IMG/VR virus record: IMGVR_UViG_3300031551_000003
Coordinates: 1 to 44,513 of that record
DNA length: 44,513 bases
Source: a virus
Reading direction: 5' to 3' (one strand)
Shown: positions 1 to 44,513 of the stretch, in pieces
Position numbering within the stretch: the stretch's first letter is position 1
How the letters are laid out: every line of letters starts with the position of its first letter
Position numbers and translations under genes: made by a program
Notes under the pieces: generated by a model
Databases searched by the model: none
What the model was told of the DNA's origin: nothing
Seen by the model: the letters and a program-made list of their open reading frames with translations, nothing else

Positions 1-29
1 CTGATTTTAAGTTCACTGTCTAATGGCAT
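1..29 (-). CDS. Partial duplicate: first codons of the ribbon-helix-helix-like gene
   Basis: This is the start (MPLDSELKI, from the ATG at 29) of the 56-residue protein complete at 44245-44415. It is cut only because the circle was opened here. It is not a separate gene. Confidence 0.8.
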
Positions 30-307
30 TGTTCCTCCTTTTTCCCTATTATACGCATTGTGCCACGATTTGTCAAGGGGTTTTCTTTCTCTTGTTCCAC
101 ACTATAATATTTTGAAACTTCACGGAGGTTAGACAATTGTTCTTCAGGAATATCAAGGGCTTTCATACCAGCATCGCACTCATCTACCGCATTTATGCTG
201 ACCTCTCCAGCTTTGCTTCGTACCACGGTAACAATATATTTATTCAACTTATTACCCATAGGAACAGCGCAAAGTTCATAATTGTGAAACATATAATCGA
301 ATACCAT
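20..307 (-). CDS. Small early protein of unknown function (95 aa or shorter)
   Basis: I do not recognise this protein. The middle looks coding (a KYIVTVVRS strand, then a charged LDIPEEQLSNLREV helix). It has no membrane segment or metal motif. The start is uncertain. The ATG at 307 gives 95 residues but overlaps the upstream gene by 64 bases, and the ATG at 259 gives 79 residues with a 16-base overlap. Neither has a clear ribosome binding site, so translation may be coupled to the upstream gene. The 3' end overlaps the next start codon at 29 and holds that gene's ribosome binding site and promoter. Confidence 0.55.
   Translation of the reverse strand: MVFDYMFHNYELCAVPMGNKLNKYIVTVVRSKAGEVSINAVDECDAGMKALDIPEEQLSNLREVSKYYSVEQEKENPLTNRGTMRIIGKKEEQCH
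48..76 (-). promoter_or_regulatory. Perfect sigma-70 promoter, leftward
   Basis: On the minus strand the sequence reads TTGACA (76-71), a 17-base spacer (70-54) and TATAAT (53-48). All twelve hexamer positions and the spacing match the consensus. It lies 19 bases upstream of the ATG at 29 and drives the early genes that continue from 44415 leftward to 37.2 kb. It is embedded in the last codons of the upstream gene (20-307), so it probably boosts or restarts transcription inside the leftward block. The same site appears again at 44434-44462. Confidence 0.85.
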
Positions 308-429
308 ACATATTTTCTACTTCTGAGGAACTTTTTTTCCTCACCCAGTTGTTTGTACCCCAATCCTATGCCAATGAAAGTGCATATATAAATCAGTAAT
401 GCTACTCCGCGTATATTCCAAAACATCAT
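244..429 (-). CDS. Small two-span membrane protein (61 aa)
   Basis: Two hydrophobic stretches (about residues 8-24 and 40-60) flank a basic loop (EEKKFLRSRK), so the product should be a small inner-membrane protein. The start at 429 (or the adjacent ATG at 426) follows a good AGGAG site and overlaps the stop of the upstream gene at 426, an ATGA-like coupling. The function is unknown. Its 3' part overlaps the next gene in another frame, so one of the two reading frames may be shorter than drawn. Confidence 0.5.
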   Translation of the reverse strand: MMFWNIRGVALLIYICTFIGIGLGYKQLGEEKKFLRSRKYVWYSIICFTIMNFALFLWVIS

Positions 430-746
430 TTCTCCTTTTTTCTTCTTTTAGACGCCCAAATCAAAATATCAAGTACTTCATTAGCGGATAAATACCCTAT
501 AACCATATCTTCTTCTTTCCCTTGTTCTCTCAGATATTTTTCAGTAAGCCATTCTCCATTTTTTCGGAAGATGGCTATTTCAGCATCTTCACAGAAAACA
601 TCTTTTGTTTCTGTCCCAATTCTATATGTATTTGCTTCTTTATTATTATAATTCTGGCAATAATTACCCCAACCAAATTGAACTGATACAGTTACATCAT
701 TTTTAAATGTTATGTGGAATCCACGTTTTGCTGTTATTTTAAACAT
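426..746 (-). CDS. Conserved phage hypothetical protein (106 aa)
   Basis: The N-terminal segment GFHITFKNDVTVSVQFGWGN followed by YC is the pattern of a small hypothetical protein that I have seen repeatedly in unrelated tailed phages. It usually ends with a YLS-x-EEVL-like helix, seen here as GYLSANEVLDIL near residue 85. Its function is not known to me. The start at 746 has an AAAGGAG site and overlaps the upstream stop by one base. The protein is soluble, with a basic tail (KRRKKEK). Confidence 0.7.
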   Translation of the reverse strand: MFKITAKRGFHITFKNDVTVSVQFGWGNYCQNYNNKEANTYRIGTETKDVFCEDAEIAIFRKNGEWLTEKYLREQGKEEDMVIGYLSANEVLDILIWASKRRKKEK

Positions 747-952
747 TATTTCTCCTTTAAAGCTTGCCCAATAAAAAAAAATTTAAAATTTTCCTTTTCG
801 TTAGGACGAAGAAACATAAAAATATCTCCTTTATGTAACCAATCTATTTTCTTTATTATAGCTTCTCCTATAATTACTTCTTTATTTTTACCCCAAGGAT
901 GTTTCTTATCATCGGAAATCGTTTCTTCCATTACAATTTTATATCTCTTCAT
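746..952 (-). CDS. Small hypothetical protein (68 aa)
   Basis: This is a short Lys- and Phe-rich soluble protein with no motif I recognise. The segment WLHKGDIFMFLRPNE looks like a beta strand-turn-strand. The start at 952 has an AAGGAGG site six bases upstream and overlaps the stop of the nuclease gene (949) by four bases. It is therefore probably translated from the same message as the Cas4-like exonuclease. Confidence 0.65.
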   Translation of the reverse strand: MKRYKIVMEETISDDKKHPWGKNKEVIIGEAIIKKIDWLHKGDIFMFLRPNEKENFKFFFIGQALKEK

Positions 953-1848
953 TTTGCCTCCTTATAATAGAGTTCTTTTACCATATTTGCCAATTCAGTA
1001 TATTCATCCATAATTTCTATTCTTTTAGGTATTATATTCTTGACCTGTCCTATCTTTTGCGACTTTGTAATCCTTTTGAATTTCTCAGGCAAAGCTCCAG
1101 CTCCTTCGCAAGATACCCCATTGTATTCGCAATATCTGCATTGAAATGGATAATCCATATATAATGTCTCTTGTGTTTTCAACTCTTTAACAATAAGTTT
1201 AATAGGCATTAAAGAAGGTAACACATTCGTATCTCTAATACTACGCAAATATTCGTATGATTCTTCAACCCATTTGTCATTGCGTTCTACGTCAAACTCT
1301 CTCACTGCATTTTGCCCTTCTCTGTCCACATAAAAGAGTTTTCCCATATTTACGCCAAGAGCGTGCATATAGCCCTGTACTTGCGCTATATTGCCTTTCC
1401 TTGCGCCATCAGCGTCAAGCCAGTAGAAGGCTCCGCCTCTGACGGTTTTAATGTCTATCACACAAAGCTTTTCCCCAGTTAATAACATATCATACTGACC
1501 AGATATGTCGTCAGGTAAGTTCTGCAATAGTTGTTTTTCTTTTTGGAATGTTCCTTTTGCGATAGCCCATCCATTTCCCAGTCCTACTTCGATTCTTCTT
1601 TTCGCAAGTTCCTCTTGAACGTGTCCTGTTCTCCACATGATTATCTGCCCCATTGTAGGTTCTTGCTTTTCCTTGCCCATTAGGCGTAGTTTAAGTGCCC
1701 TTGGGCAGTCCTCTGCGGCGAACCTGAGGTCTGATACGTGCAAAATAGATTCATCCCAGTTGTCGGAGATGTCTATATCTATGAGGATATGCTTTTCTTT
1801 TTCGAGACCTATTTTATATGCTTGGATTAAATTTAATTCATTACTCAT
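949..1848 (-). CDS. Cas4/RecB-like PD-(D/E)xK exonuclease with Fe-S cysteines
   Basis: This is a 299-residue DNA exonuclease of the Cas4/AddB-like PD-(D/E)xK superfamily. Cys48 (CPRAL) lies near the N-terminus. The catalytic core is GQYD (Asp120), VIDIKT (Asp132, Lys134) and the QxxxY-type helix AQVQGYMHAL (156-165). The C-terminal CRYCEYNGVSC supplies Cys237, Cys240 and Cys247. With Cys48 these four cysteines match the 4Fe-4S ligand layout of Cas4. In phages such nucleases resect double-strand ends to make single strands for an annealing protein, here probably the Rad52-like protein at 38464-39492. The start at 1848 has a GGAGG site. No cas genes or CRISPR repeats are present, so a recombination role is preferred. 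Confidence 0.85.
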   Translation of the reverse strand: MSNELNLIQAYKIGLEKEKHILIDIDISDNWDESILHVSDLRFAAEDCPRALKLRLMGKEKQEPTMGQIIMWRTGHVQEELAKRRIEVGLGNGWAIAKGTFQKEKQLLQNLPDDISGQYDMLLTGEKLCVIDIKTVRGGAFYWLDADGARKGNIAQVQGYMHALGVNMGKLFYVDREGQNAVREFDVERNDKWVEESYEYLRSIRDTNVLPSLMPIKLIVKELKTQETLYMDYPFQCRYCEYNGVSCEGAGALPEKFKRITKSQKIGQVKNIIPKRIEIMDEYTELANMVKELYYKEAK

Positions 1849-2297
1849 AAATCCTCCAATGCGATTTTGGTTGTATCGCCATTTTTTATAATAATAATTG
1901 TATCAAACCATTTGTTTTTAGAAGAATCTATTTCGATAATCATATCATACCATTTTTTACAATATTCTTTTTTAAATTCATACCATGTTTTAGTAGAATC
2001 ATGAAAACTTACATCAAAAGTATTTCTGTATCTACCAAGTGGACTTTGAGTTAATTCTTCTCTTAAATCAAGATGCATAAAAATACAGACATCCGCAACT
2101 GGATATAAATCATCAATATCTACAGAATCAAATGGTTTTGCTATCATTGTTTCTTCTATATTCAATTCTTTATCGAAATGTATTTTTAAGGTTTTTATCA
2201 AAATAAAAACCCCAAAGCCCAAAACACATAAAGATATTACGCTTATAATAATTAATGCTATTTCGTTTCCACATATATTTTCCTTAAACCATTTCAT
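1845..2297 (-). CDS. Single-span membrane protein with soluble C-terminal domain (150 aa)
   Basis: A hydrophobic segment at about residues 12-35 is followed by roughly 115 soluble, acidic residues, so the protein is probably anchored in the inner membrane. There is no lipobox and no recognisable catalytic motif. The start at 2297 has a GGAGG site, and the end overlaps the nuclease start by four bases. I cannot assign a function. It could be a host-takeover or exclusion protein, but nothing in the sequence proves that. Confidence 0.65.
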   Translation of the reverse strand: MKWFKENICGNEIALIIISVISLCVLGFGVFILIKTLKIHFDKELNIEETMIAKPFDSVDIDDLYPVADVCIFMHLDLREELTQSPLGRYRNTFDVSFHDSTKTWYEFKKEYCKKWYDMIIEIDSSKNKWFDTIIIIKNGDTTKIALEDL

Positions 2298-2494
2298 TTT
2301 TCCTCCAATGCCATTTCTTGTTCTTTAGTAGTCCAATACGCTTCTAATATATCATCTTTGCCTATACGTATCTTCCGCTTACGATTCAATGGCAATATTT
2401 CAAATTCACCCTTATGCTTGCCTTGCCATATTTGACGTATAAGCCTGCCATAACGCTCTTTTTCTTGCTTGTCAAGGTATTTGATTATTATCAT
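2294..2494 (-). CDS. Small basic hypothetical protein (66 aa)
   Basis: This is a charged, Lys/Arg-rich soluble protein (RYGRLIRQIWQGKHKG; NRKRKIRIGKDD) that may bind nucleic acid. No family is recognised. The start at 2494 follows AGGAGGTGGA. The stop overlaps the next start (2297) by four bases, which indicates translational coupling. Confidence 0.6.
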   Translation of the reverse strand: MIIIKYLDKQEKERYGRLIRQIWQGKHKGEFEILPLNRKRKIRIGKDDILEAYWTTKEQEMALEEK

Positions 2495-2502
2495 TCCACC
2501 TC

Positions 2503-2691
2503 CTATAAGCCTAAAGCGAGCTTAACGCCAGCGAATATGATAAGTCCTGCAATAAAAGATGAGAACGCTATTAGCCCACGCATCTTCTCCATTATTTTCT
2601 TCTCGCAAGTATCTTCAAATTCCCGAATGAGTATCCCAATGATTATCGAACCAATCACTATTAAACATATCCCAAAGATTTTATCAAACAT
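2503..2691 (-). CDS. Small two-span membrane protein (62 aa)
   Basis: Hydrophobic stretches at about residues 5-23 (GICLIVIGSIIIGILI) and 39-60 flank a charged hairpin containing two Glu-Lys pairs and a Cys. The start at 2691 follows AGGAGG at good spacing. It is one of at least six small membrane proteins in the leftward block. The function is unknown. Confidence 0.6.
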   Translation of the reverse strand: MFDKIFGICLIVIGSIIIGILIREFEDTCEKKIMEKMRGLIAFSSFIAGLIIFAGVKLALGL

Positions 2692-2699
2692 ATAACCTC

Positions 2700-2951
2700 C
2701 TAAAACAGATACTCCACATCTTCCCCTTCTTCCTCATCTTCCCCATTTTCACTGGCTAATTGTGCGTCTTGCTCTAATCGCTCACTCGCGTCATCTGGTT
2801 CATCTTCTAATACGAGTATTGCAAGGGGACTTGATAATGAAGATGTGGGAATAATATCCCCTGGTTTTATCTTGCGTTGTTTTGCTATAAGATTTAATAA
2901 CTTCCGCTGTTTCTCTGACTTCAAATCGCTAAAGTATATTTTTATTTGCAT
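2700..2951 (-). CDS. Small protein with strongly acidic tail (83 aa)
   Basis: The N-terminal half is basic (SEKQRKLLNLIAKQRKIKPG). The last 30 residues are dominated by Asp and Glu (EDEPDD, ENGEDEEEGEDVEYLF). Such acidic tails occur in DNA-mimic and partner-binding phage proteins, but no family match is recognised. The start at 2951 has a GGAGGG site and overlaps the upstream stop (2942) by ten bases. Confidence 0.6.
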   Translation of the reverse strand: MQIKIYFSDLKSEKQRKLLNLIAKQRKIKPGDIIPTSSLSSPLAILVLEDEPDDASERLEQDAQLASENGEDEEEGEDVEYLF

Positions 2952-3232
2952 TTTCCCTCCAATGCATATATACTCTTATGCGTGTTAATACACGTTATCC
3001 TATATCCTAATTTACGCAGTTCTCGCAATCTTCGCAAGATGGTGCTATCAAACGGGCATTTGCCACTAAACGCAGTTCGCTCTCTGACCTCGCTGATGAT
3101 ACTTCTCCCGTCTATCACGCATCTACTACCATTTAGGGGATGCCCTAACTGCTCGGCGACATACTCCCTTGTCAAGCGTGGTGCGTCAAGCCACTCGTCA
3201 ACGATACTCCTAACGTGTTTTTGTATGCTCAT
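2942..3232 (-). CDS. Putative winged-helix small protein (96 aa)
   Basis: The start is set at 3232 (MSIQKHVRSIV), where ATGGAGGTGATA gives a strong ribosome binding site. An upstream extension has none. Near residues 70-90 a helix with paired arginines (STILRRLRELRKLGYRITC) is followed by a short strand pair. This is the pattern of the recognition helix and wing of small winged-helix DNA-binding proteins. Regulation of transcription is possible. An N-terminal helix (DEWLDAPRLTREYVAEQLG) could also be a helix-turn-helix. Confidence 0.55.
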   Translation of the reverse strand: MSIQKHVRSIVDEWLDAPRLTREYVAEQLGHPLNGSRCVIDGRSIISEVRERTAFSGKCPFDSTILRRLRELRKLGYRITCINTHKSIYALEGKCK

Positions 3233-3491
3233 TATCACCTCCATCGAATTTTTCGAGCCATTTTTCTCTTTTAGCATAAGACCATCTTGTAACATCTTTT
3301 ACTTCTAAAAGTTTTTCTTTTTCTATATCAATTAAAATATAATAAGTATGCCCTGCTTTGAGTTGAATTGGGTTTTCAAATACTACTTCCACTTCTTTTA
3401 ATGGTTTCCCAAATTTGCCTTTTAGAAAACTAATATTAAAACATTCCACATCTGCTGTCGAATAAACCTGTTCTACTTTCTTCTCACTCAT
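3210..3491 (-). CDS. Small hypothetical protein (93 aa)
   Basis: The start is placed at 3491 because ATGGAGGTGATA precedes it. The same 12-base leader stands in front of the next gene (3232), so the two genes share a duplicated translation-initiation region. The protein is soluble, with a beta-rich middle (EVVFENPIQLKAGHTYYILI) and a basic helical C-terminus. No function is recognised. It overlaps the next start by 23 bases. Confidence 0.6.
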   Translation of the reverse strand: MSEKKVEQVYSTADVECFNISFLKGKFGKPLKEVEVVFENPIQLKAGHTYYILIDIEKEKLLEVKDVTRWSYAKREKWLEKFDGGDNEHTKTR

Positions 3492-3569
3492 TATCACCTC
3501 CATTTGTTTTTTTGCCCTCGTCTTGCTCTTGTTTATTCGCATCTTCCGCATCTCTCCTTTCCTTATATC

Positions 3570-3734
3570 TTACCATTTGATATACTCTATTTTATCTTTA
3601 AAAGGGTTTTCTACGCCATGTTCCGTAACTCTACAAGAACCTGTTTCAATGTTTCTGATAACATATTGCTTCTTGCCAGTTCTTTGTTTTTCTTTATTTG
3701 CTTTGTCTACCGCTTCTTTAAATTTATCTTTCAT
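3570..3734 (-). CDS. Very small basic hypothetical protein (54 aa)
   Basis: This reading frame runs from ATG at 3734 to TAA at 3570 and reads MKDKFKEAVDKANKEKQRT then a beta-like KQYVIRNIETGS. An AAGGAGAGAAG ribosome binding site lies just upstream. It fills an otherwise empty 240-base gap between genes of the same direction, and its composition matches its neighbours. The function is unknown. The hairpin at 3755-3783 sits just upstream of it. Confidence 0.55.
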   Translation of the reverse strand: MKDKFKEAVDKANKEKQRTGKKQYVIRNIETGSCRVTEHGVENPFKDKIEYIKW

Positions 3735-3754
3735 CTTCTCTCCTTAAGAATAAA

Positions 3755-3783
3755 CCCCTGCGCCCATGAGAGAGCGCAAGGGG
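3755..3783 (-). terminator. GC-rich hairpin, family member 1
   Basis: CCCCTGCGC (3755-3763) pairs with GCGCAAGGGG (3774-3783) with one bulged base and a ten-base loop. On the minus strand it is followed by TTTATTC, so it may act as a weak intrinsic terminator or a message-processing hairpin between two early genes. Its arms share TAAACCCCTGCG with the hairpin at 6988-7027. Confidence 0.55.
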
Positions 3784-3794
3784 TGAGGTGAACG

Positions 3795-4019
3795 CTAGGT
3801 ATGGAGTTTCTCATAGTCTGCGATTGCTTGTTTGATTTGTTCGCACAAAACCATATTTTTATCATGGGCTAAAAAACATCCATCTGCTTCTATTTTATCT
3901 TCTTCACCATCTACCTTGATAAGATGCCCTACTATCTTTTGCCCCCTGTACTCCAACTCCACCGTAAAGGTATATATGGTCTCGGTACGCTTGCTTGTGA
4001 TGGTTATTTGTGTGTTCAT
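3795..4019 (-). CDS. Small hypothetical protein (74 aa)
   Basis: The first half is predicted beta-rich (TQITITSKRTETIYTFTVEL) and the C-terminal helix is acidic (EQIKQAIADYEKLHT). The single Cys-Phe-Leu segment in the middle is not a metal site. The start at 4019 is one base from the upstream stop (4020) and has a G-rich site. No family is recognised. Confidence 0.6.
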   Translation of the reverse strand: MNTQITITSKRTETIYTFTVELEYRGQKIVGHLIKVDGEEDKIEADGCFLAHDKNMVLCEQIKQAIADYEKLHT

Positions 4020-4253
4020 TTAAAACCCCCTCTTTTTGAAAAAATATTTTGTTGGTTTTTTTAACTCACAATATCTGCATTGTTCACATTTTAAAAAACC
4101 CTCCTGTTGAAAAGGGCAAGTTTTAGGTGGCTTTTCGAGTTCTAATGCCATAAATTGTATCCATCTTCTACTATTAAGACAAAACTCTTCTTCCCAGTCT
4201 TTCGGCATATTTCTAATAAACTCGTTTATTTCTCCGTTTGTTTCAAAACCCAT
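4020..4253 (-). CDS. Small cysteine-cluster protein (77 aa)
   Basis: Near the C-terminus, CPFQQEGFLKCEQCRYCEL carries four cysteines (C-x9-C-x2-C-x2-C), and another Cys lies near residue 25. This suggests a zinc knuckle or a small iron-sulphur site. The start at 4253 has a GCGAGGCG site and overlaps the upstream stop by 11 bases. The role is unknown. Similar tiny Cys-rich proteins are common in early regions of phages. Confidence 0.6.
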   Translation of the reverse strand: MGFETNGEINEFIRNMPKDWEEEFCLNSRRWIQFMALELEKPPKTCPFQQEGFLKCEQCRYCELKKPTKYFFKKRGF

Positions 4254-4434
4254 TTTTACGCCTCGCTTTTTTGTAAATTTCTTTTGCTTCTATTTCCCTT
4301 AATATATATCTTTGTTTTATTGCTTTTCGCATTTGAGCATAATTCTTAAATGTCAATCCGAATTTTTTAGTATTGTAAAGGTCAAGATTATATTTCCCGT
4401 CTTCCCCTTTGTAATATTCTATTATACATTTCAT
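4243..4434 (-). CDS. Small basic hypothetical protein (63 aa)
   Basis: The N-terminal part is beta-like (MKCIIEYYKGEDGKYNLDLY). It is followed by a strongly basic helical half (MRKAIKQRYILREIEAKEI then KKARRK). The start at 4434 follows TTGGAGGTGTAGAA, a good site, two bases after the upstream stop. Nucleic-acid binding is possible, but no family is recognised. Confidence 0.6.
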   Translation of the reverse strand: MKCIIEYYKGEDGKYNLDLYNTKKFGLTFKNYAQMRKAIKQRYILREIEAKEIYKKARRKNGF

Positions 4435-4436
4435 TT

Positions 4437-5108
4437 CTACACCTCCAATTTTTTAGTCCTATGCTCTACACTATACATAACTTCACCATCTTCCCCTTTG
4501 AAAACTGCGAGCTCCTCGTTTATATCGCATGCTCCTTCCCATATAGGCATAATCAAAAACCATATTACTTCTTCAATTCTACCGTTGACAGGGTAAGAGC
4601 CTTCTTTATCCCCAAATAATTGCAAGTTATCTCTTGAGTTATCCATCCATTTATCAACAATAAAATCATATTTTTTGGGATACATTCCAAAATCACCACT
4701 CTCGATTTTATAAATGCGGTTTTCTTTAAGGAAGAATTGAGTTAATAAAATCGGTTCGGTCCTTTCCCTCGTATTATCAATAAGTGTCTTTATATTCGGG
4801 GTTGTGTCCGAATACCAATGTTTGGTATTTGTCAAATATCCTGTTGTTAATTTTATGACATTACCTTTTTCAAGCTCTTTTATTTCATTATCAGTTATGT
4901 CTGGCGTGGATTTATATTTATTCCAATGTGTAATGAATTGTTGCAATGAGAAAAAGTAAGGACTGTCCTCTTTGCTGCCAATATCATAAAAAGTCCTGAC
5001 AAGTGAAAAAGTGTCAGAGATATAACACATTTCAAGGTTGTCAACATCCTTTTTGATTATGACTTTGTTATCTTTATACACTTTAGCAAGTTCCTTATTT
5101 ATATCCAT
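4437..5108 (-). CDS. Hypothetical soluble protein (223 aa)
   Basis: This is one of the larger leftward genes, and I do not recognise it. It is acidic and soluble, rich in Asp, Asn and aromatic residues, with no membrane span, signal peptide or Cys cluster. The C-terminal third (EEVIWFLIMPIWEGACDINE) has a hydrophobic core segment. The start is set at the ATG at 5108 (MDINKELAKVY), where GAGAGG lies about nine bases upstream. A GTG nine bases earlier is less likely. Confidence 0.6.
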   Translation of the reverse strand: MDINKELAKVYKDNKVIIKKDVDNLEMCYISDTFSLVRTFYDIGSKEDSPYFFSLQQFITHWNKYKSTPDITDNEIKELEKGNVIKLTTGYLTNTKHWYSDTTPNIKTLIDNTRERTEPILLTQFFLKENRIYKIESGDFGMYPKKYDFIVDKWMDNSRDNLQLFGDKEGSYPVNGRIEEVIWFLIMPIWEGACDINEELAVFKGEDGEVMYSVEHRTKKLEV

Positions 5109-5122
5109 ATTAAACACCTCTC

Positions 5123-5368
5123 TTATCTTGGGTCTGTAAATTGAGAATCTTTTGTTACTTCGCAGATAAAATCCTCAGGGGTTGCGCCTGTACTGCCACC
5201 TGTCTTATAAACTCTGCACACATCACGCATATTTTCAAAGTCAAAACTACAAACCACCTTCACGCCTACATTCCAGCCCCTGATATGCCCTCGTATCCCT
5301 GAACGCTTACTTCCGCCCCGTGTTACCTCTCCTCTGTTACCTTGTAAACTTCCATAAAACCTTGACAT
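5123..5368 (-). CDS. Conserved phage hypothetical protein (81 aa)
   Basis: The N-terminus MSRFYGSLQGNRGEVTRGG and the following SGIRGHIRGWNVGVKV are a pattern that I recognise from a small hypothetical protein found in very diverse tailed phages. It is rich in Gly and Arg, with a short C-terminal beta segment. Its biochemical role is unknown to me. The start at 5368 has a GAGGTGA site. Confidence 0.7.
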   Translation of the reverse strand: MSRFYGSLQGNRGEVTRGGSKRSGIRGHIRGWNVGVKVVCSFDFENMRDVCRVYKTGGSTGATPEDFICEVTKDSQFTDPR

Positions 5369-5380
5369 TTTTCACCTCAC

Positions 5381-5506
5381 TTAAAGTTTTACCTCGTTAA
5401 ACTGCACGTGTGCCCACTTGTCCGCTTTCTCCATGAAGGTCAATTCGTCCCTGTGGGCGTCCTTGCGGTCATATATCCAAAATAATAATCTGGCTATGAT
5501 TGACAT
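5381..5506 (-). CDS. Very small hypothetical protein (41 aa)
   Basis: An ATG at 5506 follows TAGAGGCTTAA and abuts the stop of the upstream gene (5507). The frame ends at TAA at 5381. It begins with an amphipathic or membrane-seeking helix (MSIIARLLFWIYDRK) and ends in a charged tail. Tight packing between two genes and a ribosome binding site support it, but it is too short for a firm call. Confidence 0.45.
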   Translation of the reverse strand: MSIIARLLFWIYDRKDAHRDELTFMEKADKWAHVQFNEVKL

Positions 5507-5683
5507 TTAAGCCTCTAATTCTTTTTCTGTTTCTTCTATAATTATATCAATTACTTTTTTCACATCTTCCCATGTTTTACATTCTCGGTAAAAATCTCCT
5601 AATGTTTCATAAACTGTGAAAGTCCCATCTTCTAACTGATTGATATTAATTTCTGCCCATTCTATTTGTTGACTATTATCCAT
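5507..5683 (-). CDS. Small acidic hypothetical protein (58 aa)
   Basis: The frame opens at ATG 5683 (MDNSQQIEWAEI) and ends at TAA 5507. A GGTGAAAA site lies upstream. The protein is acidic, with a C-terminal helix (WEDVKKVIDIIIEETEKELE) and a short beta strand before it. The next gene starts immediately after its stop. No function is recognised. Confidence 0.6.
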   Translation of the reverse strand: MDNSQQIEWAEININQLEDGTFTVYETLGDFYRECKTWEDVKKVIDIIIEETEKELEA

Positions 5684-5710
5684 TTTTCACCTCTCCTTTC
5701 CCTATTTTAA

Positions 5711-5736
5711 GGCGGGTCAAGGGGGCTCAACCCGCC
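5711..5736 (-). terminator. GC-rich hairpin after the RNA cluster
   Basis: GGCGGGT (5711-5717) pairs with ACCCGCC (5730-5736) around a 12-base loop. On the minus strand it is followed by TTAAAATA. It lies between the tRNA-like cluster and the 58-residue gene, and it could end or process the RNA cluster. Confidence 0.5.
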
Positions 5737-5765
5737 CAATAAGGAGGTTTGTTACGTGGTATTAG

Positions 5766-5827
5766 TGCGGAGAGACGGATTTTTACCGCGTGGGAATACC
5801 CTTCTATGACTTTCGCCACTCTCCGCA
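5766..5827 (-). ncRNA. tRNA-like structured RNA element, 62 nt
   Basis: The ends TGCGGAGAG and CTCTCCGCA form a perfect nine-base-pair closing stem. Stacked directly on its 3' strand is a hairpin with a seven-base loop (GCGG-TAAAAAT-CCGT) in the place of a T-arm. A GGC-GAAA-GTC mini-arm sits in the place of a D-arm, and a GGG-TATT-CCC hairpin lies between them. No valid anticodon loop can be drawn, so this is not a normal tRNA. It starts two bases after the CCA end of the next element (5830-5989), as tandem tRNA genes do. I infer a processed, tRNA-derived RNA. Confidence 0.4.
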
Positions 5828-5829
5828 TT

Positions 5830-5989
5830 TGGCGACACGGACAAGGGACTCTCACCCTTGCATGACTTTAAAATTATAGACGTCTATAATCTTAGGACTT
5901 ATCCCTACCGTTTCCTATTATATTGCCCAGTTATAATAGGTTTTGTTTCAGTTCGTAACGTCGGAGCGTCTATATTCCGCCACCGTGCC
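5830..5989 (-). ncRNA. Expanded tRNA-Leu-like RNA element with encoded CCA, 160 nt
   Basis: The 5' end GGCACGG pairs with CCGTGTC (seven pairs, one G-U) and is followed by G then CCA, exactly as in a tRNA. TGGCGGAATATAGACGC right after the acceptor strand closely matches the D-arm of bacterial tRNA-Leu. The 3' end has a T-arm-like hairpin (CAAGGG-TGAGAGT-CCCTTG). Between these, where about 50 bases of a tRNA-Leu would lie, there are roughly 110 bases. They contain two strong hairpins: nine perfect pairs around a nine-base loop, and eleven pairs capped by ACGT. No standard anticodon arm is visible. It is too small for a known group I intron. I call it a tRNA-derived structured RNA. Confidence 0.45.
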
Positions 5990-6018
5990 ATATTTAATTA
6001 TAAAAGAGCGTTACTGTT

Positions 6019-6070
6019 TCCCTTGCGAGTAATGCGAAAGTGCCCTCTCGGCTTATACACCCGCAAGGGA
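6019..6070 (-). terminator. GC-rich hairpin, family member 2
   Basis: TCCCTTGCG and CGCAAGGGA form nine perfect pairs closing a 34-base interior that holds a small GCC-GAGAG-GGC hairpin. It lies between the stop of the 72-residue gene (6083) and the tRNA-like cluster. Its arm CCCTTGCGGGTG is identical over 12 bases to the hairpin at 6988-7027, so the two are related elements. It may be a terminator, a processing signal, or the first member of the RNA cluster. Confidence 0.5.
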
Positions 6071-6082
6071 GTTAAATAAGAT

Positions 6083-6301
6083 TTATCTTACAAGGTCTCT
6101 TATGTCAATAGCTCCGGCAAGGATAATCTCTCTGTAGGCTTTATCATAAGTACTTTCTATTTTAGCCAAGCGTTTTTTAAACGATAACTTTTTAAATTCT
6201 TTCTTATTAAAATATGGATTTTTGTTGCCTACTTCTATAGCCAATTCTTGAAGTGCTTCTAACATCCCGTTGTATTTCTCCCTATCTTCTTTCTTACTCA
6301 T
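6083..6301 (-). CDS. Small helical basic protein (72 aa)
   Basis: The product is a Lys/Glu-rich, mostly helical soluble protein (MLEALQELAIEVGNKN; KKRLAKIESTYDKAYREI). The start at 6301 follows AGGAGGTTAGG. It lies downstream of a 59-residue gene and upstream of the structured-RNA cluster. No family is recognised. Confidence 0.65.
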   Translation of the reverse strand: MSKKEDREKYNGMLEALQELAIEVGNKNPYFNKKEFKKLSFKKRLAKIESTYDKAYREIILAGAIDIRDLVR

Positions 6302-6310
6302 CCTAACCTC

Positions 6311-6490
6311 CTACGGTTTGCCTTTAGCAATTACTTGCAATGCTTTTATCAATTCCTTTAACCCTCGAAAAGTTAAATGGTCTATTCTCGTTGCTATCTC
6401 CCAAGAGTTTTCCTCTGAAAGATAAGTCTCTTTTTCTATTATCTCAGCCTTATCTTTTATACTGTAATGAGTTTTTTTGTTTGATTCCAC
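6311..6490 (-). CDS. Small hypothetical protein with GTG start (59 aa)
   Basis: No ATG is available, but GTG at 6490 has GGAGG six bases upstream, and the frame (VESNKKTHYSIKDKAEIIEK and on) runs to TAG at 6311. The protein is charged and largely helical (DHLTFRGLKELIKALQVIAK). A boxA-like GTTCATTGAAAAC lies about 20 bases upstream of the start. The stop is nine bases from the next start codon (6301), with the AGGAGG of that gene between. Confidence 0.6.
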   Translation of the reverse strand: MESNKKTHYSIKDKAEIIEKETYLSEENSWEIATRIDHLTFRGLKELIKALQVIAKGKP

Positions 6491-6510
6491 TTCACACCTC
6501 CGTTTTGTTT

Positions 6511-6524
6511 GTTTTCAATGAACG
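6511..6524 (-). promoter_or_regulatory. boxA-like leader element, copy 1 (weakest)
   Basis: The minus strand reads CGTTCATTGAAAAC, resembling the boxA antitermination motif (TGTTCTTTGAAAAC type) with one mismatch. It lies about 20 bases upstream of the GTG-start gene at 6490. Confidence 0.4.
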
Positions 6525-6565
6525 ATTTAAACTAACAAGCGGACCTAATTTTTAAGGTTTAACTT

Positions 6566-6907
6566 TTACGCGGTTTCTTTGTCGAACTCTCCAAGATATT
6601 CTTTTGCTGTTTTAATGCGTTCATCGCTGGGACATACCCAATATCCGCCTTCCATTTTGTCAAGCATAAAGTCTATTGCCTCTTGCTTACTTATAAGCGT
6701 TGTTGTGTTTTCGCTCCCTTGCCACAAAGACCATTCAACCGTGTAAAAATACAAATTACTGGAGCGGGCTTTGTGGACATAAAGATTCGTACCAGACAAA
6801 TACTTTTGCCCGGTATTCGGTGGATTGCAAGGAGCTTCATAAAGTCTTATGTCATTCTTACTTAAACGAACTACTTTGCCATCAGGGGTCTTTAAAATGT
6901 TTGCCAT
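6566..6907 (-). CDS. Hypothetical soluble protein (113 aa)
   Basis: The start is set at 6907 (MANILKTPDGKVV), where GGAGGCTAAA gives the ribosome binding site. Four extra upstream codons lack one. The protein is a mixed alpha/beta, tryptophan-containing soluble protein (TVEWSLWQGSENTTTLISKQ). The two Cys residues are too far apart for a metal site. Its leader carries a boxA-like element and, further upstream, a strong hairpin (6988-7027). The function is unknown. Confidence 0.65.
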   Translation of the reverse strand: MANILKTPDGKVVRLSKNDIRLYEAPCNPPNTGQKYLSGTNLYVHKARSSNLYFYTVEWSLWQGSENTTTLISKQEAIDFMLDKMEGGYWVCPSDERIKTAKEYLGEFDKETA

Positions 6908-6942
6908 TTTAGCCTCCATCTGTTGGCTCGCTTGCTAATTTA

Positions 6943-6956
6943 TTTGTCAAAGAACA
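6943..6956 (-). promoter_or_regulatory. boxA-like leader element, copy 2
   Basis: The minus strand reads TGTTCTTTGACAAA, close to bacterial boxA (NusB/NusE binding). It stands between the hairpin at 6988-7027 and the start codon at 6907. Confidence 0.5.
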
Positions 6957-6987
6957 TTACTAAAATACTTTTAAAAATAGTTTTAAA

Positions 6988-7027
6988 CCCCTGCGGGCGT
7001 GAAAACTACTAAAAGCACCCGCAAGGG
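6988..7027 (-). terminator. GC-rich hairpin, family member 3
   Basis: Twelve pairs (7027-7016 with 6988-6999, two of them G-U) close a 16-base loop. On the minus strand the hairpin is followed by TTTAAAACTATTTTT, so it could be an intrinsic terminator or attenuator. A boxA-like element lies just downstream. The arm CCCTTGCGGGTG recurs at 6019-6070. Confidence 0.6.
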
Positions 7028-7040
7028 AACAAGCCTAATG

Positions 7041-7340
7041 TTAAAACGCAAAACCAAGACAATTTCTACATAACCCATGTTTGCCTAATTCATCTAATCT
7101 AATACCGCATTTAGTACAATATTCCAATTTTTTACAAAAATCAATTAATGCTATTTTACTTGTTTCTTTATCTGTTGTAAGATTTATATCTTTTATATCT
7201 TCCCAATGTGTAGGGTGTTGATATTCTTTTTCATTGTCATAGATAGTTATCCATCCCCAATACAACGAATTGTTTTTCCTTTTACGAAACGAACAACCAT
7301 ATATTTTGCCTTGATAATCAAATCTAAAAGACTGTTTCAT
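7041..7340 (-). CDS. Zinc-ribbon small protein (99 aa)
   Basis: The C-terminal 30 residues contain CTKCGIRLDELGKHGLCRNC, a CxxC-x13-CxxC zinc ribbon. The N-terminal two thirds are beta-rich (FRFDYQGKIYGCSFRKRKN). Such proteins usually bind nucleic acids or partner proteins, but the target is unknown. The start at 7340 follows TAGGAGGTGTAAT. A boxA-like element (7368-7380) and a hairpin (7413-7431) precede it. Confidence 0.7.
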   Translation of the reverse strand: MKQSFRFDYQGKIYGCSFRKRKNNSLYWGWITIYDNEKEYQHPTHWEDIKDINLTTDKETSKIALIDFCKKLEYCTKCGIRLDELGKHGLCRNCLGFAF

Positions 7341-7367
7341 ATTACACCTCCTAAGGCTTGTTTTTAA

Positions 7368-7380
7368 GTTTTCAAAGAAC
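7368..7380 (-). promoter_or_regulatory. boxA-like leader element, copy 3
   Basis: The minus strand reads GTTCTTTGAAAAC, 27 bases upstream of the start at 7340. It matches the boxA form seen in some bacterial rRNA operon leaders. Confidence 0.5.
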
Positions 7381-7412
7381 GATACATATTAAAAGTACTA
7401 TCTGTATTCAAA

Positions 7413-7431
7413 CCCTCTCACAAGGAGAGGG
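7413..7431 (-). terminator. Seven-pair hairpin between early genes
   Basis: CCCTCTC and GAGAGGG form a perfect stem with a five-base loop, followed on the minus strand by TTTGAATAC. It lies between the first early gene and the zinc-ribbon gene. It may be an attenuator rather than a full terminator, because the U-tract is short. Confidence 0.5.
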
Positions 7432-7451
7432 CAAACCAACCATGTTATTTT

Positions 7452-7691
7452 TTAACTTAATTCGTCGTAATCTATCTCATCAAATCCCAACTTATACAAA
7501 CCGTCTTCATATAAAATAGTCATTTGATTGCTTGACGCACATAAAATCATTTGCCCATCTATATAAAGTTCAAGATTATCATAATCAGGATTTACAGCCA
7601 GGTTTACATGTCTTGTTCGTTTTATTTTTTTACCAGGCATCTTGGTGGAAATTTCCCACAATGAAGATTGTTTTTCTTTTTTCTTATTCAT
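7452..7691 (-). CDS. First leftward gene: small hypothetical protein (79 aa)
   Basis: The start is set at 7691 (MNKKKEKQSSLWEIS) after GCGAGGCAAAT. Eleven further codons upstream are possible but lack a site. The N-terminus is very basic (KKKEKQ, KKIKRTRH). The C-terminal half is beta-rich and acidic (LYIDGQMILCASSNQ; FDEIDYDELS). As the first gene after the control region it is likely expressed earliest and could be regulatory, but it has no clear helix-turn-helix. Confidence 0.6.
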   Translation of the reverse strand: MNKKKEKQSSLWEISTKMPGKKIKRTRHVNLAVNPDYDNLELYIDGQMILCASSNQMTILYEDGLYKLGFDEIDYDELS

Positions 7692-7716
7692 ATTTGCCTC
7701 GCTTTTGGTTGGTTTA

Positions 7717-7729
7717 TTTTTCAAAGAAC
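7717..7729 (-). promoter_or_regulatory. boxA-like leader element, copy 4
   Basis: The minus strand reads GGTTCTTTGAAAA, 26 bases upstream of the first early start codon (7691). Together with the other three copies it marks four early-gene leaders. Confidence 0.5.
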
Positions 7730-7778
7730 CACTTACTATATATACAAAAATGATTCCACTTTTTAAGTTTATATCAGG

Positions 7779-7787
7779 ATTATATCA
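7779..7787 (-). promoter_or_regulatory. Candidate leftward early promoter (extended -10)
   Basis: The minus strand reads TGATATAAT (7787-7779), a TATAAT -10 with the TGn extension. There is no good -35 hexamer 17 bases upstream. If used, transcription would start near 7772 and give a leader of about 80 bases containing a boxA-like element before the first early gene. Confidence 0.45.
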
Positions 7788-7858
7788 AAAGCCTTGCAAA
7801 CAAAGCGTTGAAAGGATATTTTGTAGGTTTACGCTTTATTGGTATAAGTCTAATATAC

Positions 7859-7887
7859 TTGACATAAATTGATACTCAAAGTATAAA
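7859..7887 (+). promoter_or_regulatory. Candidate rightward sigma-70 promoter into non-coding DNA
   Basis: TTGACA (7859-7864), a 17-base spacer and TATAAA (7882-7887) differ from consensus by one base. Transcription would start near 7894 and run through the control region. No gene starts for about 820 bases, so it may make a regulatory RNA, a replication primer or a long leader for the virion operon. Confidence 0.6.
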
Positions 7888-7948
7888 AAGCGTCTAGAAG
7901 CGTTAATATTATTAATGTGTGGACGTGTAAAAAAGAATAGACGCAAGT

Positions 7949-7990
7949 TATATCAATTTGACACGATATAAATTTGATATGATTGATATA
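7949..7990. repeat. Inverted TATATCAAT arms with TTGACA between
   Basis: TATATCAAT (7949-7957) and ATTGATATA (7982-7990) are exact inverted copies 24 bases apart. They flank TTGACA (7958-7963), and further GATATA/TTGATA half-sites lie inside. This looks like operator DNA for a dimeric repressor covering a promoter element. The hexamer lacks a good -10 at normal spacing, so the promoter itself is doubtful. Confidence 0.45.
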
Positions 7991-8010
7991 AATGATATTG
8001 ATAGTCATCT

Positions 8011-8026
8011 TGTGATTCTATTCACA
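8011..8026. promoter_or_regulatory. CRP/FNR-like palindrome 1
   Basis: TGTGATTCTATTCACA fits TGTGA-N6-TCACA and is followed by AAGT. It is the first of four such sites in the control region. Confidence 0.65.
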
Positions 8027-8053
8027 AAGTTTGGAATGATTTTTGTATGTATT

Positions 8054-8069
8054 TGTGATTCAAATCACA
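8054..8069. promoter_or_regulatory. CRP/FNR-like palindrome 2
   Basis: TGTGATTCAAATCACA followed by AAGT lies 43 bp from palindrome 1 (about four helical turns), so both would face the same side of the DNA. Confidence 0.65.
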
Positions 8070-8087
8070 AAGTTTTTAGTCGTCAGA

Positions 8088-8118
8088 CTTTCCACAATTC
8101 CTCCACATCTTTTCCACA
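8088..8118. promoter_or_regulatory. Three DnaA-box-like CCACA repeats at 11-bp spacing
   Basis: CTTTCCACA (8088-8096), TTCCTCCACA (8098-8107) and TTTTCCACA (8110-8118) put CCACA at 8092, 8103 and 8114, exactly 11 bp apart. TTTTCCACA is one base from the DnaA box TTATCCACA. Phased DnaA-like boxes beside AT-rich DNA suggest an origin that recruits the host initiator, which fits the lack of recognisable replication genes. Confidence 0.5.
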
Positions 8119-8197
8119 TTTGTTTTACAAAGCACTTTGCTAAACGGTCTCTTTGTATGCTATATACACGCGTATATATAGTTTAATATACTACTAA

Positions 8198-8237
8198 GTA
8201 AATAGAGTGTGTGTATCAACACACACACTCTATTTAC
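8198..8237. repeat. Perfect 17-bp inverted repeat
   Basis: GTAAATAGAGTGTGTGT (8198-8214) and ACACACACTCTATTTAC (8221-8237) are exact complements around a six-base loop. No long U-tract follows on either strand. It could end a transcript from the promoter at 7859, form a cruciform, or be an initiator-protein site. Confidence 0.75.
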
Positions 8238-8384
8238 GATTATATATCTACTACGAGTAAGAGGCTAGTACGCGTTAGTATATAATATATATTATATTAT
8301 TATAGCACATCGTGGTGACACGAATTGGATAAAAAGTAACACGCCCTTGTCGTAGGATACCAACATAAGCGTAGGAGGATAGTT

Positions 8385-8400
8385 TGTGATTGTAATCACA
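8385..8400. promoter_or_regulatory. CRP/FNR-like palindrome 3 (perfect)
   Basis: TGTGATTGTAATCACA is a palindrome over all 14 flanking bases and is followed by AAGT like the other copies. Confidence 0.65.
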
Positions 8401-8459
8401 AAGTCGCAAGGAAAACGGAAAGGGGCTATATACCCGCAAGAACGTGAAGACTGAAAGTA

Positions 8460-8475
8460 TGTGATTTCATTCACA
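8460..8475. promoter_or_regulatory. CRP/FNR-like palindrome 4
   Basis: TGTGATTTCATTCACA followed by AAGT lies 75 bp from palindrome 3, close to seven helical turns. Confidence 0.65.
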
Positions 8476-8682
8476 AAGTGCGAAGGGGGATGCTTACCGT
8501 CCCCTTTGTCTGGTGATTGCAAGGGTTTCCAGCGTTTTAGTGTATAAGGGCAAAAGTAAAAACCCCCATCGAGAGCCCTGCGAGCGGCGTAAACCCCCTA
8601 CAAAAACTAGAAACTCCCACGTTTTTCACTTTCCCTAACGCTTTCATTGCAACACTTTCAAGCAGTCAAAAATATTTACCCC

Positions 8683-8713
8683 TTGACAAATTTTATAGAT
8701 TTTATAATATAAT
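8683..8713 (+). promoter_or_regulatory. Candidate rightward promoter of the virion operon
   Basis: TTGACA (8683-8688) is followed by AT-rich DNA with TATAAT at 14-base (8703-8708) and 19-base (8708-8713) spacing, and AATATA at the ideal 17. The ATG at 8717 lies only a few bases after the likely -10. The first message would thus be leaderless or nearly so, or the first real start lies downstream at 8953. Confidence 0.55.
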
Positions 8714-8716
8714 ATC

Positions 8717-8956
8717 ATGACGATAAAAAGTCCAGAGTTCATAAAAGCAATAAACGAAAATTTTGTGTTATTGCATAACAATCCCCGACTCAGGGAATAT
8801 ATCAAAATGAGGAAGCAAACAGAGCAAGAGCGAGCTCGAATTAAATATAATCAAGAATTACGTCAAGCGCAGGAAATCGGTAAAGTATTACTCCGGCGTT
8901 TTGTAAAATGTCTACTTTTCGCAAAAGTCCAAAAAATCCAGGAGGAAATAGCATGA
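8717..8956 (+). CDS. Small charged helical protein, possibly leaderless (79 aa)
   Basis: The protein is rich in Arg, Lys, Glu and Gln, with one long predicted helix (NPRLREYIKMRKQTEQERAR and on). The ATG at 8717 has no ribosome binding site and sits right after the promoter, so it would be read from a leaderless message or not at all. The helical part faintly resembles the C-terminal tail of Rpn-type PD-(D/E)xK transposase-associated proteins, but the nuclease domain is absent. The end overlaps the next start by four bases. Confidence 0.4.
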   Translation: MTIKSPEFIKAINENFVLLHNNPRLREYIKMRKQTEQERARIKYNQELRQAQEIGKVLLRRFVKCLLFAKVQKIQEEIA

Positions 8957-9204
8957 GTGAATCTAAAAAAATAGCAAAAGCGCTTTATGATATGAAAAAA
9001 GCAGAAGAAGATTCCCCGATACCGAAAAGACCAGAATGTCAAGTTTATTATAAAGCAGATGGAATAAACGAAAAATTAGATGCTGCCCTTGAAAAAGTTT
9101 TAAAAGATTTTGGATATACTCGATGGGCGAGTGGGTACACGTTTGATACAAAAATTAGAGATTTGGCTTTTGAAGCAGAAATAACAAAATCCAAGGAGGA
9201 GTAA
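8953..9204 (+). CDS. Small hypothetical protein (83 aa)
   Basis: The start at 8953 (MSESKKIAKALYD) follows GGAGGAAATAGC. The protein is charged, helical at the N-terminus, and ends in a segment with aromatic residues (DFGYTRWASGYTFDT). It probably belongs to the terminase-proximal operon. No family is recognised. Confidence 0.65.
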   Translation: MSESKKIAKALYDMKKAEEDSPIPKRPECQVYYKADGINEKLDAALEKVLKDFGYTRWASGYTFDTKIRDLAFEAEITKSKEE

Positions 9205-9459
9205 ATGCCTAAGAAAAAAACTACAAAACCCAGAAAGAAGGCTCAGAAAAAAGTCCTGAAATATGAAGTCGGAGATAAAGTTTATTTCCGTCAGGCCAAC
9301 GGAGAATGGGGTTTTGGCTGGATAGAATGGATAACCAGAAACTTTAAAGGAAATAAATATTTCGTAGGAAAAACCAAATACGCTGATGCTGTTTTCGGAG
9401 AAGATTATCTTTTCACGGAAAAGGAATATAAAAAATTAGCTGGAGTAAAAGATGATTGA
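9205..9459 (+). CDS. Small basic protein with SH3-like beta segment (84 aa)
   Basis: A Lys/Arg-rich tail (KKKTTKPRKKAQKKV) precedes a beta-rich domain, KYEVGDKVYFRQANGEWGFG and on, reminiscent of SH3- or Tudor-like barrels. Binding of DNA or of the packaging machine is plausible but unproven. The start at 9205 is preceded by AAGGAGGAGTAA and follows the previous stop directly. Confidence 0.65.
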   Translation: MPKKKTTKPRKKAQKKVLKYEVGDKVYFRQANGEWGFGWIEWITRNFKGNKYFVGKTKYADAVFGEDYLFTEKEYKKLAGVKDD

Positions 9460-9745
9460 CACTACTTCTCAAGCCGGAATGGGTGAATGGCTGAAGCAAT
9501 TATTGTCGTATTTTAAAGCTAAAATGCAGCCAACCAGTCCCAAAAAATATATCGAATTGCATAAACCTAAAAACGAAGATGAGCGGACATGGATTTTAAG
9601 AGAAATTAAGTTACTTAGAGAAGAACCTGGCTTTGAAGAGAATCCGACATACAAAATGCTTCGTGATTACGCTATGACGGAATACGGCGAATATGGACAG
9701 AGCGAAGAAAAGAAACCCAAAGAAAAAGTAACTTACCCGTATTGA
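9452..9745 (+). CDS. Small hypothetical protein upstream of terminase (97 aa)
   Basis: This is a soluble, charged protein with a central helix (DERTWILREIKLLREEPGF) and a Lys/Glu-rich tail. It overlaps the preceding gene by eight bases and ends in TGATG, overlapping the next start. Its position directly before the probable small terminase suggests a packaging or head role. No motif confirms this. Confidence 0.6.
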   Translation: MIDTTSQAGMGEWLKQLLSYFKAKMQPTSPKKYIELHKPKNEDERTWILREIKLLREEPGFEENPTYKMLRDYAMTEYGEYGQSEEKKPKEKVTYPY

Positions 9746-10323
9746 TGGTTGATTTTCCTCTTGTTCAAGGTGATAGAATTTTATGCCTTGCCTGTAAAGA
9801 ACAGAGGAAAATTTATTATGCTGGTCGCATAACTGCAAAACATTTAATCGGAAAACATAAATCTCTTTTCCCGAATATTAAAACAGCAATTCAGGAATAT
9901 AAAAAACGCTACCCTGAAGGTGGAACCGCTGCTAATGATAGAACTCGCTCTATGTCTGGCTCAGAAACAAAAATTACCCCGCAAACAGCAGTAATTGCAA
10001 AAGAATCTCTTGAATGGGAAAAACAAAATAAACAGCTTTTTGATGAATTGGAAAACATAAAAAAAGAACTTAAAGAAACTAACGACCCGATAAAAATAAA
10101 AAAATTAAAAATGCGAAAAGATTTAATTCTCGGCCAGCAGAAAGTTATTAAAGAAATAACTCCCGCCAGAGGTTCCTTCCAAACGTCAAATATAGCTAAC
10201 ACAAAATTAAATCCGCTGCAAGTAAAAGCTTTACAGGATATTACTCCGCTATTGGAAAAAATCGCGGAAAATCTCGGATGTTTACGAGAGGTAGACGAAA
10301 GTGTATCAAAATGTCTTAATTGA
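9745..10323 (+). CDS. Probable small terminase subunit (192 aa)
   Basis: The ATG at 9745 overlaps the previous stop. An N-terminal CLAC pair with a later histidine (GDRILCLACKEQ; AKHLIGKHKSLF) looks like a small zinc- or HTH-type recognition unit. A central coiled coil follows (EKQNKQLFDELENIKKELKE), and then a C-terminal helix. A DNA-recognition head, oligomerising coiled coil and large-subunit-binding tail are the general plan of TerS proteins. It sits immediately before and overlaps the large terminase. The call rests on position and architecture, since TerS sequences are poorly conserved. Confidence 0.6.
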   Translation: MVDFPLVQGDRILCLACKEQRKIYYAGRITAKHLIGKHKSLFPNIKTAIQEYKKRYPEGGTAANDRTRSMSGSETKITPQTAVIAKESLEWEKQNKQLFDELENIKKELKETNDPIKIKKLKMRKDLILGQQKVIKEITPARGSFQTSNIANTKLNPLQVKALQDITPLLEKIAENLGCLREVDESVSKCLN

Positions 10324-11878
10324 AAAATATGGTCTATCTCCTCAAATTTTACAATTACGTGAAATCTTTAAAAAATCTCTTTGGCTTACTGCTTATCTTC
10401 TTTGTGGTTATAATGAAAGTAATGTAAAAAAATTCCCTGAAGACAGCGGATTCGATGTCTGTATGAATCAATGCCTTCATGGTTCTATCTGTAATCTGGT
10501 TCAATATCATAATTGGATTAGATTTATTATGCTCTTACCTCGCGGATTTCTTAAGACTTCTATTCTCAGCGCATATAGAATTTGGCGCATAATTAATAAC
10601 CCGAATATCCGAATTTGTATTATTCCGAATAACGAAACGAATGGAAAATCTTTTATAGCGGCAGACCAGGAAATCTTACAATCTCCGTTATTCCTCGCTT
10701 GTTTTCCTGAAATTATGGATGGCGTAATTAAAAGTCAGAGAGGCAGCAAATGGTCAACCGTACAATATACCGTTAATCGCGATAATCCTCCTCCTATGGG
10801 AGAACCTACCGTAGTATTAAAAACTCTTCAGCAGAAAAAACCATCCCAGCATTATGATGAAGTTATGCTCGATGACCCCGTGGATGATGTAAACAGCAGA
10901 ACCGTAACCGAAAGAGAAAGAGTAAAATACGCTATTAGAAATATAGTCCCTTTGCTGGATAATCCAAAAGTCGGCAGAATATGGGATGTCGGTACTCGCT
11001 GGCATTTTGATGACGCTCATGGAGAACTACTTGAAAATCCAGATTATATGAAATTGGTTATGAGTATTACCGATGAAAACGGACAACCTACATTTCCCGA
11101 AAAATATCCTTTGTCAATTATTCCGAAATTGAAAAAAGATTGTCAGACTGCCAGAGATTATGCGGCTAATTACGAAAATAACCCTATTGCTGAAGAAGAT
11201 GCAATCTTTTTGAATAAAAAATATTTACTGTATCATACGGAAAAAAATGGAAGTAATATCGAAAAAAAGATACAGAAAGTGGATGAACATGGTAATATAG
11301 TTTGGGTAAAACATAATGCCATACTTATTGGCAGAGTAGCTTTTTTGGATTCCGCTAAAAAAGGCGGGCATGATAATGATGCGCTTGGAGTATTGGAAAA
11401 ATACGATACTGGCAGAGTTATACTTGTATGGGCTAAAACAGGAGACTGGGGTACTACTGAAAGAATACGAGAAATAGAATATATAGTTAATACTCCAGAA
11501 CTTTGTCCTCTGCGAGTCGGAATAGAAGAAACAGGTCAACATGATATGGAATCTATACTCGGCGAAAGAGCTATGCGCGGAGAAACAAAAATCAACCCGG
11601 ATTTATTTTATCCGATGCACCCTGGGAATGAAGATAAAAGATGGCGAAATCAAATGTCTCTGGAACCGTTATTCGATTCGCATTTATTGAATTTTAAAGA
11701 TACTCTGCCAGATTTGGTTTTTGATGAACTTAAATTGTTCCCGCAACATAAATGGGATGATATTGTGGATATGCTGGCATACGGCAATAGAATGTTCCAG
11801 GAACTTGGACTTTTCGGAGCTGCTTATCAATCAAATTATGCTCCAATGCAACCCTTATATGCACAGGCTGGTGTATAA
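10301..11878 (+). CDS. terL: Large terminase subunit (packaging ATPase-nuclease)
   Basis: This 525-residue motor protein pumps DNA into the prohead and cuts it. The Walker A-like LLPRGFLKTS spans residues 78-87 and Walker B (EVMLDD) spans 187-192, with QHYDE just before. The C-terminal nuclease domain has VAFLDSAKKGG (Asp350), HDNDALG (Asp358, Asp360), the acidic GIEETGQHD segment, and the late DDIVDMLAYG motif that carries the last metal-binding acids. The length is normal for TerL. The start is GTG at 10301 with GAGAGG upstream, overlapping the previous gene by 23 bases. The next rightward frame able to code begins after a 52-base gap. Confidence 0.9.
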   Translation: MYQNVLIEKYGLSPQILQLREIFKKSLWLTAYLLCGYNESNVKKFPEDSGFDVCMNQCLHGSICNLVQYHNWIRFIMLLPRGFLKTSILSAYRIWRIINNPNIRICIIPNNETNGKSFIAADQEILQSPLFLACFPEIMDGVIKSQRGSKWSTVQYTVNRDNPPPMGEPTVVLKTLQQKKPSQHYDEVMLDDPVDDVNSRTVTERERVKYAIRNIVPLLDNPKVGRIWDVGTRWHFDDAHGELLENPDYMKLVMSITDENGQPTFPEKYPLSIIPKLKKDCQTARDYAANYENNPIAEEDAIFLNKKYLLYHTEKNGSNIEKKIQKVDEHGNIVWVKHNAILIGRVAFLDSAKKGGHDNDALGVLEKYDTGRVILVWAKTGDWGTTERIREIEYIVNTPELCPLRVGIEETGQHDMESILGERAMRGETKINPDLFYPMHPGNEDKRWRNQMSLEPLFDSHLLNFKDTLPDLVFDELKLFPQHKWDDIVDMLAYGNRMFQELGLFGAAYQSNYAPMQPLYAQAGV

Positions 11879-11930
11879 TGCACTTGACAAATGTAAAAAA
11901 TTTATTAATATTTATAAACAGGAAAAATAA

Positions 11931-12116
11931 ATGATGTCGCAAATTGAAGCTAAGAAAATTATATATGAATTTAATTATGGCGAACCTTACAGAAAATATT
12001 TCAGTCCAGCCAAAATGGATGAAGCGATAGAAATTCTTGGTAAAAAAGAGGCCGAAAAAATAGAGCGTTCAGCATTATATAAAAGAAATAGAGTTAGATG
12101 GAAAAAGGAGCAATAA
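11931..12116 (+). CDS. Small basic protein before portal (61 aa)
   Basis: The protein is helical and highly charged (MDEAIEILGKKEAEKIERSA; KRNRVRWKKEQ). The start is ATG ATG at 11931/11934. The stop is immediately followed by the portal start (12117), and AAAGGAGCA near its end is the portal's ribosome binding site. No family is recognised. Confidence 0.6.
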   Translation: MMSQIEAKKIIYEFNYGEPYRKYFSPAKMDEAIEILGKKEAEKIERSALYKRNRVRWKKEQ

Positions 12117-13721
12117 ATGTCTGAAAGAAATCCTACTGACGGTTGGGATATAAAAATACAAGAAGCTAAAAATTTCAAAAAAGAACATTCTCCAAATTGG
12201 TTGCAAATGCAGAAATATTGGATGCAGATTCCTCCAGAGCCTCCCGTAAGCCAGAAAAACAGAGCTAATCTTGTAGTACCTTTGACGCACCCGATAATAG
12301 AGACAATGAAAGCGCATATTATGGTTCATATGAATGGTGATAATATAACGACTACAGCGGAAATTGTGGGTAATAAAGATGACCCTGAAACCAAAGAATT
12401 AAATACATGTTTACAGGATTTATTTGAATATTTTTACGGCAAGCCAGAGACTTTTCTTTTTGACTGTAATGTAGTAAGTGATGCCTTAATTTATGGGAAT
12501 TGTATGGTAAAAATCATGCCTCCAGATAACCCAGAAGATATTGTTAAACGAGAACTAATACATATATGGGACGCTTTATGGCAGCCTGTGGCAAGAAATT
12601 GGAATGAAGTAGATTGGGCTAGTCATGAAAAAATAGTGCCAGATAGTCATTTTGAAAAATACAAAGATGTATATGACCAGAAAAAAGTTAAGGAAGGGCT
12701 GAATGAACGAAATATAAAATGGGATATAAGATTTCGCTCTCAGGATGTGAAGGGGAATATTATAACAGAGATTTGGGATAGAGAACATGATAAATTAATT
12801 ACGCTTTTAAATTATTCAACTATTATCAGAAAAGAAAAAATGCCGTATTCTTTCCCATATGTTATGGCTCAGGATATACCGGAAGCCAATAGAATAATCG
12901 CAATGGGAGAATCCGAACTTTTACAATATGAGCAAATTACTGCGAATGTATTTCGTAATTTGAGAGTTGATAACGGTAAAATGGTAGGGTTGAATTATTG
13001 GTATGTGCATCCTAATGTTGACGCAAGGCCTTTAGTTAATTCTGAGCCAGGCGGAATAGTATTGGGTATGTTGCCGGAATATCAACCAAAGCCCATCGTA
13101 ACTACAGATGCTTCAAGAGTATTAGAATTTGACCAACAGGCTTTTTGGAATGAATGTCAAAGAGCTACTGGAATTTTTGATACATTACGTGGGCAGACAC
13201 CATCGAAACGGCAATCAGGAAAAGAAGCTGAATTATATTTAATGAACGCCAATATTAGATTCTGGATGAAAGTGCGTATTCTTGAAAGCACTTATTTCCT
13301 GCCTGCTTCTAATCTTATAGTTGACAGGATAGCTCATTCAGGTTCCACTACATTATTTAAGGATATAACTGGTATAGCCAGTAAAAACGAACTTACTCCA
13401 GCTTCATTGATACCTTTATTAAAGCGCATGAGAATACAATCGAAAGCATCTGGGGACATTTTAAATGATGAGCAAAAACGTATGTTAATAGCACAGGCGA
13501 TAGGATTGTTGGTAACTGTAGTACCGAGAGAAAGACTTAATGAGCAGGGTATTATTGATTTGCTTCTTGAAACTTTCCCAGTCCCTCAAATAAGAAAAAT
13601 TATTGTCGAGAAAGAAGAAGAAATAAAAGGATTAAATCTTGAAGCTTTAGGACAAATGCCTTCAATGCTTGGAGGCGGAGGAGCAATATCTCCACTTAAG
13701 ACAATGGAAGGTGTAGCATGA
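12117..13721 (+). CDS. Portal protein
   Basis: The 534-residue length and position between terminase and scaffold fit the dodecameric portal through which DNA enters the head. It starts with a helical wing (NWLQMQKYWMQIPPEPPVSQ) and contains segments typical of podovirus portals: VVPLTHPIIETMKAHI, a long central clip/stem region, and a C-terminal helical crown (LLETFPVPQIRKIIVEKEEE). The residues around QRATGIFDTLRGQTPSKRQS resemble the conserved tract found in many portals. The final ATG overlap with the next gene (13718) indicates coupling. Confidence 0.8.
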   Translation: MSERNPTDGWDIKIQEAKNFKKEHSPNWLQMQKYWMQIPPEPPVSQKNRANLVVPLTHPIIETMKAHIMVHMNGDNITTTAEIVGNKDDPETKELNTCLQDLFEYFYGKPETFLFDCNVVSDALIYGNCMVKIMPPDNPEDIVKRELIHIWDALWQPVARNWNEVDWASHEKIVPDSHFEKYKDVYDQKKVKEGLNERNIKWDIRFRSQDVKGNIITEIWDREHDKLITLLNYSTIIRKEKMPYSFPYVMAQDIPEANRIIAMGESELLQYEQITANVFRNLRVDNGKMVGLNYWYVHPNVDARPLVNSEPGGIVLGMLPEYQPKPIVTTDASRVLEFDQQAFWNECQRATGIFDTLRGQTPSKRQSGKEAELYLMNANIRFWMKVRILESTYFLPASNLIVDRIAHSGSTTLFKDITGIASKNELTPASLIPLLKRMRIQSKASGDILNDEQKRMLIAQAIGLLVTVVPRERLNEQGIIDLLLETFPVPQIRKIIVEKEEEIKGLNLEALGQMPSMLGGGGAISPLKTMEGVA

Positions 13722-14065
13722 TAGAAATAATTAGCAAAGACGAATATATAAAAGCTTATGAAGGAATGGCTGAATTAGTAAAAGTAAAAGCCAATAAAGA
13801 CCGATTAAATAATTTCTTAAATTATTGGCAAAAATTTATTATAATGAGAATAAGTTATGGACAAGAGGATAAGGCATCAAAACAATGGAAGGCAGGACTG
13901 CCTATAGTGGAATTTATGCAGAACGAGATAAACAATGCCTCCTCTAAACTTTTATCTTTAACCAAAACGGATAAGTCCAGCGAGAAAAAAACTGTAGAAG
14001 AAATTGAAAAGGAATCTCAATTAGCTCTTGCTAGTTTTGTCGCTGAACCCCGTAAGGAGGAATAA
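13718..14065 (+). CDS. Small head-region protein (115 aa)
   Basis: This is a helical, soluble, charged protein with no recognised motif, lying between portal and scaffold. It begins in ATGATAG, overlapping the portal stop, and ends one base into the scaffold start. It could be a head-assembly or scaffold-partner factor. Its Lys/Glu-rich C-terminus (KKTVEEIEKESQ) suggests a coiled coil. Confidence 0.6.
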   Translation: MIEIISKDEYIKAYEGMAELVKVKANKDRLNNFLNYWQKFIIMRISYGQEDKASKQWKAGLPIVEFMQNEINNASSKLLSLTKTDKSSEKKTVEEIEKESQLALASFVAEPRKEE

Positions 14066-14895
14066 TGTTAGATTCAGATAAGGTTATGACCCCTGAACCC
14101 AAGCAGAATGGAGGCCCCAGTCTAGATTTAAGCCAAGTGCCTGATGATACAAAGGATTGGTTAAAAAATAAATTGGGAGAGGATGTTTCTTTAACGCAGG
14201 ACAATTTTTTAAAAGTGGTTGATATGTATCGCAATGCAGAAAAAAAGATTGGACAGAAAGAGGATGATATTGTGAAAAGCTTATTTGAAAATCCTGATAA
14301 TAAATTGATGCAAGCTTTAAAACAAAATCTACCTGCAAAAGAACCTGAAGCGAAAAAATCACCAGAACAGAAGAAAGAACCTGAGATTACTGACGAAGAA
14401 GCTCAAAGGCTTTTATATCAGATACGAAGCGAGAAAGATAAAGAACTTGAAGCCAGGCAAAACGCTATAGATGCCAGACTTTCTGAAGCGGAAAAACGCG
14501 AACAAAGAGAAGAACAGGAACGGAATGTGCGTCAATTGGATACTTCGTATAGAGAGCTTATTTCTCAAATACCCGAAAAAGAAGTCGGCCCATATGTAAA
14601 AGCTATTACAGAAATACTTTGGGATGGTAATACTGGCAAACCTAGAGCTGATGCAGGTTTTCTTTATTATGCTAGAAATCCTGTAAAAGCGGCTTTGATT
14701 TCCTATTTGGGAATGACGGGTTCTAATCCTGCGTTATTAAGTAAACTTTCAAATCCAGTTTATACTGAAGGCGGCGGCGGAAATCTGCCTCCTGGACAAG
14801 CCTCTGTCAAATCTCCTACCGATGATGCTTTTGATAAAGCTATCAAAGCGGATAGGGAATTAGATGAGTTTAATAAAAAAGCGAAAATACGATAA
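14065..14895 (+). CDS. Probable scaffolding protein
   Basis: This 276-residue protein is rich in Glu, Lys and Gln with a long predicted coiled coil (from DEEAQRLLYQIRSEKDKELE through EKREQREEQERNVRQ) and no cysteine. It lies directly before the major capsid gene, the usual place and composition of capsid scaffolds. A GGAGGAATA site precedes the ATG at 14065. The C-terminus (DRELDEFNKKAKIR) is basic, as in scaffolds that bind the coat protein. Confidence 0.75.
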   Translation: MLDSDKVMTPEPKQNGGPSLDLSQVPDDTKDWLKNKLGEDVSLTQDNFLKVVDMYRNAEKKIGQKEDDIVKSLFENPDNKLMQALKQNLPAKEPEAKKSPEQKKEPEITDEEAQRLLYQIRSEKDKELEARQNAIDARLSEAEKREQREEQERNVRQLDTSYRELISQIPEKEVGPYVKAITEILWDGNTGKPRADAGFLYYARNPVKAALISYLGMTGSNPALLSKLSNPVYTEGGGGNLPPGQASVKSPTDDAFDKAIKADRELDEFNKKAKIR

Positions 14896-14912
14896 TTATA
14901 AAGGAGGCTTAA

Positions 14913-16058
14913 ATGATATACCATGTAGATGCGACTACTACTGAATCGGCAGGTATAGATGTAAAGCCGAGAATAGAGGGTCTCAGTCCCAAACAAACAC
15001 CTTTGGACGCGCTTATGAATTTGCTCCCTCAAGAGGGAGCTGATGGCCCAAAAATAGAATGGGAGGGAGCAGCCGAGCAGACTGTATATGTTACTCTTGG
15101 AGAAGAAATAGATAATTCGGAAACGGAATTTACGGTTTCCAGTACTACTGGAGTTTTTGATGGAGATATTCTTGAAGGATTTGGGTCAACATATGGCGAG
15201 CAAATAAGAGTTTCATCTGTAGATAATAGCACTACACTTACTGTGCAACGTGCTTGTAATAACGCTACTAAAGACACTTTTTCGACAGCAGATAAACTTT
15301 ATATTGTTGGAACAGTAACCGCAGAAGGCGGCTATCCTGATGAATATTCCTATACTCCTAACGAATACTACAATTATACTACACCTTTAGCCTGTGAAAT
15401 AAATTGGACTTTCACATCCAATGCGACAAAGTATAGAACCGATAGACAGGCTTTCCATGATAGGGAAGTAATGCTTGCTTATAAACGAGCCAGAGAAAGA
15501 CTTAATCTTTATATGGACAGGTATGAGAATACTACAACTCATTATAGATATTCAGGTGGATTGAAATATTGGGTTGACTATGCAGAAAGCAATAAAGTTG
15601 ATGCTAATATGTCTCATACTCATAGCTCTACTAAAGCAGCATTAACTCTTGCGTTATGGAATAACTATCTCGAAGATGTAACTACTTATGGAACTTCAGA
15701 ACTTAAATATATTGTGTGTGGTAAAGCATTTGGAAGAGCGATAATGGATTTGTATGAAAGCAAAATAGCTATAACTTATACAGACCAACTTGGTTTTGAT
15801 ATGCCTGTTATCCATACTATTTATGGTAATGTGGCTTTACTTATGAATCCTTGCATGAAAGGTACGTATAATGAACCCAGATATTGGGGAATTAGCGTAG
15901 ACCCTGCTTATCTTAGACGAAGGACTTTGATACCTCATAAAAAAAGAGACATTGATTATGGCTCTAATTTGAAAGTTGGTTATCAAATTCACAGCGAAAG
16001 CGGACTTGCAGTATATAATCCATTCACCTTAGTTCAGTACAATATATCTGCTGCATAA
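14913..16058 (+). CDS. Major capsid protein (SU10/DUF5309-like)
   Basis: This is a 381-residue HK97-fold coat protein. An inserted beta domain of about 100 residues (residues 50-150, rich in Thr and Ser: TVSSTTGVFDGDI; TLTVQRACNNATK) is followed by the P- and A-domain core. The tract TDRQAFHDREVMLAYKRARE and the GGLKYWVDYAE segment resemble the SU10-type major capsid family. A strong AAAGGAGG site precedes the start. A perfect 11-pair hairpin follows the gene. Confidence 0.8.
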   Translation: MIYHVDATTTESAGIDVKPRIEGLSPKQTPLDALMNLLPQEGADGPKIEWEGAAEQTVYVTLGEEIDNSETEFTVSSTTGVFDGDILEGFGSTYGEQIRVSSVDNSTTLTVQRACNNATKDTFSTADKLYIVGTVTAEGGYPDEYSYTPNEYYNYTTPLACEINWTFTSNATKYRTDRQAFHDREVMLAYKRARERLNLYMDRYENTTTHYRYSGGLKYWVDYAESNKVDANMSHTHSSTKAALTLALWNNYLEDVTTYGTSELKYIVCGKAFGRAIMDLYESKIAITYTDQLGFDMPVIHTIYGNVALLMNPCMKGTYNEPRYWGISVDPAYLRRRTLIPHKKRDIDYGSNLKVGYQIHSESGLAVYNPFTLVQYNISAA

Positions 16059-16069
16059 TAAACGGTAAT

Positions 16070-16102
16070 TCTAAAAGGGGGGGCAATACCTCCCCTTTTA
16101 GA
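16070..16102 (+). terminator. Perfect 11-pair hairpin after the capsid gene
   Basis: TCTAAAAGGGG (16070-16080) pairs with CCCCTTTTAGA (16092-16102) around an 11-base loop. It is followed by GAAAAAGGAG rather than a U-tract, so read-through to the next gene is expected. It is more likely a 3'-end stabiliser or attenuator that keeps capsid message high than a full terminator. Confidence 0.7.
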
Positions 16103-16117
16103 GAAAAAGGAGAAGAG

Positions 16118-16351
16118 ATGAAAGAAGTTTGGCGTACAAGAATATATATTGAAGGACAAAAAAAACCTATTGACATTATACAAAAAGATGTGTTGAAAGA
16201 GGATTTGAACATGGAAGCTGCACAAGATGTTGCACATAAGATTTTCTCTAAGAAATATATCCATATTTCCGAAAAAGATAAAGAAATATATATCCCTTCA
16301 TTTAAATTAAATAAAGTTGTTCTTGATAAAGTTAAAGTAAAGGAGAAATAA
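16118..16351 (+). CDS. Small head protein (77 aa)
   Basis: The product is basic and soluble, with an N-terminal beta hairpin (EVWRTRIYIEGQKKPIDII). It lies between the capsid and a 219-residue gene, and its AAAGGAGAAGAG site follows the hairpin. Small proteins here are often head-decoration or completion factors. Nothing in the sequence confirms which. Confidence 0.6.
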   Translation: MKEVWRTRIYIEGQKKPIDIIQKDVLKEDLNMEAAQDVAHKIFSKKYIHISEKDKEIYIPSFKLNKVVLDKVKVKEK

Positions 16352-16352
16352 G

Positions 16353-17012
16353 ATGGCGAAAGGTAAAGGAATAAAAACTGTTAGATTATCTAATTTAAGA
16401 ACCAGGATAGATAAAGGATTAAAGGAAATAGGGAAAGAATCTTTACCAGAAAGAAGTAAGGGATTAAAAGTTATCGCTGATGTTATAGAAAAATTATTCC
16501 CAGAAGAGAAAATCAATAGAAATAGCTTATCTTTGGCTACTATAGATAAAGAGATTGCGGAAAAGGTATATAAAAGCTTTGTACCTAATGCTAAAAATAT
16601 TCCAGAAGATTTTGAAGAACATATCTTTTTATACGCTCCGAATACAGGGAAAATATATGTTCCTAAAAAGCCTATACCTATCGAAGGATTAGACCCTAAG
16701 AAAAGATGGCCTATGGTAGAAGTTTTCTTTAATCCGCATTATCATACTGTTGATTTAGGTTCTAAAACATATAAAAGAGAATTTGGTGATGGATTTACCA
16801 TGAGAGATTGTGCTGATTATATTCTTTCTATAGATAAGCACGCTAAAGAACTTACTTTGGACCAATATGCAAAAGTCCGTGAATTAAGGGGAAGATTGCC
16901 TATGAGCTTGCAAGGAGAGAAAAAAATGAATCCTAAGAAAATAGAAGAAATAATCAAGAGAGACGAAACAGGCCTGAAGCAGGAAGGTAAAGTTTTTATA
17001 CCCGAAAGTTAG
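16353..17012 (+). CDS. Hypothetical head/connector protein (219 aa)
   Basis: A Lys-rich helical N-terminus is followed by a mixed domain (EEHIFLYAPNTGKIYVPKKP; WPMVEVFFNPHYHTVDLGSK) and a helical basic C-terminus. It starts one base after the previous stop with GGAGAAATAAG. The position between capsid and adaptor suggests a head-to-tail connector or capsid-associated role. I do not recognise a family. Confidence 0.6.
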   Translation: MAKGKGIKTVRLSNLRTRIDKGLKEIGKESLPERSKGLKVIADVIEKLFPEEKINRNSLSLATIDKEIAEKVYKSFVPNAKNIPEDFEEHIFLYAPNTGKIYVPKKPIPIEGLDPKKRWPMVEVFFNPHYHTVDLGSKTYKREFGDGFTMRDCADYILSIDKHAKELTLDQYAKVRELRGRLPMSLQGEKKMNPKKIEEIIKRDETGLKQEGKVFIPES

Positions 17013-17019
17013 GTGAGAG

Positions 17020-17739
17020 ATGTTAGTCTCTGCTGCGTTAACTAAAATACGTGATAATCTACAAGAACCCCAAACCGATGGAGCTTTTACTCCTGCTATT
17101 TTACTTAGAACCTTAAATTCAGAAATGAAAATAGCTATTGGGTCATTATGGGAAGCTGGTTGGTATATTTATCTTAAGGGATTAATAGAAAGAAAAACAA
17201 GTCTTTCCTTAATTCCTGGAGATGATGATGAAGAATATTATGCTTATACATCATTGGAGTATACTCCGTGGGAACCTTCTCTTATTGCATGGGCTGGAGA
17301 TAATCCTACTACATATATTTCTCCACAATTCTTTTTCCCGCATAGACAAACAGAATGGGGAGATACAGAACAGATAGAGCGAATTACAATCAGAGGAGAC
17401 AGACTTTATTTCTATAAACCAACTAGTTCTACTATACGAGTTATGTATGTTAAAATTCCAGATGACTATGCCACTATCGATACTATTGATTTAACGGATA
17501 ATATAATTAATGGGTATTTAATTCCTAAATGCACAAGTGAAGCTATGTTGCAAGATAGAGGAGTTATTTTAGATGATAAATGGGATAGAAAAGCTGAAAA
17601 GTTTTTATTCGGACTTAAAACTGCTGCATTACCATTAATGAATCCATATAAACAAATACCTCGTGATATTGGATATGACAATATACAAGGAGGTGGAAGA
17701 ACCGTTTACGGGTCATCTAATAACGATGAACGCTTATGA
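17020..17739 (+). CDS. Head-tail adaptor protein (gp4-like)
   Basis: The 239-residue length, helical N-terminus (AALTKIRDNLQEPQTDGAFT) and the C-terminal tract (DLTDNIINGYLIPKCTSEAM then KAEKFLFGL) fit the adaptor ring that podoviruses attach under the portal. Between them lies a beta-rich insert (LIPGDDDEEYYAYTSLEYTP). It directly precedes the long tail gene and overlaps it by 14 bases. The call is by architecture and order. Confidence 0.65.
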   Translation: MLVSAALTKIRDNLQEPQTDGAFTPAILLRTLNSEMKIAIGSLWEAGWYIYLKGLIERKTSLSLIPGDDDEEYYAYTSLEYTPWEPSLIAWAGDNPTTYISPQFFFPHRQTEWGDTEQIERITIRGDRLYFYKPTSSTIRVMYVKIPDDYATIDTIDLTDNIINGYLIPKCTSEAMLQDRGVILDDKWDRKAEKFLFGLKTAALPLMNPYKQIPRDIGYDNIQGGGRTVYGSSNNDERL

Positions 17740-20700
17740 AAAATTAGCTGATAAATATAAAATACTATCGGTAGATAATTTACTAGGACTTAACTTAGAT
17801 TTATCCGATGAGAAAGTTCCGCCTAACGAAGCTGTTGTTTTTACAAATATGAAAATAGGTACACTTGGTGTCCCTGAAACTGTAAATGGGTGTACTCGTA
17901 AAAAAGCTTTTAATGCTACATATGATAGTGCTAAAAAATTGGGAGCATATTTAACACGAGGAGAAGATTATATAGCTGTATATCATGATGATAATGCTGT
18001 AAGGCTTTGGACTTATCCTGATTATGCTTTATATGCGACATTGTCTCAGTCTTTCACTGAAGCTACTTGGTTTGCTAATCATGCTGGAGAATTGTGGGTT
18101 GGTAATATGGCAGAAGGTATGTATCGCTGGAGACCAGGGCATGAAGCAGAAAGAAGAGGAAGTGCTCCTGAAGATATAATAGCCGAACCTTATGAAGAGG
18201 GAGAGGCTTCTAAAATACATACAGAATGGAAATTTGCATATGATTATGAGTTGAATGGAGGAAGAAGTGCGTTAAGTAGAAGTGCTAGAGTAAGGCTTTT
18301 TCATGATACCCATAAGGTAAAATTAACCGTTGATACGCCTCCTGAAGGCAGTAAAGGAAGAAGAGTGTATGCTTCTTATTATTATGATTCGGATAGTGAT
18401 GGTACAAATGATGCCTGGACTAATTGGTATTTTGTCTATGAAGAAGATGATAATGATACTATTGAAATTATTTTAGACGAAGAATTAACAGAAGATAGAG
18501 AAATAACAGATGCTACTAAATATACTGAAGATACTGCTTCCAGTATTACTCCGCAAGCTAAATTCGGAATAAGCTATGGTAGTCGGATATGGATTGGATA
18601 TACTGTAGATTCTCCTACAAAAGTGCAATTTTCTGAAGTAGGAAGGGTTTATTTTAATTCAAATGATTTTTTCGATTTAGGAGAACCAATAACTAATCTC
18701 TGGGGATTTCAAAATAAAGTAATAGCTACTACTTTAAATAAAATTTGGTTATTAAGCGCAGAACCGCATGAACAACATTTATTGGAAGATGCTTTTGGAG
18801 CTTATGAAAATTCGGTTAAAGAAAGTGTGCATGGATTAGAGGGCATATGCGGAAAAGGAATATGGATTTTTGATGGTACTAAAATACAGATAATTGAGAA
18901 AATAAGTTCGGTAGATTTCAGCGGACTTGAAAAATCCAAAAGGTATTTTCTTTATACTTCTCAACAAGATTTTGAATTAGGAACTTATGAAAATGGGATA
19001 AGCAGCGATTATATACCAGGAGCAATATCCCTACAACCTAATTTGCGGGAAATGCTAGGATTAGAAGGGATTTTAGATTGGTGTTTGGCGTGTGATGAAT
19101 ATTTTAGTACTAGTATTACTCACGATGAAGATTATTATGCGCAACCGTTTATCATTCCGGGTAGCACTTCTGATACGGTATTATTAAAATCGGTTGTTAT
19201 TCGTATGCGGGCTGATTCTGGGGCAGAGGATGAGCAATTTGTTGGCAGCATAAGGGCAGATGATAGCGGAAAACCGAATATAAATGAAACGTTAGCGACT
19301 TGGTCAAGGGAAATAGCTTTAGGCCCACCTTTTAGATACCACGAATGCGAATTAAGTGAAACTTTAAGCATCGCTAAAGGAACCCGATATTGGATAACTA
19401 TACCAGCACAAGGTGGTTTCCATACGGATTGGCAAATATATAGCTATACTGACCCTAATGAAGATTATTATCCTGGAGGGAAAATGGTTGCTAGTGAGGA
19501 TGGGGGAGAGAATTGGTCTGAAGATTTTCACAACGATACCAGTAGATATATGACATTTTATCTTAAGGGGACGGGGGACATTCTTGTATCCAATCCATAT
19601 TTATCTGGTTACGTGGATGCTTTAGCATATTTTGTTACTACATCTAAAGATAGAGCATATGCGCAGAGATTCAGAATAGATGCAGATTGCGCAACAGTTA
19701 GAGGAGAACTTTTGGTAAATCTTAAGACAGGTTCTCCAGATTATCCAACTATAAAGATACATTATGAAAGTGTGGGTGCTCCAAGCGTAACATGGATTGC
19801 TACTGCTTCAAATTTTACCGAGGAAGATGATATTTTACGATTTGATTTTGATACTCAATCTTTGGAAAGCGGTACATGGTATTGGCTTGTAATAGGGAAA
19901 GTGGGAGATACTAATAATAATTGGAGATGGGGTTCTACGAAGTATAAAGCTTCTTATCAATATGCTTATAAAGATAATGGAACTTGGACTGCTGCTACCG
20001 ATGCTTCTGTATGGTGTAAAATATTTGCTACAGATGAATCAGAAGATGTTGAATGGGCTTTGACTGGGGTTTGGACTTCTGATACAATGAGTTTACAGGG
20101 AGCGAATGATGATTTTGAAAAGATTTATTGCCGCAAAATGGTTCCTGCGGGTTCTACAGCAACTATTGAAAAGAGAGAAAAAATAAGCGATTCTTGGGGA
20201 AATTGGACAGAAATATCTTTATTCCCCAATACTGTTTCCGCCAGTACTACCGATTTGGAATTGCGAGTTACATTAGAACTTGGAATAGCTAATTATACTC
20301 CTATCGTAGATAGTTTATTTGTAACTTATACAAAAGATGGAGATAGTGGAGATTTGCTTCATGTTGGAATTGTAAATGGAGAATATTGGATAAGTAAAGA
20401 TGATGCAAATGCAGATTCTTCGGATACTTTTACTTTAGTACATGATAAATTTGGGAATTGGCATAAATTATCTGAATGTTTTTATGATTATTTGCAAATG
20501 GAAGAAAATATTACATTGGGAATAGGGAAAAATCCTACTGAAACCTACAAACACATTTACAGATTGGATGACCCAGATGTTAGTGTATGGTATTCTGGAG
20601 ATTCCACGACTAAAGATATAGATACAGAATGGGAAAGCGGTTGGATTTTATATGATTATTTTGTAAAGCATTATAGAAAACTATGGATGAGTTTTAGCGG

Positions 20701-21949
20701 AGATTCGGATGAAATATTATATATTACCATAGGAACGAGCGGAGGGGAATATTCTTCTGAAGACAACGCTTTATACTCTTACCCAACTAGCGTTGTTTTG
20801 GAAGGAACTGATTATATAAAAGATTATTATATTAGCTTGCCTACAGAGATACAAGGCAAATGGTTAAAAATAAGTATTACTGGGGAGGGAGTAGATTGGA
20901 GATTTCACAGGTATGAATTGCATTATTGGGAAAAACCTTACCGCAATATTTCTATATCTTCTGCTGTCCAAGATACTGTTACGGTAAGGCTTGCCAACAC
21001 TACTTCTGTTACAAATCCTCAGACTTCTTGTTTTTATGGTAGTTATTTGTTCGTAGGGTTTCTCCGGACAGTATCAGATTGTTATATAAGAAAATATTTG
21101 GTAAATCTGGATGGGAGTTTGACCTTGCTTGCCACAGCTACGATTACAGATGGGTTAGGTATTTCTCAAATAAAAGTTACAGCAAACTATGTTTATGTTG
21201 CTTATGGGGGACACTATTTTGCTATTTTAGACCATGATTTGAATTTGCAAGATAGTGTAATTCTTGGTACATCAAGTAGTTGCGCTTTGCGTATGGCTAT
21301 TTCCGATGATGAAAATCATGCTTGGGTATCACATAATACCGCACAAGACGTATACTATTTTGACATTTCTGATAAAGCCGCTATATCCGCATCTGTTGAC
21401 GCTTTGACTTCGGGAATCTACTTCGAGTTAATGTATACCAATAATTATTTAATTGTGTCTTATTTAACTACTAATAAGATAGGCGTGTACGATGTTTCTG
21501 CCCCCGCGACAGTGCCTTATTCTGCCACGAAAGAAATTGCCACTAAATATATCAGTAGGATGGTGCTAGGCAGCGATGTCAATAAAATTTTTTACGCTGG
21601 GACAGCTTCAACAAATGGTCCAGGTATAATAGATATTTCAACTTTAGCAAGCCCTTCTGTTACAATTAACGATGATGACGGGAATTTCTTTGGCAGAGAA
21701 ATTGCACGTAAAGGTCAATATTTATTTGTGCTTCATGCGGATTCTGATGTAGTAAGGGTTATTGATATGGGTGCAGGCTATGATAGTCTAACTTCAGAGT
21801 CTTCTTTATCTACAGTAATAGGAGATTATACTGCCAATGTGGGGTCTTGGAACTCTGAATCAGAACTAGCTTTTGATGGACATAATTTGTTGGCATATTG
21901 TTCGATAGAATCCGATTTGATATATGTGTTTAGAATATATGGAGTATAG
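17726..21949 (+). CDS. Giant tail stem/hub protein with C-terminal propeller (1407 aa)
   Basis: The start is set at the ATG at 17726. A longer frame has no better site. The N-terminal region (NLLGLNLDLSDEKVPPNEAV; FTNMKIGTLGVPETVNG) resembles the beta-propeller tail-hub proteins that plug podovirus adaptors. The middle (about residues 470-800) has repeated Thr/Asp-rich beta-sandwich-like modules with similar openings. The C-terminal 300 residues (FYGSYLFVGFLRTVSDC; YVYVAYGGHYFAILDHD; NNYLIVSYLTTNKIGVYDVS) form an LVIVD-like propeller with at least four blades. It probably forms the short tail and may carry a binding head. It is about twice the usual length of such hubs, so fusion with accessory binding modules is likely. 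Confidence 0.65.
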   Translation: MNAYEKLADKYKILSVDNLLGLNLDLSDEKVPPNEAVVFTNMKIGTLGVPETVNGCTRKKAFNATYDSAKKLGAYLTRGEDYIAVYHDDNAVRLWTYPDYALYATLSQSFTEATWFANHAGELWVGNMAEGMYRWRPGHEAERRGSAPEDIIAEPYEEGEASKIHTEWKFAYDYELNGGRSALSRSARVRLFHDTHKVKLTVDTPPEGSKGRRVYASYYYDSDSDGTNDAWTNWYFVYEEDDNDTIEIILDEELTEDREITDATKYTEDTASSITPQAKFGISYGSRIWIGYTVDSPTKVQFSEVGRVYFNSNDFFDLGEPITNLWGFQNKVIATTLNKIWLLSAEPHEQHLLEDAFGAYENSVKESVHGLEGICGKGIWIFDGTKIQIIEKISSVDFSGLEKSKRYFLYTSQQDFELGTYENGISSDYIPGAISLQPNLREMLGLEGILDWCLACDEYFSTSITHDEDYYAQPFIIPGSTSDTVLLKSVVIRMRADSGAEDEQFVGSIRADDSGKPNINETLATWSREIALGPPFRYHECELSETLSIAKGTRYWITIPAQGGFHTDWQIYSYTDPNEDYYPGGKMVASEDGGENWSEDFHNDTSRYMTFYLKGTGDILVSNPYLSGYVDALAYFVTTSKDRAYAQRFRIDADCATVRGELLVNLKTGSPDYPTIKIHYESVGAPSVTWIATASNFTEEDDILRFDFDTQSLESGTWYWLVIGKVGDTNNNWRWGSTKYKASYQYAYKDNGTWTAATDASVWCKIFATDESEDVEWALTGVWTSDTMSLQGANDDFEKIYCRKMVPAGSTATIEKREKISDSWGNWTEISLFPNTVSASTTDLELRVTLELGIANYTPIVDSLFVTYTKDGDSGDLLHVGIVNGEYWISKDDANADSSDTFTLVHDKFGNWHKLSECFYDYLQMEENITLGIGKNPTETYKHIYRLDDPDVSVWYSGDSTTKDIDTEWESGWILYDYFVKHYRKLWMSFSGDSDEILYITIGTSGGEYSSEDNALYSYPTSVVLEGTDYIKDYYISLPTEIQGKWLKISITGEGVDWRFHRYELHYWEKPYRNISISSAVQDTVTVRLANTTSVTNPQTSCFYGSYLFVGFLRTVSDCYIRKYLVNLDGSLTLLATATITDGLGISQIKVTANYVYVAYGGHYFAILDHDLNLQDSVILGTSSSCALRMAISDDENHAWVSHNTAQDVYYFDISDKAAISASVDALTSGIYFELMYTNNYLIVSYLTTNKIGVYDVSAPATVPYSATKEIATKYISRMVLGSDVNKIFYAGTASTNGPGIIDISTLASPSVTINDDDGNFFGREIARKGQYLFVLHADSDVVRVIDMGAGYDSLTSESSLSTVIGDYTANVGSWNSESELAFDGHNLLAYCSIESDLIYVFRIYGV

Positions 21950-21960
21950 GAGGTGATAAT

Positions 21961-22539
21961 ATGTTTGACCCTTTAACAATAGCAACTGGAGTTTCGATTG
22001 GAGGCAGAATTTTAGGAGGATTATTCGGAGGTGGCGGGGAGCCTGCTGAACCAGCTTGGGGAGCACAGAGAACATATTTTGAGCATCAGTTGCGTAAAAT
22101 GCTTAAACCGCAAGAAGAAGAAGCTGTAAGCAGATTACGATTAGAAGCTTCACGAGGCGGTGGATTATCTGGAGGGGCTTATCTTTCAGGGATTGTAGAT
22201 ATACAAAAAAAGTTTAATGAAGTAATGGGAAGAGAATTAAGTGCGTATGAAATGCAGCAGGCAAACGCAAGATTGCAATGGGGGATGCAGAAATCTATGA
22301 TGCAAGCCCAACAACCTAGTAGATTAGGGCAATTCTTTGAAGGAGTAGCTGGAGATATAGCAGGATATTATGGGACTAAGGCATTAGGAGAGCAACGTAC
22401 AGGATTTTCAAACCAGATGGGAGAAATGTCTGATGAAACAAAAGCATGGGATATATTTAAAAGTTTATCAGACCCTACTATGAAGAAAAAATTTTTGCAA
22501 CATGAGTTTGGTGGGAAATATGCGTATCTTTTTGAATAG
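21961..22539 (+). CDS. Small internal virion protein (192 aa)
   Basis: A glycine-rich hydrophobic N-terminus (ATGVSIGGRILGGLFGGGG) is followed by a long helical, Gln/Met-rich part (SAYEMQQANARLQWGMQKSM). This is the pattern of small ejection or internal core proteins in podoviruses (T7 gp14-type). It is preceded by AGGAGGTGATAAT. Two similar genes of increasing size follow, as in T7-type internal protein cassettes. The function is inferred from composition and order. Confidence 0.6.
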   Translation: MFDPLTIATGVSIGGRILGGLFGGGGEPAEPAWGAQRTYFEHQLRKMLKPQEEEAVSRLRLEASRGGGLSGGAYLSGIVDIQKKFNEVMGRELSAYEMQQANARLQWGMQKSMMQAQQPSRLGQFFEGVAGDIAGYYGTKALGEQRTGFSNQMGEMSDETKAWDIFKSLSDPTMKKKFLQHEFGGKYAYLFE

Positions 22540-22548
22540 GAGGATAAG

Positions 22549-24213
22549 ATGGCAGAAGTAGGAAAAACTATGATGGAAGCAAGGGCAGCATTTCCTGGAT
22601 TGCAAATAGCTTCAACTGCATTTGGGCAAGCATTAGCACAAAAACAACTTGAATTATCCTGGGAACAGCTTAAAACACAAAAAGAAATGTTTGTAGTGGA
22701 ACAGAAACGTGCAGATGAGGAAGCTATTTTGGATGCAGCTATAGTACAGTGGGCTGCCAAAATGAAAGCTTTAACTCAGGGAAGTGGAAAAATTAGAGAA
22801 TTTCCTTATAATGAAGAACTGCGAGCAATAGAACATAAAAGAGATTTATTGACTGATGTAGATAAAATAATTAATACGGCTACTATAGGAACATATGGAG
22901 ATAGCCGTAGTTTTGGCCCAAGATTAAATCTATATAAGCAAGCAATGCAGCAAGGAGATATGAGCTTAGCTGATGAAACACTTAAAAAATTAGGTCAATA
23001 TTATACTGAGCCTAAAACAATCAATGAAGCTTTTAGTTCTGTTAAAGGTATATTCGGTACAGAGCCAGGTATATCTAATATAGATGGAGTTCTGGAAAAT
23101 ATTAAAATAGCAGTTTCTCCTGATTCCCCAATGGCTTCAATAGCTTCGACTGCATTAAATAATGCCAAGCAAAGATTTACAGGAGAAAGTCGAGTAAGCC
23201 CAACTGGAGAAGCTAATTTTATTACCCAGCAAAAAGCACGATTTGGAAAAGACCCTGATTGGTGGGGATGGACGCAAAAAAATATGCCTACGTTTATAAG
23301 ACATTTACTTGTAGAGCTGTCTGATAGATTAAATGAAAAATTAGATGCAGGTACATTAACTGAGCCAGAATCTTTAGTATTGAATAGACTTAATGCTATG
23401 GGTGGGGATTGGAATAAATATGCCAGGGATTTTACTGAAAGTATTATGAATCCAGGAATGAATAGGAATCAAGGAAATGCAGCTTTAGTAGATGAAGTAT
23501 TGGGATATGCGGGAATAAGTGCGGATATATTTGGATTTGTGAATCCTGAACACATGCAAGCTATACCTATGCTGCAAGAATATTCGAGAGTAGAAACCCT
23601 TGAAAGAGGTATGGTGCAGGATTATGCTGGAGAATATCCAAGACAATTTCAAGAATATGCTGCTCTTAAAAATGCTGTAGGAATGATAGACCAAAAGACT
23701 AATATGGGATATTTGATGAATCTTGATGATTTACGTAAAATGCAGCTATTTGAATACGAAAATAGAATGGAACAAACTGGATTAAATATAATCCGAGATT
23801 TTGAAAGCATGGGATTATTAGACAGAGCGGTAGAATACAGCCCTGGGGTAACAGCAGAAACACATAAATCATATATTAGAGATATTGCCGATGCTGTTAC
23901 TATGGGAGAAACAGAAAGAGCTAGAGAAATATTAATGGGAAAACCTGGAGAATTTGAAGGATATATAGATTTATGGTTTGATAATGAAAAAGTTACTCCT
24001 GATTTTATAGCAGATTTTACTGAGTTCTTCTATAGACATGGAGCATTAGAATCTCCTAATCCGCTTGATGTATCTAATATTGCAGAGAGATATAGAGCAT
24101 TGGATATTTTTACGGAAGAAGAATTAAAAGAAGCAAGAAAATTTTCTGCTCAGAAATATCCAGGAGGTGGCGCAATTGCTATATTGGAATTTCTGAAAAG
24201 AGGTAAAAAATAA
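22549..24213 (+). CDS. Internal virion protein (554 aa)
   Basis: This is a mainly helical soluble protein without membrane spans (QKQLELSWEQLKTQKEMF; GRELS-like helices). It lies between a small Gly-rich and a giant helical gene, the position of the middle internal core protein (T7 gp15-type). The start at 22549 follows AGGAGGATAAG. No enzymatic motif was seen. Confidence 0.6.
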   Translation: MAEVGKTMMEARAAFPGLQIASTAFGQALAQKQLELSWEQLKTQKEMFVVEQKRADEEAILDAAIVQWAAKMKALTQGSGKIREFPYNEELRAIEHKRDLLTDVDKIINTATIGTYGDSRSFGPRLNLYKQAMQQGDMSLADETLKKLGQYYTEPKTINEAFSSVKGIFGTEPGISNIDGVLENIKIAVSPDSPMASIASTALNNAKQRFTGESRVSPTGEANFITQQKARFGKDPDWWGWTQKNMPTFIRHLLVELSDRLNEKLDAGTLTEPESLVLNRLNAMGGDWNKYARDFTESIMNPGMNRNQGNAALVDEVLGYAGISADIFGFVNPEHMQAIPMLQEYSRVETLERGMVQDYAGEYPRQFQEYAALKNAVGMIDQKTNMGYLMNLDDLRKMQLFEYENRMEQTGLNIIRDFESMGLLDRAVEYSPGVTAETHKSYIRDIADAVTMGETERAREILMGKPGEFEGYIDLWFDNEKVTPDFIADFTEFFYRHGALESPNPLDVSNIAERYRALDIFTEEELKEARKFSAQKYPGGGAIAILEFLKRGKK

Positions 24214-24216
24214 ATA

Positions 24217-27200
24217 ATGCCAACCAATACGCTTCAAGCATATCATAATTTAACTCTCAACGAAAAACTTGATTCTTTAAAATTTGCCAGTATGGGAATA
24301 CGGAATGAAGTTCAAAAACCTTTTGCAGAAAGAGTTATAGCTCCATTGATGAGAGGAAATATTACGATTGCCGAAGCTCTTGCGGAGATTCCTTTTATAC
24401 CATTACAGAGAGAAAGATTTTATTATGATGACCCTGAAGATAAAGAAGGAATAGAAAAAACTTTTACTAAATATTTAAGTAAATATGGTATTGAAGATGC
24501 GGAAGATTTTGCTAAAGAAGTAACACAATTAAGTCCAGAAGAAGCTTATAAGGCAGTGGCGAAAAGAGGTTCTAAGATGTTTGCTCAAAGATTACGAGAT
24601 GAAGTCTTTACAAAAAGAGCTTCAGAATTGTTAGGTGGGATAAAGGGAGCTGAAGAAAAATTTTATACTACCCCTATTGGTAAGGCTACAATAGGAACTT
24701 CACCTTTATTTTTAATGAAATCAATAGAAGATTCCTTTGCTAAAAGCATGGGGAAAGAAAATTTTGCTCAATTTCTAAGAGATTCTGAGCATTTTGTGAA
24801 AATAGATTATGAGGATATGGGACATGATAATGCAATATGGATGGGATTTGTAGAATCTTTGCCAATAGCTAATAAACTTATTAAATGGGAGGGTTCTGGA
24901 TTAAACAAATTTAATGAATCTTCTTCATATTATATGGTTAAAGGATTAGGAGCTTTAACTGGTACTATTTTGCAATTAATGCTTATGCGTAAAGCTACAC
25001 GTCAATTTGCACAAGATGGATTAAAGGTTTTATCTAATCGTGTGGGTATTAAATATATGTTAGCTAAAGGATTGACTAAAAAAGAAATAACAGATGTTAT
25101 AAAAGGCATAGGTACTGGAAGAGCTAAAAATATTGTAGATACAGGTGTAAAAATTAGTAACATTTTGATGGGAGGATTGGATTATGGATTAAATTATTCT
25201 GCTCTTACTGGATTGCAAATTGGATTAAATAATTATATAGAAGAAAAACATTTTGATGCGAAAGATTTATCTCATATAATGCGTAGTTTTGAGTTAGGTT
25301 CTGCTATTGGGGGTATATCTGCCGCATGGTTTGGAACACAAGTTCCGTTTATTATACAAAAACCTATAGAAGAATTAGAACAGGGTGTAGTTGCGGCTAT
25401 GTCAACGATGCAGTCTATGTATGAAGATAGTGGGGATATAACTTATGAAGATTTTACGCAGGCATTTTTATGGGAATTAATTGAAATACCATTTGAAAAC
25501 TTTTTACCTTTAGCATTGGGTTTATTTGGTTCTACGCCTATGTCTGGTTCTCTTGCTCGGATGGGAGATTTAGAAACTGAAGTATTAAAAGCTCGTACAG
25601 AGATGATTAAGCAAGAAAATTTCGGAATGACAGATAACTATGCTAGAAAATTGGCTGATGGTAAAATAGCTGATGAGATGCAGCGATTCCAAGATGAGAA
25701 TCATAGACCTATGACATTTATCGAAAAACGCAGATATTGGAAGAATACTTTAGAAAATGTTAGGAAACAAGAAAGTAAAGATATATATGAGGTAACTTCT
25801 AAAGAAGCTAAAGTGGGAGATGATTTCAATCCTCGCAATCCTTATGGGGAAAATATATTTAAAGATAAAGATATTAGATTATTGCGATGGGCTTTTAGGG
25901 AAAAATATCCCAATGAAATACCAACAGAAGAAAAAACAAGGTCATTATTTGAAAGTGTAGTTAAAATGAGTGATAAAGATATTTTTGCAGGATATAAGAA
26001 AATGTCGTGGGAAGACCAAAATTTTAGTGTTAAACAAGCTACTAAGATTCTTGCGAATGGAGATTTTTATGGAGATGATTTCGCAGATTCTAAGAAGATA
26101 GATATTATGAAGAAAAAACTTACTGAAATAGGACGCATTTATCCAGATGCTTTAAAGGGTAAAATCAAACGTAAAAGTAAGAAAAAAGTATGGAAATTTA
26201 AGAAAGGGAAGAAAGAGGGACGGGTTGACGTATTTGATGAAGAAACTGGAGAAGTCATTGGAACGGTTGACCCCGACCCAATAATTACGGAATATGCGCA
26301 TAAGTGGCAGGAAGAAGCATATGGCTATCGTTTTGGATTGGATTTATTATATGATAAAGAAGTAGATTATATAATGAATGATATTTTGGAGGAAGAAGCT
26401 ATACATAAAACTTTTGTTGAATTGATTAAGAAAGACCCTGAAATTAATCCAGACGAATTGGCTTCTCGCGCTGTAGATAATATTAAAGGCAGACCATTTT
26501 ATTTCGCAAGATTAGGAGATAAAGTATTTGGGAAATATATGAAATTACGTGATGCTGTAAATATTGATATGCGCAGAGGCAGTAATGACGCGCATAAAGA
26601 TATGGATAATATTCTTAATAGAAGATTAGGACGTAGAATTACACATCATGAGGATTTCTGGAAAAATTTAAGATGGAGTATTAAAAAGGATATGACGACA
26701 GAAGAAACTTTAAAATTGATGGCTAAAGATAATATACGGATTAAAGATGCTGAAGCTTTTAAGGAAGCTAGGGATGAATTTAAAGCATGGTTTACTTCTG
26801 ATGAGGATTCTCCATATTTTAAAAGCAATAATTGGATTATTAAAGAAGGATTACGCTATCATATGGGTATCCCTCCAGATGTTGCTATTGAAAATTATGA
26901 CCCTATAATTACTTTTGCAACAGGATTTGATTGGGATGATGAAGCTTTGCCTTATATACGCAATGTTCATAAAATCCCACGGGCTAGAATAAGCGAAATG
27001 CAGAAAATGAGTTATGAAGATTATAAAAATTCGGATATAACAGGTAAACTCGGTTTAGTTCTTTATATCAATAGAGGACTTAAAAACAAATATCTTCATG
27101 GCCCATTGAGAGAATTTGAAGCAGAAATTAAAAAACTAAAACTTGACCCTGGACAACAAGCAAGAGTAGCTAGATTTATACGAGATATTCGGGGTATTCC

Positions 27201-28536
27201 AAAAAACTCTGACATAGATATTGAAAACACTTTATTGGATGTAGCAAATAAAGTCCCTATTCCAATAAAGAAATTAATCCCTGGAGTGGGAGAAGATGGT
27301 AAAATATCTAATAGACATATAGAATTAGGTATGAACGCTATATTATCTTTTATTTATTCTGGTGGATTGGGATTTAGGCTTTCTTCTGCCATTAAAAATA
27401 GTTTGCAAGGGCCTTTGAATACTCCTCCTGGCATGACATTATACTGGTGGATGACTGGAGTAAAAGAGATATTAACCAATCCAGAATCACGGCAACTCTG
27501 TTGGAATTATGGAATATTTCATAGTGTAGGAGTACCAGGATTATATGAGGATTTTCAAAGTCCAATAACTAAAACATTACAACAATCTTTGCGATTATTT
27601 ACTTCTGTTGACCATTACTGGAATAGGGGGCCGATATATATAGGAGCACGCAGACAATTTGAGTGGTATTTAAATAAATTTCAAAATGACCCTAATCCTA
27701 TAGGGAAAACTACTGAAACAATAGCAAGTAAACAAATGGAGAATATCGGCAGGAGATGGTTAGATTTAGCAGAAAAAGCCAAGGCAAATGATGATTTATA
27801 TAAACAGCATGGTAATGAAGTTTTTGCTGAAAAGAGAGATGCTTTAGTTGAAATGATTAAAGATGAATATGGATTCGTACAACAGGCTAATTCTAACTGG
27901 GAATATGGGACTATGGGGCGTCCTCATATATTCGCTACTAAAGGCGGAAAACTGGCAGGGACATTTATGACATGGCCGACTTGGTATTGGGGGACTTACT
28001 TGCCTTCTTTATTACATCAAGATAAATTCGGATTAATACGTCATATGGCTAAAGCCACATTAGCTGTTTATTTCTTTAATAAAGTATTACATATGAATAT
28101 ACGTCCTTGGACTGGATTTGGTACATTGCCTATAGCTCCATATGGGCCATTGCCTCAAATGATATTTAAAGCTATAGAATGGAAACAAGCGAGTCTTTAT
28201 GGACATGAAGAATGGACCAAGAATGCAAGAAAAGATTTTTTGAAAAGTTTAATGGTAGGAATACCTGGAATGTATGCTGTTACAGATTGGATGAAAGTAT
28301 TTGATGAATATCATAAGGAAACGCCTTATTGGGATAAGCGAACTGGAATGTTACATACAGGACATAATCATTGGAAAGCATGGAGTGATTTGGCTGGAGT
28401 TACTAATTTTTATAATGACCAAAAACGTATGTTGGAATATATTAAAAATGGAGAGATGGATGCTGCTAATAAGATAGGTAGAATTTATAATATGCAAAAA
28501 GTTTATCGTAGACCTGATGGAGCAATAGTACGATGA
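24217..28536 (+). CDS. Giant internal virion/ejection protein (1439 aa)
   Basis: The very large, helix-rich sequence with amphipathic and weakly hydrophobic stretches (GLGALTGTILQLMLMRKAT; FELGSAIGGISAAWFGTQ) fits the large ejected core protein of podoviruses (T7 gp16-type). These form a channel through the cell envelope. I see no lytic transglycosylase signature. A lysine-rich stretch (KIKRKSKKKVWKFKKGKKEG) near residue 655 looks like a linker or DNA-contact site. The start at 24217 overlaps nothing, and its stop overlaps the next start by four bases. Confidence 0.65.
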   Translation: MPTNTLQAYHNLTLNEKLDSLKFASMGIRNEVQKPFAERVIAPLMRGNITIAEALAEIPFIPLQRERFYYDDPEDKEGIEKTFTKYLSKYGIEDAEDFAKEVTQLSPEEAYKAVAKRGSKMFAQRLRDEVFTKRASELLGGIKGAEEKFYTTPIGKATIGTSPLFLMKSIEDSFAKSMGKENFAQFLRDSEHFVKIDYEDMGHDNAIWMGFVESLPIANKLIKWEGSGLNKFNESSSYYMVKGLGALTGTILQLMLMRKATRQFAQDGLKVLSNRVGIKYMLAKGLTKKEITDVIKGIGTGRAKNIVDTGVKISNILMGGLDYGLNYSALTGLQIGLNNYIEEKHFDAKDLSHIMRSFELGSAIGGISAAWFGTQVPFIIQKPIEELEQGVVAAMSTMQSMYEDSGDITYEDFTQAFLWELIEIPFENFLPLALGLFGSTPMSGSLARMGDLETEVLKARTEMIKQENFGMTDNYARKLADGKIADEMQRFQDENHRPMTFIEKRRYWKNTLENVRKQESKDIYEVTSKEAKVGDDFNPRNPYGENIFKDKDIRLLRWAFREKYPNEIPTEEKTRSLFESVVKMSDKDIFAGYKKMSWEDQNFSVKQATKILANGDFYGDDFADSKKIDIMKKKLTEIGRIYPDALKGKIKRKSKKKVWKFKKGKKEGRVDVFDEETGEVIGTVDPDPIITEYAHKWQEEAYGYRFGLDLLYDKEVDYIMNDILEEEAIHKTFVELIKKDPEINPDELASRAVDNIKGRPFYFARLGDKVFGKYMKLRDAVNIDMRRGSNDAHKDMDNILNRRLGRRITHHEDFWKNLRWSIKKDMTTEETLKLMAKDNIRIKDAEAFKEARDEFKAWFTSDEDSPYFKSNNWIIKEGLRYHMGIPPDVAIENYDPIITFATGFDWDDEALPYIRNVHKIPRARISEMQKMSYEDYKNSDITGKLGLVLYINRGLKNKYLHGPLREFEAEIKKLKLDPGQQARVARFIRDIRGIPKNSDIDIENTLLDVANKVPIPIKKLIPGVGEDGKISNRHIELGMNAILSFIYSGGLGFRLSSAIKNSLQGPLNTPPGMTLYWWMTGVKEILTNPESRQLCWNYGIFHSVGVPGLYEDFQSPITKTLQQSLRLFTSVDHYWNRGPIYIGARRQFEWYLNKFQNDPNPIGKTTETIASKQMENIGRRWLDLAEKAKANDDLYKQHGNEVFAEKRDALVEMIKDEYGFVQQANSNWEYGTMGRPHIFATKGGKLAGTFMTWPTWYWGTYLPSLLHQDKFGLIRHMAKATLAVYFFNKVLHMNIRPWTGFGTLPIAPYGPLPQMIFKAIEWKQASLYGHEEWTKNARKDFLKSLMVGIPGMYAVTDWMKVFDEYHKETPYWDKRTGMLHTGHNHWKAWSDLAGVTNFYNDQKRMLEYIKNGEMDAANKIGRIYNMQKVYRRPDGAIVR

Positions 28537-29489
28537 GTGATATATTTGATGCAAAGAAAAGAACAAGAATAATAGAAGTAAATCGAGGATTAAAGGATTA
28601 TACTATGCCCTGGGATAATGATATTGCTGTTCTTAAAAATTCTTTAATAGAACGAATAACTAATCTTGGGAATACTATTACTGCTATTTCTGAAATTACT
28701 TCTGCGGAAGAAAGAATATTACAACATTGGGGAACCACAGAGACAATGAGTGCTTCGGAGCAAACATTTTACTATGCGGATTCAGGGTTCCCCTCTGTTA
28801 TAGATGGAGCTTCACCATTTACTATCCCCTGGGCGGATAGAGGATTGCGTGTTTATGATTACGATAATAGTTCTGTTACTTTGCGAGTGAGTGATGCGGG
28901 TATAGCCGATTTGCCTATAACGGTTGGGATAGAACTTACTGGTTATGCTTCTGTTTTCCCTGAAAAGATTTATAATGCGGTACTGGAAGGATTACGTATT
29001 AAATCCGATAGAGAAGTTAGGTGTAGCAATATTAATGATACTTCCATTACTCTGACTGCTTTTGCTGAAGGGATTGATAATCCATCATTTGTTGTAGGTC
29101 TAAGAATTTCTGGCAGAGAAGAATTGGGTGGGGACTTGAAATATTGGGAGACTAATGTTACAATGACTTCCGAAGAACAAACATTTACGTTTGAAGATAT
29201 TGGGGCTGGAACGGTTGATGATTATGCTTACATTGTAGCTGCTACATTGGATACTGATGAGGATAGTAAAACTATTTATTATAGTGATTGCATTGACGCG
29301 AGAGGAGGAGAGGTATTAGCAAGCAGAATAACAGATGCTCGTATAGCAGGATTGGTATGCTTGGAAAATATGGCTGGATATATTACCGCTTGTGAAGATA
29401 CGTATTTTACAATAGCAAAGTCTATGGCTGGGATAACTATGGATGAAGCTGTAACCTTTTGGGTATCAATAAGAGGAGCGAAAACATGA
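28533..29489 (+). CDS. Tail-associated protein with internal repeat (318 aa)
   Basis: After a short helical N-terminus (about residues 1-60) the protein is Ser/Thr/Asp-rich and beta-rich. Two related units can be seen, each opening with TM-S-x-EQTF: TMSASEQTFYYADSG and TMTSEEQTFTFEDIG. Helical head plus repeated beta modules is typical of a tail-fibre connector or a receptor-binding adaptor. It lies between the internal proteins and a signal-peptide beta-helix gene, whose start it overlaps by four bases. Confidence 0.55.
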   Translation: MSDIFDAKKRTRIIEVNRGLKDYTMPWDNDIAVLKNSLIERITNLGNTITAISEITSAEERILQHWGTTETMSASEQTFYYADSGFPSVIDGASPFTIPWADRGLRVYDYDNSSVTLRVSDAGIADLPITVGIELTGYASVFPEKIYNAVLEGLRIKSDREVRCSNINDTSITLTAFAEGIDNPSFVVGLRISGREELGGDLKYWETNVTMTSEEQTFTFEDIGAGTVDDYAYIVAATLDTDEDSKTIYYSDCIDARGGEVLASRITDARIAGLVCLENMAGYITACEDTYFTIAKSMAGITMDEAVTFWVSIRGAKT

Positions 29490-31507
29490 AAAAATTTATA
29501 TTATTATTTTTATTAATGGTTGTTTCGGTTAATGCTGCGACTTCAACTTGGAAAGTACGAGATTCTGATGGGGATACTATATTCGTTTCTTCCGATGGCA
29601 ATATTTATCATAGTGGAGATATTCTATATTTAGATGATGCGATAAATTGGTCTGTTGGCAATGTAATTTTTGTTCCCCTTGCTGGAGATATTCAGACTTA
29701 TATTGATGCTGCCGATTCGGGGGCTACACTTGTATTGGCTTCTGGAGCTTATACTATTACAGATACTTTAATCATAAATAAGCAATTAAATATAGTAGGA
29801 CAAGGTAGTTCTGGATTTGTTACTACTCCAGTTACTCCTTCACATGGTACATTAATAACTTCTTCTACTGCCAATATGGTAGCTTTTCAGATAAATAATG
29901 ATAATGTCCGTATATCCGATTTATCTATAAATCTAACTGGAGCTGCTTCAACAGGTGTTAAAATAGCAAATAATTTAGAAGGTATTGCATTAAATGATAT
30001 AGATGTAATTATAAGTAGTACTGGTGCAGTCAAAGGATTTGATATTAAGGGTTCCGATGTGGTAATGAGAGATTTAACATTTTATATAACTTCTACCGAT
30101 GCTTCTTCGGCTGGGGCATATTTTTGGAATGATAATACTACTACAAGAGATGCTGTGGTTGATTGTTATAATGTTACTGGTACTGTAGTAGGTGATGCGA
30201 CTTATGCTTACGCTTTTGCTTGCTATAATATTAATGATGCCAACACATTAACACTTAATCTTTCTGCTTCTGTTTGTAAAGCTCTAACAGGGACTCCATT
30301 AGATATAGCCGTTATTTCAACCTCTACGGTTACCAATAACTCTACTGTTAATGCTTATATGTGTACTTTTGATGGTGCGGATTACGATGGCTATCAAACA
30401 GGTAGTAATGTTCTTAGTCTTGGTGGTTCGGTGATGATGAATAATCTTATATCTGGCACAGTTACTTATCGTGCTACGATGATTTCCGATGCAGTACAGA
30501 CAAATGTCATTAAAACTGATACGATTAAACCTACCAACAATGGGCAAGTAACTTTCCCTGATGATGCAGTATTTGATTCAACTATTACTGCTGCTTCTGC
30601 GGATATTGATACAGTTACTGGGTATCTCAAAGGCAAGGCAGATTCGGCGGAATATGCGGATAGTGCGGCTTGGGCTAATATTGATTCTTCTTGGGTTAAA
30701 ATCACAGCCACCTACGCAGATATTGATACCTTCACCGATGATGCGGTTTTCGATTCGTTGTTGAAAGTAAAAAGAATAGATATTGATTCAGATGATAGTA
30801 CACAAATACCATTAAAGATAACAGGCGAAGGGCATACTGATACATTAATGAAAGTTCAATGGTATGATAGTTCGGAACAAGTTTCCATTGTAACCAGTAA
30901 CGATGGTGATTGTTATATGAATTTGCATTCGAAATTAAATGGTGGTTATACTGCATTGCAACTATATAATGACATATATCAAAGATTAGGTTTTGCTGTC
31001 GATGGGAGTTCTGGAGTTGGGGAAATTTATGGTGCATCATATTTTAAAATAAAGCCTTTCAATCAAGCCAATTATTTTATCAGAATGAACTTAATTGATT
31101 CTTACACTTTACCAATAATATATGGAGGCGCTTCATCTTCAAGTGGTCATGGTAATAATTTATTGCTTGCTGGTGGTCTAACAAATACTTATCCTGCCGG
31201 AGATTTATATTTAGCTGGCGGATATGCCAATGCTGCTTCTAATTGGGGTGATATAGCCTTTTTATCCGCTAATGTCATAGTCGCAACGTATGATACGACG
31301 TTTAAAATGTATTCAAATAGTGGAAATGAATATGCTAAATTCTATGCCCCATTTACTTTGCCACTTTGTTATCATTTAGATGGCGATTCTATTGTAACTG
31401 AATTGGGTGATACTATTGCCGTACCAAGAACAGGTATGATGATTTGTGATACAAGTGGAGGCGATACCGTAAAATGTTATCTAAATTCTGCATGGGAGGT
31501 GAAATAA
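29486..31507 (+). CDS. Beta-helix fibre/spike-like protein with signal peptide (673 aa)
   Basis: The start at 29486 gives MKKFILLFLLMVVSVNAA, a classical Sec signal peptide with an AxA-like cleavage site. Then comes a pectate-lyase-type parallel beta-helix region (IQTYIDAADSGATLVLASGA; ITDTLIINKQLNIVGQG). The C-terminal half has repeated DID/DSD-rich modules and ends in a compact beta segment (PRTGMMICDTSGGDTVKCY) like trimeric fibre ends. The architecture suggests a polysaccharide-binding spike or depolymerase, but a cleavable signal peptide is unusual for a virion component. I infer either export to the cell surface or a non-cleaved anchor. Confidence 0.6.
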   Translation: MKKFILLFLLMVVSVNAATSTWKVRDSDGDTIFVSSDGNIYHSGDILYLDDAINWSVGNVIFVPLAGDIQTYIDAADSGATLVLASGAYTITDTLIINKQLNIVGQGSSGFVTTPVTPSHGTLITSSTANMVAFQINNDNVRISDLSINLTGAASTGVKIANNLEGIALNDIDVIISSTGAVKGFDIKGSDVVMRDLTFYITSTDASSAGAYFWNDNTTTRDAVVDCYNVTGTVVGDATYAYAFACYNINDANTLTLNLSASVCKALTGTPLDIAVISTSTVTNNSTVNAYMCTFDGADYDGYQTGSNVLSLGGSVMMNNLISGTVTYRATMISDAVQTNVIKTDTIKPTNNGQVTFPDDAVFDSTITAASADIDTVTGYLKGKADSAEYADSAAWANIDSSWVKITATYADIDTFTDDAVFDSLLKVKRIDIDSDDSTQIPLKITGEGHTDTLMKVQWYDSSEQVSIVTSNDGDCYMNLHSKLNGGYTALQLYNDIYQRLGFAVDGSSGVGEIYGASYFKIKPFNQANYFIRMNLIDSYTLPIIYGGASSSSGHGNNLLLAGGLTNTYPAGDLYLAGGYANAASNWGDIAFLSANVIVATYDTTFKMYSNSGNEYAKFYAPFTLPLCYHLDGDSIVTELGDTIAVPRTGMMICDTSGGDTVKCYLNSAWEVK

Positions 31508-31827
31508 TGAAAAAACTTTTAGCAGGATTGTTGGTTTTAACAATGTTTATAATACCGATACAAGTAAATTCTTTTAGCGAGGGTTATTCGATAATGATTA
31601 ACATACAAGAACAGTTGGCATTAGTACGAGAATACAGTCAATCATTATTATTAATATTGACTGTTCCCGATACTCTTTATCAAGCAGATGGGATTGTAGT
31701 TGAATTATCAACTGACCAGAAGAAAGATTTGTTTGATTTGGGTGTTACTGAATGGTTGAAATTAAAAGATGCTTATGACTCGCTCAAAGTTTTAGTACAG
31801 GCTTTTAAAAAGGATTCGATATTCTAA
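31507..31827 (+). CDS. Small exported protein with signal peptide (106 aa)
   Basis: The ATG at 31507 after GGGAGGTGAAATA gives MKKLLAGLLVLTMFIIPIQVNS, a signal peptide with likely cleavage after VNS or VQV. About 80 helical soluble residues follow (IQEQLALVREYSQSLLLIL; KLKDAYDSLKVLVQAFKKD). The stop overlaps the next start by one base. It may be a periplasmic partner of the neighbouring fibre-like proteins or a lysis-related factor. Confidence 0.6.
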   Translation: MKKLLAGLLVLTMFIIPIQVNSFSEGYSIMINIQEQLALVREYSQSLLLILTVPDTLYQADGIVVELSTDQKKDLFDLGVTEWLKLKDAYDSLKVLVQAFKKDSIF

Positions 31828-32117
31828 TGCAATCAATAATCAAAAAATGGAATTATGCTTGGGATACCTATCTATCGAAAGTTCAGGCTGATAAGTTCTG
31901 GCACTTTTTCGGGTTCTTGTTCTTCACGATTGCCTTGAATGTCGCTCAGATATGGAACTGGGTTATCTTGGCATTAGTTATTATTCTCGCAATAGGTAAG
32001 GGACTTTGGGACTGGTATCATGGGCGTGAGTTCAGCATTGGGGATTTGATGGCTGATGCGGTAGGCGTATTCTTGGCGTATGTGATTAATGGCGTGTATA
32101 TACAGGTTTTAACATAG
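31827..32117 (+). CDS. Small membrane protein, YfiM/VanZ-like motif (96 aa)
   Basis: The protein has DKFWHFFGFLFFTIALNV, then a second span ending in GKGLWDWYHGREFSIGDLMA and a third span (DAVGVFLAYVINGVYIQVL). The spaced motif DKFWHF...GKGLWDW...GDLMAD is the arrangement seen in the YfiM/DUF2279 family and VanZ-like inner-membrane proteins. The role is unknown. A holin-like or envelope-modifying function is possible. It is coupled to the previous gene (TAATG). Confidence 0.6.
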   Translation: MQSIIKKWNYAWDTYLSKVQADKFWHFFGFLFFTIALNVAQIWNWVILALVIILAIGKGLWDWYHGREFSIGDLMADAVGVFLAYVINGVYIQVLT

Positions 32118-32127
32118 GAGGTGAAAT

Positions 32128-32610
32128 ATGCGTAAATTAAGTGTTTTATTGTTGTTACCGATGTTGATAATGGGAGCTTCAGGACGATGGGATTTTACTT
32201 ATACTGGCAACAGAGAAGATTCGACTATTATAACTAGAGCAGTTACGAAGCATTATGCTATTCTATCAGATTCTATTGCATGGAATTCAACTTCAGGGGA
32301 TTCTTTAATATCAGATAGTATTTATATATTCCCTGATGACCCATTTACTTTTACAGCATTACAGGGATTTGATAATTCTTCATTGTATTTTCAGCAAGCA
32401 TCAAAACCAGAAGACTTTGCTAAATTAAATTCTTGGACATTACTTAAAACTATAGGTTCTGTTTCAACTGTTCCAGAATACAGAATTGCTATAGGAGATG
32501 TTCTTTATGCAGAACCTTGGATAAGATTTAAGTTAAAAGCTGATGCAACTGTAAATAGAACAGCATTAGAAATGAGAATGATTTTAATATCAACTACCAA
32601 AACCGAATAA
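32128..32610 (+). CDS. Exported beta-rich protein with signal peptide (160 aa)
   Basis: MRKLSVLLLLPMLIMGASG is a short signal peptide. The mature part is beta-rich and Ser/Thr/Asp-rich (KHYAILSDSIAWNSTSGD), without cysteine, and resembles surface or fibre modules. The start at 32128 follows AGGAGGTGAAAT. It sits between two other fibre-like genes with signal peptides, so a shared destination is likely. Confidence 0.6.
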   Translation: MRKLSVLLLLPMLIMGASGRWDFTYTGNREDSTIITRAVTKHYAILSDSIAWNSTSGDSLISDSIYIFPDDPFTFTALQGFDNSSLYFQQASKPEDFAKLNSWTLLKTIGSVSTVPEYRIAIGDVLYAEPWIRFKLKADATVNRTALEMRMILISTTKTE

Positions 32611-32621
32611 AGGAGGTGGAT

Positions 32622-34886
32622 ATGAAAAGATGGTTAATCGTGTTACTTTTGTTACCAATCGTGTTACTGGGATATAAATATTCCGAATATACTTCGAATG
32701 GATTATATTATATTGTTACAGATAGCTTAACACTCGCTACTTGGCTTAATGCTGATAGTGTAGATGCCGACCATGTTACTGTGAATATTGGTTTGGTAAA
32801 CTCTGGATATAATGATATAGATAGCTTAGATGCGGAGCATATCGTATTTAATACCACTATGGTTGCTAATGGAGCTACAATAGATGCTAATTATTATGAA
32901 GGGTCTGCTGCTACGAATGAAACAAGGTATTTTGATTTTACTGTAGAAGATTCAACCGACCCTGCTGGAAGTGCGGAAATTAGTGCTGGATATTTTGCTT
33001 ATAATAAAGTAGACGGTTCTAATGGTGTTTATACTGTTAATGGATTAGAAGGTGTAGCAAGAAGTTCTTATGCAGATGAAGCAGGAACCTTTAGAGGTGT
33101 TTATGGTAGAACCTATACAAGTGCAGGAGCTACAGCGACAATGCGTACTGCTATTGGTGGAGAGTTTTCTGCCAGAGCTGGTTATAGTGGTGGTACAGAT
33201 TGTGTAGTTGATGGCCCACCAGCAGGCACTGCTTTCGTAGGTGCAAGAATATGGATGGCCCCATATTTTACATCAGGTAGTTTGCAGTATATTAATAACT
33301 TCTGGGGATTATGGATATATGGAGAACACGCAACTCAACGTAATGCTGATGCCGCAATTAAGATAGAAGATGCAGGTGGTGGATTCACAGATGATATAAT
33401 TATGCAAGGTGGAGCAGCTCTTAGAAATACTGGCGATGATACTTTACATATAACAGAGACAGCAATAAATCTTATTGGCAATGTAGAAATATCTGGAATA
33501 ACAACTCTCGATTCTGTAGTTTCAATAGGTGGTTGGGGATATACTGGTGAGCATATTGATATACCAGAAGCATCTTCAAATACTAATGCTGGGCTTGGTT
33601 TATATAGTATGGTTAATTACTCAGTTACAGCAGGAAAGGTCTTTGCTGGTACATATTCAAGGATGTTGGCAATGACAACAGACCAAACTAATCAAGCAAG
33701 TATGTATGGTACGGAAAGCCAGTTTAGATTATATGATGTAGATATAGCTGATGGAGACCATGCTGGTATTTGGGCTTATGCCGAACAATCTGGAACTTCT
33801 GTTTTAAGTGGAAATGGTACATTTTCAGCAATTTCCGCTACAGTAGAATCGGGAGCAAACTTTACAGTGGGAGCGACTGAACACGTAACTGGTATTACTG
33901 TTGATGGTTCAATTAATGGAAGTGCGTCTATTGACGGAAGTGCTAATTATTCTGCTGTATATATTAAATCAAATGGCAAAGACTGGTTTAATGGTATTAA
34001 AATAACAGGAGCAGATAATGCCATTTTATTCCAGAATGATGCGACATTAGATAATAGCGAAATAGATACTTTAATAGCTACAGAAACAGTAATAAAATTG
34101 GCAGGAGAAGCCATAATAACTGGGGATTTAACAAGTGTTGGTTCTGTTACATCGGATGGTACGATTACTTTAAATGGAACGACTGGGAATGGTATTAACG
34201 CAACTGGTACGTTTTCTGACCATGTTATTGACATTCAACCTGCGGCAACTTTGGGCGACAATAAAGCTATATATATTGGTACATGGGGAACAGAAGCGGA
34301 ATTTAACGATGGAGGTGGGTTATTCCGTATTTATGGTAAAGTAGGTTCAGGTGGCGTAACTTCAGCCAATATTTTTGTACGAACATTAACTGAAAGCACT
34401 TCTCCGCCTATTTCGGCACAATTTTATACTGATTGCGATGCGGTTGATAGTGCTTCAGCACCGAATACAATGGATGGTATAGATGTATTTGCTTTGATTA
34501 ATGATAACAAATACTTTGCAGAACCCGCGAATGATTCTCTTGATATGCTTCAAGGTATGAGAGCTATTTGGGCAAAAGTTGGCGCAGGTACAGGGAGTCA
34601 TATTTATGGAAATGTGGCAACAATTTGGGTTGATAATCAAATAAATTGTGCTGTTACTGGTAGGGAATACGGTATATTCTCAACAACTGGTGGGAGTAAA
34701 CCTGATGCTTGGGCTGGATTTGAAACAACTTCAAGCGGATGGAGTTATTTATTTGAGTTTGATAAAACAGCTTACGATAAAGACCCTGTAGGTTCTGGCG
34801 ATGTTGCAACAAGTGGAAGTAAAGATTATTATTTAAAAGTAAATATAAATGGTGTTGCATATGGTATTCAACTTTATGCTCTATAA
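32622..34886 (+). CDS. Long fibre-like protein with signal peptide (754 aa)
   Basis: The start at 32622 after AAAGGAGGTGGAT gives MKRWLIVLLLLPIVLLGYK, a hydrophobic signal or anchor. The rest is Gly/Ser/Thr/Asp/Ala-rich and beta-rich, with repeated short units of the NGTGT/DGxI type (ITGDLTSVGSVTSDGTITLN). The C-terminal half (residues about 550-754) shows SGGVTSANIFVRTLTE-like strands. It looks like a tail fibre or adhesin. The paralogous style with 29486-31507 and the signal peptide set it apart from ordinary phage fibres. Confidence 0.6.
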   Translation: MKRWLIVLLLLPIVLLGYKYSEYTSNGLYYIVTDSLTLATWLNADSVDADHVTVNIGLVNSGYNDIDSLDAEHIVFNTTMVANGATIDANYYEGSAATNETRYFDFTVEDSTDPAGSAEISAGYFAYNKVDGSNGVYTVNGLEGVARSSYADEAGTFRGVYGRTYTSAGATATMRTAIGGEFSARAGYSGGTDCVVDGPPAGTAFVGARIWMAPYFTSGSLQYINNFWGLWIYGEHATQRNADAAIKIEDAGGGFTDDIIMQGGAALRNTGDDTLHITETAINLIGNVEISGITTLDSVVSIGGWGYTGEHIDIPEASSNTNAGLGLYSMVNYSVTAGKVFAGTYSRMLAMTTDQTNQASMYGTESQFRLYDVDIADGDHAGIWAYAEQSGTSVLSGNGTFSAISATVESGANFTVGATEHVTGITVDGSINGSASIDGSANYSAVYIKSNGKDWFNGIKITGADNAILFQNDATLDNSEIDTLIATETVIKLAGEAIITGDLTSVGSVTSDGTITLNGTTGNGINATGTFSDHVIDIQPAATLGDNKAIYIGTWGTEAEFNDGGGLFRIYGKVGSGGVTSANIFVRTLTESTSPPISAQFYTDCDAVDSASAPNTMDGIDVFALINDNKYFAEPANDSLDMLQGMRAIWAKVGAGTGSHIYGNVATIWVDNQINCAVTGREYGIFSTTGGSKPDAWAGFETTSSGWSYLFEFDKTAYDKDPVGSGDVATSGSKDYYLKVNINGVAYGIQLYAL

Positions 34887-34895
34887 GAAGGTTAA

Positions 34896-35165
34896 ATGAA
34901 GGTTGACGAAAGATGGGTGTTATTAATTTTAATAAGTCTGTTTGTTATGTTGGCTTTGCTTTATGTGGGGACTTTCCTCGATATTTCTATAAGACAAGCT
35001 AACAATATAAGAGTTTTAATAGCGGAAAGAGAACAACTGACAACGCAATTACAACAGCAACAGGCTGGCATTAATTCTTTTATTAGCCAACTCCAGCAAT
35101 GCGAAAAACCTGAAGATTATCGTAGGGTTCTCAAATCTATAGGTGTGGAGCCAATAAAACAATGA
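34896..35165 (+). CDS. Membrane-anchored coiled-coil protein (89 aa, spanin-like)
   Basis: One N-terminal hydrophobic span (VLLILISLFVMLALLYVGTF) precedes a Gln-rich coiled coil (EREQLTTQLQQQQAGINSF) and a charged C-terminus. This single-span plus periplasmic coiled coil is the plan of an inner-membrane spanin (Rz-like) or a tail-anchor. It is placed in the lysis cluster. The end overlaps the next start by four bases. Confidence 0.55.
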   Translation: MKVDERWVLLILISLFVMLALLYVGTFLDISIRQANNIRVLIAEREQLTTQLQQQQAGINSFISQLQQCEKPEDYRRVLKSIGVEPIKQ

Positions 35166-35398
35166 GTGCGATACACAATCTTTTAATTGTTTGGACTTTA
35201 GCAGGCGGAGTAATAGCAGCTATAAGTATAGCAACTTGGAGATGGAAATTAGTTGCTATAAATGCTGATGAAATAAAAACAATGAAAGAACATTGCGCTG
35301 AAACTACGAAAGATATACATAAAGATTTGGGATTAATAGGAAAACAGGTATCAGAAATACATGGTTATATATTAGGGAAAAATGGAAAAGATATATAA
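35162..35398 (+). CDS. Small single-span protein with cytoplasmic or periplasmic helix (78 aa)
   Basis: A span (LLIVWTLAGGVIAAISIATW) is followed by a long charged helix (IKTMKEHCAETTKDIHKDLG) and a polar tail. This is similar in plan to XhlA/holin-associated proteins. It may help a holin or recruit the lysin. The start overlaps the previous gene in an ATGAGTG context. Confidence 0.5.
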   Translation: MSAIHNLLIVWTLAGGVIAAISIATWRWKLVAINADEIKTMKEHCAETTKDIHKDLGLIGKQVSEIHGYILGKNGKDI

Positions 35399-35455
35399 TA
35401 TTCCTTCAGATTGGATATATTCTGGTTGGGAAATAAATATAACATAGGAGGTAAT

Positions 35456-35665
35456 ATGGAAGTGTTGAAAACCGTTTCCGAGGCTTTAACAAAGCATAAG
35501 AGGAAATTCATTGCGACTTTAACTGCTATGGGATTGATTTTTATTCTTGCACTTAATGGTATAGTCCCAGGCAGAGATGCTTCAACAGATATTAAAGTTA
35601 TTGCATTAGGTTTTATAACTCTCGAAATTTTGGGAAGAACCAAGTTATTATCTAATGAAAAATGA
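35456..35665 (+). CDS. Holin-like small membrane protein (69 aa)
   Basis: The start at 35456 follows TAGGAGGTAAT. A basic N-terminus (ALTKHKRKF) leads into two hydrophobic stretches (ATLTAMGLIFILALNGIV and VIALGFITLEIL). The size, two short spans, charged ends and position just before a cell-wall hydrolase fit a holin. No sequence family is recognised. Confidence 0.55.
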   Translation: MEVLKTVSEALTKHKRKFIATLTAMGLIFILALNGIVPGRDASTDIKVIALGFITLEILGRTKLLSNEK

Positions 35666-35765
35666 AATAAGATGATAATTGAAATTTTGGGAATCCTCTA
35701 TGAAGAAGAAAAATCTTTGGAAGAGATTGATTCTAAAACTATTGCACAAACAGGAGGAAAGGGAA

Positions 35766-36173
35766 ATGACTGAAAGAGATATAGCAACACAAATAGCGTT
35801 TCATTATATAGGTACTCCATATAAATGGGGAGGTGATGATTTCTCAGGTTTTGATTGTTCTGGTTTCGTAATTGAATTACTCAAAAGTGTAGGTTTGTTT
35901 TCTCGTAAAGAAGATACAACAGCTTTAGGTCTTTCAAGGATGTATCAAAAAATTGGCAAACCAGAAGAGGGTTGTCTTGTTTTTTATGGCAATCCTATAT
36001 CTCATGTAGAATATTGCTACAATTCCAATCTGTCTATAGGAGCTTCTGGAGGAGGTTCCAAAACTTTAACACTGGAAGATGCGATTAAGCAAAATGCTTT
36101 TATTAAAATGCGCCCTATTCGTAAAGCAGAAGTTACCTGTTATGTTAATCCGTTTATTTCAATCGGAGGATAG
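35766..36173 (+). CDS. NlpC/P60 endopeptidase (probable endolysin)
   Basis: The start at 35766 (MTERDIATQIAFHY) is preceded by AGGAGGAAAGGGAA. A longer frame begins about 29 codons upstream but lacks a comparable site. The motif TPYKWGGDDFSGFDCSGFV contains the catalytic Cys31 in the DCSGFV box, and PISHVEYCY supplies the catalytic His80. This 135-residue domain is the compact NlpC/P60 peptidase that cuts gamma-D-Glu to diamino acid bonds in peptidoglycan stem peptides. It lies in a cluster of small membrane proteins and is the likely lysin. There is no signal peptide at this start. Confidence 0.85.
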   Translation: MTERDIATQIAFHYIGTPYKWGGDDFSGFDCSGFVIELLKSVGLFSRKEDTTALGLSRMYQKIGKPEEGCLVFYGNPISHVEYCYNSNLSIGASGGGSKTLTLEDAIKQNAFIKMRPIRKAEVTCYVNPFISIGG

Positions 36174-36175
36174 TT

Positions 36176-36769
36176 ATGCTAAATAAATTGGTGAATTTGA
36201 AATATGTTATTATCTTTGTTTTTCTTCTGAGCATAGCAATAGGGATTCCTTCTGGTTGGAAGATACATAAGCAGCATCAAATCATTGTGGATTTACGCAA
36301 TAAGAATATAGCTCAATGGGAGAAATGGAAGAATGATTCTACTAAAGTTGTGATGTTAGCAAAAGAGAATAAAGAACTTAATAATCTTTACGCGTCTCAG
36401 ATAAAAGCCACAGCTAAATGGAAAAAACTTGCGACTGATGTTAATGTTGTAGAAATTATACCGAATGAAGAATTTAGCATAGATACCCTTACTGATTGCT
36501 ATTATGCGGAAGCTATTATGAATATTAAATCTAGCAAAGGGAAATTCACAATCATTCCACAGCCAGTTTTATTGAATATAGAAATAGCTTATGTAGATAA
36601 AGGGATAAGTGTAGGTCGAGTATGGACTGACCCTGAATGTATAGTTTTCGAGGATACTAAGCTGAATATACCGGGAGGATTGAATCTTGACTGCTATAAA
36701 GAAAACAAATGGCCTTGGGTTGTAGGAGCTTTAGGTGTTGGTGTAATAGTAGGATTAATTATAGAATAG
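36176..36769 (+). CDS. Bitopic membrane protein after the lysin (197 aa)
   Basis: An N-terminal span (VIIFVFLLSIAIGIPSGW) is followed by a helical linker and a soluble beta domain. A C-terminal hydrophobic stretch (WPWVVGALGVGVIVGLII) ends the protein. One span at each end suggests a protein bridging membranes, like a unimolecular spanin, or an inner-membrane protein with a periplasmic domain. Similar proteins follow lysins in several phages of FCB-group hosts. It begins two bases after the lysin stop. Confidence 0.55.
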   Translation: MLNKLVNLKYVIIFVFLLSIAIGIPSGWKIHKQHQIIVDLRNKNIAQWEKWKNDSTKVVMLAKENKELNNLYASQIKATAKWKKLATDVNVVEIIPNEEFSIDTLTDCYYAEAIMNIKSSKGKFTIIPQPVLLNIEIAYVDKGISVGRVWTDPECIVFEDTKLNIPGGLNLDCYKENKWPWVVGALGVGVIVGLIIE

Positions 36770-36777
36770 GAGGACAA

Positions 36778-36924
36778 ATGCCAAAGAAATTAGAAAGAGC
36801 GTTAAAAAGAAGAGTAAATAAAAAACATCCTGATTGGAGTAAAAAAAGAAAAGATGCGTATATCTATGGTACTTTGCGTAAAACAGGATGGAAACCTAAA
36901 AAGAAACGTAGCCGTAAGCGATAA
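36778..36924 (+). CDS. Very small, highly basic protein (48 aa)
   Basis: The start at 36778 after AGGAGGACAA gives MPKKLERALKRRVNKKHPDW, ending in KPKKKRSRKR. Nearly half the residues are Lys or Arg, so it should bind nucleic acid. Its end overlaps the next start by one base. It may be a DNA-condensing or ribosome-binding factor, but no family is recognised. Confidence 0.65.
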   Translation: MPKKLERALKRRVNKKHPDWSKKRKDAYIYGTLRKTGWKPKKKRSRKR

Positions 36925-37235
36925 TGTTAGAAGATGGAAAAATTATTGAGGTTATTCCTGGAGATAGGAAAGGAGAGCCTCCTAAAGGATGGATAAAAGC
37001 TCTTAAACCACAAGAACCTTCCAATAAAGTTTCGCATAAATGGAAGCGTTTAACTATACCTAAAGCAAAAGAAAATCAAACTCATTGGATGAATAGATGT
37101 ATGGATTTTGATACAATGATTATAGAATTTCCAGATAAAAATATTAGGTCTAAAAATTGTAAACAATTATGGCGACATTGGGGAAACCCCGATGGCAAAC
37201 GTAAACTTCCTAAATTAAGACCAGGTTTAAAATAA
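36924..37235 (+). CDS. Last rightward gene: small basic hypothetical protein (103 aa)
   Basis: The protein is soluble and strongly basic (KVSHKWKRLTIPKAKENQ; WGNPDGKRKLPKLRP) and starts in the TAATG overlap with the previous gene. It ends at 37235, one base from the stop of the opposing gene at 37237. No function is recognised. It belongs to the late operon by position. Confidence 0.6.
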   Translation: MLEDGKIIEVIPGDRKGEPPKGWIKALKPQEPSNKVSHKWKRLTIPKAKENQTHWMNRCMDFDTMIIEFPDKNIRSKNCKQLWRHWGNPDGKRKLPKLRPGLK

Positions 37236-37236
37236 T

Positions 37237-37623
37237 TTATTCTTTAAAATAATATCCTATACTATATCCCATTCCACGATACCACAAAGGTATTTCCGCA
37301 TCCATAGGCGGAAATCTTAAAGACCTAACTGGTTTTCTTCCTACGACTATACCGCTTTGCAATTTATTGCCACCATATTGTTTTTCTGGCTTTTTTCTCC
37401 TTCTCTTTTTATCACATTCCTTACAATATGAATCCATCCCATAAGTCCTTTGCGCCTTTTTTGAGACTTGACGCATTTCCTCATAAAGTTTATACCTTTG
37501 ACATCCTATGCAATAAAATCGTTCTACACCATATTCATCTATTATCCGCTTTAGAACTCCATCTTTAGTTTTTGGTATTCTTTTCCTTTTTGGGAACTTC
37601 TTGGATTTTTTACTGACAATCAT
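37237..37623 (-). CDS. Zinc-finger protein, HNH-like loop (128 aa)
   Basis: A basic N-terminus (KKSKKFPKRKRIPKTKD) leads into a double CxxC unit: FYCIGCQRYKLYEEM and YCKECDKKRRRK. The spacing resembles the zinc-binding part of phage HNH endonucleases and their relatives, but I see no clear HNH His-Asn-His triad. It is probably a DNA-binding or nuclease-related protein. It is the last gene of the leftward arm, and its stop faces that of 36924-37235. Confidence 0.6.
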   Translation of the reverse strand: MIVSKKSKKFPKRKRIPKTKDGVLKRIIDEYGVERFYCIGCQRYKLYEEMRQVSKKAQRTYGMDSYCKECDKKRRRKKPEKQYGGNKLQSGIVVGRKPVRSLRFPPMDAEIPLWYRGMGYSIGYYFKE

Positions 37624-37795
37624 CTGTTTCCGATTTAGTTTTTTTTATAATTTTTTCTATGGCTTTATTAAGGCCTTTTAAATTATAAAGTGATAGTATA
37701 CTAAATATTTTTGCTATTTCAAAAGAAGCCTCTTCACCTAATCCTTCATAATCTTGTTCGTTATATATAATTTTAGCTATTTCAAGAATCTCCAT
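37610..37795 (-). CDS. Small helical protein (61 aa)
   Basis: The start is set at 37795, the second of two tandem ATGs after GGGAGGA, overlapping the resolvase stop. The product is helical and acidic to basic in blocks (IYNEQDYEGLGEEASFEIAK; IEKIIKKTKSETDDC). It overlaps the next gene by 14 bases. The function is unknown. Confidence 0.5.
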   Translation of the reverse strand: MEILEIAKIIYNEQDYEGLGEEASFEIAKIFSILSLYNLKGLNKAIEKIIKKTKSETDDCQ

Positions 37796-38202
37796 CATTC
37801 CTCCCATGTTTTTATTATTACTGTTAACTCTTGTTTATCTTTAGTTTTTACTTGTTCATATTCCCATTGCAAATCTGGATGGCTATCGCTTTTGTATCCT
37901 AATCCCTTAGCAATACCATCACGTATATGTTTACATCCACCAATCATATTATCATCATCATATATCTTTTGAGGTTTATATAATGGGTTATCAGGATTTG
38001 TAGGATATTTGCGTATAAGCTTAATATGGTATGGGGATGGTGGAACAGAACCTTTCTGCATTTTTTCTATAAACTCCCATTTCATATCTTCTCGTTCTTG
38101 TTTAGCTATACGTGCACGTTCCATTCTCGCGTCTTTAGTAATACCGCTTCCCCACCAGTTAAGACTACGTACTTTTTGATGAGGGAAATTAAACTTAGCC
38201 AC
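37795..38202 (-). CDS. RusA-like Holliday junction resolvase
   Basis: A GTG at 38202, seven bases before the end of the upstream gene, has a strong ACAGGAGG site and is the best start. It yields 135 residues (VAKFNFPHQK). The motif YDDDNMIGGCKHIRDGIAKG at residues 81-100 and the following Asp-containing LGYKSDSHPD match the metal-binding Asp cluster of RusA resolvases (DxDN...D). In E. coli RusA these acids bind Mg and cut four-way junctions. An upstream ATG would overlap the previous gene far more. It probably resolves recombination junctions made by the Rad52-like and Cas4-like proteins. Confidence 0.75.
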   Translation of the reverse strand: MAKFNFPHQKVRSLNWWGSGITKDARMERARIAKQEREDMKWEFIEKMQKGSVPPSPYHIKLIRKYPTNPDNPLYKPQKIYDDDNMIGGCKHIRDGIAKGLGYKSDSHPDLQWEYEQVKTKDKQELTVIIKTWEE

Positions 38203-38464
38203 CTTCGTAATCCCTCCTGTTTTTACGTTTACTCTTATCATAATAAGCCCCATTATCAATCCTGTCCCATCCTGTGCGCCCTGGTTCATGCTTGCTTTTA
38301 AACATTAACAATGGTGGATGCCCCATGAAGGTATGCTGTGCGTCATAGGTTGCCTTGTGCCCGCATTTAGGGCATATCTCCTCGTGGCGGTGCTTCATCG
38401 GCTTTAAGGCATCAAAGATATGACCACAAGTTGGATTAGTGCATTTAAAGGTGTATATAGGCAT
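38195..38464 (-). CDS. FmdB-type zinc-ribbon protein (89 aa)
   Basis: The N-terminal MPIYTFKCTNPTCGHIFD with a second CPKCG pair (residues 32-36) is the FmdB-family zinc ribbon (CxxxxC-x18-CxxC here). The rest is basic and short. Proteins of this family are small predicted regulators. The frame sits between the Rad52-like gene, whose stop overlaps its start, and the resolvase gene, whose start overlaps its stop. It may be a recombination-linked accessory factor. Confidence 0.75.
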   Translation of the reverse strand: MPIYTFKCTNPTCGHIFDALKPMKHRHEEICPKCGHKATYDAQHTFMGHPPLLMFKSKHEPGRTGWDRIDNGAYYDKSKRKNRRDYEGG

Positions 38465-39492
38465 TATATTCCCAGATGCTTTTTAAGCATCGCATCTACC
38501 GCCTTGCTGTCTTTTCCGCCATAAGTCTCTATAACCATTACTACTTCGCGCTGTAAATCGTAACCAGTTTTCTCATCTTTAGTGAAGTGTTGCAATATTT
38601 CGGCGGAGAGCTTAATGTCTTTGCGATGAGATTCTTTCAATATCCAATCTTCAGCAATTCGGCGATTGTATGCTAATGGTTTAAGGAAATCTATGGCATC
38701 GCTTATTCCATGTAGGATGAGATTACCTTTCTTGCTATCAGTTACTTTTTTGCGTTCTTCATCTGTAATCGTATGGGATTTGTAAAGACTCATAAAGAAA
38801 TTAAGTTGTTTCTCGGTATAAGCTATCTTATTTTTATCCATCCAAATTTTCATTTTATCGTATTCTTTATTATTTTCCTTTGCTTTATCTATTACTTTTT
38901 TTGTGTGTTCTTCTGTGATTTTCCCATCTTGTTCTTTTGATTTAGGTTGTGGCGATTTGTCCGTTTTATTTCTCCGTTCAGCATCCAATTTTTTGATAAA
39001 CTTTTTATCCCATAGCTCTATTCCTATGCCAATTCTTTTACATAATCGCATAAGTCCATTTGAACTACAAGCTTCTATTGCATCCCCATAAGTCATTTTC
39101 TTATTAGTTGGGATATATTCTTGTTGCCCTATAGCCCATGCTTGGGGCTTTCCATATATAAATAACCAGAAAGGTTGAAGAATAAGATTCCCTTCTCGAC
39201 TGGGTTTCCCAGCAGGTATCTGTGCCCATTCGTTACCAAATGCTTTACGCAATCTACCAACATAGAAAGTCCAAGGGAGATAATACAAACCATCTTCTCT
39301 TAATTCAATTTCTTCTTTCGGGACTGGGGCATAAAGTATCTCTTCTTGTTCAGGTGTAAGTTTTATAGTACCAGCTTTATTAAGAAGATTGGCAACTTGG
39401 CTTGAAATATTTTCTTCAAGTGTTTTCGGTGGGAAAGGCGATTCAATTTCTACTGGAACTTCTGTCTCTTTTTCCACTAAATCTTTAGGCAT
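38464..39492 (-). CDS. Rad52/Rad22-like single-strand annealing protein (342 aa)
   Basis: Residues 65-170 carry the Rad52-family core: YYLPWTFYVGRLRKAFGNEW, then a hydrophobic strand pair, MTYGDAIEACSSNGLMRLCK and RIGIGIELWDKK. The last two parts match the GDAxxxAxTxxLKRxxxxLGIGxxLW helix motif of phage Rad52-type recombinases. After it comes a basic, coiled, less conserved C-terminal part. The likely role is to anneal single strands made by the Cas4-like exonuclease during recombination-dependent replication or repair. The start at 39492 has GAGGAATA and overlaps the previous small gene. Confidence 0.8.
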   Translation of the reverse strand: MPKDLVEKETEVPVEIESPFPPKTLEENISSQVANLLNKAGTIKLTPEQEEILYAPVPKEEIELREDGLYYLPWTFYVGRLRKAFGNEWAQIPAGKPSREGNLILQPFWLFIYGKPQAWAIGQQEYIPTNKKMTYGDAIEACSSNGLMRLCKRIGIGIELWDKKFIKKLDAERRNKTDKSPQPKSKEQDGKITEEHTKKVIDKAKENNKEYDKMKIWMDKNKIAYTEKQLNFFMSLYKSHTITDEERKKVTDSKKGNLILHGISDAIDFLKPLAYNRRIAEDWILKESHRKDIKLSAEILQHFTKDEKTGYDLQREVVMVIETYGGKDSKAVDAMLKKHLGI

Positions 39493-39641
39493 TATTCCTC
39501 CTCTGGTAAGCGCTCTTTAACTTTAACCATGATTTCATTTAGCACTTTATCTCCTTCTTCGTATCCAAAAGCGTCTACATACATACTATAGAGAATACTA
39601 TCCTTGATAATTGCTTTGATTTGACTTTCCAATTTCCCCAT
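39492..39641 (-). CDS. Very small helical protein (49 aa)
   Basis: ATG at 39641 follows GGAGGATAAG, just after the lipoprotein stop (39643), and the frame ends at TAA 39492, overlapping the Rad52-like start. The product is a single amphipathic helix pair (MGKLESQIKAIIKDSILYS; GDKVLNEIMVKVKERL). It is tightly packed and well initiated, so it is probably real. The function is unknown. Confidence 0.6.
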   Translation of the reverse strand: MGKLESQIKAIIKDSILYSMYVDAFGYEEGDKVLNEIMVKVKERLPEEE

Positions 39642-39642
39642 C

Positions 39643-40197
39643 TTATCCTCCTAAATCGTACCAGATTAATTCTTTATTCGTATTCCAAGCAGGATTCAAG
39701 TCTATTACTTTAATCAATCCCACATCAAGAGCATAAATCCATATTTTATCACTTTTTACCGATTCAATTTCAATGCTGTTTTTAAAACTTCCTGCTTCTA
39801 TAGAAATAGTAACATCAACTTGCGTGATTCGCAAGGTATCTGTTGGATAATGGGAATCAAGAATCCACTCCCATTTATTTCCTACTTCAATAGGTTCTTT
39901 TAAAGGTATATAGTAATTATTGCTTTCCTGCGGCGCATCATAGATATATTGCTTTAATATATCATTTTTATAATAGTAGTAAGTATAATTATTAGTCATA
40001 TATATAGTTTCATTATCATACGGATAACTACTTATCACTTCGATTGTATCCAAATTGCCATCTTCATATTTATAGACCCATGTATTCCCTATCGTTAAAG
40101 GGAAATATCGTTCTATGGTCATCTCCTGGGTATCGGGTGCGGTACTGGACTCACATGCTATTAACAAAACAATGAGTAAAAACGCCAACTTCTTCAT
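39643..40197 (-). CDS. Phage-encoded lipoprotein (184 aa)
   Basis: MKKLAFLLIVLLIAC ends in a lipobox (LIAC, Cys15), so it should be lipidated and anchored to a membrane. The mature part is beta-rich with FPLTIGNTWVYKYEDGN (residues 33-49) and GNKWEWI later, a pattern seen in FCB-group bacterial lipoproteins. It starts 26 bases after a tRNA-like RNA element, through a leader shared with the gene at 42593. Early expression and surface location suggest a role in superinfection exclusion or receptor masking. This is inference. It could also have been captured from the host. Confidence 0.75.
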   Translation of the reverse strand: MKKLAFLLIVLLIACESSTAPDTQEMTIERYFPLTIGNTWVYKYEDGNLDTIEVISSYPYDNETIYMTNNYTYYYYKNDILKQYIYDAPQESNNYYIPLKEPIEVGNKWEWILDSHYPTDTLRITQVDVTISIEAGSFKNSIEIESVKSDKIWIYALDVGLIKVIDLNPAWNTNKELIWYDLGG

Positions 40198-40223
40198 ATC
40201 CCCTCCTTTAAGGGTTTAAAGTT

Positions 40224-40369
40224 TGTGCGGGGCGAAGAATTGAACTTCGCTGTAGTAGCCACCCATCCCCTACCAGCCGATTAATATGTACACTTACTGA
40301 GACGGCTTCGCTCCTACGGGCATCGTATCTCAGATTACGCCCTGCATTCTCCTTTCTGCCTTCCCGCAC
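40224..40369 (-). ncRNA. tRNA-Ser-like pseudoknotted RNA element, 146 nt
   Basis: Ends GTGCGGG and CCCGCAC pair perfectly. The 3' strand is stacked on a six-pair hairpin with the loop TTCAATT, a true T-loop sequence. GGCAGAAAGGAGAATGC after the acceptor strand resembles a tRNA-Ser D-arm. Then GGGCG and TGCCC form a five-pair anticodon-like stem, but its loop is 15 bases and contains CTGAGA. This can pair with TCTCAG (40302-40297), which lies in the loop of a variable-arm hairpin (AGCCG 40307-40303 with CGGCT 40279-40275). No usable anticodon exists. The element is followed by the lipoprotein gene through a leader also found after 42622-42731. Confidence 0.5.
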
Positions 40370-40382
40370 CATTTTAAAACAT

Positions 40383-40763
40383 CTAATCATTTAGGTATCC
40401 GTTTTGTTTGCACCATAGGAGAAGCTCGGCTGCGGCTTCTTGGGGGTTATTTCCTTCATATTTTTTCAGCCATCTCGGTTCTGCACCTTTCACATAAATC
40501 ATAATTGCAGGAGGTAAAAATCTTTTATAATAAATTTCATCATCATATTCAATACAATTCGGCAACAATTCCCATAACTCATTGAAGGTATATGCACGAA
40601 ATCTGCCACAGCTTTTATGCTCTTGTGGGTATATATCTACTTTCCAATTTGGTTTTTCTTTACTCCCAAAATTATACCAGAAAAACCCATTCTCCTGTTC
40701 AAACCCCGCCTCTGCGAGTTTCCTCGATGTTTCCAGAGATGTGCAAATGTCCTGTAATGTCAT
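40383..40763 (-). CDS. Conserved phage hypothetical protein (126 aa)
   Basis: The pattern SLETSRKLAEAGFEQENGFF at the start, RAYTFNELWELLPNC in the middle, and EPRWLKKYEGNNPQEAAAEL ending in LLLWCKQNGYL is a small family that I recognise from many phage genomes. Its role is unknown to me. The last residues precede the tRNA-like element at 40224-40369. The start at 40763 follows GGATAAGCC and overlaps little with upstream sequence. Confidence 0.75.
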   Translation of the reverse strand: MTLQDICTSLETSRKLAEAGFEQENGFFWYNFGSKEKPNWKVDIYPQEHKSCGRFRAYTFNELWELLPNCIEYDDEIYYKRFLPPAIMIYVKGAEPRWLKKYEGNNPQEAAAELLLWCKQNGYLND

Positions 40764-40775
40764 GGCTTATCCTCC

Positions 40776-40883
40776 TTATCTATTGCGATTGATTTCTTCT
40801 TCTATGCCAAAGAAAAAATCAAAAACGCATTCCCAGCAAAACCAAAGAAATGTAATGAAAAGCATAAAATATTTTTTAATCAT
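40776..40883 (-). CDS. Tiny single-span membrane peptide (35 aa)
   Basis: ATG at 40883 overlaps the previous stop (40876), and the frame ends at TAA 40776. It is almost one transmembrane helix (MIKKYFMLFITFLWFCWECV) with a charged tail. Such tiny hydrophobic peptides are common in phages. A ribosome binding site is present (AAAGGAAGAAAAAG). A real but functionally unknown gene is likely. Confidence 0.5.
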   Translation of the reverse strand: MIKKYFMLFITFLWFCWECVFDFFFGIEEEINRNR

Positions 40884-41145
40884 TCTTTTTCTTCCTTTTG
40901 CAGAGATTTAAAAATGTTTCCCAGAGATAATCTATACATCCAATGCTAAATGCCACGAAAAACACAAAGATGTTTAGTATAGTTCTTCCTATATTTTTTA
41001 TTAATTTTGCGTCATTTTCAATTAGCATTTCTACAAGAATAATCACAACAGGAATAAGTATAACGATGCCAAAAAAAATGAGTATATGACAGTTGAAAAT
41101 TGAAGAAATATCATGGATATAATCCTTGATTGTATACTCCTCCAT
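40876..41145 (-). CDS. Membrane protein with two spans (89 aa)
   Basis: Two hydrophobic segments (CHILIFFGIVILIPVVIILV and NIGRTILNIFVFFVAFSIGC) flank a short Lys/Asp loop, with a basic C-terminus (KRKKKND). The ATG at 41145 overlaps the stop of the gene upstream (TGATG) and has GGAGGG. No family is recognised. Confidence 0.6.
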   Translation of the reverse strand: MEEYTIKDYIHDISSIFNCHILIFFGIVILIPVVIILVEMLIENDAKLIKNIGRTILNIFVFFVAFSIGCIDYLWETFLNLCKRKKKND

Positions 41146-41627
41146 CAGCCCTCCTTGAACTCTTTGATTTTGGTTAGAATTTTATCACGTAAAATTACTT
41201 CTCTATTTGAATCGAAATAATGAGTGTTAGGCAACTCCCTTAACCACGCCTCCAACTTCTCAATCGGAAAGTGCTTTTTTGTGTAGCCTTTACTCGAAAT
41301 TATATTCATCCAAGCCTTTATCCATTCTTGTATTATTTCATCTCTATCATAAAGCCCTTCTACACTATATCCACTCCTATCATTCAAATCTTTAAGTAAT
41401 GCAACCACCAACTCCTCCAATTCCTTCTCCCGTTCAGTCATAATTTCTTGTATTGGCCGTACTGTACTCAAACATAAACGTCTATCAAATTCTTCTTTAG
41501 TGATTAATTCTTTTCTAAAGGAATACTCGAAATTTTTTCTATCCCATCCATCAGGGTCCAATATTTCTAAATGGTCTTTTTCAATTACTTCCTTATGCCA
41601 TTCTTCTGATGTTTTTTTAAGTTCCAT
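41145..41627 (-). CDS. Conserved phage hypothetical protein (160 aa)
   Basis: The start is set at 41627 (MELKKTSEEWHKEV), where GAGGAGGAGAAGG precedes it. The opening EKDHLEILDPDGWDRKNFEY followed by FRKELITKEEFDRRLCLST is a short conserved pattern that I recognise from many phage proteins of unknown function. The remainder is helical and charged. It overlaps the upstream zinc-knuckle gene by 11 bases. Confidence 0.7.
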   Translation of the reverse strand: MELKKTSEEWHKEVIEKDHLEILDPDGWDRKNFEYSFRKELITKEEFDRRLCLSTVRPIQEIMTEREKELEELVVALLKDLNDRSGYSVEGLYDRDEIIQEWIKAWMNIISSKGYTKKHFPIEKLEAWLRELPNTHYFDSNREVILRDKILTKIKEFKEG

Positions 41628-41805
41628 CCTTCTCCTCCTCAATCACCCGGATTGGTTTTTTGCAAGCGGGACAAATCCCTGTTGGTTTCACATTTCCCTT
41701 ATCTGCCACATAGCCACAAGTACCAATATAACAATGTTTCAATATTCCGTTTTCGACTTTATATGCAGCATCACTTCGCCACTCACACACGTTATCCTTG
41801 CTCAT
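41617..41805 (-). CDS. Small zinc-ribbon protein (62 aa)
   Basis: Two pairs of cysteines (HCYIGTCGYVADK, CPACKK) give the pattern C-x4-C...CxxC of a zinc ribbon, preceded by a Trp-containing helix. It overlaps the genes on both sides (41792-41941 and 41145-41627). The function is unknown. It could be a nucleic-acid or protein adaptor. Confidence 0.6.
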   Translation of the reverse strand: MSKDNVCEWRSDAAYKVENGILKHCYIGTCGYVADKGNVKPTGICPACKKPIRVIEEEKDGT

Positions 41806-41941
41806 TTTTGTTCCTTATCAGCGTATTCAGCCTTTTCGCCAACTTCCAGACAATCTTGGCTTCCTCGCCTTCGAGCACTATCTGTTCTTCCTGCCAGGCT
41901 GATTCGCTTTTTGTGATTGTTATTGTTTTAGCTTTGCTCAT
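41792..41941 (-). CDS. Very small hypothetical protein (49 aa)
   Basis: ATG at 41941 and TAA at 41792 define a 49-residue frame (MSKAKTITITKSESAWQEE) that overlaps genes on both sides by 14 bases. AAAGGAGAACAAAA precedes it. It has a short strand then one helix. It is probably a real, tightly packed early gene. Confidence 0.55.
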   Translation of the reverse strand: MSKAKTITITKSESAWQEEQIVLEGEEAKIVWKLAKRLNTLIRNKNEQG

Positions 41942-42176
41942 TTTTGTTCTCCTTTTTTTCTATTTGGTTTAAGAAATCTAATACATCTAATAAGCAAGAT
42001 TTGTTAAAAACACATTTTTCTCTTGAACTAAAAACATATTGCTTCCAAGGTTTATACCATGACAAAATCCCTAATTGGTCTCCTTTTTTATTGTTGTAAA
42101 TACGATAAACTGGATACCCTTCAAAAATTTCTTGATTAGTTTGTTTGATTGTTATATATTTATATTTCTTTACCAC
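41928..42176 (-). CDS. Conserved phage hypothetical protein (82 aa)
   Basis: The motif GYPVYRIYNNKKGDQLGILS then WYKPWKQYVF is a pattern that I recognise from small early proteins in several unrelated phage genomes. The C-terminus is helical and polar. The start at 42176 follows AGGAGGAGATGTGG, and a 12-pair hairpin lies between it and the previous gene. The function is unknown. Confidence 0.65.
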   Translation of the reverse strand: MVKKYKYITIKQTNQEIFEGYPVYRIYNNKKGDQLGILSWYKPWKQYVFSSREKCVFNKSCLLDVLDFLNQIEKKENKNEQS

Positions 42177-42191
42177 ATCTCCTCCTATTAT

Positions 42192-42228
42192 CGGGAGCCA
42201 GCGGTGAAGACTTGGGCGCTGACCCCCG
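42192..42228 (-). terminator. Twelve-pair hairpin between early genes
   Basis: 42192-42203 pairs with 42217-42228 over twelve bases (two G-U on the minus strand) around a 13-base loop. On the minus strand it is followed by ATAATAGGAGG, the ribosome binding region of the next gene. It is probably an attenuator or an RNA-processing hairpin, since no U-tract follows. Confidence 0.65.
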
Positions 42229-42233
42229 AAGGG

Positions 42234-42593
42234 TTAATCTAATAATTTTTTTAATGCTTCTTTTCCAGACCAAGAACTTAAATTTTCGGTTACTTTTTTA
42301 AGCATATGTTCTGCTATTGTAGCACCTATTTTTACATAACCTGAGACAAAAGATTTTATAATTTCTTTTTTCTTTTTCTTTAGTTCTTTTATTATATCTT
42401 CAGTAAGTTCTTCTTCTATAAATTTGGCGACAGTTTTCCCTATTTGTTCTCTATACGAATACCCTAAATCATCTAATAATCTTTCTTGTAATACGCTGGC
42501 CATTTTCTCTTTGAACTGTTCTCGATTTTCCTCCATTGTTTTTAACACTAATTTTTCTATTGCTAAATTCTCCACTATATTTTTTTCTTCCAT
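42234..42593 (-). CDS. Helical, Lys/Glu-rich protein (119 aa)
   Basis: Almost the whole sequence is amphipathic helix (EKLVLKTMEENREQFKEKMA; EELTEDIIKELKKKKKEII), so it probably forms coiled coils or an oligomer. The start at 42593 lies 28 bases after the tRNA-like element at 42622-42731, through the leader AAACCCTTGAAGGAGGGGAT, which matches the leader of the lipoprotein gene. The function is unknown. Its placement suggests co-regulation with the RNA elements. Confidence 0.65.
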   Translation of the reverse strand: MEEKNIVENLAIEKLVLKTMEENREQFKEKMASVLQERLLDDLGYSYREQIGKTVAKFIEEELTEDIIKELKKKKKEIIKSFVSGYVKIGATIAEHMLKKVTENLSSWSGKEALKKLLD

Positions 42594-42621
42594 ATCCCCT
42601 CCTTCAAGGGTTTAAGGTTTG

Positions 42622-42731
42622 TGGTGCGGAGTAAAGGACTTGCACCTTTACATTCCCCCACACTATGAGTCAAGGTCTCACGTGGGTTCCGTCGCCTTGT
42701 TACCCCTGCTCGTATTCCAGCCATCCGCACC
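42622..42731 (-). ncRNA. tRNA-like pseudoknotted RNA element, 110 nt
   Basis: GGTGCGGA and TCCGCACC give an eight-pair acceptor-like stem stacked without a gap on a seven-pair hairpin with the loop TGCAAGT, in the place of a T-arm. GCT-GGAATACG-AGC after it resembles a D-arm. GGGT/ACCC then closes a 14-base anticodon-like loop containing CAAGG (42699-42695), which can pair with CCTTG (42675-42671) in the loop of a variable-arm hairpin (GTGAG/CTCAT). This is the same plan as the element at 40224-40369. No anticodon with U33 can be placed. It precedes the 119-residue gene through a shared leader. Confidence 0.5.
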
Positions 42732-42755
42732 ATGTTTATCCCACAATTATAAAAA

Positions 42756-42812
42756 GGGGGCGTACTCGAATCGAACGAGTAAAAAGGTGCGACCTTTTCG
42801 CCTTCACGCCCC
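42756..42812 (-). ncRNA. 57-nt D-arm-less tRNA-like element
   Basis: GGGGCGT and ACGCCCC form seven perfect acceptor pairs. ACTCG-TTCGATT-CGAGT is a canonical five-pair T-arm with a perfect T-loop. Between them are only 25 bases: six linker bases and one hairpin, read either as AAAAG-GTCGCAC-CTTTT (seven-base loop with U33, anticodon CGC, A37) or with six pairs and a TCGCA loop. There is no D-arm. No CCA is encoded, and TTTTT follows. D-armless tRNAs are known mainly from animal mitochondria, so this is either a degenerate tRNA or a tRNA mimic. Confidence 0.5.
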
Positions 42813-42834
42813 TTATAATTATACATCCAATTAT

Positions 42835-43005
42835 TCATAGTTCCGCATAAAATTTTTTGCCTTCAATTCCATGTTGTTTAATCTCTCTTAAATTATAACA
42901 TTTCATCAATTTCCTAACATCCGTCTCGGTGTCCACACAATGCGTCTCAATGATTTTCACATACCAGCCATCTTTGCATTTTCGAGCAATTAATATCTTA
43001 TCCAT
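42835..43005 (-). CDS. Small basic hypothetical protein (56 aa)
   Basis: The start is set at 43005 (MDKILIARKCKDGW) after GGGAGGAGAA. The product is a small alpha/beta protein with two central Cys (CVDTETDVRKLMKCYN). It lies directly upstream of the D-arm-less tRNA-like element. No family is recognised. Confidence 0.6.
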   Translation of the reverse strand: MDKILIARKCKDGWYVKIIETHCVDTETDVRKLMKCYNLREIKQHGIEGKKFYAEL

Positions 43006-43019
43006 TTCTCCTCCCACAA

Positions 43020-43445
43020 TTATTCGAATTCATTGTTGTGCTCACATATACAATCATTCTTTTTGTGTCCACAAGATGTGCAATATGTTCTTGCTTTCAT
43101 TGTCATAGAATATTCTGGACGGCAATCCTGTTCCCATATAAATTCGCAATTCATACAGTAATAAACATCAGGAGAAATTTGTTGTTGCCCATCATGGTAA
43201 CCAGATGATACGCAAAGAGAAGATTGTTTACAAACTGGACATTTACTTGCAAATTCTAAATCTTCAGGGGATGTAGAATTTCCAGTATAATTTTTAAAAT
43301 TTTCCCAATCATAATTACATTTATAAACCACAAAAATATATTTTTTATTCCATGATTTTATTCGTCCAACTTCTTCTTTATTATAATTTCTATATATGAC
43401 CCATTTTCCAATATCTTTTTCAGTAAGTTTATTTATTTCTATCAT
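43020..43445 (-). CDS. Zinc-binding conserved phage protein (141 aa)
   Basis: The N-terminal half (GKWVIYRNYNKEEVGRIKSW then KYIFVVYKCNYDW) is a beta domain that I recognise from phage hypothetical proteins. The C-terminal half has three Cys pairs (CPVCKQ, YYCMNCEF, YCTSCGHKKNDCIC), which indicates two zinc sites similar to Lar-like restriction-alleviation proteins. The function is unknown. Nucleic-acid binding is plausible. It overlaps the next gene by four bases. Confidence 0.65.
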   Translation of the reverse strand: MIEINKLTEKDIGKWVIYRNYNKEEVGRIKSWNKKYIFVVYKCNYDWENFKNYTGNSTSPEDLEFASKCPVCKQSSLCVSSGYHDGQQQISPDVYYCMNCEFIWEQDCRPEYSMTMKARTYCTSCGHKKNDCICEHNNEFE

Positions 43446-43930
43446 TCTCCCCCCTCGTCTTGGGATTGGTTGTATCCAATAGCTTGAAAATTATTGCGTT
43501 CCAATTTTTCATATAAGGTTTCTTGATTCTGATTATCCCAAATATATGGCAAAAATATTTCCTCTGGTTTGACAAGCTCTAGTCTAATAAGAGTTAATTG
43601 TGCGTCTATCCAATCTTTTATAATGCGCCATCCCACACGAAAAGCCTGCTCTTTATCTCCTGAATATTTATTCGGCAATAATCCTTCTGAAACTTCTTTG
43701 TCAAACATCATTAGAACTTGAGGAATTTTAGCGGGCAATTTTATAGGCAATTCTCCTCGTTTAGTTTGAATGGCAAAAGCCAAAAATATTGGTCGCCCCT
43801 TCTCATCGTATTCTTTCATTATTTTTGTAGCCCCATATTCAGAAAGCATTTTCTCTATCTCCATAATAGTTTTTTCGGATGAAATAGTTGTTGAAAAATT
43901 TTTGATTCGTTTATAACTCTTTCTGCTCAT
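43442..43930 (-). CDS. Conserved phage hypothetical protein (162 aa)
   Basis: The tract FRVGWRIIKDWIDAQLTLIR then LELVKPEEIFLPYIW, with a following TLYEKL helix, is a pattern that I have seen in many tailed-phage genomes without known function. The N-terminal half has a short strand-rich region (RPIFLAFAIQTKRGELPIKL). It overlaps the next gene by four bases on both sides, an operon arrangement. Confidence 0.7.
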   Translation of the reverse strand: MSRKSYKRIKNFSTTISSEKTIMEIEKMLSEYGATKIMKEYDEKGRPIFLAFAIQTKRGELPIKLPAKIPQVLMMFDKEVSEGLLPNKYSGDKEQAFRVGWRIIKDWIDAQLTLIRLELVKPEEIFLPYIWDNQNQETLYEKLERNNFQAIGYNQSQDEGGE

Positions 43931-44181
43931 TCTCCCCCCAGCGTATCAAGCGTGTCTGGTTCTACAAATGTGCTATCATATCTCCGGCACGCTTCTTCAA
44001 GACTTTTTGTTTGCATTTCCATTATCGGTGGATTAGCCCTTCGCCGCATTTCGTCCAAATGTGAATCCACTTCGATATACATCTCTTGCCAACGTGGCTC
44101 CTGTAATGTGCGGTAGGTGAGCCATGAAAGCCAGAGAATGACAAAGGCGAGGATGATTGCAAAGGATTTATTAGCCTTCAT
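43927..44181 (-). CDS. Membrane-anchored small protein (84 aa)
   Basis: A signal-anchor-like N-terminus (SFAIILAFVILWLSWLTYRT) is followed by 55 acidic, helical residues (DSHLDEMRRRANPPIMEMQT). It is preceded by AAAGGGGGAAGAA. The position right after the promoter-proximal ribbon-helix-helix-like gene suggests early expression. No family is recognised. Confidence 0.6.
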   Translation of the reverse strand: MKANKSFAIILAFVILWLSWLTYRTLQEPRWQEMYIEVDSHLDEMRRRANPPIMEMQTKSLEEACRRYDSTFVEPDTLDTLGGE

Positions 44182-44244
44182 TTCTTCCCCCTTTTGCTAA
44201 TGTGTAGTTTAGTCATCGGCGACAAAGGCACAAGCGAGGACATT

Positions 44245-44415
44245 TTATTTCTCCCCTAAGAATTTTAATTGTTCGTCTGAAAGTCTCTGGGTGAGGTTCT
44301 GTATCATATTACGTAGCACTACGGTATACTTGACACCTATATCGCTACAGCGGTCTTTAAATGTATCTATATCTTCTTTTGCTATTCTGATTTTAAGTTC
44401 ACTGTCTAATGGCAT
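44245..44415 (-). CDS. Ribbon-helix-helix-like small protein (56 aa)
   Basis: The ATG at 44415 follows AAAGGAGGAACA and runs to TAA 44245. The sequence starts with a short strand (LDSELKIRIAKEDID) followed by two helices (TFKDRCSDIGVKYTVVLRN, IQNLTQRLSDEQLKF). This is the strand-helix-helix plan of ribbon-helix-helix DNA-binding proteins (Arc/MetJ type), which bind operators as dimers. It lies directly behind a perfect sigma-70 promoter and is the best candidate for an early regulator. The first nine codons are repeated at 1-29 because the circle is cut there. Confidence 0.6.
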   Translation of the reverse strand: MPLDSELKIRIAKEDIDTFKDRCSDIGVKYTVVLRNMIQNLTQRLSDEQLKFLGEK

Positions 44416-44513
44416 TGTTCCTCCTTTTTCCCTATTATACGCATTGTGCCACGATTTGTCAAGGGGTTTTCTTTCTCTTGTTCCACACTATAATATTTTG
44501 AAACTTCACGGAG
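44387..44513. repeat. Terminal direct repeat, right copy (circle junction)
   Basis: This is identical to bases 1-127. It shows that the sequence closes on itself. Confidence 0.95.
44434..44462 (-). promoter_or_regulatory. Perfect sigma-70 promoter (second copy, for the early block)
   Basis: This is the same TTGACA-17-TATAAT site as at 48-76, in the repeated end. The -10 lies at 44434-44439 and the -35 at 44457-44462. It drives the ribbon-helix-helix-like gene and the leftward genes after it. Confidence 0.85.

What the first reader, a model, noticed from the sequence alone, without database searches (positions are those of the whole stretch)
40224..42731. A family of tRNA-like RNAs with an anticodon-loop to variable-arm pseudoknot
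The elements at 40224-40369 and 42622-42731 share one architecture. A 7-8 pair acceptor-like stem stacks without a gap on a T-arm-like hairpin (13 and 15 pairs in total, against 12 in most tRNAs). A tRNA-like D-arm follows. A 4-5 pair anticodon-like stem then carries an enlarged 14-15 base loop, and part of that loop (CTGAGA or CAAGG) is complementary to the loop of a variable-arm hairpin (TCTCAG or CCTTG). The pairings use different sequences, as expected if structure is conserved. Both lie just before a gene, with the same downstream leader. No anticodon is usable, so these may be tRNA mimics acting as regulators, decoys or processing scaffolds. The folding was done by eye.
Basis: partly seen in the sequence, partly recalled or inferred. 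Interest (0 to 1): 0.82.

Follow-up and report, generated by a model that had tools for sequence, protein, structure and literature searches.

The report
Phage tRNA-like RNAs with replaced anticodons
This unclassified phage carries not two but five short RNA elements that keep the top half of a tRNA but have lost a normal anticodon half; the layout proposed for two of them turns out to be that of T4 phage's RNAC, whose role is still unknown.

Summary
The window is a complete 44.4-kb phage genome (127-nt terminal repeat) with no close relative found. Both elements are real on the minus strand: E1 (40225-40369) and E2 (42622-42731) have perfect acceptor/T-arm coaxial stems (13 and 15 pairs), tRNA-type T-loops, plausible D-arms and the same 33-nt leader (31/33) ahead of different genes. 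Three further tRNA-like elements were missed: E3 (42757-42812), E4 (5830-5989, tRNA-Leu-like start, encoded CCA) and E5 (5766-5827). All five lie between early genes; ARAGORN and Rfam find none. The pseudoknot is plausible but unproven: loop-loop P 0.05 (E1) and 0.01 (E2), with competing folds; E3-E5 lack it. No orthologues were found, so covariation could not be tested here. It could in the closest known RNA: 16 T4 RNAC homologues show the same layout (acceptor stacked on T-arm, central hairpin loop TTGACG, variable-arm loop CGTCAA), with covarying stems and an A-U to G-C double change in the loop-loop pair in Marfavirus. E1/E2 do not match the RNAC model, so kinship is unproven. Best reading: tRNA-like RNAs cut from early transcripts by host tRNA-processing enzymes, giving stable small RNAs and defined mRNA starts; transcription, processing and function are inferred.

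The parts
40225..40369 (-). E1, large tRNA-like element: acceptor (40363-40369/40225-40231), D-arm (40344-40359), anticodon-like hairpin (40318-40342), variable-arm region, T-arm (40232-40250)
   Evidence: fold z -2.78
40195..40227 (-). leader with Shine-Dalgarno shared with E2, start of lipoprotein-like gene 39643-40197
   Evidence: repeat D13, 94% over 33 nt
42622..42731 (-). E2, tRNA-like element: acceptor (42724-42731/42623-42630), D-arm (42708-42721), anticodon-like loop with CAAGG, variable-arm hairpin loop ACCTTGA (42670-42676), T-arm (42631-42651)
   Evidence: fold z -2.53
42591..42623 (-). leader shared with E1, start of gene 42234-42593
   Evidence: repeat D13
42757..42812 (-). E3, mini tRNA-like element: 7-bp acceptor on 5-bp T-arm with canonical TTCGATT loop, possible D-arm GCG-AAAAGGT-CGC, no anticodon arm; followed by CTTTTT (may double as a terminator)
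   Evidence: (z -2.52)
5830..5989 (-). E4, large tRNA-like element with tRNA-Leu-like 5' part (TGGCGGAAT..AGACGC), two long inner hairpins, T-loop TGAGAGT, encoded G-CCA end
   Evidence: (z -2.09)
5766..5827 (-). E5, mini cloverleaf: 9-bp acceptor, D-arm with GAAA loop, 3-bp anticodon-like arm with TATT loop, T-arm with TAAAAAT loop
   Evidence: (z -4.38, no shuffle as stable)

Best explanation
E1-E5 are phage tRNA-like RNAs that keep the tRNA top half (acceptor stacked on T-arm, usually a D-arm) while the anticodon half is shrunk (E3, E5), enlarged (E4) or pseudoknotted (E2, possibly E1). They sit in the spacers of early polycistronic transcripts. Host tRNA-maturation enzymes (RNase P at the 5' side, RNase Z or exonucleases at the 3' side) recognise the acceptor-T helix and cut there. 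This releases stable RNAs of roughly 60-160 nt and, for E1 and E2, leaves the downstream mRNA with one fixed leader (ACAAAC..TTAAACCC..AGGAGGGG). The released RNAs would be analogues of T4 RNAC. Shown: structure, number, placement, the shared leader and the RNAC parallel. Inferred: transcription, cleavage, stability and any trans role.
For: Five coaxial acceptor/T elements, all minus strand and in three intergenic gaps, beyond shuffles. All five T-loops keep T54, R57, A58 and T60; hits with that T-loop motif (T54, R57, A58) that are neither tRNA nor RNAC occur 4 times in about 0.8 Mb of other virus DNA, i.e. about 0.2 expected per window against 5. E1 and E2 differ by double changes that keep pairing (last acceptor pair G-C/A-U, D-stem A-U/U-A, anticodon-like stem C-G/U-A, four T-stem pairs) while the leader stays 31/33 identical. 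E4 encodes G-CCA. T4 RNAC, a small RNA confirmed by Northern blot (PMC9697503), has the same layout with covariation, and its annotated ends lie within 1-2 nt of the acceptor stem.
Against: No transcript data. No orthologues, so no covariation for E1-E5 beyond the E1/E2 comparison. E1-E3 and E5 lack an encoded CCA. No promoter beyond chance near the elements. The RNAC model does not match the window. E2's minimum-energy fold replaces the T-arm.
Confidence: 0.5

Rival explanations
1. Cis-acting only: the elements are 5'-UTR or intercistronic processing or stability structures (as T7 uses RNase III hairpins) and the excised piece has no function of its own.
For: E1 and E2 lie about 25 nt upstream of a start codon with an identical leader and Shine-Dalgarno and no terminator between; other spacers of the same early region hold plain hairpins.
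Against: E3 is followed by a T-run rather than a start codon, E4 and E5 are stacked in tandem, and the elaborate central parts and the E4 CCA are more than a cleavage site needs.
Confidence: 0.25
2. Trans-acting decoys or sponges: RNAs that imitate tRNA to occupy host proteins that bind or cut tRNA (anticodon nucleases, modification or maturation enzymes).
For: Five different anticodon halves on one kind of top half; T-loops of tRNA type; early-strand position.
Against: No target known, host unknown, no direct evidence of expression.
Confidence: 0.12
3. Decaying tRNA genes picked up by the phage.
For: E4 begins like a bacterial tRNA-Leu (own knowledge of that signature) and E3 has a textbook T-loop.
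Against: No mismatch in any of the five acceptor/T helices (12-15 pairs each) although the other halves are unrecognisable; E1/E2 changes are compensated; neutral decay would break stems.
Confidence: 0.08
4. Y RNA-like tethers for a Ro/Rsr protein.
For: Bacterial Y RNAs contain tRNA-like parts and occur in some phages (discussed in PMC12282133).
Against: No TROVE (PF05731) protein in this genome, no Rfam match. A host-encoded Ro cannot be excluded.
Confidence: 0.03
5. Intron-containing or otherwise functional tRNAs.
For: Cloverleaf-like outline.
Against: ARAGORN finds none, also with introns allowed; relaxed-score calls are noise-level (16 in the genome). No position after the inserts restores an anticodon stem in E1.
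Confidence: 0.02

Closest known systems
T4 RNAC (rnaC, species 1 RNA) of Straboviridae
   Same: Discrete non-coding RNA of 139 nt (E1 145, E2 110); acceptor stem stacked on a tRNA-type T-arm; central anticodon-like hairpin whose loop is complementary to the loop of a variable-arm hairpin; no usable anticodon; not in Rfam.
   Different: No sequence or covariance-model match to the window; RNAC lacks a clear D-arm and has two U-U mismatches in the acceptor; it lies among tRNA genes in several genera and is a late RNA (PMC9697503), whereas E1-E5 lie singly or in pairs between early protein genes.
tmRNA
   Same: tRNA-like top half with pseudoknots replacing the anticodon arm.
   Different: Far shorter; no tag reading frame; ARAGORN finds no tmRNA.
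Bacterial Y RNAs (YrlA type)
   Same: Non-coding RNAs with a tRNA-like module, known in some phages.
   Different: No Ro/TROVE protein here and no Rfam match.
Plant-virus tRNA-like structures (TYMV type)
   Same: tRNA mimicry helped by pseudoknots.
   Different: Those are 3' ends of RNA genomes with the pseudoknot in the acceptor; E1-E5 are internal, before genes, with an ordinary acceptor helix.

Membership tests
T4 RNAC family | matches a covariance model built from 16 RNAC homologues | tested here: not met
   R1 finds RNAC at 145-151 bits in T4-like phages, nothing in the window
T4 RNAC-like architecture | acceptor helix stacked on a T-arm with tRNA-type loop | tested here: met
   E1-E5; RNAC covariation
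T4 RNAC-like architecture | central hairpin loop pairs with variable-arm loop | tested here: inconclusive
   E1 P 0.05, E2 P 0.01, competing folds; RNAC itself 6/6 complementary with one double change
functional tRNA | cloverleaf with 7-nt anticodon loop, recognised by ARAGORN or Rfam RF00005 | tested here: not met
tmRNA | tRNA-like domain plus tag reading frame | tested here: not met
Y RNA/Ro system | Ro/Rsr (TROVE) partner protein | tested here: not met
   none in this genome; host not testable
RNase P substrate | cleaved at the 5' end of the acceptor stem | not testable with these tools
   needs an in-vitro assay; E4 has RCCA, the others do not

The most novel reading that the evidence does not exclude
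Unrelated phages have arrived at, or share, one class of small RNA: a tRNA top half whose anticodon-like loop is locked by pairing to the variable-arm loop. T4 RNAC and E2 (perhaps E1) are members, and the lock has a common role, such as shielding the mimic from anticodon-directed nucleases or holding a protein-binding shape.
Probability: 0.3. Interest if true: 0.85.

Novelty: new variant of a known kind. Interest (0 to 1): 0.62.

Why it matters
T4 RNAC was annotated as a small stable RNA long ago and its role is still given as unknown (PMC3014915, PMC9697503). A covariation-supported model of it (tRNA top half plus a loop-loop lock) and an unrelated phage with similar RNAs make concrete tests possible in a standard laboratory system (T4 on E. 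coli), and suggest that tRNA-finding programs overlook a class of phage RNA that imitates only half a tRNA.

Tried and rejected
Searches for orthologues of the phage or its elements: DNA against phages, the leader pattern (four hits, read as chance, with no tRNA-like element upstream), terminase, portal and Mgm101-like protein in viral and genome collections, capsid, portal and Mgm101 by tblastn: nothing close; only terminases of about 20-28% identity (one 43-residue stretch at 47%). A descriptor scan of those relatives gave no further convincing element. Weak RNAC-model hits in Aeromonas phage 44RR and Acinetobacter phage 133 lie on what read as ordinary tRNAs and were dropped. Intron-tRNA, tmRNA and Y RNA readings rejected. 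Promoters at the elements: no more than in shuffles. The 87-aa open frame across E2/E3 has no evident Shine-Dalgarno and is taken as accidental.

Full report
The window is a whole phage genome: its first and last 127 bases are identical and the session's genome G000 is the same 44,513-base virus record. Its right end (about 37-44.2 kb) and left end (to about 7.3 kb) carry small minus-strand genes. The middle carries plus-strand genes, among them a terminase recognised by PHROGs and other large open frames with no PHROG match. The closest terminases found are mostly at 20-28% identity. Searches with the terminase, portal, capsid and an Mgm101-like protein found no close relative. That the minus-strand genes are early genes is inferred from their small size and from the layout, not shown.

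The two elements of the finding are real. Read on the minus strand, E1 (40225-40369) and E2 (42622-42731) each lie in an intergenic gap. The acceptor and T-arm stack without a gap: 7+6 pairs with T-loop TTCAATT in E1, 8+7 pairs with TGCAAGT in E2. Both are followed by the same leader (31 of 33 identical), ending in AGGAGGGGATATG at two unrelated genes. They share ATGGTGCGG at the start and GCAGGG after the D-arm, so they are probably duplicates that diverged. The differences between them are compensated: last acceptor pair G-C to A-U, D-stem A-U to U-A, anticodon-like stem C-G to U-A, and four T-stem pairs (read directly).

There are three more. E3 (42757-42812), just upstream of E2, has a 7-bp acceptor on a 5-bp T-arm with the textbook loop TTCGATT and no anticodon arm. 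In the left early region E4 (5830-5989) starts like a tRNA-Leu and ends in G-CCA, and E5 (5766-5827) folds into a small cloverleaf. A mechanical scan of both strands for a coaxial acceptor plus 7-nt-loop hairpin ranks these five among its top six hits; the sixth hit (38480, plus strand) lies across the coding region of the Mgm101-like gene. Dinucleotide shuffles of the genome give 0.98 such hits on average, at most 4. All five loops have T54, R57, A58 and T60. In about 0.8 Mb of other virus DNA only four hits with the T54/R57/A58 loop, apart from tRNAs and RNAC, were seen. The score threshold was chosen after E1-E5 were in view, so these numbers are supportive rather than formal. ARAGORN and Rfam report none of them.

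The pseudoknot is less secure. In E1 six loop bases are complementary (P 0.05 with shuffled loops). Freeing them costs 8.6 kcal/mol in the best nested fold against 11.0 from the new helix, roughly break-even. In E2 five bases are complementary (P 0.011 by loops, 0.013 by shuffled core) and the cost is only 1.5 against 8.4. But E2's anticodon-like stem is predicted at 0.30, and CAAGG/CCTTG also pairs in a nested minimum-energy fold. E4's best loop-loop match is not significant (P 0.28), and E3 and E5 have no room for one. So the pairing in E2 is likely, its topology open, and E1 uncertain.

T4 RNAC was chosen as comparator because it is a small stable RNA from a phage tRNA cluster with unknown role (PMC3014915; PMC9697503). 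blastn places it in 714 phage records, and a query with the Edwardsiella phage version reaches further genera. In an alignment of 16 homologues a 31-pair structure is 97.2% paired, with 14 pairs changed on both sides; no shuffle reaches this, and slid versions pair at 33-44%. It consists of an acceptor CGRTTCG/CGTTYCG with two central U-U mismatches, a 5-bp T-arm directly stacked on it, a 10-bp variable arm with loop CGTCAA, and a central 5-bp hairpin with loop TTGACG. All five pairs of that central stem change on both sides while the loop stays. The six loop-loop pairs are complete in every sequence, and in the four Marfavirus sequences TTGACG/CGTCAA becomes TTGGCG/CGCCAA, an A-U to G-C double change. 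That is one evolutionary event, so it supports the pairing without closing the case; the complete 6-of-6 complementarity of two 6-nt loops adds to it. In the folding program the loop-loop pairing costs little in T4, PEi20, Kosakonia and Marfavirus RNAC (0.2-2.7 kcal/mol to free the segments against 10.0-12.1 of stacking), although a shuffled-core test with a cruder hairpin descriptor gave only P 0.03 for T4 and missed the Marfavirus hairpins, whose stems are shorter than it demands. The annotated RNAC ends lie within 1-2 nt of the acceptor stem, as for a processed tRNA.

Membership and likeness must be kept apart. A covariance model of RNAC does not find E1-E5, and RNAC has no clear D-arm, so E1-E5 are not shown to be RNAC relatives. 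What they share is the plan: a tRNA top half, which host maturation enzymes recognise (established knowledge of RNase P and RNase Z), with the decoding half replaced.

Mechanism. The most economical account is that the elements are excised from early transcripts by host tRNA-processing enzymes, giving stable RNAs and, at E1 and E2, identical mRNA 5' leaders. The placement, the shared leader, the intact acceptor/T helices and the encoded CCA of E4 fit this; transcription and cleavage have not been observed. Whether the released RNA does anything is open: purely cis processing, or a decoy role, are the main rivals. Decayed tRNAs are unlikely because no acceptor or T pair is broken in any of the five. 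A Ro/Y RNA system is unlikely because no TROVE protein is present.

Novelty. The literature searches available (PubMed Central open-licence papers only) found no description of such elements or of a loop-loop pairing in RNAC; the original T4 papers of the 1970s-80s are not in that library, so an earlier structural proposal for RNAC cannot be excluded. PMC12685909 reports a convergent mutation in the neighbouring rnaD region during host adaptation of a T4-like phage, which shows current interest in this locus.

Noticed in passing
8010-8032, 8053-8075, 8384-8406, 8459-8481: Four copies of a palindrome of the form TGTGA-N6-TCACA (CRP/FNR-like site) in the non-coding control region 7.7-8.7 kb (D3).
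   Followed up: no
8198-8237: A 17-bp perfect hairpin GTAAATAGAGTGTGTGTATCAACACACACACTCTATTTAC.
   Followed up: no
6010-6072, 6950-6990, 7410-7430, 42190-42225, 5713-5740: Strong simple hairpins in other spacers of the minus-strand genes; possible processing or stability sites.
   Followed up: partly
window 949-1848 and 38464-39492: PD-(D/E)XK/Cas4-like exonuclease and Mgm101-like (annealing-type) protein: a likely phage recombination pair.
   Followed up: no
L091:78-215, L094:77-214: Some Klebsiella Marfavirus records annotate a 45-aa hypothetical protein on top of the RNAC homologue, probably a mis-annotation.
   Followed up: partly
L075 and L086, T-arm of the RNAC homologue: T-loop changed to TGCATTC or TGCATGC in two RNAC homologues, resembling the TGCAAGT loop of E2.
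   Followed up: no
L069:905-911 and window 40219-40231, 42612-42630: RNAC and E1/E2 are all followed by ACAAAC and then a T-rich stretch just after the acceptor stem; possibly coincidence.
   Followed up: no
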